A stretch of DNA of 64,000 bases from Bryopsis sp. KO-2023. Its lineage: Eukaryota > Chlorophyta > Ulvophyceae > Bryopsidales > Bryopsidaceae. The position numbers and the translations under genes were made by a program. Of the stretch, positions 1 to 64,000 are shown one piece after another. The notes under the pieces were generated by a model that saw only the letters and a program-made list of their open reading frames with translations, did no database searches and was not told the DNA's origin. Location: assembly GCA_030272585.1 (NCBI GenBank), contig BSYQ01000004.1, positions 5,270,001 to 5,334,000 on the forward strand, read 5' to 3'. Position 1 is the stretch's first letter, and each line of letters starts with the position of its first letter.

Positions 1-79
1 TTGTTGCTTCTTTGATTTGTTCTGTTTTTTTTATTTAAGTAGGCTGAATCTAAAAATTATTTTGCAATTTCTAATGCAG

Positions 80-647
80 AAGCTCAAGCCATTGCAGTTG
101 AGTCAGGAAGTGAGAGGAAATTTGTGGATGCTGTGGATTACGATATCAAGATTGCGCAATGTTTGTTCCCTGTCTGCACTGGGGATTTGCTGGTGTGCTG
201 TGCCCAAAAAGAGGGAACCAAGTGTGGATGCACCGGGTGAGCTACCAGTACTATTCAGAATAGCTCAATTAAATCTCATTCCCCAAAGCCAGCAGAGAGA
301 TGTTCTGAAACTGACTTAATTATTTAGTACTGAATAGTAAATACTGAATACTGAATTTAGATTCATTCGACCATTCTTGGAAGAAAAGTCAACATTTACT
401 CATTCGCGCTGCAAAGAGAAATAAATTTTATTCAAAACGTGTTCTATTAGAAAAACTGTAATTTGGATGAATTTCTTATGCTTGTTGCTTTTGGGCTAAG
501 CGAAATGCTAAATAACTGAAATGTTGATATTAACTGGAAAGTGAACTCTTTGGCAGGGATAGCTGCAAGTTCGGATTGTTCAAATCTACTCCTGCCAAGA
601 TCTGGGATTCGAAACCTGAGAAGTGCATTTGCCCTGATCCTGCTTAA
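80..647 (+). CDS. 3' end of secreted cysteine-module protein, copy 1 (partial)
   Basis: This is the last part of a gene that starts before the window. Two exons are visible, 80-236 and 557-647, ending in TAA. The joint is phase 2: the first exon ends with GG before GTGAGC, and the second starts with G after CAG. The sequence encodes an acidic stretch (DAVDYDIKIAQCLF) followed by a cysteine module: C, C, CC, CGC, then a final exon with one C and a closing CIC. The same order of residues and the same exon phases occur in the gene at 1787-4314 (DVDVKIAECLF, CC, then CVC near the end), so the two are tandem paralogues in the same orientation. I do not recognise the family. From the complete neighbour, this protein is probably secreted. 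Function unknown; confidence comes from the matching neighbour rather than from any known domain. Confidence 0.65.
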
Positions 648-1786
648 AAGTATGTAATAGCGCTTTTGAGAGGATCGATTCTGAGGGGGAAGGGAAAACC
701 AAACAAGAAGTCTTCAACAAGGATGGGTCGTTCCAATCCCTGCAATCCAAGGGAATCAGACCCTGAATGGGGTTGGTTCGATTTGGTGCAATGAGCTTTT
801 TTTTTTTGTTGGAAAGGAAGAAAACAGTTCAGGAGATGGAAACCTTATTTTGATGTGTTTGTGGGGAAGTGCTGTGTGTGAGATGGCATTGTGTTTTTTG
901 TCCATAAAGAAGATAATCTACCTCTTCTTTCAAAAAGGAGGGGTTTATCCTTTGATTTTGAAGGTGGGGCACGATTGCTTGGGTGTCTGTCATGAAGGGA
1001 TTGAGCTTATTTGGAATCTTTCATAGAGGATGTGTGATTTTCGACTGATAGAGAGGCTTTTGTGTGTGAAGTTGACATAATGCGTTCGTTGCATTTGGGT
1101 TTTTGGGGCAATAATTAGGCGTTTTGGAACACTGATCCTGTACAAAGATGTATGATGGATTCTTTGCAACGCTTTGTGAATATAACACACAAAACACGAA
1201 ATTATTGTTTAAACCGACATGTTCCCAAATAATATTTCGAGCTGGCTGGTGGTGATAATCCAGGTGTGAAAATGTAAAAAGAGCAGCAGTTTCTTGATGT
1301 AAAATGTTGAGAAAGTTGAACCTTTCAATGCTTGGCAAAGCTTCGATGCAAGGAACTTCAAAATTTGAAAAGTTCTTGTAGGTTTTTGAAGTTCAAAACC
1401 CTGCAAGGATATTTTATCATCTATGTAGCAATGTTTTCCTAGTTGCTGAACCAGCAACCTGAAATCTAGATCCAGAAACCTGGCCACCATTTCTGGGCCC
1501 TTGAATTGTCAAATAAATCGAATAATCATTCGTTCATAAATTAGATGTGAGATGAGGTGAAGTTCATGAGGTGACCAGACGTTTCGAATGGAAAAGCGTA
1601 CATGCCGACGTGTAAACACTGTCCGAAGCGTCCAAAACCAACAGAATCCACACCCCAAACAGAAAACATTATCCAATCGCGAAAAAACCTTCTTGCACCT
1701 GCTGCAGAATAACAACTTGCTTTTTTTTACACAAGGCTGTTTTTTAAAGTTGAATTCACTTTGGCTTCAAAACACCGAAAACGATC
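648..1786. other. Spacer between the tandem paralogues
   Basis: About 1.1 kb of AT-rich DNA with T-runs. No reading frame flanked by plausible splice sites stands out on either strand, and the open frames on the minus strand here have no protein-like composition. It should hold the 3' end of copy 1 and the promoter of copy 2. Confidence 0.5.
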
Positions 1787-4314
1787 ATGCGGTGGACTGC
1801 ATTGACGATCTTTCTGTTGTTCGCCTTATGCTGGTGGCAACGAGCGGAAGCTCGACGACTAGGTATGGTTTCCCCACCCAGCTCGATTTTGCCTGGATTT
1901 GGGGTTGATCCGAAAAGTTTCCGGGACTGTTCAGTGCGACTGCTTGATTATTGTCCCACGCATCGTTCAAAGTTCGTCAGAACGGCACGGAGTCGTTTTC
2001 GTGTCAGATTCGTGAAAAAAAAATGGAGTGGTGGTTTGGTGGTGCTGTTAGACAGCGGCGGCGGACGTGAATTGAAGATTCTGGGTTGGTTGTTCGGTGA
2101 TGACGACGATGAGGAGGTGGCAGAACAGGAGTCTTCAGAAATCGGGAGCGCGATCAGCAGCAGCACCAGCAGCGTTTCAATTTCTTCCTCGTCCAAAGAC
2201 GATCCATGCGGGAAGGTAAGAAACCTCGATTGCTTGCATGGACGCCTCTTGCATCGGAGCTGCGCCAGGTTCGATCTGTCGCGTTGTGTTTCAATCGTTC
2301 ACAGCGCAATGAGGATGACAGCAGGGGGTGGAGGTGAATTGCATGAGTCTTTACTGAAGACTCTTTAGGAGAAGGAGGAATTTTCGAGCTATGCTAGTTT
2401 CGGCTTTCTTCTTGACCGTTGATTGAACTTATTTTGCTCGGGAATGAACTTATTCAGGTTGAAACCTATGAATGGTGTTTTCTTTTTGCTGCAGACACAA
2501 TCTTACTCAGAATCCACAGGTGGTGGGGTGGCCACCTCGACTGGCACGGTTTCTAGTGACGAATGCGAGACCTCCTCCGATGCATCTGCGATTTCCAAAG
2601 GGAAGGAAACCGTGGTTGCTTCTGCCAAATCCGAAGCCGAAAAGGGGAAAATTGCAAAAGCTATTGCAAAAGCGGTCGGCTCTGGGGATGGAGGCAAGTT
2701 CAACCTCACACATATCCCCCCCCTCCTCTGCTATGCAATCATGATTATATGAATTTTTATTAATTTAAAAAAGGTGCATGTTTTTTAGTACACAGCCCAA
2801 AGTAAGGTGCCTTTTTTTTCTGCTGGTGGCTAGATCCAGTGGGGAAGTAACAGGATGTTTTGACATGAATGAATAAAGAATTTCCCCTTGTAAGGTTCAA
2901 TGCAATCGATTGATTGCGTAAGCCTGTTGATACCATTGGGATTGAGAGCTGTTTTAATTTGACTTCACAGTGGATGTTGTGAGTGAGGCCATCGCAAGAG
3001 CTATTGAAGAGGGCGACGGCGATGCTGTTGCGATTGCAATTGCGGACTCACTTGAGCAACCCTGCCCTCGAGGAACGAAACGAGGGGAGTGTCCTGTTGA
3101 AGTCAACATCGATGGTGAGATATATATTGATCAGGGCATGTGTTTGTTTTGGTAGGTGAAAACTAGCCAAAACTCGTCAAAACTGGTCAAAACGACAGCT
3201 GATTTCACATGTGGAAAGTCTGGTGTGCGTAATGCTTGGCAAAAATCTGCGTATCAAGATGTGTGAAATAGAGGCTTTTCATGAAACCTACGAAAAGCAA
3301 AAGGGAACAATATTTGCTTTGATTCATCGCACCCTGTCTAACTACGATTCAGTTTCCATGCTTGGAGGTGTTTTTTTCTTTGACTGTGATGTTTTTGTCT
3401 TTTTTTTAAAACAGCGTTGGTGAAAGCATTTGCATTGGCTGAGAATGAAGGGGCTGGCTTGGCTTTTGCTGAGGCCATTGTTCTTGGAGTGCTTGATGAC
3501 GATTCGAAAGTTCAGTCCACCTATGCCGGAGCAATTTCCAAAATCCTGAAGGAGGAAGGCTGTGAAGTTGCAAAGCCTGTGCTGTCAGGTCCTCCTCTCC
3601 TGATATTTTGATCATATGCATGCATCTACTTCCAGATGTTCATTTAAGTGATGTCTTCTTTTGAAAAGAGAAAAACAAATAGGATTCAACTGTGCGAGCA
3701 ATTGTGTTAAGCATTAGGTTGTGTGTTCTTGAGTGGCTGTTTTTTTTACCAGTGTGTGTGCGACTGAAAATTTGGAAGAGTCTGTAGTATGGCAATGGCC
3801 TGAAAAGATATGAACCCATCTGGAAACGATAGGAGGCCTGGGTGATGAAGCTCATGAATATGTTTTTGACATTGATTTGTAGAGGCTCTTGCTGTGGCCA
3901 CGAGGGGTGACGATCAGAAGGAGTTCTTGGATGTCGACGTCAAGATTGCCGAATGCCTGTTTGAGACTTGCAAAGGCGATGCACTGGAGTGTTGCCAAGG
4001 GTAAAAGAACCTCAATTCAAGAAGCTCAGAAATCCGTGGCTATATTGTCATTTTTCCTACTGCAGCAGCAATACTCAGATCCACATCAAAAACATTTTTG
4101 AATTACTTTCTGATATCCTCATAATTTTTGCTCCCTTTCATTATCGTGAGGCATTTTTTTGAGATTTTCTTGGAGAGAAAAGAACCCTGTGTGTGATTGC
4201 ATTTCTTTTTTGTTCATCAGGAAATCATGCGAGTTTGACTCTTGGATGAGCGGGCGAAACGAAATCTGGGAGCTGGAAGATGGTGAAATGTGTGTGTGTC
4301 CGGGAGGATTTTGA
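1787..4314 (+). CDS. Secreted alanine-rich protein with C-terminal cysteine module, copy 2
   Basis: Exons 1787-1862, 2124-2215, 2495-2693, 2971-3114, 3415-3588, 3883-4000 and 4221-4314 join in phase to 298 residues ending in TGA. The start is the ATG of a clear signal peptide: basic MRW, a hydrophobic core, then AEA before the first donor. A Ser-rich stretch follows, then Ala/Lys/Asp/Glu-rich repeats of the kind AKAIAKAV, SEAIARAIEEGD and AFALAENEGAG, which look helical and amphipathic. The protein closes with the cysteine module shared with copy 1. The first intron (1863-2123) is 261 nt, a multiple of three, with no stop, so a form retaining it would be 87 residues longer and my splice choice there is uncertain. 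The third intron (2694-2970) has a GC donor (G|GCAAGT). The family is not recognised; an extracellular matrix or wall protein is a guess from composition. Confidence 0.7.
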
Positions 4315-5121
4315 TTGGCATTCATATAGATATATCCGGGCTCCTCATTGGCACAACACCTGCTCGGATCCACCACAGTTTTAGTCAAGTTTTGCAAGGG
4401 AATATCTGGGTGATTGTGCTAGAGTTCATGAGCATTGTTTTAAATGGGTTCATGGGAATGTAAGAAGCTGGATTAGGTCTGAATTAGGTTTGAACAAGGG
4501 TTTTCGAGTGCTTTTGTGATCGATGCGAATGCCAAGTTTATTGTTTTGGGATGAAGGAATGGTGTGTTAATGATGCCAATGCCAAGTTAATTGGTTTTTT
4601 GGATGAGATGTAAAATGAGGTTTTTCATCAGACTGTCTTCACGTCTTCGTCAAAGACCTGACACTAACAAGCGCACTGGAAGGATACGTGTTGGGCCTTA
4701 AATAAAAGAATAAATTGGCCTTGAATCTCAAGAATGATTTTCAGCGGCAGGAGGGGTGATTTAAGTAGCTTCGTAGTTTCTGGTGTACGAAATAAGCTGT
4801 ATGGACACAAAGAAATGATATTCAACTCATACAATTGAAACTGAGTGGAGCAAGAACCACACTGCCAGCAAATTACAATGGAGTGCAGTATAGGGGTTTG
4901 TTGTGGATGGGGAGGGCCGAAATATGTGGGTTATTTTTCAGGAAAAAAAACAACCTATTATACCGTATCAAGATACGTAATCAGCGCAATGATTTTTTTT
5001 CTTCCTTAATTAATCTTACATAACAAAAAAATACTTATGACGAATCAAAGAAGTAGATGACGGGGGCGAAAATGCCCCAAAAGATGATTAAACCTAGTAC
5101 TTGTGTTTTTTTGTGCTCAAG
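4315..5121. other. Intergenic, with first copy of a 75-bp repeat
   Basis: AT-rich DNA with no convincing gene. It contains the first copy (4838-4912) of a direct repeat whose second copy is at 5937-6010. A short frame across 4835-4920 is open, but the second repeat copy has an in-frame stop at the equivalent place, so I do not call it coding. Confidence 0.45.
4838..4912 (+). repeat. 75-bp direct repeat, copy 1
   Basis: Starts GAGTGGAGCAAGAACCACAC and ends in TTGTTGTGGATGGGG. It matches 5937-6010 over its whole length with about eight differences. The pair lies in the same orientation about 1.1 kb apart. Family unknown. Confidence 0.7.
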
Positions 5122-5417
5122 TATCAGATTCTACAATAAAGCAACCAAGTTGTGGGGCTGTTTCTATACGTTTTCAGGAGAAGGAGGAGACCTCTCTGAT
5201 GTTCACTCGGAAGGATCCACATCACCAACCCCAGCTTCCGACCAACTCAGATACATGTGGCTTCATGGATGCTGGTGGTGAAGAGCTTGAGGATGAGGTC
5301 GAAGAACCTCAGGAAACAGAAAAAGAAAATCAAGAGCTTGAGAGGGCGCAAGAGGCCGAAATTAATGAAGTCAAAGCCGTGGATGACATTCTGATGGGGG
5401 TGGAAGATCAAAAATGA
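5122..5417 (+). CDS. Possible terminal exon of an unknown acidic protein
   Basis: An open stretch follows a T-rich tract and an AG acceptor (TTGTGCTCAAG) and ends in TGA at 5415-5417. The C-terminal half is rich in Glu and looks like a charged coil (EELEDEVEEPQETEKENQEL); the N-terminal half has two cysteines (PSCGAVS, DTCGF). I cannot find convincing upstream exons between 4315 and 5121. It might be the last exon of a small gene, or a decayed relative of the secreted genes to its left. No family is recognised. Confidence 0.3.
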
Positions 5418-7666
5418 AGCAGCTGATGGTGGGGATCCCTCTCTCTCTAAAAGGGGGAAAGGGAAAAAAAATGATTGGGGAGTGATTGGGATGTGAGGTG
5501 GGTTTTTTCAGTTAGAAAACAAAGAGAAAAAAAACAAAAATCGTTTGAAAAAAAGGAAAAAATGGGGGAAGGGGAAAAAATTATTGGGGAGTGAATGGGA
5601 TGTGACACAAAGAACAATATTCTATGACAAGAAGAAACAACGTATGTGAAAAAAAAGGGCGATGCAAGCGTGAATCAAGCTACCGAGGAAAGCCGAACTG
5701 AGGGGGATCCTTGTGATTGTGATTCGTTTGTTTTTCGTTCTGGAGAACGCCGTCTCCTTCACGAAGCTGATGTGGATTGTGTTGAACCAGCTCAGGGGGG
5801 ATGGTACGACACTGAATTGGGTGGGGGGGGGGGGTGAAAAGAAAGAAAAGAAAAAAGGAAACGAAAAAAAAGAAAAGAACTAAAAAAGTCGTGGATTTAC
5901 ATTTATGCCACCATACGATGCTCCACAGTTTCCAATAGGAGTGGAGCATGAACCACACTGCCAGCGAAGTACAATGGAGTGCGGTATAGGGTTTTGTTGT
6001 GGATGGGGGTAAAAGTGGGGGCGATTCACTTATGAAAGAATTGTAAAATTCTGACTGGAGATTTTCCAGAATCATCAGTTGAAAAAGAGAGGCTGTTCTT
6101 CCCACAGTGTCCATGCCAGAAATTGGCACATTGCTTGCCATTCTCACAAACACTGGTTTGAACTGCCCCCTCTCATGGAACAGAGCTCTTGGCTGGAGGT
6201 GGGCACTTTCGTTATTGTTTGTTGTGTTGGTAAAAGCCGAGCATGCGATCCACAACTTCACAACACTTTCACATAGTTAGTTACATATAATAGCCCCCTA
6301 AGTCTCGTTCCCCAACAGACAGAAATGGCTTGCTCCATAATGCCCTTCCCCCCCCCCCCCGCATCGATTTTACTTGCAACAGCTTTTGTCTTGCTTTCTA
6401 AGATAAAAAAACCCCCTTTTTTGAAATTTTCACCCAATGTTGTCAAAACTTGAAACCAAAGAAAGTCAAAATAAATAAAAATGACAGAAGAGCAGTCGAA
6501 CCCCCGGCACGTAACAAATCACATGGGATTATTCCACCAGCATAAAATTGAATAATCAATGATCCTTGTAATAAAACCAAATTTTTTGACCAAATTTGTC
6601 AATCTTAAGCTTCAGAGGAAATCCATAAACAAAAAAAATAAAAGTGTTGATCAGCAAAACACCCCAAACCCAGTATGAATGAACCATGTTGCTGCAAGCG
6701 CTTTAAAAATGTCAAAACTTGCTGGGTTTTTTTTCTTTTTTCTTCTTGCAAGCTCAACTATAGCACCAGCAATAAGCCACTAATTTCCCAACCAAGCGAT
6801 AGCTCCGGGAAAAACACACACAGGTGCATCTAAATAAGAAACCTCCAATCAATGCACGAAACTTGAATCAGAAACCGCACCATCCACTCTAGAAAAAAAA
6901 GCAATATCTCCGAGGAACAAAAAAATTGACCCTGTAAAAGCTGCTAGGTTCAATGACACATTCACAGGAAAAAAGAATTAATCACTGACCACCAGATGCC
7001 AAAATATTACGAGAAGCAAAGTGCAGCGCTCGTTTGTATTCTGATTTTTTTTTCTCTGTGAATGCTTTCACTTTCCCTCCAAAAAGGAAGAAAAACAAAT
7101 CTGAAAAGGACGAAAATCAGATGCTCCAACCAGCATTTTCAGTCAAATTGCTCGGCATATTTTGCCATGAAATCCTGCACACATAACACAAATGCCTCAA
7201 TTAATCGCCTCGCTGCTCTGAGAAACGTCCTAGTCCTACTATGTGTAAAACAAAAAACTTTCCAAATATTCCAAACTCAAAAGTTTGGATGCTTCCCAAA
7301 TTTGAGAATGCATTCATGATGGGCAATAAATGAGTTCATTGATCAATATATATATATAGTCGATGCAGAACGGTGGCTAAAATATTAGAATTCAACAATC
7401 GCTTCCTCCTCTTTCCCCCGTCCAGGAAAGAAAAATATTTCCCGGGACACCTAGTGAAGTTTACAATATGAACCCATGTCCAAGTCAAATCCATAAATCA
7501 ACACCACCACAGAAAATAAAATCAGCAATAAAAAACACAAAGAAGCCAACAAATCAAGCTGATGTGAAAAACAAAAATCACCCTTTTGCTTGAAACAAAA
7601 ACTAAAACAAGGGATACATAATCGTCAATTGTTGATTATAGATGCAATTGATAAGACATCAATGGG
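5418..7666. other. Gene-poor AT-rich spacer
   Basis: About 2.2 kb with many A- and T-runs, a C-run at 6350-6360, and the second copy of the 75-bp repeat. Frames open in both directions around 5650-6260 but lack splice signals and protein-like composition. I see no gene that I can support. Confidence 0.5.
5937..6010 (+). repeat. 75-bp direct repeat, copy 2
   Basis: Second copy of the repeat at 4838-4912, same orientation, about 90 percent identical by eye. It starts GGAGTGGAGCATGAACCACA. Confidence 0.7.
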
Positions 7667-8248
7667 CTATCTTAGTGTTACCGAAAATTCTCTGCTTAAG
7701 CCACCCTTTCTCCTCCCTGATTTTTTTCTGCCAGACTTTTTCCTCCCTGATCTTCTGCCCAGCAATCTGCGCGTCAGACTGGTCATGGCCTGCTGCCTGT
7801 CTTGGACCTCCGTCACTGATTCCACAACAAAAAAAAAGAGATTCACCAACAAAAAATAAAGAAAGAAGCAATGGGTGGGTATTTGCAAATGCAGCTACTC
7901 AAATGCGAAAAAAATGAGCGAGTTGCTCTGTACTGAATTTCAAACAAAAGCCTTTCTTTCTTTTTGCTTGTTGGGAAAATTTCAAGGATTTGATGCTTTG
8001 GAAAGATGTTGGAGAGAGGACGGCTCAGTCGCTGATCCTGATGGTTTTCTCGCAACCCTCAAGTGGCACAATAACACCCCTTTTACAAGGGAGAAAAACG
8101 CGCCCACACATAATGCGCCCGACTAAAGCGCCGCCGCGCATGTTCGAACAAAAAAATCCCTCGCATTACCTTCAGCATGAACGTGGGACTGAACCAACGC
8201 GATCAGGCACAGAAACAACAGGCACAGCACAACAGTCCTCGATGCCAT
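7667..8248 (-). CDS. Small secreted, strongly basic peptide
   Basis: Two exons on the minus strand, 8248-8170 and 7815-7667, join in phase 1 to 75 residues. Exon 1 is a textbook signal peptide: MASR, a hydrophobic core of Leu, Val and Cys, and a likely cleavage near VHAE, followed at once by a donor G|GTAATG. Exon 2 follows a long T-rich tract and TCAG. It encodes a short linker and then a cationic tail with RRSGRKKSGRKKSGRRKG, in which SGRKK repeats. Exon 1 is only 26 codons and easy to miss. The mature peptide would be about 50 residues, without cysteines, with net charge far above +10. A host-defence or matrix-binding peptide are both possible; nothing in the sequence decides between them. 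A further small exon inside the 354-nt intron cannot be excluded. Confidence 0.6.
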
Positions 8249-8997
8249 CCGTTTTCCAGCGTAATCCCACGGCTGTTGCCCGGTGTGGTTAGTTCTCTGA
8301 AAAAAGCGAAGATCGCTCTGCTGCGGATGGATTCGCCGTCAGCGGTTCTCTGGGAAAACACTACGGGCGTGTTCGGTCACGAATTCGATCGTGTGAAACA
8401 ATTTGGCCTCTTTTGGGACCACCTGGTTTCAAGAACGATGGGACATGGAGGGATTGGAGGTGAGAAGAGTGGTCTCTGAGTGGCTGGTTGTAGTGTGTAA
8501 TTCTCTTCCAAAATGTAATTCGATGTTTGTTTGTTTGAGACTGGTTGATTTTTTTGGGGGGGGTGGGACACTGATTGTGGGACATTAATCAAGGAACATT
8601 GGACTGTGTAACTTCAATGTTTGTTTTGTTTGTTTGTAGTATGCAGATATACATCTGTTAGAACGCGTTTCTTTGCATGAGTGGGTGTGCATAAATCTCC
8701 TCCTCAAAAAAAAAATTACCTCCTCAACGCTTGGAATTGAAAAATGCGTCTTGCTGAGTGTCTCGAACAGTCAATACTAAAATAAAACTAAATAAAAAAT
8801 AAAAAATAATTTTAACTAAACTAAAATACCTCTATAACGCATGTTAAGAGCTTTTCAATGCGGAAGGGCAGGGGAAAGGCAGGAGAGATGGAAACATTTG
8901 AATTACAAAAAGATTGCTGCTGCTTCTGAGTCAGTCTTGGAAACATACAGAGGGTGTCAACAAGAAAACATCAATGGGATCGAGATGGAATCTCGTC
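8249..8997. other. Spacer upstream of the basic-peptide gene and downstream of ZIP
   Basis: Lies between the start of the minus-strand peptide gene and the 3' end of the ZIP gene, so it should hold the peptide gene's promoter and the ZIP terminator. T/G-rich and A-rich stretches are visible; no coding sequence is supported. Confidence 0.45.
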
Positions 8998-10890
8998 TCA
9001 GTGCTCTACCCCCAGCCAATGATCCAACAAAAATAGATTCAACGACATGATGGCCATTCCAACGAACACGGCTGCAACTGAGCCCGTTTTTCCGGCATGT
9101 TGAATGCTGAGGGGCAACAGCTCATGGAAAGACAAGAAGGCCATTATGCCCCCCACTCCTGCAAGCATCAACTCCACTAGATCCCGAGACATTTCCACCT
9201 GGAAGGCCCATGCAGCATTGACAGCATTATTATTTTTTTTCAGAAAAACATGGTATTTTAATCCGATCTCAATGAGAAAAGCGCCATGTTCAAAACAGCG
9301 TGATTGATTCTCAATCTCTTTCTTTCTTCATTTTTGTTTTCTTTTAAAATTGAATTTGGGGTGGGGGTTCTGAATTATTCATTCCAACCATTTAATATCA
9401 TTTTGCAGAATCTGTCGTTGCTCACCGGAAAACAGAGCCCCAGTATAACGACTGCCAATGGCTCAGCCAAGCCTGATACAGCAGCATATTTGAACCCTTC
9501 CCATCGACTCTTTGTTGCGAAATAAACAGGCAGAGCTACAGCAACGCCTTCCGGGATGTTGTGCAAAGCTATTGCCACCGCCAAGGTGACCCCCATGGCT
9601 GTCGATTTCATGGAGGCCAGAAACACAGAAACTCCCTCTGGAAAATTGTGCAGGGTGATGCCCAGTGCCGTCATTAACCCGCTGAACAACACCTCCCTTC
9701 GATGTTTCCGATCCGCTTTCCTCCTGTTAATGAAAAAACAGCAGATGAAAACCTACCAGGCAATTTCGGGCACATTGCCCAGTTTTGATCAAATTCTCTC
9801 CAGGAATGTATATTTTTTTCCCCATTTTTGTTAGGGAATAAACCCTGAGATGAGCATTTTGTGTTTACCCTTTGTCGTCGTCGCCATCCTTGCTATTTTT
9901 TTCATCCTCCCCTTTTATCATGCTGTCCAAATTCGGTTCAGGAACCAACGCAGTCACCAGTGCGAAAAACGCAACTCCTCCATAGAACCAAACACTTGCC
10001 CTGGCAAAGCCAACCGTCTCTATCGAAGCTGGTAACAAATCCACCATCGATATGCACAGCATCAGACCAGCAGCTAGACCCTACTACCGCAAACACTTTT
10101 GATAAAGAGTCGCGGACAGATTTGGATCTATATGAACATTTCTGTAAAACAAACACCCATTGGACACTTTCGATAAAAAAAGTCCAAATTATTCGGCATG
10201 CACTGGAGTCATGCTCTTGAAAAACGTGTTTGTTCGTCTCTGTTCTATCAAGAATGCTGGAAAGCTGAAGGTTCAGAAAAATGCCTGGGATGTTGTCCTG
10301 ATGTTGGCTGTCATGCAGTGGTTTCCTGCTAGATAAGCAATGTAGGATAAAAATTCACTGACCACATTCTTTGAGTGTCCCTGGCTTTCAGAAACAAGGA
10401 GGATATTGAGGAGAAACTCATTTCAATGCCCAATCCCAAACTGAATCTGATCTGGTAATGCCAGCGTGTCAAACATTGTATCACCACCCAGAGCAGCTCA
10501 ACTCAAAGAGATGCTCATGAAACTGTATGGTGGCCGCTATTTTCCCCCGATTATGATTGGGGGACAGTTAAAAGGGCTTCACAGTATATGTTTGCATGGA
10601 TCGAATCATGGTCTAAAGAGTCGACTTGCCTGTAGCAATCCCAGCCGTCGGAAACTCATATCGGGCTGAGCAACCACCAAGAGTCCTCCGAGCGCCGTCC
10701 CTGCCGCCCCTAAGGACGTCAAGACGAGGGCAATGGTGACGTTTCCTGCCATCGAGTCTGTCGTTGATGGAAAACTGATGAGAGTGGAGTCAGGCGAACA
10801 TAAATCGATGATGGCTGTCGTACAACTAGGGGCAAGCACATAATTCTTGGGATCTAGCTTTTGCACCAAGTTTTTGCAGGCAGGACTCAT
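8998..10890 (-). CDS. ZIP-family metal (zinc) transporter, ZupT-like
   Basis: Exons 10890-10630, 10080-9869, 9723-9426 and 9198-8998 join in phase to 323 residues, a normal ZIP length. ZIP proteins move Zn2+ and similar divalent metals into the cytosol. The diagnostic metal-site helices are both present: HNFPEGV in exon 3 and HNIPEGVAVALP about 27 residues later, followed by a SGLAEPL helix. The last exon carries FHELLP and ends in a hydrophobic helix. The acidic EDEKNSKDGDDDKG segment is the usual variable loop between helices III and IV. The first intron has a GC donor (CAG|GCAAGT). The chosen start gives a short polar N-terminus before helix I; the ATG lies in the target duplication of the MITE at 10894-11158. 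An in-frame stop lies not far upstream of the pre-insertion sequence, which supports this start. Confidence 0.88.
10118..10165 (+). repeat. 48-bp dispersed repeat, copy in ZIP intron 1
   Basis: Matches 54184-54231 with about three differences, core ATGAACATTTCTGTAAAACA. Both copies are intronic. Same orientation in the window. Confidence 0.7.
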
Positions 10891-10893
10891 GAG

Positions 10894-11158
10894 CAGTGTA
10901 TTTTTTTTTGGCCCATTGTGGCCCTTTTTGTAAGGCCTGGGCCACATCCAAGAAATCAATCGAGGTTCCACAAAAATCAAAACCAACAACATTAAGTAAA
11001 TGCTATATAAACACCAAGCCTTGTAATTTCTGTTTTTGAAGTTGGGGCCACATTCTATTTTTTTCGGACAAATTGGGGCCACAAAAGGGCCACAACTGGA
11101 TGAAACGGCCAAATTTAGGGCCACTTTGGGGCCAGTGAAATTGGAAAAAAATACACTG
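10894..11158. mobile_element. hAT-like MITE at the ZIP start codon
   Basis: Ends are inverted repeats, CAGTGTATTTTTTTTT on the left and AAAAAAATACACTG on the right. They are flanked by an 8-bp direct repeat CTCATGAG at 10886-10893 and 11159-11166. Short CAGTG-type ends with an 8-bp target duplication are typical of the hAT superfamily. The 265-bp body holds several GGGCCAC/GTGGCCC subrepeats and no coding capacity, so it is non-autonomous. Confidence 0.8.
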
Positions 11159-11573
11159 CTCATGAGATGATAGATGAGATGATCATCTCAGGGCAAAGCT
11201 AGTCACCATGTTGTTGTCAAGATGTTGAGCTGCAACCGACACTTCTTGATTGGAAAGGCTTATAATCGATTCTCACATCCACAGCACCAACACAGCACCT
11301 TTTTGCTCATTTGTTTCATGCTCATACATCTTTCAGCAATGGAAAACAAAACCACAAAAAGCTGCCCCCATTGGCAATTGGCTCATTGGTCGATCGATTC
11401 ATAGTGATTGCAGCAAAAATTCCTCCCCAAGCAACTACAGGGATCAACCCCCCAAAACCCAACAATACAATTTAAAGCTAAAACGTCTAAATTGATGAGA
11501 AGCAAAAACCCATCTTCCCCCCGAATTCAAGGACACCACAATGAAAGCATCTGGGTCCTCAGCCGACTTTTTT

Positions 11574-13649
11574 TCATTGATGGTTGTACATAACCATTGG
11601 ACCTGCCACAGATTCCATGGCTTCTTTCCCATACAGGTGCTCCACAAGCGTGAGGGCAAACTCAAAGGCAGTGCCAGGACCCCTGCTGGTGGTCAGCTTT
11701 CCATCCACCACCACCCGGTCATCTGCAGATCTGAACCATCAAGTTTGCAAATTCTGATTTCACTCGCAAGTCCATTCCACCAGGACGGCATGAAAAGTTG
11801 AAAGTTTCTGAAAGAAGATGAAAAAATAGAACGATTTCCCATCATTCTATTTTTTTATCTTCTTTCACAAAGCCGTGTCCAATCTCGACATTTTGCCCGT
11901 GTGGCAATTCCAATCAAATATTCATTCTAGAAATTGAAGAAGCACTGCCACCAGGATAAGACATGCCACTGCAACCGGGTGGAAAATAATACGTTCTTCT
12001 TAAAAAAACAGTAAAGTTGCTGGAAAGAGTTTCACATGCCAGTTGCTGTTTGGTGATTTTCCCAAAAATGTTGGGAAAAAAAAGGGGACGGGAGCTTCTT
12101 GAATCAACTGATAAACAGCATACAGCACAGTCCCTATCTGGAAACATTCCTCCTGCAATTCAGTGTTTCAATCAAGCAAATTCCCCTGCATGCCATTTTT
12201 TGGTGTTACCGAAAAAAATCATGGCTGGAGCGGCATGTAATCCATCCAGTGGCAAAATCGATAATTTCCATGGCAGAAAATGTTGCATCGGATGGAGGGC
12301 AGTTATAATATACTGAGAAATATCTTCTTAAAAATCACTTGAACAAAAAATACAAACTGGAAAAACATTATTCAAGACTAAAAGAAAAGGACAAAGTTTT
12401 TGCACTCATGTTCATTCTTACGATTGATCGGATAGTTTTTCGACGAAGGCAGGGTGCGATGTTGCTTTTTTCCCTTTCAGAAACCCCTTCGGCTCCAAAA
12501 CGACGGCAGGAGATGCACAGATCGCAGCACACAGCCGGTCGCTGGAACATTGGGCAGACAAAAGCTCGTGCAATTCTCGGTTATCACGAAGCCGTTCGGC
12601 TCCAGGCATCCCCCCCTTCAACAATTCTGAAACAAACTCAGCATTAACTGAATTTGCAGCAAACCCCTCTCCAACCCTTCCCCCCCCCAAAAAAAAAAAA
12701 ATAAAAATACCCAGCTCTTTTGAAGCCAAGCGAATGCACCATATATATAACTCACTTTTCGTTTTGCACTTGAGTTGAAGGGAGAAAAGCCACGGGGCGA
12801 TTGTCATATGTCAAACCTAATAATCTGGGGAACTAAAGAAGCAATGACGGCGAAACGTCAATAATTCTAGATTCACATGCATGCATGGATATTCATAATG
12901 CTCCACTTGATTTAAAAAAAACATGTGGAATGCTGAAAAAAAAAAACATCCTGCGACAGATTTAAGCACCCAACATTCGATACGGCTGTCTGGAAGGATG
13001 AAAAAAGGTAAAAAAAACCTACTGGAAGTGCAATGAGATCGTATTCCTCATTGGCGCATTCGGTTATGCATGCATCGGCTTCAAGCATGATTCCTCGAGA
13101 ACATGTCACTGTCAAATCAGGTTCGACAGATGCGACTGTCACCTGTGTGGCAAAAGAATTGAATAAAATCTTGCCCATCAAAAACCCAAGAAGAGAAAGA
13201 AAAAGGCAATTCTTGGATGGTCCTTTTAGAGGTTGTTTTTTTTTCAGATCCATAGTTCATTTGTTCGGTTTGTTTTGTTTTGCCTGGACAGTATGAGCGT
13301 TGATAAATACCATAGGGAGGATGGGTTGATTTCTCTTTCAACACCACACAATAAACTGTTTAACTTTCCAAGGAGGGAGCCCCTCCATGACACAAGCCAC
13401 TTGTCGCACCTGGGCACCTGCTCTCCTCAAGACGTCAACGATGATAACTGCCTCCATTTCTTCCGAACCGTTTCCCACTGGAACGAGCACCGTTTTTTCA
13501 GCAGCAGCCATGACTTTGAAAGCCGTCCTCCTGTTGGTCGCAGGAGCGCGAGCACCTTTGGAAACTCTCGATCGTCCCAAAAAACCTCGCTGGAAGGACG
13601 GAGACGTCACGCAGGGTCTGTGAAATGTAGAGCAGGAAATGGTGGCCAT
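11574..13649 (-). CDS. DJ1: DJ-1/PfpI-family protein, probably plastid-targeted
   Basis: Exons 13649-13410, 13142-13023, 12615-12422 and 11730-11574 join in phase to 236 residues. DJ-1 proteins are small stress-protective glyoxalase/deglycase-like enzymes. After an N-terminal extension of about 50 residues rich in Ser, Arg and Thr comes the domain: VLVPVGNGSEEMEA (with the conserved glutamate), ALPGGMPGAE, the nucleophile elbow AAICASP with its cysteine, and SRGPGTAFEFALTLVE. The extension looks like a plastid transit peptide. Plant DJ-1 proteins often have two domains; here there is only one. The exon 3 acceptor (TTGAAG|GG) was chosen because it restores the conserved LPGG; a TTTCAG 11 nt upstream would insert four residues. 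It is divergent to the IQ-motif gene, and their predicted start codons overlap. Confidence 0.85.
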
Positions 13650-14961
13650 GCCGATTTCGTTCTTTGGAAAGTCAGGATGGAAGAAGAGGACTCACTCGAC
13701 GTATGTGCCTTCGAAGTTTCAACACCATTGGACACCATTGGACGAAGCATGGGACGCCCTGAGTACGACAGCAGTCCGCCCAGATATGCACAGACCTCGC
13801 AACACACACTCCAATTCGGATCGGGGGGAAATGGATGGGTCTGCGACCAGCGAACGCACTGGATGCATCAACGTGAGCACACTGCAAGCTTTTGTTTCAT
13901 GAATACGCGCGGCTTGAGCCGGAAAAGGTTTTCGTTGTTGCCTTGAATTTGAATTGTATCGACTGGGGCGTTCAGGCACTTCCACCTGGATCGCACAGCA
14001 GAGGGACAAAAACACAAGGAGGTCATGGAAGGTTTCCAACTATCGATCGTGTGCTTCAGCTGAGAAATGGGCGGTTGGGACGGTCTGAAAACAAGGAAGC
14101 ATCAGCTCGAGAGAAGATGGGAGGTCAATGGGAGGGATGCGCCGCCACTCAGAGTTGTGCGGGCCAGCACAATTTTCAAAATTCTACTCAGGCCACGTCT
14201 GAAAATGATACCACCCCGGCGTCGGGAGGATCCACACGATTGGCTGGGGACAAAGCCAAACGTGCCAGAGAGGTTTTGACACAATTTCTGGAGTTCCGGA
14301 AATACCGACAACAACGACGCCATGCTGCAACAATCATCCAGGTAGGGATGCAGGACCTGGGGGCTAGTATGGTCGAGTAGTTTGTGGCAACGACCAAGAC
14401 TAATAGTTTGTGATTTTTTCCCACCCTAGGCGTGCTATCGAGGATACATCGCCAGGCGTAAGATTCAGTCTCGGTGCAAATTGTTGTCGTTTCTTCAAGC
14501 GAGGAGGTCCGGCTTGGTAAAATCATCTTTTTTAGGTTGGCAAGAGGTGCGTTTTTCCGAAAAGAGTCTGTTCGGCAAATTCTCTTGTTTTATACCTTCA
14601 CAAGGTGTCAGCCGCACTTTTGCTTGCAGACGTGCGTTGTGCTCCCCAGGTAGCAAAAAGAAGAGCGAAAGCAAGGAGGAGAGTGTGCGGCTTGTTTCGG
14701 CGGTGTGGACTGGAGGCACATTTGTTTTCGGGCTATGAGTTTGATGGTGCGTCAATGGCGGCGGCAAAACTGCAGAAAATTGGGTACTTTTTTCGTTGAA
14801 TGACGTGCAACCTCAAAATCTTTGATTATTTTCCCCCCACAGGAAATCATATCTTTTCTCGAGAAGGCAACACGGGCCTTGTGGAAGCTTACAAGAAATG
14901 GAGACGGCAGAAAGTTGCCTTTTCTCGGTGGCGTCTGTCTGTGTACTCAAGGAACCTTGAC
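13639..14961 (+). CDS. IQ-motif protein of unknown role
   Basis: Exons 13639-13872, 13976-14341, 14430-14516, 14605-14746 and 14843-14961 join in phase to 315 residues ending in TGA. The recognisable part crosses the exon 2/3 joint: RHAATIIQ then ACYRGYIARR, a good IQ motif that should bind calmodulin or a calmodulin-like light chain. Basic stretches (KRRAKARRR) and a YKKWRRQKVAFSRW segment follow and may be degenerate helical repeats. The N-terminal 180 residues are polar and unremarkable. The start is uncertain: ATGs at 13639 and 13648 overlap the DJ-1 start, and later in-frame ATGs at about 13786 and 13831 would avoid the overlap. The nearby RIB72 gene hints at a ciliary job, but that is only proximity. 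Confidence 0.6.
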
Positions 14962-15498
14962 AATACGATGGTAGACTGAAAAGGTCGGATTATGGAAAAG
15001 CAAGATGACCTCAGGTTATAAATATATAGTTCCATAGTTGGGGGGGCTTATGGGGGCAGAAACAGGTCGCAAACTCTGGGCCGTTCGTGTGAAACACAAA
15101 TCTGTGTTGGTTCGTGAGCGTCGGATAAAATTGGAACGATACAGAATGGCTATTGTGATGCTATGCATAAAATAATTCTGGAATGAGTGAATGATTCACA
15201 TAAGTAAATGAATGGTCGGAAACAGCTACTGGATATGGATTCGGGTTTGTATCGAGTCGCTCTTGAACACCAACCACTCACCCTACCACTGAAATTTGTA
15301 TCAGCCATGTGGTCAACCATACACCACGGAGGAAAAAGAAAAAATGTGACAAACCCTGTGGGAATCTTTGCCTCAGATGGGCACTCTCTCTACCCCGAAC
15401 CAAAAACGTGTACCCGATCTTCATGAGCGTATCTTCTTTCAAAGCAACTGTCAAGGAAAAAGAAATTGACATTCTCAAAGACTCTTGAGTGGCTTCGC
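14962..15498. other. Spacer between convergent genes
   Basis: Lies between the 3' ends of the IQ-motif gene (plus) and RIB72 (minus). There is a G-run near 15041 and some T-rich DNA. Nothing else is seen. Confidence 0.5.
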
Positions 15499-18006
15499 TC
15501 ATTCACCACTCTTCAAAGCAGCCAGGAATTCCTCGATATCTATCGTCCCGTTCTTGTCTCTATCCATCCTCCTACGCAATGCTATCACTTGGTGCCGCGT
15601 AAACTTGAAGTCGGCATGCGTGAGAGCCGCCTCGAGCTCATCTCCAGATAAATGTCCGCTCCCGTCGGTGTCGATGTTGATAAAACATTTCCTGACTTCA
15701 TCTTCGCGACCCGCGATTTGTTTCCTCAAGCTTCTTAACAAAGCCTCAGCATCAGCCATAACAAAAACGTGCCTGTTGTTTTCCATGTATGTGTACGTGT
15801 ACTCGTCCGCTTCCAACAGCTCAAACCCTCTATGATGAATATCCACCACACCCCCGACGAATAAATCGAAGTACATATACGCTTCTTCGACTTTTGGCTT
15901 GAAAATTCGGCTTCGTTCCAAGAACTTGCCGCCGATGATTCCGCAGTTGCGAACGGGAGGCTCATAAACTGAAATGGTGTCGTCGGCCATGAAGTAGGAG
16001 ACGATGAATTTCCTGTCCCTGTCTGCAACGGAGAGCTTGAACCTTTCTGTCTCGACCATTCTCGCAGAGAACCTCAAAATGATGTTGTCTTTGTTCATCA
16101 GCTTGTGGAAGTCCTTCTTTGGGGGCTTGGGGAGCAAACTGGTACAATTTTGTTTCGTATCCTCGAGCAACCCGTATCCATTGTGGGGAGGCAGTGCAGG
16201 CTGGGCAAAGGGGGTTATGTCTTCCGCGATGTCCAGCGGTCTCAGCTCTTCTTCATCAACATGGTAAATGCTCCTGTACCATTGGCGGGTGAAGTCGTCG
16301 CAATCGAAAATGAAGAAGTTGCGGTTCTGGATTTGAACCCTGGCGCCAATGCGAAAATCATCGGGGGAGTAACACTGGTCTTTATGCGTCCTGTTGGTGA
16401 CTGACATGAACATATGGTGCTCCTGTTGGAGCATAGGACCCAACTTCAGCCACGCATTTTACCTCGAAGGAGAAATTGCCCTTCAAATGCAAACACGCAA
16501 AGAGGTGCATTCATGACCACTACCTTCAGAAGTGGCCCCCTCTTCAAGAAAACAGGGAATGGATCGCGGCCGGAGTTCGCCTCGTTTGTTTCCAAGAGCT
16601 CCCCAGTGTCGTCTTCGAGAAAATAATGGAGAACATATGGCCTGCGGTCTCCGTACAAACTCTGACGGTCGTCCCACAGACAATAGAATCGAAGCACTTT
16701 TCTGTTGTTCTCCAAAAACTGCCTCAACCGATCTTCTTCGAGCACGTTTGGAGGTTTCCCGAGTTTGGCCTCCAGGAAACGAGTAAGATCATCCACTCTC
16801 GGATTTGGAGGAATTCCTGGTTCGACCAAAGGCAGCTCGTATCAAAAATTATCGAAGAGAGAAAAAATGCATGTCACTCCGCACACGATGGTAGATATTG
16901 AAAACACAGGAAGCACCTGCTTCTGCTCTTTCCAACCTGTTTGCTTTTTCTTGTACGTCTCCTTGTACAGATCTATCGGATCCGATGGGTATGGCTCTGG
17001 GGCAGCCAATTCGATTCCCATGTCTTGCATGTGGCTTCTGGTGAAGTCATCGCAATCGACAATGAAAATCGTTCGACCATACAGAACCAGCTTTGCTCCA
17101 ATGAACAAGTCTGTGCACGTGTATGGGGTTTCGTCTTCCTTGTTGAGCTGGTGGCGCTTGATGAACACCCCCTGATGAAACGACGAAAGGCACCTCACAC
17201 CGGTCTAACAATAGCAACAGCGGTCTAACATGCTTTTGGCGTGGGCAACGACTGTTCTGATTTTGTGGTAGCGCTTTTTTACCTGTGGGAGTCCACTGTT
17301 GTCTTGCTTGGGCTCCGCCACGTGCATTGTGTCGTCCGCAAGGTAGTAGTAAATCACAACTTTTCGAACTCTGTGGTTCTCCAGCCTGCTCTCGACGACG
17401 CTCTCTTTGAAATACCCGTAAAATCTGAGAACCTGAAACACAAATGTTTTCAGCCAAGAATCCTGAACAGCCAAGGAACAGCAAGGTGTCGATGCTCACC
17501 TTTCTGTCGAGCTCAACCCACTTGGGCATGGTGCTGTTGAGAGCTGTCTTCGACTGGGTGGCTGTGGTCGTGTTTCGCAAGGTCTCAAAACGTGCGGTAC
17601 CATCGCCCTCCACTTGCATGAGACCTCCCTCATTGGCGTAGCCCTTGGTATAGTTCAGCGTTTGGCCCTTCTTGAAGGTGGAGTCGGGAGTGGGAACGAT
17701 CTACACGTGCAACCGAAAGACTCACGTGGCGGCTGGCTCTGAAAAGAGACCCCCCCGTTGAATATGCATGCTTCAACGCCAAGAAGAATCAAGACTCGAA
17801 CTGGGCGAGCAGATTTCTTTTCCCAAGGGGTTGGGGACGGGCTCTAATATGTCGTCGACAAGTGCCCCAAGCCTAGTGTTTGTGCTGTTCGATTCTGAGG
17901 CGAGCAGGAGTGATGGTGCGACTCATTCTGCTCTACACACAGATGCTGTACTCACAGGCGCCGTGACGGTGTATCCTGGGAGCATGGGAATGGGAGGTGC
18001 CGCCAT
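15499..18006 (-). CDS. RIB72: RIB72/EFHC1-type ciliary protofilament-ribbon protein
   Basis: Six exons (18006-17956, 17700-17500, 17432-17283, 17171-16937, 16816-16524, 16422-15499) join in phase to 617 residues, close to the family size of about 640. Family members sit inside the A-tubule of ciliary doublet microtubules. Three DM10 domains can be read in order. Domain 1 (about 85-190) runs from VLRFYGYF to IVDCDDFTR. Domain 2 (about 250-355) runs from KVLRFYCLWDD to IFDCDDFTRQWY. Domain 3 (about 410-520) starts NIILRFSARM and includes VSYFMADDTISVYEPP. Two EF-hands end the protein, with loops DTDGSGHLSGDE and DRDKNGTIDIEE; both keep the Ca2+-binding acidic positions. The start MAAPPIPMLPGY lies at a strong donor (CCT|GTGAGT). 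Presence of this gene implies a motile cilium in the organism. Confidence 0.93.
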
Positions 18007-18408
18007 CTCGCCACTCCTTTTGTGCAATATAATTCGGCTAGCTTTTCGTGGTTCTGTCAAAACCCCCTCAAAATCACCCTAAATTCGAAGTCCCACAGGC
18101 AAAGGCGTCCTCCCCCACAAAAACTGGAACCAACATGTCCCCTATTTGACGGTCGTCTGACTTCTTTATCAAATTTGTGCGCAGTCTATTGCTGATTGGT
18201 TTTCTGTCGTGGAGCCTCGCAGAAGTTTCCAGGAAGCTGGCAGAGAGAGAGCACGTGTTGTTTCCCCTGGAGTGTTTCTTGGCTTTCGATGTTTTCCGAC
18301 CCCGTTGCTTGTGCAGGCAGGGTTCAGTGAAGTTGCGCTTACCCTTTTTTTTGGAACGTTGTTTTTCCTTGGGATCTGCGCTTGGTCGATTCTGATTTGA
18401 GGTCGGCG

Positions 18409-20883
18409 ATGGACGTGTTGTCTTGTCGATTGGTCACGGTTGCGGGTCGGACCTATCGAGTGCAGGGAGGCGGTCTTGTCGGGGATGAATTCTCCTCAGA
18501 CAACCGCGAGGGGTTATCCAAGGCTGTGGGGAATGAGTTTGCTGACGATTTCGAGTTCGACGAGTCTCTTGTCGAGAAAGAAGATTCTGGGGACTACGTA
18601 ACACGAATCTCAGCGGACAGCGAGGTCCGAATATTGTGACGAGTAAGAAAAGTTTCAAGTCTCGCTTTGAAACTTTCGTTTCTGAGAAATAAGGAATGGG
18701 GTTAGGGAGAGAAAACTGGTGGTGCTTTGGGTTACCAAGCTAGAAAAAAAAAAATCAACACCACTTCACCTGAAAAGCAGTTTATCAAAGTTTATCACTA
18801 AACTGACACCAAAACAACTATAAAAAAAGCATTTCTTTTTTGAAATGAAATGCATTGAGGCTGGAAGGCTCATGCAGCCCTGATTTGGGCATGAAAATAA
18901 AAACCAGTTCTGATTCTGAATTTTGTTTTGTCTTCCCAAGGTGTATGGTTTCGTTGTTGGGAAAGGGGGAAAGACGAAGTCACAGATCGAACAGGAAACA
19001 GAAACTGCCATTAAAATCCCGAAACAAGGCAGCCAAGAAACGCCCGAAATCACCATCAGAGGACCTTCCATTCCCAATGTGGGTAGCGCTCGATTGAGAG
19101 TCGAGCTGATTTTAGCCGACAATATTGCAAAAAAGTGCGTATCTTTCCTCACAATGCTGGGACTCGAGGAGCCATGATAATAAACGTTTTTTTTTTTTTT
19201 TCAAATGTCCGAAATCCTTCGTTTTTAAACTCCCACTTGAGAAGCCCGAATTCCTATTGAAGGAAGGATACGTTCGATCATTGCTGCATTGAAGGCTGTA
19301 TTTTTTTCGACATCTATTTAAAAAGGGACTTAATTTCTTCTTGACAAGGACTCCTATTTTTATTTTTTTTGTAACACGCACACCTGGTTTTTTTTTTTTC
19401 CTTCAAAAACCGAGTTTGTGTATGTGTGTGTCTTTCAGGATGGATTATAATTTCTTCGTTTCAATTCCGCTTTGCACACCAGGGGTGGTCGCTCGGCTGA
19501 AGACCTTCCAGGAGGAAATCCTAAAAAAAGATAACATCTCCACGTCAGGCATCGAGGCTTCGATATTTCAGAAACCGGAGCACCTCCATTTAACAGTCCT
19601 CATGCTGAAGCTGTACAGCGAGGAGAAAAGGCAAATCGCTTTCAAGACGATGAAATCCGCCGAAAAAAAGATACAGGAACTCTTGAACGGTGAGGATTTG
19701 AAGGTGGGTTTCTGCATGAAAAAACTAGAGCCAGGTGGAAAAAAAGGGGGTTGGGTGAATTTATTTATTTTTAAATATATATATATTAAAATAAGAATCA
19801 ATGTGATGAACAGAATGTTCTATCAGGGGCAAAGCCGATTGCATTGAGTGGACTTCTTTGGAATTGCCTTTCCAACAGGAGAGCAGTTCAGTTTCCTCAC
19901 CGGAGATTCTTCTTTGTCATTTTTTTCGTATTGGATTGAGGCTGAAATAACCCCCAGGTAGCCCCCCGTTCACTGGAAAAAGGTAAAAAAAAAAAAAGTA
20001 TTAAAGCAATTGAGTGATTCTGGACCTGAATGTGTCATTGACTAAATGAAAATTTGGACTTCAGGTTGAACTGCGAGATCTGGAATACATGAATGACGAT
20101 CCTTCCGCTATGGATGTTCTTTTCCTGGAGGTGATATTTGGGTGGATATTTCCCTTTTTTCATTTTTACATGTGAAACGTTGAGCGAAGGGGTGCCTGGG
20201 AGAGATGGGATGATAATAAGCATTTTATCCGCCGTAGATGCAGTCAATGAAAGAAAGTATTATTTTTGTTTGGGTTCAATTTGATTGCAATCTGATCAGA
20301 TGTTTTCTGTATATATATACTTAGTATATATTATACTAAGTATATATTATTTTTATTTTTATTTATTTTTGCATGTTATGGTATGCAGAGGGTGGATCCA
20401 ATCATAAAGCTTCCTTCCATTAACCAGCCCTCCACTGATTTTCCTGTGTAATCTCCTCTTTTGATGTTTTGCTGGACCCTATTTTTTTAAAGGGTAACAA
20501 ACACTGCTGGATTATGAAAGGAACGAATGCACTGTCACGTGCAGGTCAAAGAAAAAGGGGGAAGCTCCACTCTGCAGCAAATCTGTGCCATGTTGGTGGA
20601 GGAATTCTCTGAAGCCAAATTGACGCTTGCGAAAGATGAACGAGATGTCAGAATGCATGTCACTATCCTCAACACTCGATACCGCCGGGCCTCCTCTTCA
20701 GAGAAGGGTGGTGGAGCACCGCCAGGGAGGCTCCCTTTCGATGGAAGAGTTTTATTGGCGGGTCACAGCAATCTGGACCTGGGGGAAGTCACTGTGAATG
20801 AAATTCATCTGTCGAAGCGAGGGGAATACGATCCAAAAACTCGGTATTTTCATTGTGCAGAGATGATTCATGCACAGAGATAG
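18409..20883 (+). CDS. ASCC1: ASCC1: KH domain plus 2H phosphoesterase-like domain
   Basis: Exons 18409-18624, 18941-19134, 19439-19703, 20065-20130 and 20545-20883 join in phase to 359 residues, the usual ASCC1 size. ASCC1 is a subunit of the ASC-1/ASCC complex acting in transcription coactivation and alkylation-damage repair. The KH domain is in exon 2, with the GXXG loop as GKGG in FVVGKGGKTKSQIE. The A-kinase-anchor/2H domain follows, with its first H-x-T motif as HLHLTVLML and the second as VRMHVTILNTRYRR. The conserved EYMNDDPSAMDVLF and the final VNEIHLSKRGEYD match the family well. The first donor (GAG|GTCCGA) is unusual but keeps phase; GAC|GTAACA upstream is an alternative that would drop eight residues. 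Confidence 0.92.
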
Positions 20884-21359
20884 CGTTGTTCGGTGTGTTT
20901 GGCTGGGAAGGTGGGAGGTGGCTAGAACTGAGAGAAGGGATATGTGGTGTGACCGGAGAGGATTGTGTTGCTGTATAATGTATGTATGCATTCCCTGGTT
21001 CATGTTTTGAGGTTTCGCCACAATATCAGATGCAATGGGTGTCTTCCTTTCAAAGTTCCTGTTGGTTAATTTGAGCGGGCTGCGGCAAATCATCTTTGTT
21101 GATGTTAGTTGGATTGAAATAACAGTGCGCTTATTTTGACCACCACGGCTGCGTCTATTCCACCACAACAATTCATGGCAATGGAGGGAAACCGTCCTGG
21201 ATGCCAAAGATATCTGAAATATCTTCTTTGATTTCAGATATCTTTGGCATCCTTCTGCCCCATTCTTGACGGTGTTGAGACGTCCAGTGTGATAAATGAA
21301 TCACCAGAACTTGGGTATTCCGGGTCACAGCAGCATTTTAAAAAGCTTGGTTGCTGGTG
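20884..21359. other. Spacer with a perfect hairpin
   Basis: Downstream of ASCC1 and up to the retrotransposon target site. Apart from the 54-nt hairpin at 21199-21252, nothing is recognised. Confidence 0.5.
21199..21252. repeat. Perfect 22-bp stem hairpin
   Basis: The arm 21199-21220 (starting GGATGCCAAAGATATCTG) is the exact reverse complement of 21231-21252, with a 10-nt loop 21221-21230. It lies about 315 bp downstream of the ASCC1 stop. It could be a palindromic mini-element, or an RNA hairpin in a 3' region. Confidence 0.85.
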
Positions 21360-21364
21360 CTGAT

Positions 21365-21627
21365 TATAGAAATTAACAGATAAACAATCGATTGTTGGCC
21401 GAGGCCGGGGTACAACACACTCTTCAACACCAAGGCTAAGCCTTAAGAGGACTTACAAAGCTTGCAACTCATAAACCACAGCACAAATATATATTCCCAT
21501 ATCCATGCGTACTGACTGTCCCGCTTCTCGGCAATACATCCTTTTCCGTACTTCTTCTTCCTGACTCATCTCCCCTCACTCTCATTCTTTCCCTTCATTC
21601 TGTTCAATCTAACCCTCCTTTTCTACA
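21365..21627 (-). repeat. 3' LTR of the outer retrotransposon
   Basis: 263 bp, identical by eye to 28424-28686. In element orientation it starts TGTAGAAAAGG after the purine-rich tract. Its last bases are CTATA rather than the usual CA. Confidence 0.9.
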
Positions 21628-21656
21628 CGCTTCCCCTGCGCTTCTGAGGCTATATC

Positions 21657-23210
21657 TTAATACTTCCACATAGACAGCTGACACGGTTTCACGAAATCCA
21701 CATGAGTCAGAAACTCCCCATAACCAGGATCTTTAATCATACATCGATGCCTGGACACATATCCATCAAACAGACATGGTCCATGCCAATAAGCTTTCAG
21801 CTTAGCTCCTTCTGACCTCTCCCTTGTATGATCATAGCACCATACCCATTGACCCATCTTATAGTTCTCTTCAGAGTATTTCTGTTTCTTCAGCCTCCGC
21901 TGTCTTCCGGCCAAATCTTTTTTCCATGCTTCCTGCACCATGATTCGCCATTGCTCAGTTGTCATCACATTTCCTTGAGCATCCATACGTTTGAGCAGCT
22001 GACACGGGGCTACTCCAGTGGCATCATGAGGAACCTTCTGGATAATGGCTTCAGCCTGTGGAACCACCTGCTCCCACTCGGAGAGATCTGAGCCAACCAT
22101 CATGCGCTTGATTCTGTCCTCCAGATTTCTGTGATATCGTTCAATCAAGCCAGCACTTTTGTGCGAATATGGCGGGACATATTCATGCTTGATTCCATTC
22201 TTCTCTAAAACAGCACCAAATCTTAGTGAAGTGAAAATAGCAGCATTGTCTGTCATCACAACCTGGGGCTGTCCATGCCTGTCAATCCAAGTCCTCAAAG
22301 TTTGAACAGCTGCACTAGCATTTGCATTCTGAATGGGATAAGCTTCTGCATACCGAGAACAGTGATCAATCACTGTCATCAAGTAACTGGCTCCTCCTGC
22401 CCCTTTTGGAAATGGTCCCACTACATCCATACTCAAAGCCTGCCCAGGCCACACTCCTTGTTTGGTATCACCCCAGGGTGCCTTTTCTCCAGGATGTTGA
22501 TGCTGCTGACAACTGACACATGCTCGGACATATGACTCCACGACTGACCTCTTCAGTTTCCTTCCCTTCATCCTCAGAATCGTCAGCATCTTAGAGACTC
22601 CAAAATGTCCTTGATGTGCATCGATTAGCCACTCGTTTATAACTGACTGGGATTCCTCGGTTTCCATAATCGCATGGGCCTGCACCTCCTGATTTTCATT
22701 TACTTCCCATCTGGATAACAAATCAGCCAATACATTTACCTTCCCCGGGAGATGTGTAAAACGCAGGTTTTCCCCAATAGTATAGTTGCCGATAATATAC
22801 CCCAGCAATCGCAAAACTCGCAAATCGGTGTCATCCGTCAGGCTTCCTGTGTTGAATTTCTTCGCTGATCCCTCCGAGTCAGTATACACCTGCACATTTC
22901 CTCCCGCTGTAATCCACGCCACTTTTTTCAACGCGCGAACTATTGTCTGCGCTTCTCCCAGGAAGCTTGACACAGCCCGCTGGCTCGGTGAATTCAGATG
23001 CGATCCCAGAAACAGCAAATTGTTTCCTTGTGTTAATGCGAACCCACTGGCGCCTGAAGACCAGTCCGTATACAGTTGGAAGTCTGCCCCTCGATTCTCC
23101 ATCCCGATGTCATACATGGAGCTCAATACGTCTGTCATCACTTCTTGAAACCTTGAGTTTACAGCATCCCAGTCTGCCTCCTTCCCAATTGCTGACAATT
23201 CCTTGTACAT
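21657..23210 (-). CDS. Retrotransposon pol, C-terminal part: RNase H and integrase
   Basis: One open frame of 517 codons. RNase H comes first: QLYTDWSSGASGFAL with its first Asp, the Glu in FLGEAQ, VYTDSEGSA with the next Asp, and the final Asp in VLADLLSRW. The integrase zinc-binding region has AHQGHFG and CVSCQQ. The integrase core follows with the D-D-E residues in ALSMDVVGPFP, VVMTDNAAIF and AGLIERYHRN. A basic C-terminal tail ends near the 3' LTR. The frame is intact. Upstream it is separated from reverse transcriptase only by the SINE at 23218-23532, whose duplicated target (TACATGTCCTGT) lies in frame on both sides. Confidence 0.92.
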   Translation of the reverse strand: MYKELSAIGKEADWDAVNSRFQEVMTDVLSSMYDIGMENRGADFQLYTDWSSGASGFALTQGNNLLFLGSHLNSPSQRAVSSFLGEAQTIVRALKKVAWITAGGNVQVYTDSEGSAKKFNTGSLTDDTDLRVLRLLGYIIGNYTIGENLRFTHLPGKVNVLADLLSRWEVNENQEVQAHAIMETEESQSVINEWLIDAHQGHFGVSKMLTILRMKGRKLKRSVVESYVRACVSCQQHQHPGEKAPWGDTKQGVWPGQALSMDVVGPFPKGAGGASYLMTVIDHCSRYAEAYPIQNANASAAVQTLRTWIDRHGQPQVVMTDNAAIFTSLRFGAVLEKNGIKHEYVPPYSHKSAGLIERYHRNLEDRIKRMMVGSDLSEWEQVVPQAEAIIQKVPHDATGVAPCQLLKRMDAQGNVMTTEQWRIMVQEAWKKDLAGRQRRLKKQKYSEENYKMGQWVWCYDHTRERSEGAKLKAYWHGPCLFDGYVSRHRCMIKDPGYGEFLTHVDFVKPCQLSMWKY

Positions 23211-23217
23211 GTCCTGT

Positions 23218-23544
23218 GACAGTTTTCTTTGTGGTAGTGGAAGTGTGGGAACAGTGGGGTTCGAACTCGTGATCTCCGGATCGCGAGTCTTTCTATTTTC
23301 GTCCTAACCGCTCGGCTGAGTGGTAGTTGGTGATGGTTAGTTGTGTGACTGACCGATCATAGTGGGACATTGTGTGAATGTGTGAAAGAGTGAGAGGTGG
23401 TTCCGGGGAGGATTCGAACCTCCGCCGTAACCGTAACTGGACTTTGACCGGTCCGCACTACAAGAGTAGTGTGGTGGTGGACTCGGTGTTCTTTGTAAAG
23501 TTCCATTGTCTTTATACCACTCCCGTGTCTTACATGTCCTGTAC
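23218..23544 (-). mobile_element. Dimeric tRNA-derived SINE inserted in pol
   Basis: 315 bp (23218-23532) between two copies of TACATGTCCTGT (23206-23217 and 23533-23544), a 12-bp target duplication. Read on the minus strand it holds two tRNA-like units. Each has a B box: GGTTCGAATCC (complement of 23410-23420) and AGTTCGAACCC (complement of 23257-23267). A-box-like sequences lie upstream of both, the second reading CAGCCGAGCGGTTAGG (complement of about 23305-23321). The first unit ends in CCGGAACCA, like a tRNA 3' end. RNA polymerase III transcription is expected of such elements. No poly(A) tail is evident. Confidence 0.82.
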
Positions 23545-25146
23545 TTTTCCCGTATATCCAGCCACGTGTCCTTTGATCACGTTAAGCATTCCCATCGCCT
23601 GTTGTAGAGTTTTGCGCCCTTGGATCCGAGGTAATCCTTCCTGTAGCTTTTGGCAGTACGGTGTCAGACTCACTTTTCCTTGCGAAACCTCGAACCCGAG
23701 AAAGTTAACATGACTTTGTCTCAATTGGAGTTTTTCCCTTTTCACTTTGAATCCAAAACGATCCAATGCCCTAAAAAGGGACATTAGTTTCCTATCATGT
23801 TCCCACTCATTTCGCGCTCCGATGATGAGGTCATCGATATATACTTCCGCATCTAGATCTGGATCTATTTTTCTCGCTTCCTCCAACACTCGAGTGACTA
23901 TAGAGTGAAAGAACAACGCGCTCCCGTTAAAACCTTGGACTAGTCGTTTAAACCTAAAACGTCGCTTCCCCAACGTAAAACAGAAGTACTGACTTAGCCC
24001 ATCATCAATTCCGAGGTTAAAGAACCCATCCTTGAGGTCGATAACTGAGAAAACTCGGTACTCAGGGTTAAGCCGAGATAGGATAACTTTAGGAGGAGTG
24101 AGCGGTGCCTTCCAAACCCGAAATAGCTTGTTTACTCTTCTGCAGTCCAACGTAATCCTCACTGAGCTGCTGCCTGGTTTTTGGAATACCAACGGCTGAG
24201 AGAAGAGTCCCCGCTCATTCCAGGCGAGTTCTTTGATTATTCCTCGACGTTCAAGCGTGGCTAACTCCTCCTCCGCCGCCCCTGCCTGCGCGGACGATAA
24301 TGGCTGCCAGTCGCTGTACGAACTGAAGTGCGTATTCCCGATTTGCTCCAGATCAGAAAGAGTAACCGTTAAAGCGGCCATATCACGTGTCAGACCGCTA
24401 GCGTCAGGAGTTAAATCGAACACTCGTGGGAAACGCTGTATCAACTGGGAAAGACATTCATCACCACTCTCAGGTTCAAGCAGATCATTGTTCATAACTT
24501 CCGCTTTTACAGCCCCGGTTTCCCCCTGTGCATCCCACTTTCCATATCTGCCCCACTTCGACCGACGCACATCCCAAAGTTTCACCGACTGTCTTTCCTC
24601 TCTCCAGTGACTATGTTCTCTTTGCTTCCAGTTTCCCTCATCCTGACACCTCTGCTCTCGATACTTCTTTTCCTGCCCTGTTTGCTGTTTGTTCTGTTGG
24701 TCATGAGTGCTGCGTCGCACTCTGGAAAGCGCACACCGTCCGTCAATATCACGTAGTTCACTTAGTTGTCCTGGGATGAACCATGCTTTAGTTTTAGGCG
24801 TCACGTGTTGAATTTCGTCACTATCATTGACTAAATACCCGAACAAGGTCCCCCCAGCTCGCTGCTTTATCACCAGTCGTATTCCCTTCGTGTGTAGACA
24901 ATCAATAATAGGTCCCCGAACTCCCTTTAGTTCATATGGCAAACTCAAAACCGCCACTTCCCTTGGTCCCAACACTACGCTGCGATTCAGGTAGAATACA
25001 ACAACATCTTGACACTGCTCAGGAAAATATTCTATTTCCTGAGTGAGCTGAATTCGTATCCCTTCTTTGTCCGTCCTACCACTTTCCCCGGAGAACGCGA
25101 ACGACTTGTTTCCAGGCTCCCTTTTTTTGGATCTTCCGTAAGACAC
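23530..25146 (-). CDS. Retrotransposon pol, reverse transcriptase part
   Basis: An open frame of 538 codons that overlaps the protease frame at 25032-25146 in the -1 frame. The first ~250 residues are a variable spacer. The RT palm and fingers follow: SSVRITLDCRRVN, FSVIDLKDGFFNL (with the first catalytic Asp), LVQGFNGSALFF, and the catalytic YIDD in AEVYIDDLII. Then come the thumb-like FGFKVKREKLQL and NFLGFEVSQG, usual for gypsy elements. The frame ends only because the SINE begins. The overlap contains a seven-A run (25122-25128 on the minus strand) in the register expected for -1 frameshifting. Confidence 0.9.
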   Translation of the reverse strand: MSYGRSKKREPGNKSFAFSGESGRTDKEGIRIQLTQEIEYFPEQCQDVVVFYLNRSVVLGPREVAVLSLPYELKGVRGPIIDCLHTKGIRLVIKQRAGGTLFGYLVNDSDEIQHVTPKTKAWFIPGQLSELRDIDGRCALSRVRRSTHDQQNKQQTGQEKKYREQRCQDEGNWKQREHSHWREERQSVKLWDVRRSKWGRYGKWDAQGETGAVKAEVMNNDLLEPESGDECLSQLIQRFPRVFDLTPDASGLTRDMAALTVTLSDLEQIGNTHFSSYSDWQPLSSAQAGAAEEELATLERRGIIKELAWNERGLFSQPLVFQKPGSSSVRITLDCRRVNKLFRVWKAPLTPPKVILSRLNPEYRVFSVIDLKDGFFNLGIDDGLSQYFCFTLGKRRFRFKRLVQGFNGSALFFHSIVTRVLEEARKIDPDLDAEVYIDDLIIGARNEWEHDRKLMSLFRALDRFGFKVKREKLQLRQSHVNFLGFEVSQGKVSLTPYCQKLQEGLPRIQGRKTLQQAMGMLNVIKGHVAGYTGKVQDM

Positions 25147-25862
25147 TGAGCGGGCTGCACTTTGGCTTTCTCCAGGAAAATCGGCGTGCCCAACTTGGCT
25201 CCTTTTTTAAGCAGTACTGGATATTCCTGGTCATTGTCGACAGCAAGGACCAGAGGTTCTCCTTCTTTGGGCCCCGTAACAAAGTGTGCATGTACCCTAA
25301 GGCCATTCTTGCCTGCTTGTATGTTTCGTGGCTTAACAGCCAGAACCACATTCCCGTGCAAAAAGCATCGAGCAGAGGATACGACATGTGTAGTTCTTCC
25401 AGGCCCCAAAAGGGTGTCGCTTCCTAGAGTCAGCACACAGTCCCCTGAGTCCATTCGATCTTCAGGTTGCTTTCCATCTGATGATACCTTAGGCGACGCT
25501 GAAAAACAGATAATTTCCGCCTCTGTATTTTTATCCACCAGACGATCATTCGCGGGGTCGATAATAAACCCCAGCTGGCCAATTGCCTCCTTTCCAAGTA
25601 TACTGCGTCCATGGCCTTCCAAAATAACGAACTTGAGCTCCTTTTGATTCTGTCCCACTTCCACGATGGTCGTTGCAGTTCCCAGTGATTGTACGCTGTC
25701 CTTGGCAATTCCTTGAATTGATATCCTCCCTGGCTGAAGAGGTAACCCAAACTTACGCAAAGTTTTCTCGTAGAGAATACTAACAGCAGCCCCTGTGTCA
25801 CAGGAAGAAAAGGGGGAACCAGAAGTTACAAGTAGTTCAATATACATCACCTTTTTATCCAC
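25032..25862 (-). CDS. Retrotransposon aspartic protease frame, 5' end in nested LTR
   Basis: The active site DTGAAVSILYEKT is a retroviral-type aspartic protease signature, followed by a flap and a later RSILGKEAIGQLG, as expected about 60 residues downstream. The codons for the first ~22 residues, including the catalytic Asp, lie inside the nested element's LTR (25796-26061), not in the outer element. The sequence up to SSCD is therefore LTR-encoded and the sequence from TGAAV onward is outer-element DNA. The rest of the 276-codon frame is open to TAG or equivalent in the overlap with the RT frame. Whether this fused product is ever made is unknown. Confidence 0.7.
   Translation of the reverse strand: MDKKVMYIELLVTSGSPFSSCDTGAAVSILYEKTLRKFGLPLQPGRISIQGIAKDSVQSLGTATTIVEVGQNQKELKFVILEGHGRSILGKEAIGQLGFIIDPANDRLVDKNTEAEIICFSASPKVSSDGKQPEDRMDSGDCVLTLGSDTLLGPGRTTHVVSSARCFLHGNVVLAVKPRNIQAGKNGLRVHAHFVTGPKEGEPLVLAVDNDQEYPVLLKKGAKLGTPIFLEKAKVQPAQCLTEDPKKGSLETSRSRSPGKVVGRTKKGYEFSSLRK
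25122..25128 (-). promoter_or_regulatory. Candidate -1 ribosomal frameshift slippery site
   Basis: On the minus strand the protease frame reads CCA AAA AAA GGG. Slipping one base back on A AAA AAA gives AGG GAG CCT, which is exactly the RT frame. The heptamer has the canonical X XXY YYZ form. It lies within the 115-bp overlap of the two frames. Confidence 0.55.
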
Positions 25863-26061
25863 AGAATGACTGCGAATTGGATTGTGCCTGGAAGCTAGAA
25901 CCTTGTAAATTCACTGTGAACTTGGGTTCTAGGTTCCAGGAGCTTCTCAGAACTCACTCCCATCAAGAAGCTACCTATTACACGTGGTCACAAACCCCCA
26001 CGTGGCACTCTAACTCCCTTGAACCTTTTCCAAACGTGATCTAAACTTCCCACACGTAACA

Positions 26062-26074
26062 ATCCTCCTTCCTT
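26062..26074 (-). other. Polypurine tract of the nested element
   Basis: Minus strand AAGGAAGGAGGAT immediately before the 3' LTR start TGTTACG, the expected site for plus-strand priming. Confidence 0.7.
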
Positions 26075-27411
26075 AAAGAAATTTGTCCTCAAATTTGAAA
26101 ATATCAATAACCTTTTTGACCTTCCTTTCATTCCACAAATTTCCAAACTCTGATTGCTCTATCAACCAAAACTCCATCCTCTTCACAACCTCTCTTTTAC
26201 CCTTTTTAAAGGCACCAACTCTCTATTCATAGCAAAGTTTCCACCAAATTCTTTCACACCATTCAAAATCATTTTCAAACATTCTGACTGCATCCTTCCA
26301 TCTCACACTCTGTAAATTTCTGGAATCTGACGCCTCTGTCACTGTCCCAACGATTAAAACGTCACACTCTGCCCGATAGACTTCCACGCTTTGCTCTCGT
26401 CCTCCACGACTTACACTCCAGAACCACGTCATCAAATGTCGACCTCACTTCGACCTCGCTCCACAGCCTGCACAGCACGTCGCTGCCCTGCATGCTGTCG
26501 ACTTCTGACGCGACTTGCGCTACCTTTCAGGTGTCCAACGCACCCCTCAACCTCCTGCAACCGTCCTTCACGCCCTGTCGCGTTTCAACTCCCTTTTGAC
26601 GCGACTTTAAAGAATTGGCACTTCGCTCCTGCCACACTGCACTTTCACTCTTTTTTCCGCACTGACCTCCAAGGCGCTCCCAACACCCACAGCTCGTCAG
26701 TGTCCACCATGGGTCGTACCAACCCACAGCACCGATCCAAACTCACTACTTCGTCAACACTCCTCTCGTCACACTTTTCAACAAACAGCGAACACTACCG
26801 CAAAACACGCTGCATACGCAGTTCGTAGAGCCACAGCGACCAAACTCGACTCAATATCACTCTTCCATCAACAAATTCGAAAATAAACTTCCTTTCGTGG
26901 GCCCAAACGACGGCAACGTCAGCAATAAAAACGATTGCACAGCACTGCAAACAACTCACACTCCACCCCAATACGCTGCGTTCCGACGTCCCCAAATAAA
27001 ACGAATCAAACTTTCACTCTTTCGTGAACCAAAACCATCGAACGTTTCAAAGCCTTTCACGACTATCGACTCGTCCATCACCTCATGGCGAACTCCTATC
27101 TTCACGACCTCTGTCCAAACACAGTTGGCGCTTTAACCGCAATCACACTGCGGACCATCCCTGTGTCGCACAGATACGTCACACCTTCCTTTAGGCAACC
27201 CAAAAGTCTCTTCCTTTGACTTCTCCTGGCACCTCATAGCGAACCACTTTTGGACCCAACTGTACTCTTCCAGCACCAAGGCCAAACGTGTCCACCATAT
27301 CAGAACACACTCCATTCCGCAACTCTGGTCCTCCTTACACCTTCCTCTCCTCATATATTTTGAAACAAGGATAACCCTTCAACACTCTTGGGCTCCCCGA
27401 GCACATGCTCT

Positions 27412-27489
27412 ACCCGCATTTCTTTTAAGTCGCTCTAGGTCCACGACTACACCCGCATTTCTTTTAAGTCGCTCTAGGTCCACGACTAC
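27412..27489. repeat. 39-bp tandem duplication in nested element leader
   Basis: Two perfect 39-bp units, 27412-27450 and 27451-27489, each starting ACCCGCATTTCTTTTAAGTC. They lie just downstream of the primer site in element orientation, in the leader region. Confidence 0.9.
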
Positions 27490-27513
27490 ACGGCCCGGTC
27501 CGGAGGACCGCCC

Positions 27514-27525
27514 GCTCCGAAACCA
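27514..27525 (-). other. Primer-binding site of the nested element
   Basis: Minus strand TGGTTTCGGAGC, two bases after the 5' LTR. Its complement GCTCCGAAACCA has the CCA end of a tRNA. It is identical to the outer element's site. Confidence 0.7.
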
Positions 27526-27793
27526 ATTGTCACAGGAAGAAAAGGGGGAACCAGAAGTTACAAGTAGTTCAATATACATCACCTTTTTATCCACAGAATG
27601 ACTGCGAATTGGATTGTGCCTGGAAGCTAGAACCTTGTAAATTCACTGTGAACTTGGGTTCTAGGTTCCAGGAGCTTCTCAGAACTCACTCCCATCAAGA
27701 AGCTACCTATTACACGTGGTCACAAACCCCCACGTGGCACTCTAACTCCCTTGAACCTTTTCCAAACGTGATCTAAACTTCCCACACGTAACA

Positions 27794-28410
27794 CTGACAG
27801 CCAGTTTGCGGAAGACTGCATTGTATTCTTGTACTCCCTTGCTGCCCTGTGTGCAACTACGCATCAAACGTCGAACCCTGGTAGCATCATCTCTTCGAGC
27901 AAACTGTTTACCCATTCTCTCATGCAGATCATCAAAGGACAGGTCATGAATACTCGTGCGCTCTAACAGCACCCTGTACCAGCTTTTCGCGAAACCACGC
28001 AACATGGTCCCAACATAGCGAATCCGGGCCTGCTCCGAGCTTTCACCGATTAATTCAAGATACTCGTTTATGGAAAACCACCAATCCTCGAAACACGCCT
28101 CGAGGTTTTCCCCCGAATAAAATTCCGGCGTGCCAAATTTGACTTTGGCTGTCAAACTCGAGCGAATACCACTGCCTGATGATAAGGCCTGCCTTCGCGC
28201 ACTGCGCACTGTTAACATCTCGTCCGAGTCGCTTTGAGTGATTACCCGAGGTGGTCTAAGTCCTTGCGCCGACTCCAGTGCCGACATTCGTGCGTCCATT
28301 CTTTCGAACTCCAACCGCAAGCTTTCCTTGATTGCTTGTACTATCTCGGACTCTGTGTCTGCTGTCTGTTCGAGACGTGAACCCTCCGGTAACTCGCCAG
28401 GTTCTGACAT
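27794..28410 (-). pseudogene. Retrotransposon gag, truncated
   Basis: Starts at the ATG two bases after the primer site (MSEPGELPEG). A helical, charged N-terminus is followed by a typical retrotransposon gag core: FSGENLEACFEDWWF-like pattern (here FYSGENLEACFEDWWFSIN), LRGFAKSWYRVLL, and a late VQEYNAVFRKLAV. About 205 residues remain; the frame then enters the nested LTR and stops at 27742. The C-terminal part, where a zinc knuckle would usually be, is missing from this copy. Confidence 0.85.
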
Positions 28411-28411
28411 G

Positions 28412-28423
28412 GCTCCGAAACCA
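28412..28423 (-). other. Primer-binding site of the outer element
   Basis: Minus strand TGGTTTCGGAGC directly follows the 5' LTR and runs almost into the gag ATG. It resembles the TGGTATCAGAGC site used with initiator tRNA-Met in many plant gypsy elements, with differences, so the primer tRNA may be a variant or a different tRNA. Confidence 0.7.
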
Positions 28424-28686
28424 TATAGAAATTAACAGATAAACAATCGATTGTTGGCCGAGGCCGGGGTACAACACACTCTTCAACACCAAGGCTAAGC
28501 CTTAAGAGGACTTACAAAGCTTGCAACTCATAAACCACAGCACAAATATATATTCCCATATCCATGCGTACTGACTGTCCCGCTTCTCGGCAATACATCC
28601 TTTTCCGTACTTCTTCTTCCTGACTCATCTCCCCTCACTCTCATTCTTTCCCTTCATTCTGTTCAATCTAACCCTCCTTTTCTACA
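28424..28686 (-). repeat. 5' LTR of the outer retrotransposon
   Basis: Identical to 21365-21627. It is followed (plus strand) by CTGAT, matching the bases before the 3' LTR. Confidence 0.9.
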
Positions 28687-28691
28687 CTGAT

Positions 28692-30375
28692 TGTCGAAAG
28701 CCAGCTGGATTGTCCCTTTGCTGTGGCCTCAAAACAAGAAAGAACATAGCCTCACAGACAGGCCAGGGGTCAACACCCCTGGGTGAAGAATTGGGTTGAG
28801 GCTTGAAATGTTGTGTTTCGGTGGGACTAGGTTTGTCGATGCTCACCTGGGTTTGTCAATCCCTGCTTCTTTTATTTCCAACACGCTGGTCTCACTCGTC
28901 TCGTTTCCCACCACTCATCTATCCATTCGCCTCCAGCAACACAGCCTTTTGTGCCAGATACAGCAGATCTGAGCAAGTTTTCGGGTTGATCTGCCGACGA
29001 CATCGTTTTCCGATATGTAAGGCAATGCCAATCGAGTGGTGGTCCCCAGAGTTGATTGTTCAAAAAAAAAAAAGTAAAGTAAGTGTTTACTAGAAAGTTA
29101 TAAGTTATAAGTTCCTCGTTAATTGATGATGAATATATTCACTCCTCGAAGATCTTCTTGGGGATGCATGTTGGGCTTGCATGGGTTCCGTTTTGAGTTT
29201 TCACGTCTGCTTGTTGTGCAGGCGCCCTTTAGTCTTGAGACATTCCTGCAATGACGAACCCTCAAAGGCAGCCACCCAGAGTAGCTCTCATAATTGATCC
29301 TTCAGCTTCACTTGAAGAAGCTCTTCACACTCGAACATCAACTTTGCGATTATTTTTTGAGCGTGTCGCACGAGTCTGGAATTCATTTCAACATGTGATT
29401 GGGCATGAGCGACGCAATACTCCTCCTTCTGTCAGACACCAGCAAGGTGACACGCCCACGTTTGGTGGATAGCGCGGTCATTCCCCACCCAAGGAGGTGC
29501 GATTCCTGTCAAGTTTTGAAACATTTTGAAGGTTCGCTGAAGTGAGAAGCTCCCATGAAAGCTTGTACATGCATGGTGTGCGGAGTCGTCTCGCGCGGTC
29601 ACAAGCTATAGAGCGATGCTTTAGATTCCTCCGCTTTTGTTGGAGCTACAGCTTGGCATGCAGGGTGGCGCTCAGCAATATCTTTCTTTCCAAAAAATCA
29701 AGTACTGGACAGGTGGCACTCAAATGAGAAATTCCACAGAGCCACAAACAAGCAGTCGGGAAAGAGTGATCAGACACACTGACGCCAAGAACACCTGTGT
29801 GCTTCAGTGTGTTCACTGATGAGCAGGAGTCGTGCAAACTGGTAGATAACACAGAAGTTGCGTTGCGGCAGCACTCGTGGCGAAGGAGGCACAACCGGAA
29901 CATTTGAATGTTGGCAGAGTAACGTTATTGCTCATCCCCCCAGCCATGTGTCCCCTTCCTCGACATGCGAATGACGTCCATGAGGCCAGTGCGGAGCGCT
30001 GACGTACAAGTTTTGTGAAAGGGCAATGGGAATGTGGAGTGTGGGGTCAAGAAAGGAAAGCAGTAACGAAACCAGTAAGGAATCCGGGCTTATGCACGGT
30101 GCTTCGGACCAAGAAATAGGACGATGGAGCTGTCATGCAGTGCAACACTCATGCAGCATAATCACATCCTGCCGCGGGGACATGGCATCTCTGAAACGCG
30201 TTCCCTGCATAAAAGGTCCCTCACCACAACCATCTTCGGCTTATCCTAGCAGGCTTCAGCCACCTTGCAAGCTTTAGCTGTTGTAAACTGCTGCTCAAAC
30301 TTTGACGCGCTTTTACTCGATACAAGGCTTCTCCATCCCACTTTTGACACGAGCCTTATCAAGCGAATTGAAACG
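28692..30375. other. Spacer between retrotransposon and beta-helix gene
   Basis: Two short frames have some protein-like composition: minus 29007-28872 (MSSADQPENLL...) and plus 29251-29472 (MTNPQRQPPRV...). Neither has splice context or a recognised domain, so I leave them uncalled. The right end should contain the promoter of the gene at 30376. Confidence 0.4.
30208..30215 (+). promoter_or_regulatory. Possible TATA box of the beta-helix gene
   Basis: CATAAAAG lies 161-168 bp upstream of the signal-peptide ATG, in otherwise less AT-rich DNA. It is a single-motif observation only. Confidence 0.3.
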
Positions 30376-33300
30376 ATGAAGGCTGTATCGATCATCGCCG
30401 CTACTGCCCTTCTTCTCTGCGTCTTTGCAGTACGTGCACAGGCGACAGGTAAGAAGCATGCTTATTTTGCCCCCCTCAACCTCGGGCTGACTTTCCTTGC
30501 TGTTGATCGTCCGCTACAGTCGGGTGCAGTGTTGCAGCACCAGAGAATGCACGCTGTGCCGACGTCTCCTCTCGTTAAACTCGTCAGCGAAGAAGGTCAC
30601 ACTTGTACCGTAGAAACCTCCCCATCGAATCCCTCAGTTATGGAGGCAACCTCCTACGCACAGGCAGACCGCGCGGTTCTAGAACGGGTGCAACTCATAT
30701 CATGATCACAGACAGCACTTTTCAACACTGGAGGGGTCCCTGGTCTCCAAGCGCGTAGCGTCCCCGCGACAAGTACTGGCCACGTACTGACAGTACTCCA
30801 TGGTACTCCATGGTACATGGCTCACGAGCGCATCAGATTCTCCACACGCCCTGTGGCATGGTTTCACAGTCGCACGAACCTTACACTAGGCACACCGCTC
30901 GGTTTCTCCAGTTTCATATCTTTTTCTTGTACTGGGGGAGCAACCGCGACGTCCCCCTTTGCAGCAGTCACATGATGACGTGAAGCAGCGAACTCACATG
31001 TGAATATTACATTTGCCCAGGCTCGCGGGATCTTTCGAGAAGGCTTCTTCAGCAACAAACTGTGAATGATTTTAACAGCCTGAAAGGGGCTCTTCAGTCT
31101 GGAGCATCATCCATTAGGCTTGGAGCATCATTCACCGTGGAGGACACTTTGTTCGTCGACAAACCGGTCACCATTTCTTCGGATGGCAACGCAGTCTTGG
31201 GATGCCCATCTGCATTGACCACTGCCTTTGTCATCTCGTGAGTGGTCACCCTCGAAATCAAATCATGATTTTTTTTTTCCACCCATACCATGGACCGCCG
31301 TCTCCCTTCTCATGCAATGCCCCACTTTTGCTATGGGTGGAAATCTATTACCACTGAGTAATAAGTTGATCTGTCTGGATGTCTGACTTATGTGGGGAAG
31401 TGCCATGGGGTGAACGAATCTATGTGTTGTGACGTGCAGGGGCGCCGCGGTCACCTTTGAAAGGGTGAAATTCAATGGTTGTTTGTTGAACACTGTGTTC
31501 GGGGTCCTCCATGTGAAGGATGGTGCCTCTCTCACTATCAGGGGTGCTGATGTCCAAAATGTTAGCAACGTGGCTGCCCCTGGGTTTATTTATGCCACAG
31601 ATTCAACCGTCACCATCACGGACTCCACGTTTGGGAACAACCGTGGATACGATGGGTCAATCTTGTTTGCACAGAAGTGCACAGTTACTGTTAGGGATTC
31701 TGATTTCGTGAACAACTTAGCTTATGACGATGGGGTTGCCCTGTGGGGTGAAGACTCGACGGTCGAGGTGACCGGGTGCAAGTTCAGAGACAGTGTGGCC
31801 GATTTCTCTGGTGGATCTGTTTTCAGCAAGGTAAGAAAAGCACATTTTTTCCCACCTCGAATGATTGATCAGTATGAGAATGAGGCCGACACCCTGGCAC
31901 CTGCACAAGCACTGATGGTTGATGCTCACTTGCCACCATGCAAACAAAACTCTTGAGATGTCAAATTGACATATTTCTGCACATGTAGTAGCACCATCAT
32001 TTCAACCAGAATCATCTCCCTTGAGTCACCAAAATACCCGGGATTACTGGCGAGGCTGTTCCTAATTTTGACTGTGCTGCGTCTGACAGGGGGGTTCCCT
32101 CATAGTGAGGAACACTGCATTCACCAACAACAAGGCCTCGTATGGTGGGGGAATCCGAGGAGAAAATGCTGACATTCAAGTGTTCGACAGCAACTTCGCA
32201 AACAACAAGGCTTCCTACTATGCGGCTGGGATATATGCTCTGGTGAGAATGCATGCATGTATATGTATGTCCCTGGGCATCGGCCCTTTGGATCTCTTTG
32301 CCATTTTCAAGCAGCAGGCTTTGTACTCCTGCTGTTGGGAATTTTCCTGTACAGTTCAACTGTGTGAAAACACAAATATGGAAACTTTAGATCTGGTCGG
32401 AATTGCTCAAGCTGGTTGGGGTGCCCCGAAGAGGAAGTTCTTGCGGTGGGATTGACATGGTTGGATGTTGATCTTGCAGAACGGGAGGTTGGCGATTTCG
32501 GGAAGCAACTTCCAAAACAACGAGGTCTTCAACTTTGCAGGAGCTATCTACACTGAGGTACGTGCCTCTGGTCAGACCCACACGATTTCCTGTGCAGAAT
32601 CACCCCCCCCCTCCCCACTGCTAATTGTTTCTCAGTCGAAGAGAAATCTCTGATGTTTTCCCCATTATCATACCTTGAAGTGCTGGGGTGCAACGTGAAA
32701 TACCAAACACTACCATGGGATGTTTCCAAAATGAACTGGAATATTGGCTGTTGCACACAGGGAACTGATGTGACCATTACAAGATCCAATTTTGACACAA
32801 ACGTTGCTGAAGAGTATGCAGGCGCACTCTACACTCTGGTAAGACATCCACCCTGTTGCCCTATTTGGATGTCCATTCATTTTTGCAGAATTTCGTACTT
32901 CTTGAAAATCTATCTGACCTCCATATCGACAGTTACATTGCTGAGCAACCCAAGTGATTAAGATCTGAGGCAAACATGCCACCGGCCATAACAAGCAAAA
33001 CTCCTTACATCCACCTCCAGTCAGACAGGGCCAAATATGATGCCAGCACACCACCCTCCCCAACGTTACTATCTTCTTGTGGCCGAATTTTGAGCACCAA
33101 AGCTGAACCCACCATGCACAACATGAATTTATTGTACAAATTAAGCCTCCCACTCAAAAGTATTCCAACTCAGAAACTGGTTTGAAAAAAGGTACATGTC
33201 ATCGTTCCCTGGTCCAAACTGCTTACTCCTTTTCCTTTGTTATCCACAGCGAGGAAGGCTTAACCTCTCGGAAAGTACGTTTGCGAACAACAAAGCCAAT

Positions 33301-33952
33301 TACTTTACTGGCGCTGTCTACGCATTGGACACCCAGGGAGTTGATGTGACCAGCTGCACTTTCAAGAACAATGTGGGCACCTATTTCACTGGAGCCGTAT
33401 ACGTCCAATTCGGCACAATCAACATCAAAAACTCGGCGTTCAATGACAACAGCGCCAAAGAGTTTGCAGGAGCAATTTTTGTTCAGGTAATGGCTAATTT
33501 TTATTCCCCTAGGTGCACGAATGAATGTGAGGCTCTGTAACACATGCTGCAAGCAGTTTGATTCACACACTCACAAGCTGAAGAAGTAGAGAATATCTTT
33601 GAAGTTTGACATGTGTGCAGCCAATATGTGTACCAAAGTAGCTGCCAGGAAATGTGCTGAGTTTGTGAAAATGTGTTCAGGATGCAACGCTGAACCTGGA
33701 AGGGACCGTCCTGCAAGGAAACAAAGCCAACAACTACGCTGGAGCTGTCTACGTTCAGGTAGCCCAGTTTGAACGCTCGTCCCCGACTTGAACTTGCATT
33801 TCTGCGGGTTGTTAACAACTCTGATTTTCCACTTCCAAGATGCTAAGGGTGCAGTGAATTTTCTGTTATCGGACAATATCTGGGAGCCTGTCATATGTTT
33901 TCTGTACCTAGCATCCTCACAGCAAGAATTGCATAGACAAACAGAGGAGAGG

Positions 33953-33989
<37 letters not shown>

Positions 33990-34444
33990 ATACGCTAGAT
34001 CAATTATAGTGGCTTCGAGAATTTTGACAGTGGTTTGGTTGGGATTCTGAGGAGAGATTTTTCTATGTTGGTTTTCAGAACGGCAACGTGAATGCGAAGG
34101 ACACTAAATTCCTGTACAACCAGGCGTATGATTTTTTTGACGGAGCGATTGTTGTGGAGGTGAGGAACACTGTGCCGTTGAGCTAGGTTCTCCATTTGAA
34201 TAGATTCTGATGGAGGTTTGCATGAAATGGCTGACTTAATCAAATTTCTGCGCCCATTGTGGTTTGCTTTTGTTTCTCTATTCCTACTGTGGGAATGAGT
34301 CGTTTATTACAGTTCGTATTAAAGATTTGTGACAGTGGTTCTGTTTTTTCGTTTTTGATTTTGCAGAAGTCGCAAGCCAGATATGACAATTGCGAATTCA
34401 CTGGAAACACTCCCGACGATCCTTCCCAGAGGGGGGGTCAGTGA
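30376..34444 (+). CDS. Secreted right-handed beta-helix (pectin-lyase-fold) protein
   Basis: Exon 1 (30376-30448) is a signal peptide starting MKAVSII and ending AQAT before G|GTAAGA. Confident later exons are 31079-31237, 31440-31830, 32090-32242, 32480-32557, 32761-32838, 33250-33486, 33681-33758, 34079-34159 and 34367-34444 (TGA). They encode repeating coils such as ITDSTFGNN, DSNFANNKASYYAAGIYAL, SESTFANNKANYFTGAVYAL and NSAFNDNSAKEFAGAIFVQ: N-rich turns and short strands every 26 residues, the mark of a parallel beta-helix. From 31831 on, introns are all phase 0 and exons are 26, 27, 51 or 79 codons, that is, one, two or three coils. The part between 30449 and 31078 is unclear: an exon from about 30520 should exist, but the obvious frames stop early. 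A wall or surface protein is likely; no catalytic residues are recognised. Confidence 0.78.
33954..33988. repeat. (GT)n microsatellite
   Basis: About 17 GT repeats inside an intron of the beta-helix gene. Confidence 0.95.
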
Positions 34445-36373
34445 AATGTTTTCTGCAAAAGAAAAAAGAAAGGTTAAAAAAAATTGCAGAATGGAAAGAA
34501 AAAGAAAGTGACAACCCTGGGAAAGGGACAACAACAACAAATGGGGATATGAAGAAAAAAAAAAGAGAAAAAGAAAAGAAAGATGGAGAAAAAAAAACCA
34601 GAGGCATAATGACGAAAAAAAAAAAGAAAAGATTGATGGGGTTGGGGTTTGGGGGAGCCGAAGGTTTGGGTTTTATGTATAAGGTTTTCTTGGTGAATTT
34701 GCGAAAAGGGAAAGAAAAAAAAAGAAAACCTGGAAAGACGTGAATGTCTTATTTTCATTTCAACTGCTATGGTTCGTTTTTGGTTAAAAAAAAAACGACC
34801 TTGAACAAAAAAAGAAAGAAAAAAATTATATACTCGTGAAAACTAAAAACCTGTCAAGATTGGCTGGCTACTTTTTTGACGAAACATTTTCTCAGGTCAG
34901 TTGGTTTAGGTTATATATAAGGGGCAGATATTGGGTGTAGGAATTTTCAAATGGGGAGAAAGACAACAAAATCGTCGCTTGATTATTGCCGGAGATCTGG
35001 TTTTTTTTAGAGAAAGGGCTCCTCCGGTGATATATTTCTGTCATGCGCAACACAATATTGTTTTTTTCCCCGAATTTCTGGGGCTTTGGATATATTTTTC
35101 ACATGGGTTTGCCATTTAAATGGGGGTTGATGTTGCTAGATTTTGTGGAGTAGATAGATATATATGTGTGTATGGTTACCTAGGTTTGAGGGGGCATTGT
35201 GCTCCTCTTTTTGGAAAAAAAGGATTTCGACCGAAGAGAATAACTTTTTGGATAGGAGCAAGCTTAGGTGACTGCATTAAGAAGTATATATTTGAAGAAG
35301 TAGGAGGAGGATTTACTAACTACAAACCAGCAACATGTTGTTTTGGGAAGGGCTTTTTGGGGTGGTACGTGGCCGCGGATGATATTGCATGGGGGTTTAA
35401 AAAAAAAGGGGTGGGGTGTGATTTCACTACTTTGTTGAGCTTGTTCTAAGAAAACAAAAAAAAAAGAGAAAGAAAGAAAGAAAGAAAGAAATGTTGAGAT
35501 GGGGTTTAAAAAACAAGAAAGGTAAAAAAGAAATCGTGAGTCGGAAGTCACAATGTCAAATTTGCGTGAATTTGAAAGTTTACCAAAAATTTGGAGATAT
35601 CGAAGATGTATTTGAGTTATGTTGTGTAAGATTCTATGAATCTTGAATGGAAAAAACTTGGTGTTTTGATTTCTGGCAATGCAGTGTTGTTCATTTGAAC
35701 GTACCATCCAAAAAGAGAAAAACAGAAAGGAGCTGATCATTAACAGCAAGAAGGGATAATTTCAGACAAATACCATTTTTCTAAAATACCTGCAAACCAA
35801 TTGAAAGTACTCTGTGCACCAGAGACTTCTGCCTCTCCACTATAATGTTTCATTACAATAAAATCTTCCTATATCTTGTTCAAATCCATCCTCCAGCTAT
35901 AATGCCTGCTATACAACCCCAAATCCCATCTGGAAACACTACACAGAACAGAAAAATGCCAATCAATCTTTTCCACCCCTTTAATAAATTCCCCTCATTT
36001 TCCGGATTGGAAATGGTGGAAAGATTGAACTATCTCTTCAAAAAATTGATTGTATTCACCAAGACTCTCTCCCCCTACCCCCAGATTTCAACACAAGCAT
36101 TGGCAAATTCAGGCATGACAAAACTTGCTTGGCATAGCAATAAAATTCCAGCCACAGTTTCAGAACATTGGACTCTCACTTCGACCGATTCCCTTTTGAG
36201 TCCCCCCCCCCTCCCAAAAGCACCGCAAACGAGTTAACCAAAAGCTCGAAAAAAAAAAAGTTCTCCTCTTACACCCAACGCCTCCTTTTCTCATGGCTGG
36301 GATGCCTTCGCCTCAAAATCCACTGCATCCCAAACTGGAGCCTTGACGACGCTCCATCCCCTTCCCCACAACC
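34445..36373. other. Purine-rich, gene-poor spacer
   Basis: The first 350 bp are A/G-rich and open only because of composition. A frame at 35120-35449 is open for 109 codons but has no domain or splice context. Between the 3' ends of two convergent genes; nothing else is supported. Confidence 0.45.
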
Positions 36374-39269
36374 TCAGCAGAGATCGAAGAACAAGCCGCT
36401 GACGGTAGTGGCTTCCCCCTCTGGCCACTGATCGTCGAATGCCTTCTCGTTGGGGGTGGACACCTCCTCAACGGCAGCGCTGGGATGAGAACCGTCCCCA
36501 CTTGGTTCGACATCAGCCACCACTGCCTCCACCGATTCAGCTGGGAGCACACTCCCGTCAAAAACTTGTTCTCCTTGAGAGCTCCCCCCATGTGGTTCTT
36601 GGTCATCATCGCCGTCGCCAGGACCTTCGCTTTGCTCGGTGCCGGGACTCAGCGGGGAACCACCGCTGCTGCTGGCGTTGACACAGCTCCATTGAGAAGT
36701 ATGGTCCCCCCAAAACCCACAGTCCTCCCACTGCTCATCATCTCCACTGCCAATGGTTCCACCAGCGTCCTCCCATATCCCAATTTCCCCATCGTAACGC
36801 GTGAGGTCCAGACCTTCAGGGACCCACGGCAAGCTGAAGGGCGTTCTCGTCGATGCAGCAGATAGAAGACCGGCTCCGCAAAACGCAAAGTTATCCTGTT
36901 TTGTTGTCGTGGGCGTCAAGGCACACGGAGTTGCATCTCTCTGAATCGTGTCTGCTTGTGGTTTCTCCAAGCATTTGGCGGGGGGCTTTTGGCAATCGAT
37001 TTGAACAGTCTTTGCTACACACTCTTTCTCCTCTGCGACCCATGACGATTTTCCCAAACGTGACGACTCTCCAAATCGAAAATCTGAAAAAGTTAAGCGC
37101 ACACACACACACAAAAATTAGCATGCACAGAGAAGCAAGCAAAACATATTTCCAAAAGAGGACAACAGTCAGACGAGATCACTCTGAAGGTTTCCAGCGC
37201 TCAACAGATGGGAAGAACTGAAACTTGGGACCCACTTGTAAAACACTAAGTTAAACTCGCCGAAAGCAAGCTACCCACTAACTCCCCCCTAAGAACCGAA
37301 GCCAGCGTCAAGTCCTACCAAAGGGTTCCCATTTGAGCCATGTGGTCATATGGCGAAACTCGTGGTCACTCTCAATCGAGAGTCGGTAAGTCCTGAACAT
37401 TTCTTCGACTTCTGCTGTTGACATCTTTTTCATACCATCGATTTTCATCCAGAACTTGTCGACCTACAAAGAGAACAAAAGTTTTATTACACAAGTCCGT
37501 TTTATTTATCTACATACAATGAATGTCATTCAAAAAGAAAGAAAAAGAGAACAAAAGTCGATCCACATTCAATTGCGATTTTGCCAAGCAGCCAGACTTC
37601 AGATATCAATTCCCATTTCAGAAGGCACAATCAAACTCACCGCATCTTCAGTTGCTGGGATGAAGAATTTGTTGATGTCCAAGGAGCCTTTCCTATTCCA
37701 TGTTTGAACCCTGGCTGCCAACTCCATCAGCGCTCGTTTTCCTCCACCTGGGAGTCCGTTCTGCACGTCTCTCTGAATATGGCTGATCTCTGCAGCTCCA
37801 GGTCCCAGAATCCTAAGGACGCATCCCACTGTGGCTCTGTTCCAATCGTGCCTGGCCCCATCCTCTTTGCCTTGAGTGTCTTCCGTGAATAGAAACGAGA
37901 AATTGGACCTCGACAGCGGGTCATTGGCAAAGGTAACTGGATCCAGCTTGAAAGGATGCTAGAAACACATACATACACAAAAAAGTGATTGAGTAATTGA
38001 CCTGAGTGTCCAGACCAAAGATCTTCATTTTCAAATTGGTCAACCAATTGGTTATCCAGAAAAAAAAAGAAAAAGAAGAAAAAATAATTCATTAAAAAGC
38101 GGCTTTGTCCCAGAATCAACCATGATTGGTTATCCCGAAGTACATATATGTACTTCGGGATATATATTGCCCATACCTTTTCAAAGATAGTCAGCAGTTT
38201 GACGAGTCTATCCAAGCTTTCGTCGTCCATGAACTCCCATTTGCCCCACGCTTGCCAATCTGGGATATTGGCCGCCAACAGCCAACGCTCATGGCATTCA
38301 TCCTGGCAAACAATGCCGCATTTTACCTGCACAGCAATTGACTAGCTTAGACTCCTCAATGAACTATCCATTCACCATAGTAAAGAAATGACATGGCCAG
38401 GTCATCATCATCGAATTGATCAGCTGTGGATAAACATATCTTTGAGCATTTGATTCAGCTGTGGGTAAACATATCTTTGAACATTTGATTCCTACCTGTT
38501 TTCCACAGTTCATGCATAAAGGCTTGCTGCAGCAAAAGCACATCTTCCCCTTGGAATTTTTCAGGGATCGAGTGCAACCTCCACATCTTTGGCCAGCACT
38601 CCATAGGACCTGAACACACCAAGCCACACAAAAGATTTAACTCAGAATTCTGGAAAAGGTTGGAATCCACAGGTGGTGCAGTTAAAACAAAGAGATAAAT
38701 TCTTTCCAATGCCTTTGGATATAAAGTTATGCTTCTTGAGTACCAATAGACAGACATGCAGCATGTTGAGCAGGCAAGGGGCAGAGGGCAGCGGTTTTTT
38801 ATACGAAACTCGTTTGCTAGGTAGGAAGGTCCTCCACTTACCGCGACTTCGCTTTTACGGCACCCCTGAGCCTTCCTGGCCGCTTTCTGTAGAAACCAGA
38901 CACAACAATAGTATCAACACAGCCACATCTGTCGGAAATGTTCGAGTAGCCGACATGAGCAGCTTGCTGGTGTCAACAGAAAGTTAACAGAATCAATTAT
39001 TACGTGTTAAAACATAAAGCTGCCCAGGGAAAGAGAGACGGACCTTCGTTTTGAACTACGAACCCACGGCAATTATTTTTCATGTTTGCCAGAAATCGCG
39101 CAACGAGCAAGAAACGGCTGGACGCACACCTCACTTTTATCTTATCACCGTATTTTGAGTGACAGGGGAAAGAAAAACGACCTGGTCGGGCAGACAGCGA
39201 TACCTGACTTGTGTTGGGAACTCCCGCCTCCTCTCGCAAGCGTTTCTTCCCTCCAGATAGGCGTGCCAT
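36374..39269 (-). CDS. Unrecognised protein with a cysteine-rich zinc-finger-like module
   Basis: Exons 39269-39204, 38886-38842, 38609-38496, 38326-38177, 37958-37641, 37463-37319 and 37083-36374 join in phase to 515 residues. After a short basic N-terminus (MARLSGGKKRLREE) comes a cysteine cluster across exons 3 and 4: RCGGCTRSL, KMCFCCSKPLCMNCG, VKCGIVCQDECHERW. The CxxC pairs suggest a zinc-binding module of about 50 residues. The middle (to about residue 280) is globular-looking, with Trp-rich DWQAWGKWEF and FFIPATEDA. The last exon is a long acidic, Gly/Ser/Glu-rich tail that is probably disordered. I cannot name the family. A nuclear or cytosolic binding protein would fit, with no signal peptide seen. 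It is divergent from the PLAC8 gene, about 0.9 kb apart. Confidence 0.72.
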
Positions 39270-40187
39270 TTTTCTCCACTGTTCGAACGAAAGGAAAAAG
39301 CAAATGATGGCCAAGGAATAAGGCTCGGAAAAAAGGCGCAGAACTGGTGGAAAGAGACGACGTCCAAAACAAGCCCGGGCTGCCAGAATCGACGACTTTT
39401 TTCGGTTGTGTAACCGATTCAAATGGATTTCATCAGTTTCCGATATCTCATGAGTCACGTGATCCAGTTTTTGCTTGCAGTTGTTCCGAAGGCGGCCATA
39501 GCTCGGCAAAGGTGTTACAACTCAAGCTTTCGTCAAAAACTTATTCCGAGACTTTTTATTTAAGCCTCCCTTTGTCTATTTTTCCATCTGCTTTTTGTTT
39601 CTAAAGGGGTCTGCAATGTCTTCGTTGCTCTTACATATTCTGTGTACACCCTTTTTTTTCCATTCCCCTGTTTGCCTAGCCCTGGAAAGACCTCTTCTGC
39701 TCAGCTGTTTCGAGCATAGGTTTCAGGAGGATTTTGGACGCCATCCGGCTACTTCATCTCTTTTCTAAATTTAGAAAATATGGCTGTAAAACTATCTTTG
39801 AAAAGGAAATTAGTGTGTGTATATATTCTGTTTTTTATTGCTCTATCTGGCCAAATCTCTAGTCTCGTTCACAAGCAAAAATAATCGTTCTCGTTCATTT
39901 AATCGTGTTTGTTTGTTTGTTCACAAGCACCAAAACGCCAAAACGCAGCAATTGCAATTAATTGATGTGAAGGGGGAAAGTCCCCCCCCCCTTCACGGCT
40001 GTCAATCTTTGAAAAGCGACGTCCCTGTCCTTGACATGCACACGAAACGCTGAGGTTGTCGTCAAGCCCTATCAGATCCCTTCTCCGAGCCATAAGAGCG
40101 CCAACATCAACCCAACCCAACCAAAGTCAATTACCCCCCCCCCCCGCCCCGCTTGCCTTGCTCCTCTTTCATTTTCAAACTTTCACG
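39270..40187. other. Divergent promoter region
   Basis: Lies between the starts of the zinc-finger-like gene (minus) and the PLAC8 gene (plus). C-runs occur at 39984-39991 and 40134-40144. No coding sequence is supported. Confidence 0.5.
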
Positions 40188-41381
40188 ATGTCAGGAGAAC
40201 AGCAGGAGAGGTGGAGCACCGGGATATGCGGGTGCTTGGATGACTGCGAGAATTGTGGGTCGGCAGTCTCGTCTTTGCAAGGATTTTTTTTAACGAAACC
40301 CAGTGTTTATTTTTGCTGTTGCTCCTCTTACCCGCGACGTTCCGTGCAGGCTGTTTCACGTGCTGGGTCCCTTGCGTGGCTTATGGATTGAACGTAAAAG
40401 GTATGACCTGTTTGCGAACCTCGTCGGCTCGCTTTCCCTGCTCAGCCCCCCAGGTTACAGAAGGGGTTGGACTTCGTTTTCAATATTGTCTCTTGTGTTT
40501 GCTAGATATGCATGAGGGTGACACGGAAGAGTCCGTCCCTAAGCATTGCTTCCGGTTTGCGTTGCTGTCTATGATTGGCTGCTGGTTTTGCTCCTATCGC
40601 AAGCGAACCTATTTGAGGACGAAGTATGGGTTACCGGTAAGCGGTGCATGCTCGCGTAATCAACATATCATGAAATGGATACATGCATCCCTTGCAATTC
40701 TTTGGGTTAAAGAAAGTGAAGTAGCCGCCACTCCGCGATGTGTGCTGAAAACCTTTTTTAACTTTTTTTGCTTTGAAAGCGCTGGACAAAGCCATAGGAA
40801 ATGATCTGGCCGTCGAGAACGCGATTTGATTTGATATAGAGATCATCCCCTGCTTGGTGTTGAATGTTTTATTTGTAATGCTGGCAGGAATCTCCGTGCC
40901 ATGACTGCTGCACCCATTTTTGGTAAAATCAATCTGATCGGTGCATTCGATTCTTTCAACACAAACTTCAGAGTTTGAATATGAAGATTTATATTTCTTT
41001 CACAATGTGGATAAAGGATGTCAGAAAAACCGTGGTGCTGAAAGCTTTACCTTTTGTCTTATATTGCAATATATATCGTTCCAATTGGAACGATAAAACA
41101 AGGCTTATATTTTTGATACATTTGCGAGGATGTTGGTCAGCTGGGCTAACTGCAATGATTTGCTCCTCCCTTGAATTCAAAACAAGCCAGAGTTAGGTGG
41201 GAACCTGCAAAGGTTCTCACACACAATATAAGACTTTATTTTAATTGTTGCTTTCGAATTTCCTTTTGACAGGTGCAATCCATGTGCTCTGTGCCAAGAG
41301 GCGCGCGAACTCAAACACAGGAAGTCTTTGAGTGCTCCTCTGAGCGGGCCTCCTCCTGTTTCCATCGAATCAAAATCTTAA
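40188..41381 (+). CDS. PLAC8-family (FW2.2/PCR-like) membrane protein
   Basis: Exons 40188-40254, 40350-40400, 40506-40636, 40888-40922 and 41273-41381 join in phase to 130 residues ending in TAA. The PLAC8 signature is complete: WSTGICGCLDDCEN, then CCFTCWVPCVAYG after the first intron, a hydrophobic helix around MIGCWFCSY, the RKRTYLRTKYGLP segment, and the closing cysteine block with CALCQEARELKHR. Plant and algal relatives act at the plasma membrane in cell-size control and in resistance to or export of metals such as cadmium and zinc. Which role applies here cannot be told. The protein is compact, as is usual for the family, and has a short Ser/Pro-rich tail. Confidence 0.92.
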
Positions 41382-42810
41382 TTATAACATTAAAAAAATA
41401 TGTATATGTATCCATGATGCACACACATTTTTGCCGTAATTAATGACCCCGAATAGTATAGGAATCGAAAATCAGATTTGCATGTGTTCTTAGTTCAATA
41501 CATTAAGAATTAAGCAGTGTTGATCTTTCTCGGGAAAAAAAAAGTGAATAGAATCCATTTTTTTTTTCAGAAGACATTATTGCTGTTCTCTATTTCACAT
41601 TTTTTTCATATTTCTACTTCACACTGTTATTTTCACTGATTTTTTTTTTTTTGAGCCAACAAAAATTATTGTTTCTGAACCCTATGATAGATGTTGAGGT
41701 CCCTATATATCTGTGTGTTTTTGTCATATGTAAAGTAGCAATATCGGGGATTTTGAGTTAATGGTTTTTTGTGAGAGAGAGTGTGTGCTGGAGTGGGAGA
41801 GATTCAGAACTTTGTAAGGTGTTTTCCTTAAACAATCACGATTCAACATTTCGTTATGTTGCTTGCATCTGTTACTGTATTTATTTCGTCTCTTTGAATG
41901 ATTTGTAAGTTATCTTTTTTTAAGTGGAAGCCCGTACAGAAATTTATTATTCTTAATAATAGTTTATTAAATTATTTTTTAAATTTATTATTCTTGATAA
42001 TAGTTTATTAAATTATTATTAACCCAAAAAAACACACAAAGTTTAACAGAGTGAACCGTTTCGTTGCTTTTCCTTGTGATATTGAGATGACAGGTATGGG
42101 TGGGACATGTTTCTTGCCAAACGAGTTACAAATAAAATAGACAAACAACCACCTTCGTCCAAGTTTTTCTTCCCAGCGATCTCCAAACGAGGGAGCACTG
42201 GAACCAACATCCAGTCACCCGTGCTACTAGTCTGCAGTTTCCTGATCAAAATTTTAGTTCCGGGTGGAAAAACCTGCACACCAGAAGCCTGTCCCTGGCA
42301 GGCAGTGGCTTGGTTAGGCTGAGTCAGTTTTTCGATTTCGGCTCAGGGATTGTGAGCACCTACATCCAGACTAGTTTAACCTATACCTTTTTTGCAACTG
42401 CAAAATTCTGGGAGCTGTTGAAGTTCACAAAGGGAACTCCTTCATGAAACGATTTTGTTCTCATTTGTTCTCATTATACCGCCCTTTTCTTTCACTTCAT
42501 GTGAAAAATGAACTGAATGATTTCTGGATTGTTGTTTCCAGAAAGTTTTGGTCAAGAGTTCATGCTCAGGCAGTGAATCTAAATTTGGGTTGGATTGCTA
42601 CTGCTCTTTGTGGAGATCGAGCCCAGTTCATGGACCAATTTCTTCATTTTTTGATATTTCCATGCCATATCCACATGCATTCGTTCACTTGGGATTAAAA
42701 CCATGGTTGGTGGAAAAAAGATACACACACACAAATATCGCCCCACCGCATTTGTTTTTTTTGAACATAATTTTTTAAAAGTAAACAAAGTGAAAGTATG
42801 ACACGCTGCT
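41382..42810. other. AT-rich intergenic DNA
   Basis: A direct repeat of about 43 bp with core ATTATTCTTRATAATAGTTT occurs twice between 41942 and 42022. No gene is supported on either strand. Confidence 0.45.
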
Positions 42811-43421
42811 GACCAGTTGTACAACTCTCGTGACCAAAATCGCCTGATTTCGGACACGCAAAATCATTGTTCCAATCATTGCATCAAAAGAGGACTTGAA
42901 TCGATGTCTTTCGATTTGAAAATTTGGCAGCAATTTTTTCAAGTGTTTTCCAACACGTCTCCAAATGTTTATGATTTTTGGATTGTTTGGTGTGTTTTTG
43001 TTAGGGGCCTAGATTTTTCCCCTCTTTTGCTGTGGGGGTTCCAAATCTAGCCTCATCTTTCATTCACTTCCTGAATCAAATTTCACTCAAAAACATGCCC
43101 ACGGGGTTGTGGTTCTTTTAAATAAATTGGCGCACTTCAAAAATACCAAAAACAATACCCAGCACGGCGGCAACAGACACGAATTAGAGGCGAAAAATCG
43201 ACGATTCAGACGATTTTCCGCCTGAATTAAGTCACGATTCGTCGATTACTCACAATTTACGCAGGCAATCGAAACGAAACTTTGATGGTGGCTGTGCAAT
43301 GTTTTTACCATACTACAGTTAAAATTTCGAGGCGTGTCAGAAAGTGGTTACCTAAAAATTTGGGATAAGAAAATACTCTCTTATTGGCCACTTTTTGGTC
43401 ACGAGAGTTGTACAACTGGTC
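42811..43421. mobile_element. MITE with 29-bp perfect terminal inverted repeats
   Basis: The left end 42811-42839, starting GACCAGTTGTACAACTCTCG, is the exact reverse complement of 43393-43421. The 4-bp sequence TGCT borders both ends (42807-42810 and 43422-43425), a possible target duplication. The 611-bp body has no transposase. The end repeat itself contains the palindrome GTTGTACAAC. The superfamily is not clear. Confidence 0.8.
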
Positions 43422-44038
43422 TGCTTCCAATGGTTGAATTCCTTCTTTTCAACAAAAGCAAATTCAATGAATCTGGGTTTACAGCTTGTACAATAACAAC
43501 CCCACCAACAAAGAAAAAGGAAAAGAAAAAAAAGACAAAGAAAAAAAAAAAGGCAAAGAGTTTTAGAAAAAAAAAAAGCAAATGGTGGTGGGTGCAAGAT
43601 CGCATTCACAGTTTCCTCTCCAGACCTCCCCCCCTCCAGCTTTTCCTTCCACGGATTTTTTTCCTTTCCCCCAATGCAAAAATACCATCATCAAAGGTGG
43701 GGGAGCCTGCAATTCCATCATATTATCTACCCTTTCCTGTTTTTTTTTTCCATTTCAAAAAACATGGACAATTTTCGACCCCGACCCACCCCCACCCCCC
43801 CTTTCTCCAAAATTCTGTCAATGCTCCATTCTCACTCTCGATTTCCCCATTTTCCCCCACATTTTTTTTTCTTCTTCTCCAATTTTTCTTGTTTTAAAAA
43901 AGATCAAATTCCTTTCCTTAATAAAATCAAAGAGTCGGGGCGGAACTGTGTTCATCCTATATATATAATCATTTCCCTCCCCCCCCCCTCCGCCTCCACC
44001 TAGGATTTTTCGATCGGCCCATTCTTTGATAAAAAAAA
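43422..44038. other. Spacer downstream of TIC236
   Basis: A- and T-rich homopolymer DNA. Frames that are open here are low complexity. The 3' untranslated region of TIC236 should start at 44038 and run leftwards. Confidence 0.45.
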
Positions 44039-47000
44039 TCAAAGCAATCTGGGTCGACCCTCGCTGCTGTATTCCAGCATGAGGGTTCGAGTGGTTGGAG
44101 GAGAGTTGGCCACGGTCGCTGAAAGCCTGAAATTTTCGGTGAGGTTCAAAGACAGATTCCATTGAGTGCCATAATCGGCCCCTCTCATCTTGTGCGCCAC
44201 CACCGCCTGGACCGTTGGCCCAAACTGAACTTCGACCTCCGTTCCGGTGATAAGACTGGTAACGATGTTGTGGAGGTCCAGTCGATCGGCATTCGTCAGT
44301 AAATCAGGAATGTTTGGAGCCGAAACCAGCCTCCATCTGCATTCCCCCCCAACCACCACCACCACCATAAAATAGTGTTAATCCTTGCATTTTTTGTCTT
44401 ATGACATGTTTCGTTTTCGATTCCAGAAATGGGTTTCTTGATGCTGATGTACGAAACGAAGGCAGAATCGAGGTGTTTTATTTTTAATGAAAGCGTTTTT
44501 GGTGGGGAGCGGAGGACTTGACCTAGTTTCTTTAGAAATGAAAACGTGAAACTGATGGTAAATTGTTTTTAAGAAAACGCAAAAATTTCCGAATATACTG
44601 TTGGAATTTCAACGTACATCGATCAGTTGCCATCCCATTCTATTTTCTTTCAAATGAACTGTTTCCAGTTTTTTTTTTTTAGGGTCCTGTTCATTTCTCC
44701 AAAATAAAATAAAATAAAGGCACTGAATGTATTGCAGTATTTTCTCAAACATATACAATATATATTAAATATTATTTCTTTTCTTCTTCCCAAACTCACC
44801 GAGCAGCCCCAATTTGGCCTTGGGTATCAAGTCTGGGCGTCATGGTTGCCATCGTCGAGGCCGCCAGATTCACGAAAGCCAGCTGACCGTTTTCCGCCAC
44901 CAAAACGTCGTCCAATCTCTTCTGGAACATTTTGGCTGCTTGGGAAAGGCGAACCTCGTCCGTGCCATCCGCTACGATCAGACTCTCTTGCCAAGTGCTG
45001 GCCTTGCCACGACAGATGGCCCTGAACCCCTCCGCTGTCGAGGTGAAAGTGATGTCGACGTTGGGGTCGAAGCCCTGGGTTTTTGGGTTGGGTGGATAAA
45101 CAGAAAGCAGAGGTGAGGCTTCTTGTGTGGGAAAAACAATGTCCACAGAATTCCCTTCCCCCCCAAAAAACGAAAACAGGGAAAAAAGTGAAGGAATTAA
45201 AACAAAAAGGGAAAAAAAACCTGACGGAATTTAAAAAAGAAAGGAAAACAACCCTGAAGAAACTAAAAAAATTGAAGGGAACCCCCCCCGAGAACTAACA
45301 AAAAAAGAATGCAACAACCCCTGAAGGAATTAATACAATTTTTGCACAATCAACCACACCTGCTCGGGGATGAATGTGATTCGCCCAGGTTGGTCAGCTC
45401 TTTCCATTCTCAACTGGGTGGCCAACAAATTCACCATGCCACCGTCGATTTGAATAGTGCCGCTTGGCACGATGGTGCTTGGGTCCAAGCCCCCAGAAAC
45501 CTCCACCGAGCCAGAGATCGCCAGATTGACCATCAGGGGCACTTGAAAACGGAGCTCCGACCCCAGAATCAATCGAAGGTTTTGTAGATGGACCCCAGCC
45601 ATTGAGCTTTCCAGCACCAACTCCGGGGGTTCCTGTGTGGCATTGACAAAACAAACAGCTCAGGGTCAACCAGGCATCCACCAATTTTCCACATGCGATC
45701 ATTTGCAGTAGTATTTCTGTATCGGCTGGGATGAGTGGGGAACTTTTTTTAAATCCATACCTGGAGCATCATGTTCAGTTCTTGGCCCAGCCCCAGAGTC
45801 TGACCCTGAGCCATCCCCCCCATCCCCAAGTTAGCTTTCCCGGGTGCCTTGTCATCGGACGACCCCAACGCTCCGTACTGCAGCTGCAAATTTCCTCTCG
45901 AAAGCTCGATATCTCCCGAAACCACCGGCTCCTTCAACGACTTGGTGATTCTCAAACTGCTGTCCAGACGGCCGTTGTACACACTGCTCATTTTCAGCTC
46001 CAGGCCAGAAACATCTACTGTGAATAGGCCCCAGATATCCCGAGAGCTCGCCATTTCCATGGGCAGGAACCCTCGGGCATGGATGTAGCCATGATTTCCC
46101 GACTTGGCCTCGAATTTTTCCACCGCGATTTTCCCATCTTCGATGGTCATGACTCCTTGGACGTTCTTGAGGGGGTATTTCAGATTGGGGCTGTATATCG
46201 TGGCTCGAGCGATGTGCGCTCCACCTTTCATCTGGGGGTCCGAAATCGGACCGAAGGCGCTCAGGTTAATGTCGGCCGTGCCGTTTTCCCATCTGAAATC
46301 CGGGACCAAAGCAGACATCAACAGCATGCCTCCATCCACCACTTTCACATTAGCATCGATGTTTCCCCGAATGCCGTTCTCTTGCAGGAAAGGCAAGGTC
46401 CCCGATACTTTGACGAGGCCGGGCTTTTCGTCGGGGGTGGCACTGAGATTGAACTGTATTTGACGCTGGTCGTTCAGAGTCAGTTCGGCCTTCGCACCGG
46501 AGAGTCTGGTGGGGCCTACGGCACCATCGTACAGCTGGACGTTCACGACCCCCTCAGGATTCTCGGCGCTTCCCCCCAGGCTCCCTTGGACGTAAAGCAG
46601 CCCATTGACGGGACTACCTGATTTCACCCATCCACACAGAACCCAGGTGAACATGATGCAACTGAATGAACATTTTTAAACAGATGTGGTGGCCAAAAAC
46701 AAGCCAGAAAATCCAAATCGTCTCCCCTCCCCCTCTTTTCCAGACCCCCAAAATCTGTCTCACAAATTACTAAACTGGTACATCAGGGCTAAATTCCTTA
46801 CCCACCCTATCCACTGTTTACACAACTGTTCTGGCTCTTTCCGACAGATTTAAAATGTAACATAATCAATGCATGCAACCACAATTTCCTAGATCGTTCA
46901 GCAAGCCCCACCTTTTGCCAGCCTCTGCATGGGGGTATCCTCCTTCCAGAAATTGAGCCCGAGGGCTTTGGTCGTCCTGTCCCAGCTGTCGACGAATCGA

Positions 47001-50000
47001 CGCAGACTGACTCGATCCGTCACGGCTGGGACGGCGTTCTGGAGGGCTGGGACAGCCTTGTATATGGGGCTCAACAAGGCTGCAGGGAAGTCATTGAGGA
47101 CGATCGTGGCGTCTTGCTTGGGTCCCAGCAAGTCACCACGGATCAACAGCTGGGCTTCCCCCGTGCCCAGCGACAGCTCCTCCACATGAATCCCTTCCGA
47201 GCTGTGGTAGCTACCAATCGCCACAGCCTAAATGTTTCATGCACACGCAAAGGAAAAAAGACAATTTTTTTTTCCCTTGTCTCCTTTTCTGACGTCTTGT
47301 CGCTATTTATTTTTACTTTTTTCCTGAAATCAGTGGATATACATAGGGGCAGAGAGGAGCTAGATATGGGCATTGGGATGAACCGGTGGTTTACTTCTGA
47401 GTCAGTCTATAACACAGTTGCATGAACGGGCTGTACTCGGCCTTTTGGCCTTGTGTAAAATGATTTCAATTGAATTCAACTAGATACGTAATACGATTTT
47501 TTTTGGGGGGGAAAGGATGAATAATGTACCTTGTCCAGCTCGTATTCCCCCCACTGCCACGAGTCCCCCCTGGCTTTGACGTTGAGAGTCGAAGCTCCTC
47601 CTCCACCGCCCCATGCTTGAACAGCCCCCGACCAATTCCCTCGAAGGGTTTGCAGTCCTGGAAGAGCACCTCCAGCACTACCCTAATTGCAAAAAATTTG
47701 GAAAAATAATAATAAAAAAAAACGGAAGAAAAAAGAAAAAAACCTGACGGAAAAGCATGCGAGTTTTATATAGTTTCGTTTTAGGGAAGATTTTATGTCT
47801 TTTCCATGTACGAAAAAAAGTGAAATGAATTTGACTGCAGACTGAAAAGAGCAAGAAGTAAAGAAAATGAAAAGAGAAAATAACTAAATCCTCTAGGGAA
47901 GGGAGAGAAACCCACAAACAAACAAAAAAAAAACAATCGCATGTGTCCCTCTATGAAAATACCTCAGCAGAGTCGCCTTGGTAAATCGGATCAGCCTCAG
48001 ACATCATCAATTTTTTCAACTCTTCCCCCAGTTTTCCGCTGCTGATTCCGGCAGAAGTCAAGCCGTCCAAAAAAGCAGTTTTGGCCTCGTCGTAATTCCT
48101 CTGAGTCAGACTGGTGGCACGACTCAACAATCGACCAGCAGGAATGATTTCTTCCACGTCCGCATTAGGAACGTTCACCTGATTCCAAAGACCAGCAAAA
48201 AGACAATTTGTTTTTACTTTTCCAAAAAAATAAAAATAAAAATCCCAACCCAAAATTCTGCCTCGAACGAATCCTGTCGGACCAGTCACCTCCACGATGC
48301 AAGTGCTTTTCGACTGCTAAGCCACCATTCATGTTTTCTTTCTTCACTGTTCAAATGGACTCTAAAAAAAACACACACACACTTCTTTTATCCTTATAGT
48401 TCACTCTACCTGCAATCGCCACCTTCCGAGAGGGGGCTGGCTCGTCCCATCCAGCATCTCTCCAGAAATCCACGAATTCCCAATGGCCACCGGACTGGCT
48501 TGCGTCAAGCCAGGGATGGATTTGGGCAAGGCGAGGTTCGGAGGTAGAGAGTACTCCCCCTCGACCTCGTACCTGGACCTCTTCTGCTGAAGAATCATTT
48601 TTTCCAGACGCACGACATCCTTTTCCCAGCGAACACCGCCAGAAAGATACTCCCCCATCAGTCCGCTATACCTGTTGTTTTCACCGCCCCATGATAAAAG
48701 GCATGTCAAAAACGACCATTTGTCGCTCATTTGCACGGTTACGTGGTTACATGGGTTTTCAGCCTCTCCGTTGAATTTTCAAAAAGATATGTGGTGAGGT
48801 ACATCTCCGTATTCACTTTTGTGTTGACATTTTAATATTAGAAAAAAAAATGTTTTACTTTTTATTCTAATATTAGAAAAAAAAAATGTTTTATTTTTTG
48901 TTTTTTTTCACTTGTGTTAATATTTTCTGTTTCACACTGAAATGCTTTATTCGAGAACAAAACCATCCAACTCCACTCCTACTTTGTTTTCATTCCAAAA
49001 TTTAGAATCAGAGAATTGTTTCGAAAATTCTAAACGATTTTCAACAAATGTTGTATTTTCTGACACACAGACAAAAAAATCCCTCTCGAGTAATTGAAAA
49101 AAACAGGGAAACGCATACTCGGATGCCTCGTATAAAATTGACAAAAAAAAATGGAAGCAAATCGGTACCTTGGGCTTCGCATGTTGATTTCGCCCCTCCC
49201 TTCTCTGGAATCGAAATTCAAGTCCAGGGCCACATCTTGCAGGTTTCCCCTCAAGGATGCCAGTTCCAAATCGTCCAGTTTTAAACCCCGAATGCTCATT
49301 TTCACTCGACTCATCAAATTGCCAACCTGCAGAGACAAAAAACACCCAATGAACCCGCAATTGTAATATATCGAACAAAAAAATCCAGAAAAATAGTCGA
49401 GTTCAGATTTCTTAAAATGTATTCAATCATTACAAATAGATATAGATACAGAAAGGGGGGCTGCCACTGTCAAGGAGAGCTTCATGGAAAGAGATATTTA
49501 AACACACATGCAAGATGGCTTACGGACCTCCGTGGAAATCAACAGTTTGCCTTGGCGCAACGAGAAGTAACCCCCGTAGTCCTCCGGCTCGGCTTCTTTT
49601 TCCACACTTTGTTCGTCGGTGGTTTCTTGTTCATTGATGAAAACCTCTTCCTGCTCAGAGCTCACAGAATCCTCTGCCACTGTGTTATCCTATGCAAAAT
49701 AGAGGAGAGGAAAAAAAAAACACCATGACATTTGATTCAAAAAAAAAAGGTGGGATCAACCGAGCAGGGCTCTTCCCCCCCTCACCAAAAAAAATGTTAA
49801 TGTTAAGAAAATAAAAAAAAGAAGAGAATTAAACCATTAAAATAAACTGATGTACCTTCTCAAAACTTTTGCTCCAAGAAAAAAAAGGAAACCAAAATCC
49901 TCCAGATATCGTTTAAGAACTTCAAACAGAGAAGTGAAAAAAAAAACTGCCAGAAAGACGCAAAACCATACACAGCAAAAAGTCTGTCAAGAAAACAAAC

Positions 50001-50004
50001 AAAA

Positions 50005-50079
<75 letters not shown>

Positions 50080-53000
50080 ATACTCTGATTTATCTCTCAG
50101 TACCTCCGCCCACATTTCTGTCGGCACTTTGAAAACGATGTCCAACAATTCGTCAGACCTCTGTCCTTTCGCCAAAAGCTTGAGACCTGTTTGCGAAAAT
50201 TCCAAAGAGCCCCCCAATTGTCTTGCCAAATTCAATTGATTCACTCTCAACCCCTAAAATAGCAACAATTCAGAAACTCCGTTAACTGGGGAAGGACATT
50301 CTTTGTTGTTCCCCTTCATCCATTTTTTTTTTCCATTTCATTTCATTTCAAAGGTGGCGGATCAGGGAAGCGTTTTTTGCTGCCTTTCTTTCAAAACATA
50401 CTTCTATTGCATACAAAAAATGCAAAATGAATAATAAAACTGCACACAAAAATATGAGGTCTTTTTCTATATCTTCACAGAGCCTTGTGCAAATTACAGC
50501 CCCTCATTTTTCCCCGACAGCAAAAAAACCCAACAGGCAAATACAGCCAAAAAGCCTTTTTTTTTTCCTTCAAAATTGAAAACTCCTTTTACCTGCAAGT
50601 GAATGTCTCCAGAAAAAGCAGATTCCGAAGAGTCTGGGATTTCCTCGGAGCGCCGGGCCGACACTTGGGTCCTTCCGCTGAGCTTCAGTCTGACGGCTTG
50701 ACCGGAGGCAACCCTATCTACCGCAGAAGTGTTTGACATCAAAGGCATTATGTCACACCCCTTCATGCTGATGTCGGTATCCACCCCCACTATGGATGGC
50801 GTGGTCAAAGCATTCATCTCCGACTAGAAAAAAGAAAGGGAAAAAAAAAAGTTGAAAAAAAAGTTAATTGTGCATTTTTATCTATTTAGGTTTTCTGAAG
50901 AAAAAACTGTGCCGGGAATCTGAATACTTCTCGTTGATGAAAAAAAAACCCAAAAAAAGGGAAAAAAAATTGAACAGTTGTGCATCTGTACATGTTTTAA
51001 CTGTTTTGCAAAATTTCCCAGTGCAGCCACGATCTGCTTCTAGACCCCCCCCCCCCCCAAAAAAAAAAATCCCACGAAACAATTTTCTACTCAGAATAAA
51101 TCCTGCGATTACTATGGTGAATTTAGCTTTGGGGGGTAAAGTTTTTCACTCTTAATCTTGCTCCCGAAACCACACCCACTTGACTGTATGCCATTTTGGT
51201 CAGCTCGAAATCCGGGAATGCAGTGTGCAAGGTTCCGGAGACGTCGAAGGTCGGAGCCTGTGCACTGGCTTTCCAGTATTCCCTGGACAATTCGGCACTT
51301 CCGGAAGCATGCACCCTAGGGGCTTCCCAACGAACACGCAGCTTCGGGGAAATATGGGATCCTCTGAACGTTGCTTTCAGATTGGTGGCTCCTGGGTCCA
51401 ACACCTCGGGAAGCTCCGCAGTCTGCAATTTTTAAAAAATTAGCCAAAAAATAAAAATATATGCATGTATGTATGTAGATATGTATGCATAAAACACAAT
51501 GCACACATCGATGCATTCAGTTGAAATTGTCTTATTACACACGGCCAAAAGGCCGAGTGCAGCTCATTCACGGAAATGTGTCATAGGCTGACTCACAAAG
51601 AAACCACTGTATCATCCCAACCTTCACATATCTAGCTCTCCACCCCAAAGGCAAACTAAGAAGAAATTGATTCGAGAACCTCAAAATAAAAATAGGCTGA
51701 CCACTACTACTAGTACACCCTTCTTTCTTGATTTTTTTGTTTTTCGTTTTTTTTCTGAGAAAATTACTGTGTTGTCACCTCGGGTAAGTAACTCTTGATG
51801 ATTTCCTTGCTGATGACCCCATATCCTTCCATTTGCATGGCGATCGCTTCTGGATCTTTCTCAGCCGGAGGGGCCACCCACATTTGCCCGCTCCCCGTCA
51901 GTTTGCCTCCCCCCACAGGCTTTGCCACGGAATCGTGCAGAGTGAAGACATCCGTGGCCATGCTGTGGGTAAAAACGGCGGAGCCACTGGAAAAAGCGAG
52001 TTTATCGAAAGCACCCACCGCTTGAGGGTTCGCTAGCAGTGCTGATTTTGCATGGGAATCCTCCAGAGCGTCGATCGTGGAAACTGATGGTCTGACTGCG
52101 ACGGCACTACCTGGGTTTTCCACAAGCAAGACATGCTGCATGATGCTTTTCACAGATATTCCCTCCCCTCCCCACCCCCCCTCAAACAAGGAAGAAAAAC
52201 AAAAAAACACACACACTCACGCTGCCACACCATGCACAAAAAAAATGCTGCAAAAAATAATTTCAATTTCATGGAATCAGTATGGAGCGTGTTTTTAACC
52301 AGTGCATCGAATGCTGCTCATTCTGTCGCTTTTGTACTTCGAGAAAATTCACACGTCATGTTTCAGTAGATAAATCCTTTTGTCCAGTAGTATCGAAGCA
52401 GATCCTTCTGTGTCAACAGTGCTTTTTTTTTCAATTCACTGGCACCTGAGAAAACCGGCTCTTCAAGAGGTCCGGTGCAATGCAGCACCCCTTTGACAGC
52501 TGATGTCACTGGGTGTGGAAGTGGTCTGGCTCCTAACGATGCTCGAATCGCATTCACCTCCACAGTCGGTACGTTTGCAGTCAACCTGTAGTGCCCTGTC
52601 TCAGGATCGATATCCATATCACCTGTAGAGACACCAACGATCCAATTTTTTAATCAATTCTTTTAAATAATTTTTGGGAATTGTCCAATAATAACCTTCA
52701 TCAGGTTAGTAGGGCTCTGCTTAAACAGCGTTCTTCGCACCCCCCCCCCCCCCCTGCATTGGTGCGAGTGGTGTTTGAATGGGGTTTCGAAAAAGTGTGT
52801 ATGTTGTTTTTTTGGGCCCTTACGTTCAATTTGAAAAAAAAAAAAATCAGCAGGAATGTGGCACACATGCACATTGGGCAGATCGACAAAACAATGAACC
52901 CAGGTTGATTCCCCAAATTCCTTGAATGTCCAAAATCTGACCTAAATCAGTTGTAAAAAAAAGAATATGCAAAAGAGCAATCAGTGTCCTCAACTTTACA

Positions 53001-56000
53001 AAAACCAATGTGGTTTTGCTCTAATTTTTCTTTTCGTTTGATCTATTTTTTTTCATATTTTTTTTCGTTTAATTAAATGTTTCATTTTTTAGTTAATTCT
53101 GTTCATTGATTTTCTCTCTCTTGTTTTTTTTACCTGTGACACTGAGTGGCACGGATCCATATTGACCGGTTGCATTGTGGAAATACAATCGATTGTCCTC
53201 AGAAAATATCAGGTCCAAATTGGTTTTGGTGAAATGGTCCGGTGCATCCCAGAAATGAAAACCAACATCTGGACAAACGAAACACAAAACGATTCCAAAC
53301 CTTGAAACTCGAATCGGGTAAAGAGTGACCATGCATCTCAAAAAAAATCCCCCTTCAGGAAAAGATCAGGGTGGTAAAATGCATCCATTGACACATATGC
53401 ATTAGGATAGCTGCCAAAAACTGCCTGGCTTGGTATTATGTATATACATATACATATTTTACGTTGATTCTTAAGTACTGGTGTCATTTGGGGACTGCCC
53501 ATGGAAATCAGAATACGTTGGTTGGCAGTCTTACAGTTTTTCTTCTTGATATTGGCATGTTCGACACACAAAGGTGAGTCCATTCATCGCACTTCCCTCA
53601 AAATTGCCGACAATTTTCAAGACTTTGAATCCTATAGCATCCTGATCAGGAAACATACATCATCTACATGTACATTTCAGAATCGAAATCGTTTTACATA
53701 AGGCCTAAGGGCCCAGTGCAGGTCCGTTCACGGAAATGTGCTATAGACTGACTCAGAAGTATACCACCGTTTCATCCCAATGTCCGTATCTAGCTCTCTC
53801 TCACTTTATATGTATATATTTTGATTATTTATTTATATTTATTTATTTATATATATTTATTTATTATGTTTAGTTGTGGTCAACCCATCCTTCCCTTACC
53901 GCTGCATTTCACTCGTCCATCTATTTTTGGAAAAAGCCATGAGGCAGTATCGTTGGCCCGGATCCGTATGTGTCCATTGGCTCTGCCTTCGTGGATGTCC
54001 ATGGGGATTTCCACGATCCTTTCGATGAGGGGGGCATGCAAATTGTTTCCATACACCACCACTTCCAGCTCTGGCCATCGATCAGATTCCATCAAATGAT
54101 CGACATCAACAGTCACATGCACATCCCCTCCTAAACACACACACACATATCCCACATTTGTATTAGTATATTTATATATATATAGATTTGGGTCTGTATG
54201 AACATTTCTGTAAAACAAACACCCATTGAACCCCACATTAGTAAACAAAATACTACTTTCCCTTAAAAATTTACCTCTCAAATCAATTTTGAAATATTAC
54301 GTCCCCTTTCCCCCGCCCCCCTTCAAATGATGGTGTCTCATGTGTCGAGACCTCGTTCTGAGCAAACCCCATGCACAGGACTTTTGTTGATTTTTTTCTT
54401 TTTACTCTATTTATTTTTCCTCTCGGAAAAAAACTCATGAAATAAAAAAACGGATCCGACCTTTCGGAGGCCCCTTCGTTGGCACCCTGGAGCCCATCCT
54501 CCTGGGTCCAAAATTGTTCGGAGCCCGAACTTTCGGAGGGCTGCTCTTCACCCCCGCCCCGACGCTTTCCACATCCCACAACACGCTTTTCAGCGCTTGC
54601 GACATGGTGAGGGAAGAATACCTTCCTCCCATGCCAGGCCGTCCTCGAGTGCGCAGTGACTGGTCCGCTTTCTCGATCACGGGGGCTGTGTGCAGAGAAC
54701 TGGCCGCCATGTCAGACGTGGAGGGCTCCGGCGCCGCTTTGCCGGGATGGTCGTGACTGGACCTTTTAGCCATGGATTCTTTCGTTATGTCGCCGGGGAA
54801 AACCCGGTCCAACCCCTCCCCCACTCCTGGTGTTACAAACCTGTGGATACAGCCCCCGGAAAATTGATATTCTTTTCGATATGAAAAAGGAGGTTAAGTT
54901 CCAGACGGCAGCCCACCCGTCCAAATCGGGAGCAGACCACATCAAACAAAACATGTCCTTTTTCTCAACACCTTAATAAATGAATAAAAAAATACACGAA
55001 AATGGGATTAAAAAAGTGGAGAGTTTTACCCAACGTACCTCAGATGCCGTTGGGCCCCTGGGGAAATCATCGTGCATTTTATGGACTCCGGATTTCGTGC
55101 GTGGGGTTGACCTTTGAGGTCTACCGATAGTCGTTTGTATCCCGACCCGAATGCAATGTGGCCATCCAAATTCACGAATTGCCTGGGGATGGGTTCCCCG
55201 GACATGTGTGCATACAGCAACCCTCGTTTCACAGAGAGCTTCCCCACCGCGACCTTTTGTTTTCGTTGGTCAAACCACAGACAGACACATCATGAATCAG
55301 ACGGTTGCTCTCCAGAAATTTAAGGGTTTCAGATTTTGTTCGCTCAATCAAGTGTGTGTATCTTTTTCCGACCCCCCCTCCAAAAAAAAACACACACATA
55401 TATATATATATACAGTAGACGCCGCTTTAATAACCATCGGATAATTAACCCCGCCGCTTTCTTAGCCCAAATCGCCAGGAACGGAATTTTCAGGGGGTGG
55501 GAACCATCGTTTAATCAGCCCGGCTGTCGGCTAATTAACCACGCCACTCGCGAATTTCATATGCGAATGGTCGAACGAAGAACGCGCAGTGCAAAGGGAA
55601 TTCGAAAACAGTCGAACAAAATGAACTGAATGCCTAGAGAATATGAAACGGCTGAAAAAATGAACGCACTGCAATATGAATATGTAACTGTCGAACTTCT
55701 GTATCTGTTTCTGGACGTCATAACCTGCGACTCGTGCTCGACAAGACCTTTCCGTCACCGAGAACGACCCAAGACGGGATCATGGAGTTCCTTCGACGGC
55801 GTTTCAACCGCCAGACCACTATTAACGAGTTCTTTAGAGTTTGATTCGAATGCGTGCGCGTCTGGGAGAGGGGAAATGTCGGACATCGGATTGTTAACCA
55901 ATCGCTTTATTAGCCCGAAAAGGCGTGGCCCGAATGGGGTTAATAAAGCGGCGTCTACTGTATATGTTTTTAGACATATATAAATTTAAATACATCCATA

Positions 56001-59000
56001 AAAGATAAAAGAAACTGATCAATTGAGATTCAAAAAACACATCTGATGAAAAATTACTAAAACTAAAAGGAAAAAAAAAACACCACAACACACTTGCCAA
56101 AAAATTTTACACTACGATCGGTAGTAATTCACTGCAAATTCCCCAGTAGTGGGAACTGGGCGACAGAAACATGGAGGAAAATACACACACACACCTCTGG
56201 GGGTGTCACATTCCGCGTAAGCTGCCTCCACCCCGCTCCAACCCACTGCCGGACCTCATCTCCAGTGACCTCCCCAGGATTCGGAGGCCTCGCAGCTGAA
56301 CCTGATCCACCCCAACTCCCATTTCGCATCTCCAAATCTTTCAAGGGCAACACCAGGTCCACTTTCATTTCCTCCGTCTGCGGTTTGCTTCTCTTCTTAG
56401 CCTCGCCCCTCTTGGGCCCCTTATGAATTTCATTCACAGCCACTTCGGGTTCCCGCCCCACTGGTGGCGCCACCGAACCTCCTTTCTTTCTTGACTTGGG
56501 TTGCTTTGCAGTATCCTCTCGAGGAGCCTTCTCCTCTTTCGTTTGCGTCGTTTGTGGGGTTTCAGCAGGGGTGGCCCCTCTGCTGCCCTGCTCAACCACC
56601 TCCGTTTGCGTCGATGCATCGACTCTGGACGTCCCCCGCCTGGGTTTTCTTGCTTTCGAATTCTGACCGCTATGCGACGTTTCCTTAACCACCCTCCGAG
56701 ACCTCCCTCCCCGCCCGCCCAAGCCGCCACCCTCCACCGAATCCCCGCTCCCCTTCTTTGAGTTCGCATTCCCGCCCCCATGATCTTCCACAGCCCCATC
56801 GCCACCTCGGAAATCTTTGTTACCGTTCGAATCAGCAGAGTCTCGACAAGCTTGCACCGACTTTCCAGTACCTCTCACCCCGACGCTGCCCTGTGGGCCC
56901 GACACTCGCCAATCCGGCACCGAGATAACAAGGCTCCGGCCCCCCACCCCATCCAACAACACGCTGTGGTCTTCCTCCAGCAAGTCTGACCTGGAAATGG
57001 GATGATCCCAGTGGTTTAAATCCACCTGGAGCAACTCCCCCCTGTCTAGTTCCACTCTTTGACTCAAAAGACTGGCAGCCCCCTGCCTGTTTCTGTCCAA
57101 TGTTGAAGTTGGTGAGCTTGTGCTGGACATGTAGTGAGACTGCCGCCGTTCGTCCAAGGAGGAGTTTTGCCACGATTCGGTGTTTTCGCATGTCTGACCA
57201 ACAGGAACAGAACTGGAAGCTGTGCTGGAGCGAGTGGTGGAATTTGCAGATTTCCCACTGCTGGCTCCACTTGCATTCTGGGAAAAAAAAAGAAAACCAT
57301 TTAAAAAAAAGAAACACAGGTGATTTCTTTTTCGGTCGTGGATCGAGAAGAAATCAACCTTGCAAAAAAAATGCAAGGTTTCCCAGCAGCATTTTTTCTT
57401 ATTCTCTTGGTGGTGGTGAATTTTTAAACAAAAAAATGAAAAAACATGGCATGACAATGGTTTATTCATTATGGACATTGTTTTGCCAACACTATGTATA
57501 AACGGTGCTCACCCTTTTGGTCAAACCGGGAAGATAATCTTTGGACGAGGGGGTTGTATCGACAGGATGCCCAAACCATGAGAAATTGTCTGCTTGCACC
57601 AGATCCACGTCCGGATCATGGCAATTCAGCCATAAAACAAACTTCCTTTGCAAAGCTGATTGAAGCACGTCCAACCCGGCTCGAATGACAGGCACCTGAA
57701 AAAAAAATCCAAAAAATCCCCCAAAAAAATCCATTGTTCAATTGTACGTCAAGTCGGTCGTCAATCTTCAATCTTTATTCGCATCTGTTTCACATATATA
57801 GAAACAGATTTTTTATTTTTATTTTTTCCTCCACGTTAGTTTCCCAGCTTTAGATGGGAAAGCTTCAGTAAAACTTGTGCGGTGTATAGGATTGATTTGG
57901 GGTAGAGAGCTAGATATGGACATTCGGATGAAACGGTGATTTACTTCTGAGTCTGTCTCGTGAACGGACCTGCACTCAGACTTTTAGCCTTGTGTGTAAA
58001 ATGAAAGTTCAATTCGATAGGATCGATAACGGCCGAACGCAAGTCAGTCATGGGGCATGGGCAGGCCACTTTATTTCGGGCATTTTACGATTTTTTGGGC
58101 ACATGCGCCCGAAATAAGGTTTGCGGCTGTGCCCAAAATTAACTTCAATTTTTTGGGAGATGTACTCTAATAATATGATTAACACTGTCACATCTGAGTT
58201 GGATATGGCCATCTCAGGACAGATTTCCACTTCAGGATTTTTTGTGTGTGTGCATTCGTTGTTAGTACCTTATATAAGGTAATTCTTGCCTTGAACTATT
58301 TTTTTTTGGAAAAAATGTAAAAAATTGTGCTCGAAAAACTAAAGCACCGCGAACGACTCGTCGGCTCATCGGATGAGCCCACGCAGAAATTTCATCAATG
58401 CACACACACACACACACACACACACAAGAATATGATTATATGCGTAGAATGCGTAGAATTCCCAACGAAAGCAAAGAAGCTCCCTATTGTGGTGTGAAAT
58501 TAGCATGGGGAGGATCCACAATGTTTTGGCGAGTTTGAAGACTTGGGGTTGTAGTCCGACACAAGGGGCGGGATGAGTTCAGGCTTGCTTTCAGATTTTT
58601 TGTGTCGACAACAGTTGCTGATTTGTTTTGAACACATTTTTTTGTGCATTATTTGTGCATTGCTTTGCTTCTGCGAATGCCTAATTTTTTCCCTGGACTA
58701 ACTTTTGCAATCTGATTGGATGGCAAAAATCAGTCCATGCAGAAAATAAACCCAAGCAATACTTAATACGCACAAAAAATTACACTAGATACAATATATG
58801 TTGTGCTGAGCTAATCCTATTGACGTAATTTGAGAAGGAAAAAGATTACCCAAAATAAGCCCAAAATAAGGTTGGGCTGAGGCCCAAAATAAGCTATTTT
58901 TGGTGTTTCGGGCGTGTGCCCGAAATAAAGTGGCCTGGGCATGGGGCAAAAAAGAACTTTCGGTCAACATGCGATCTAACGCTGCTATATTTTTCAACAC

Positions 59001-60682
59001 AGAACTTCAAGAACTCTTTTTATATCTTAGATAGTTATAATCAATGGAAGGTCACCCCACCTCAGCCGAAGTTTTCTCGACAGGGCCAGGGCCCAGTTTC
59101 ACGGGGCCGACGCTCGTCAAAGGGGCGATTCCCAGCAGACCAACAGGGGACACCCAATGAACTCTTCCGATGTTAACCTGCCAAGCAATAGTGTCTCTCC
59201 TAAAACCATGCGCTAAGAAAAATTACCTATGCTTCTATTTTTGTTGTGAGAATAATTTGAAAGGAAAAAAACAAAAGGGCGCTCGTCAAATGCATAGCAT
59301 CGAGGCTGACGACCCCAGACCATGCAAATGACTAATACCCGAATTGCATACAGTTGCCCAGTTACAATTAACAATTTTTTTTTAAATCGTTCGCCAATTG
59401 TGGAGCAACATTTTCCCCCCAAAAAAAAAATTAATCAAGTAAAATACAAAACCAAATGTTCCAAAAAGGGGGAAATTATGGAAATTTATTCACCCCCTTG
59501 GTGCGAACAGACGACCAATTAAAAATAAGTATTAAAAAGAAAAAAAAACACACACTCTTGGAAAACCTCTTCCTTCTTTTATGATGAAAAAAGACTCACC
59601 TCCCGTTCCAGTATCGTCGCCACTTCGTGCGTAACACTGGGCAATATCCTGGAGTTGACGTAACCCACAAGGGCTGTGTTGAGAACCGCCGTGGTAAGCG
59701 CCACGAAGAGAGCAAACAAAACGCTGAGCCGCCCCAAGCCGTTGCTCCAGACGACCCGGTACAGATCAGAAAACGTCCTTATGACAGACTCAGCCGTCGT
59801 CTGCACCGTTTCCCGGACATCATCGAAGGAGCCCGATATTCCTCGAGCTGACATTAATCGCACATTTCAGAAACTAAGTTGAGTTCGTTTACATTCTTGT
59901 GCTTTGGTTTTCACAACATTGCGTGATTTTTTTGTGGGAGGGGTAGCAACGGGGAGGGGGCAGATTTTGCCCTTCGTGTGTTTTTTGTTATTGTGTGTTT
60001 TTTTGGCCCCTTCGCATTTTTCTTTGCTATTTATGGATTTGTGTTATTAGTAAGGGGAATGTATTATGCTTACCTTGGCAAATCTGCCTGGGTCGCAGAG
60101 TTGGGCTCGGAGGGCAAAACAACTTCGGCGCCGGAGCTATTAACGAACCTTCGTGAACAAGAAGAGCAAAAAACATCAAAATTCCAAAAATAGGAATTTC
60201 GAATGAAGCCGTGAGTCTTGATCAAGGATTTCAATAAACATATTCTTGATTTTGCGAAAAAAATCAATGGCGATGGATAGTGGATCGATACAGAATTTCC
60301 GAAAAATCGAAAGGAAAATTTCACCACATGCGAAAGCCAAATCGACTGATTTCCACAAGTTTAATTTTCTGATTTCACATAGACTGGAGTCCACATTGAT
60401 TTCCACATTGATGGCTAAAAAAAAAACTCTATAGACTGCTGGGCAAAATTGGGCCTGGGTGGGTCACTCTCTTTCTTTTTCCCCTCGTTTTGTATATTTC
60501 AGTTTTCGATCTTTTACGGGTGAAACCCTGTTGGGAATCTCATCACCTGGCTTCGGGGTTTTCCGTCGCTGTTGGAGTCTGACCGCGCTCAACGACAGCT
60601 TTCGAGTTTGCTCGCCAGTGGGTCTCGATATAAAACAAACGCGTCTATGGATGTCTTTCACGCTCCCAAACGAGGACGCCAT
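44039..60682 (-). CDS. TIC236: TIC236: TamB-family protein of the plastid inner envelope
   Basis: Twenty-four exons join in phase to 2,286 residues (Arabidopsis TIC236 is about 2,170). 5' to 3' they are 60682-60547, 59847-59600, 59177-59061, 57695-57513, 57277-56195, 55253-55039, 54840-54461, 54130-53900, 53268-53134, 52622-52446, 52110-51779, 51422-51150, 50823-50593, 50253-50104, 49689-49528, 49326-49169, 48671-48410, 48178-47963, 47682-47530, 47227-46912, 46617-45761, 45632-45360, 45074-44800 and 44336-44039. TIC236 links TOC75 to the inner-envelope translocon in protein import. A transit peptide (MASSFGSVKD) precedes one membrane helix (about 85-109, LSVLFALFVALTTAVL). A long beta-rich body follows, and the TamB domain ends it (ARWRLVSAPNIPDLL, EVEVQFGPTVQAVV, LMLEYSS). 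Exon 5 (361 codons) is mostly a Ser/Gly/Lys-rich, probably disordered linker. All introns are ordinary GT-AG. Confidence 0.93.
47338..47462 (+). repeat. Unnamed ~110-bp repeat, copy 1
   Basis: Contains AGCTAGATATGGGCATTGGG, GGTTTACTTCTGAGTCAGTC and CGGCCTTTTGGCCTTGTGT. It lies in a TIC236 intron (47228-47529). Same orientation as copy 4. Confidence 0.75.
50001..50082. repeat. (AAAT)n microsatellite near a TIC236 splice donor
   Basis: About twenty AAAT units within the intron that starts at 50103 on the minus strand, so the repeat begins about 20 nt after the donor. On the minus strand it is open as a Leu-Phe-Ile-Tyr repeat, which makes the exon look longer than it is. Confidence 0.95.
51537..51649 (-). 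repeat. Unnamed ~110-bp repeat, copy 2
   Basis: Inverted relative to copy 1: ACACGGCCAAAAGGCCGAGT at one end and ATATCTAGCT-like sequence at the other. It lies in the TIC236 intron 51423-51778. Confidence 0.75.
53699..53800 (-). repeat. Unnamed ~110-bp repeat, copy 3
   Basis: Inverted relative to copy 1, with TTCACGGAAATGTGCTATAG and GTATCTAGCTCTCTCT. It lies in the TIC236 intron 53269-53899. Confidence 0.75.
54184..54231 (+). repeat. 48-bp dispersed repeat, copy in a TIC236 intron
   Basis: Near-identical to 10118-10165 in the ZIP gene's first intron. Lies in the TIC236 intron 54131-54460. Confidence 0.7.
55413..55960. mobile_element. Tc1/mariner-pogo-like MITE in a TIC236 intron
   Basis: Ends are inverted repeats: CAGTAGACGCCGCTTTAATA on the left, and the reverse complement with one change on the right. 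The element is flanked by TA on both sides. CAGTAGAC-type ends with a TA target are typical of pogo/Tigger-like elements. The 548-bp body contains further GCTTTATTAGCCC-like subrepeats and no intact transposase. Confidence 0.8.
57899..58003 (+). repeat. Unnamed ~110-bp repeat, copy 4
   Basis: Same orientation as copy 1: AGAGAGCTAGATATGGACAT, ATTTACTTCTGAGTCTGTCT, CGTGAACGGACCTGCACTCA. Lies in the TIC236 intron 57696-59060, just left of the hAT-like element. Confidence 0.75.
58062..58937. mobile_element. hAT-like non-autonomous element in a TIC236 intron
   Basis: Inverted ends CAGGCCACTTTATTTCGGGC / GCCCGAAATAAAGTGGCCTG are perfect over 20 bp. The 8-bp sequence GGCATGGG borders both ends (58054-58061 and 58938-58945), as expected for hAT. 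Subterminal GCCCAAAATAAG-type repeats occur near the right end. The 876-bp body has no transposase frame but includes a (CA)n run near 58400-58430. Confidence 0.82.
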
Positions 60683-61783
60683 CTTTCAGTCATAAAAAAA
60701 AACGTCGGAAGAAAACACAGTTTGGGACGTTCGTTTCTCTCTCTTTTTTTGGTCTCTTGAGCTCGTTGGGGCTCTTTTTAAAAAAATTCGTTTGAATCCT
60801 TGAAACGGCGTCGAGCAGGAATTTTTTTTTTACGCTCACGTTCCAAAGGGCAATAATATCCGTTGCCGCATTCGGAACGCGGTCCGGGTGCCGAAAAAAA
60901 AAGGCGTTTTGCGAACAAGAGCACCAACCCGCGGGCAAGATTCAATTGGGGGACATGGCGAAAAAATCGTACGACGAGGGCGTAGGCAGACGCAAGTTGC
61001 GTCCGCCTACGCCCTCGTCACGCAACGAAAACACCGTTCCAGCAAAGATATTTAAAGAAGAAAAAAAACAACCAAACTTCTCCCCATTTGCAAGTCTACA
61101 ATTAAGAAATTTCAGCGCCCACTGGCGAAAAAAAATATATTCCGAAGATATTCCGTTGGTGGAAGCCAACAAAACGTCTAGAACATTGGTTGCGATAGGG
61201 GCGAGTGGCCCCTCAGGCAATATGTAATTATCGTTGCTGTTGGTGGTGGTGGTGGTGGAAGCCAAGAAATTATTATTTCCCTCAAAGTTATTGCTTCATT
61301 GCTTCATTGTTATGAGGAAAATTGCACTTGGGAACAGCCACAGATCCGATGCATCACATTAGTGTTTGGTAAAAGACAAGAACACCAATCGGTCGTTCGT
61401 TGAGTGGGTGGATAAAAGGTTGTTTCCTTGATTATTTTTTTTTGCGCCCTTAGTTTCTCGCACTTCACCGAGCCCATTTCTTCCTTCTAGGGTGTCTCAA
61501 GAAGTGGAAACAGGACTCAAACCAACTATGAAAGAAGGAAAGCCTCCAAACAGCCGTTCAATCAGCAGCATTTCGGCTGCTCCCACAATCACGACCATAA
61601 ATCGCGATGAGACACCCGCCACCCCTTGTCTATTCCTTCGCCCAGAGCTTCTCGCACTGTTTCCTCTTGCCTCTGTTGGTGATCCATCAAACACCAACTG
61701 GCGGCGTGGTAGCAGCCTTCCAGATTCGCATGTTGGAAGAATAAAGCAATTTCTGCGAATAGTGCACTTCTTGTTTTGGCGGG
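60683..61783. other. Divergent spacer between TIC236 and sulfatase
   Basis: Should hold the TIC236 promoter. It contains the 47-nt near-palindrome at 60973-61019. Open frames at 60942-61265 (minus) and 61492-61830 (plus) have no recognised domain; the first consists partly of a Thr run and palindrome sequence. I do not call them. Confidence 0.4.
60973..61019. repeat. 47-nt near-perfect palindrome
   Basis: Arms 60973-60995 and 60997-61019 (GACGAGGGCGTAGGC... and its complement) differ at one position and are separated by a single base. This GC-rich cruciform sits about 290 bp upstream of the TIC236 start. Confidence 0.85.
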
Positions 61784-62155
61784 ATGGTCTTGGCTCCTTA
61801 CATCGCGGCGATCCTTGTGTTGATCGCTAGAGATGCGCAAGCAGTGGGCTCCGCCCCTGCGGACCGGCCGCCAAATTTTTTAGTTATGATGGCAGATGAT
61901 TTGGGATTCTCTGACCTGGGGATCCAGGGGAATCCCTACGTAGAAACTCCAAACATCGATGCACTAGCTTTGGAGTCTGTCAGTTTCTCCCAATTCTATG
62001 TCCATCCCGTGTGCGCACCCACAAGAGCTAGCTTGCTTACGGGGAGGGATTTCTTGCGAACAGGAGTGTGGGGTGTTCATGGCGGCCGAGATTTCATAAA
62101 CTTGGATGAAGAAACGTTCGGGGATGCACTCGGGGGGCACTATGGGAAATCGCGG
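61784..62155 (+). pseudogene. Sulfatase, N-terminal part; interrupted or truncated
   Basis: The ATG begins a signal peptide (MVLAPYIAAILVLIARDAQA). The sulfatase alkaline-phosphatase-like fold follows: PNFLVMMADDLGFSDLG with the metal-binding Asp pair, ETPNIDALA, and the signature CAPTRASLLTGR, whose Cys becomes formylglycine in active enzymes. After TFGDALGGHYGK the sequence enters the repeats at 62156-62768. A normal sulfatase needs about 300-400 more residues (KWH motif, C-terminal Asp/His sites) that I cannot find on the plus strand before the window ends. Either a large intron holds the repeats and the rest lies beyond the window, or the gene is broken here. The unspliced frame stays open through the repeats to 62740, which is probably a result of their GC-rich composition. 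Confidence 0.7.
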
Positions 62156-62180
62156 TCTGTGCGGGGTGTTTTGCAGACCC

Positions 62181-62552
62181 CGCACAGAACCTTGACCACC
62201 CATGCACAGGGCAAACAACACCCCGCACGGCTCTGTGCCCCGGTTTGGCCCCGTTTTTTGCGGGGTCCCGAATTAACCCCGCACAGACTGGTACCCCGCA
62301 CACAGAACCTGACGTCTTTCCCGTTGTGGGACCCCGTACAGATGAAACATAGCCCCGTACAGTGTGCGGGGCAGCCTATTCTCTGTACGGGGGTGCCGTG
62401 CGGGGTGGATATGAAAGACGTCAGGTTCTGTGTGCGGGGTACCAGTCTGTGCGGGGTTAATTCGGGACCCCGCAAAAAACGGGGCCAAACCGGGGCACAG
62501 AGCCGTGCGGGGTGTTGTTTGCCCTGTGCATGGGTGGTCAAGGTTCTGTGCG
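62181..62552. repeat. Perfect 140-bp inverted repeat with 92-bp loop
   Basis: 62181-62320 is the exact reverse complement of 62413-62552; the spacer is 62321-62412. The arms are GC-rich and contain several copies of GTGCGGGG/CCCCGCAC. The spacer holds its own shorter inverted pairs (CCCCGTACAG / CTGTACGGGG). No target duplication was found at the outer ends. Confidence 0.95.
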
Positions 62553-62608
62553 AATCATGGACCACCCCGCACAAGGGGGCCAGGACCTCGCACAGTTGTG
62601 CGGGGTCT

Positions 62609-62768
62609 CTGTGCGGGGTGAGTGTAAATAGCGTGTGCGGGCCCCTTCGATGTGTGTGCGGGGTGATTGTAAAAGGTTTGTGCCGGTGTTTTTGGGTCCT
62701 GTGCGGGGTGAGGGAAAATAGCGTGTGCGGGCTCCTTTGATGTGTGTGCGGGGTGATTGTAGAAACAC
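62609..62768 (+). repeat. 90-bp tandem repeat built on GTGCGGGG
   Basis: A unit starting CTGTGCGGGGTGAGTG at 62609 repeats at 62699 with a few changes (period 90). Each unit contains GTGTGCGGG and GTGTGCGGGGTGATTGTA. It directly follows the inverted repeat and shares its core motif. Confidence 0.85.
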
Positions 62769-62799
62769 ATGTGTGCAGGTTGAAGTCGACAATGTGGTG

Positions 62800-64000
62800 T
62801 TACAATGAAACAATAATGACAAACCCCCTTTGAATTGTAGACCTCATTTTATGATCGAAGACTTCCCATTCCCACTTATTCCAAAAAAGAAATAGAAACC
62901 AAAAAAATAGCCCAAAACCATGAACTCTGATCCTGCCATTCCGACCTTGTCTTTCAGTAATATAGAGCTCGTTGAACATAGAAATACTCAGCATCTGACC
63001 CACTTCCAACCGTCTTTCAATGTTTTTTTGAGCAAAGCAGAATAAGGCACATGAGGTGCAATTGTTCAAATGTTCATAATAACTGCAACATATGTTGTCA
63101 CATGCATATGAATCCGGGTTCACTGAGGTTGCGAAAGTCTTAATAAAGTCTGTTTCCTGAATCAAAACCAAATACAAAAAACGTTTTTTAAGAAAACAAT
63201 GTGCACGTCCGATACCAGAAACAAAACAAGCATGTTGCACCATAGTCGAAAAAAGGGGGGGCGGAAATCACCCTATCCAGCTGCCCTTTGCAATTGTTGT
63301 TACCTTTTTTTCATGGGGTGGGCAGGCTGCCCATTCTAACACACCTCCATCTTCCTTTCTCTGCTGGGATTAGTCTTTTTGATCCTCCGACCGAGCGGGC
63401 TGGCATTCTCGAATAATCTTCACTGTACCTCATCTTTACGGACAAAAGAATACATCCCCCCTCCCATAGACCCATGAGCTGATTAGCCCAGCCATCGAAT
63501 CCCTCACTGCCTGGCAGACAAAACCAGTTGTCAACCCCCCCCCCCAACCCAAAGGAAAGGCCTGCCCAATCAACAAGAACTAGGATCTGGTGTGTACTGT
63601 ATCATGCGAATTTTGTACATTTCCTGCGTCCAAGGGTTGGAATAAATCAATTATTTCAAGATAACTAAAAGCGACCTCAACATTTTTTCTTTTCTGCCTA
63701 TTTCCATTACTGCAAAAAAGGTTCCTGCTACATGAAATGCATCTTGCTGATGCACCCACAGCATAAATCCCTGTAACACATCAGGGCATTTTTTTTTGTT
63801 TTTCAACACACTTGATATTGTTTCCGGGACTGTCCATGTCGGCCCCATGGCAGAGATGTTGCTCATTCAATTTCCCACCTCCGACTTCCTCCTGAATATC
63901 GTTTCTCCACAGATTATACCTGGTCCACAATTTGGTGTTTTGCACTGGAAAAATCTCTGTCGTCCTCCTTCCTAAGCCTGCGAGAAAAATTACCAAAAAT
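62800..64000 (-). CDS. Exons of an unknown gene leaving the window (partial)
   Basis: Several minus-strand stretches look coding and sit after good acceptors. These are about 63977-63812 (GRRTTEIFPVQNTKLW...), 63510 to about 63325 (SEGFDGWANQLMGLWEGG...), and from 63156 downstream (ETDFIKTFATSVNPDSYACD..., with CC, C, C and C in a short span). Composition is protein-like, with Trp and Cys in places that look conserved. I could not connect all exons in phase, and an exon near 63780-63715 fits poorly. No family is recognised. The 3' end converges on the sulfatase repeats. Confidence 0.35.

Follow-up and report, generated by a model that had tools for sequence, protein, structure and literature searches.

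The perfect hairpin near the right-hand edge of the window (the whole 64,000-nucleotide stretch analysed here, with a GC content of 44.9%) very probably makes up the subterminal part of the left end of a cut-and-paste DNA transposon that has recently been active, and this reading best explains the locus as a whole. The transposon itself, its target duplication and the way in which its hairpin arms change together are all on firm ground. By its ends and its target duplication the family is CACTA, and by the transposase gene that one subfamily carries it is MULE. The features within the window are as follows.

61784..62137, + strand: sulfatase coding sequence, 5' part of an interrupted gene, from the ATG to the insertion point (PF00884 profile 1-87, E 3.5e-15)
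62135..62137, no strand: target duplication GGG, left side (flank comparison)
62138..64000, + strand: part of the transposon within the window (limits from copy comparison, ends, duplication and right-end pattern)
62138..62167, + strand: left terminal inverted repeat (TIR), 30 bp, 90% complementary to the right end, starting CACTATGGGAAA
62181..62320, + strand: hairpin arm 1, 140 nt (inverted-repeat search)
62321..62412, no strand: 92-nt loop of the hairpin, containing an imperfect inverted pair of its own
62413..62552, - strand: hairpin arm 2, 140 nt (inverted-repeat search)
62610..62761, + strand: subterminal tandem repeats on GTGCGGGG, 45-bp unit, 3.4 copies

A transposon inserted into a sulfatase gene

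The whole element is C4:5332138-5337289, 5,152 bp long; its right end, where the right-end pattern matches at C4:5337273-5337289, would be window position 67289, 3.3 kb past the window. It starts with CACTATGGGAAA and ends with TTTCCCATAGTG, the termini forming a 30-bp imperfect TIR, and the hairpin begins 43 bp inside the left end. The first-pass annotation had seen no target duplication and had judged the hairpin unlike a TIR transposon. Both judgements fall once the sequence past the window is considered: GGG flanks the element on both sides, the right side lying beyond the window, and the hairpin belongs to a TIR transposon whose other end is outside.

With the element and one GGG removed, the frame runs on as ...GDALGG followed at the junction by HGYSTGLFGKWW, and the predicted empty site, with one GGG kept, reads ...EETFGDALGGHGYSTGLFGKWW in a single frame. 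Beyond the element, frames of locus L101 take up the PF00884 profile at 215-300 (E 3.2e-15) and, in a second frame that scores under the curated cut-off, at 106-217 (E 1.8e-4). Because the empty site gives one frame and the profile continues past the element, we conclude that a sulfatase exon was split by the insertion; additionally, the left-flank frame contains CAPTR, which we take to be the sulfatase signature. The hairpin does lie inside a sulfatase gene, as had been proposed, but it does not start where the coding sequence fades, as the break falls at 62137/62138, 43 bp before the first arm.

Ends, target duplications and copies

In a comparison of 20 copies, 9.9 kb each, similarity sets in at window position 62138 (+/- 2 bases) in 19 of 19 other copies, and their left flanks are unrelated. 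The genome search that the first-pass annotation had called for gave 121 matches to the 613-bp hairpin stretch at many loci; six places, its own included, carry it at full length with 100% rounded identity, and a seventh carries 609 bases of it, again at 100% rounded identity. Three copies elsewhere are 99.94% identical to the window's copy over 5.0-5.07 kb, which points to recent movement of the family.

Pattern searches of the 91.1-Mb genome, which has a green-type rbcL, returned 71 exact right ends, together with 75 left ends when a single mismatch was tolerated: 29 of the 75 are exact and 46 carry one mismatch, two of the latter starting AACTA. When up to two mismatches were allowed, the left-end search gave 155 matches, right ends also being picked up, versus 3 for a reversed control. 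Nearest-end pairing yielded 65 candidate elements, some of them certainly wrong, and 10 left ends were without a partner. In the 26 of these 65 pairs whose flanks were compared, the 3-bp flanks are identical in 24, with 19 different triplets; if each pair had a 1/64 chance of matching, the probability of this outcome would be about 1e-41. At C7:5606620 the flank match is 4 bp, a run of T. One of the two misses is a wrong pairing, its right end being common to another element, and the other is C14:598080-604028, which is without a duplication. This last element (L013) is 99% identical to the window's element and has extra internal sequence and no matching 3-bp flanks; it may reflect a rearrangement or recombination between copies.

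Termini of the form CACTA...TAGTG and a 3-bp target duplication, the latter in 24 of 26 pairs, are both features of CACTA (EnSpm) transposons. PIF/Harbinger elements also make 3-bp duplications, at a TWA target; only one of the 24 duplications here fits that target (TTA at C5:5658058), and we do not place the family with them. Ten of the 24 duplication-flanked pairs span 13-25 kb. Since retrotransposon genes are present in L024, L025 and L027, within the stretch read, the size of the large copies is due at least partly to later nested insertions.

Captured and related sequence

The interior of the window's copy contains a 366-bp fragment (L009:8453-8818) in which 358 of 366 bases are identical to a dynein heavy-chain gene on C1 and which gives an AAA_8 domain match; judged by this alignment, the fragment is a captured piece of a host gene. 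In L097-L099 the two sides of the dynein piece lie within ~20 bp of each other, and in a copy on C6 near 690411 they are joined almost directly. Pack-type transposons are gene-capturing elements, and a host dynein fragment in a copy without a detected transposase resembles them; unlike them, the family here has only one capture traced to its source.

L097, L098 and L099 are among ~20 loci whose short repeats have part of the element's right half. These three, which were read, also share the right motif region and are without the dynein piece. None of the places of the ~20 loci appears among the 71 exact right ends found genome-wide. Short repeats of this kind are a related subfamily. Elsewhere, an open frame with F-box and WD40 domains (L014:372-1409) lies 4.1-5.2 kb from the left end at C2 3245127; that end could be paired with no right end whose flank matches, and the frame is either a captured or a neighbouring gene.

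The hairpin and the subterminal repeats

The hairpin is as first described, its arms being 100% complementary over 140 nt and 92 nt apart; of the inverted pairs attributed to the loop, one was found, 73% complementary. The tandem array next to the hairpin also exists, but its unit is 45 bp, and the 90 bp first claimed is two units: 66-nt copies are 92% alike at 90 bp apart and 68% alike at 45 bp apart. Folded as single-stranded DNA, the 372 nt of arms and loop reach -234 kcal/mol versus -71 +/- 4 in 100 shuffles, none as good, a score 40 standard deviations below the shuffles.

All 16 sites of GTGCGGGG or CCCCGCAC in the window (11 and 5, respectively) fall in 62159-62753. Counted over the whole element, the motif is present at 16 sites within the leftmost 620 bp and at 4 within the rightmost 290 bp, and it is absent from the element interior and from the 4.6 kb and 0.1 kb of flank searched; a 12.9-kb copy on C11 has the motif in its interior too. 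The arrays run in both orientations, as in CACTA transposons, and they are subterminal repeats with the CACTA layout. Across the arms of 36 distinct copies, variation is 1.6% in the 31 columns of the motif and 13.9% in the other 109, so constraint seems to act on the motif and to a lesser degree on the spacers.

In Spm/En, according to PMC2613891, CACTA subterminal repeats are bound by the protein TNPA. We infer a role for the hairpin in the transposon: most probably, an element-encoded protein would bind the TGTGCGGGG arrays and draw both ends together for excision and insertion, with the inverted layout putting TGTGCGGGG sites in both orientations.

The C11 copy is C11:3918906-3931802 (L092/L093; 12,897 bp), and an equally long candidate pair is C4:6555016-6567912. 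The right half of the C11 copy has an apparent multi-exon gene, with exons placed by eye. Its presumed introns contain TGTGCGGGG, sometimes paired at a distance of 21 bp; this gene may encode a second protein of the family.

Why the arms match

Of the 75 left ends, 60 were read (20 within the 9.9-kb loci and 40 short), and a recognisable hairpin is kept in 57, the second arm being missing in L046, L057 and L058. These 57 hairpins contain 36 distinct arm pairs, on which arm divergence was measured. Within a copy the arms differ by a mean of 7.9% (maximum 19.4%); between copies, arm 1 differs by 14.9% and arm 2 by 16.6%, and when arms were re-paired among copies in 1,000 trials, the mean was 16.4% and the minimum 14.1%. 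That divergence is smaller within copies than between them argues against an old duplication without exchange, which predicts the reverse order. Changes on both sides of a pair occur at 18 of 140 pairs, with 65 cells versus 25.6 +/- 3.4 in shuffles, in an ungapped set of 14 equal-length copies (12 distinct) whose relatedness inflates such counts; further pair types in the same set number 29, not above the shuffles (30.7). The homogenisation is uneven, strongest mid-arm and weak at both arm ends: against the expectation for unlinked arms, mismatch is 0.012 versus 0.247 at positions 61-80, 0.192 versus 0.248 at positions 1-20 and 0.101 versus 0.116 at positions 121-140.

What, then, keeps the arms alike; is it pairing in an RNA, recent origin of each hairpin, or copying between the arms? 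The hairpin might be kept as double-stranded RNA, as a source of small RNAs or a structural RNA, with the arm changes compensatory and under selection. A perfect, very stable 140-bp stem and paired changes on both sides suit such a role, and section 6 of PMC6446971 links long MULE TIRs to siRNAs. Selection for RNA pairing would, however, favour G-U, and among the arm mismatches G-U (90) is not commoner than A-C (109), nor is it as distinct column states (27 versus 43); the arms are therefore probably kept alike by DNA copying. Furthermore, a 30-nt loop tract in L018 has switched as a block: it matches its partner as an exact reverse complement at 30/30 bases, compared with 22/30 in L009, and looks like one conversion tract. 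We consider the RNA explanation quite improbable, and the selection that the first-pass annotation had listed among the causes of perfect arms finds no support as RNA pairing, whereas the recent copying and gene conversion that it also listed are both consistent with the data.

Each hairpin could instead have arisen afresh, perhaps through template switching when the element transposed, with arms alike because they are young. Perfect arms in 8 of the 20 copies compared would fit, but of the 57 copies with a measurable loop, 56 have one of 92 nt and the other has one of 91 nt, and the loop sequence is homologous in all 20 aligned copies, which speaks for one old hairpin repeatedly corrected and makes fresh origin very improbable. 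Large perfect palindromes are sometimes assembly errors, a concern that the first-pass annotation had raised; here, the same hairpin stands at many loci, with full-length copies at several places, unrelated flanks and duplications of their own, so an artefact is a nearly negligible prospect. A satellite seed, also suggested at first, is supported by nothing observed here.

We thus return to copying between arms. From the aligned sequences, DNA-level copying of one arm onto the other seems to have happened repeatedly. The route may be hairpin-templated repair or gene conversion acting occasionally from arm to arm, and a cruciform, replication, or repair after excision are candidate settings. 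Copying of one arm onto the other now and then would let the spacers of both arms change together and leave the motif unchanged. The family preserves, in nature, a record of how one arm of a short palindrome is copied onto the other, and its 36 distinct arm pairs make the position and rate of copied tracts measurable.

The hairpin of L027 (C4:3354235), with 15 arm mismatches, is a mosaic in which arm 1 is like one subfamily and outer arm 2 like another; it may have been caught between conversions.

Which transposase moves the family?

In the window's copy, 9 of the 19 listed frames were searched and no transposase domain was found, the Pfam matches being sulfatase and dynein, and the copy looks non-autonomous. 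A related copy, L022 (C8:4361278-4366175; 4,898 bp; duplication ttg), has the MULE transposase domain PF10551 in one open frame (E 1.7e-7, 32.1 bits, cut-off 27.6) and a SWIM zinc finger in another (E 5.3e-6). Two neighbouring frames, perhaps of the same MULE-SWIM gene, have no significant Pfam match; TNNLIES, spotted by eye in a frame of this sort, is presumably the MULE glutamate region.

Four of the 13 PF10551 matches in the genome are the MULE-SWIM gene; other MULE families of this genome lie around C7:5593711, C10:4672610 and C5:1869208. The gene's MULE exon is whole at four loci (C8, C12, C3 and C13) and partial at two (C14:2023737 and C6); three of these six have verified duplications (C8:4361278, C12:2322011 and C6:5233767) and the other three are inside or beside listed ends. 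A remote MULE match (35% identity, C14:1265017) is outside the family, and among 309 candidate protein relatives of the MULE exon none reached E <= 0.001. The SWIM exon was located at 12 loci, all inside or beside listed family ends, and is split at one of them: eight of the loci belong to elements with verified duplications, and the four on C5, C14, C3 and C13 adjoin listed ends or lie inside them. At six of the 12 no MULE exon was detected, as expected of internal-deletion derivatives. A whole-genome search for the tnp2-type domain PF02992 gave two matches at a single locus (C12:548569-549374) and none in any listed family copy, where divergence or short exons could hide one.

The Mutator-type features are thus divided: the MULE transposase domain is found in one subfamily, and target duplications are 3 bp in 24 of 26 pairs, not 8-11 bp. 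For the MULE groups with a stated duplication, Table 1 of PMC6446971 gives 8-11 bp; many groups there have none stated, and the entry for the diatom group reads 'No TSD and not indicated'. In our literature search, that table included, no MULE was seen to have CACTA ends or to make a 3-bp duplication, a weak negative as most subscription literature lay outside the search.

We propose that the MULE-SWIM protein of one subfamily might move the whole family. The fuller picture, of a lineage in which a MULE-SWIM protein works on CACTA ends, generates 3-bp duplications, so bridging two superfamilies, and keeps a subterminal hairpin under continual arm-to-arm conversion in its transposition or repair cycle, is one that we advance tentatively, at slightly short of an even chance. 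The MULE gene may itself have been captured by a CACTA element. The element would then be an ordinary CACTA (EnSpm) transposon, its tnp2-type transposase divergent or encoded elsewhere and the MULE-SWIM gene a passenger, an explanation that we regard as less likely than not. In its favour, the soybean element Tgmt* is reported in PMC2613891 to have the same combination of CACTA ends, 3-bp duplication and asymmetric subterminal motif arrays; gene capture occurs in this very family; the MULE-bearing copies are near-identical, and their association with MULE may therefore go back to one event; and PF02992 is present at one genome locus. Neither of its two matches, however, is inside a listed copy, and the 3.8 kb searched at that locus contain neither GTGCGGGG nor CACTATGGG. 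The MULE-SWIM gene, for its part, has a catalytic-domain exon, the TNNLIES frame and a SWIM exon and sits in a 4.9-kb element, and half of the SWIM loci resemble internal-deletion derivatives. A MULE nested within a CACTA element was rejected: no inverted repeat of at least 14 nt brackets the MULE exon in L022:6300-9600 (shorter TIRs would be missed), the longest there being the right-end motif hairpin.

Relation to known elements

Tgmt*, as PMC2613891 describes it, is a close parallel among CACTA elements, with CACTA termini, a 3-bp duplication, a short TIR, large size, insertion in a gene, and asymmetric subterminal repeats of one motif, direct and inverted, able to form stem-loops. Those stem-loops are many and short, whereas the element here has one perfect 140-nt subterminal hairpin. 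Unlike CACTA (EnSpm) elements, the listed copies have no detected tnp2-type transposase, and one subfamily has the MULE-SWIM gene. According to PMC6446971, MULEs are alike in their catalytic domain, SWIM zinc finger and acquisition of host gene fragments, and the TIR length here is within the stated 14-500 bp; the differences are the 3-bp rather than 8-11 bp duplication, the CACTA ends and the long inverted repeat inside one end. End sequence and duplication length serve in the classification of transposons, since both are thought to follow the transposase. If a MULE-type enzyme does go with CACTA ends and 3-bp duplications, these traits can be reshuffled among transposons.

The foldback elements Tm1 (PMC3169594) and Tetris (PMC4079207), in the text excerpted from both, likewise have inverted repeats with internal sub-repeats, and homogenisation has been suggested for the Tetris repeats. 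There, however, the TIRs form the foldback and duplications are 8-10 bp, while here the hairpin is within the left end. Conversion of a subterminal hairpin did not turn up in our literature search, which took in the same excerpts and left most subscription literature uncovered, so its silence is weak evidence. A free-standing foldback was rejected, as the termini match over 30 bp and the long inverted repeat is inside the left end; the foldback element first suggested survives in form only, the hairpin being a subterminal inverted repeat inside one end and not a TIR pair.

A second, smaller palindrome is present in the window at 60973-61019: it is 47 nt long and near-perfect, with two 23-nt arms, 96% complementary and 1 nt apart, the 15 outermost nucleotides of its arm have no second occurrence in the genome, and it sits 1.1 kb upstream of the transposon.
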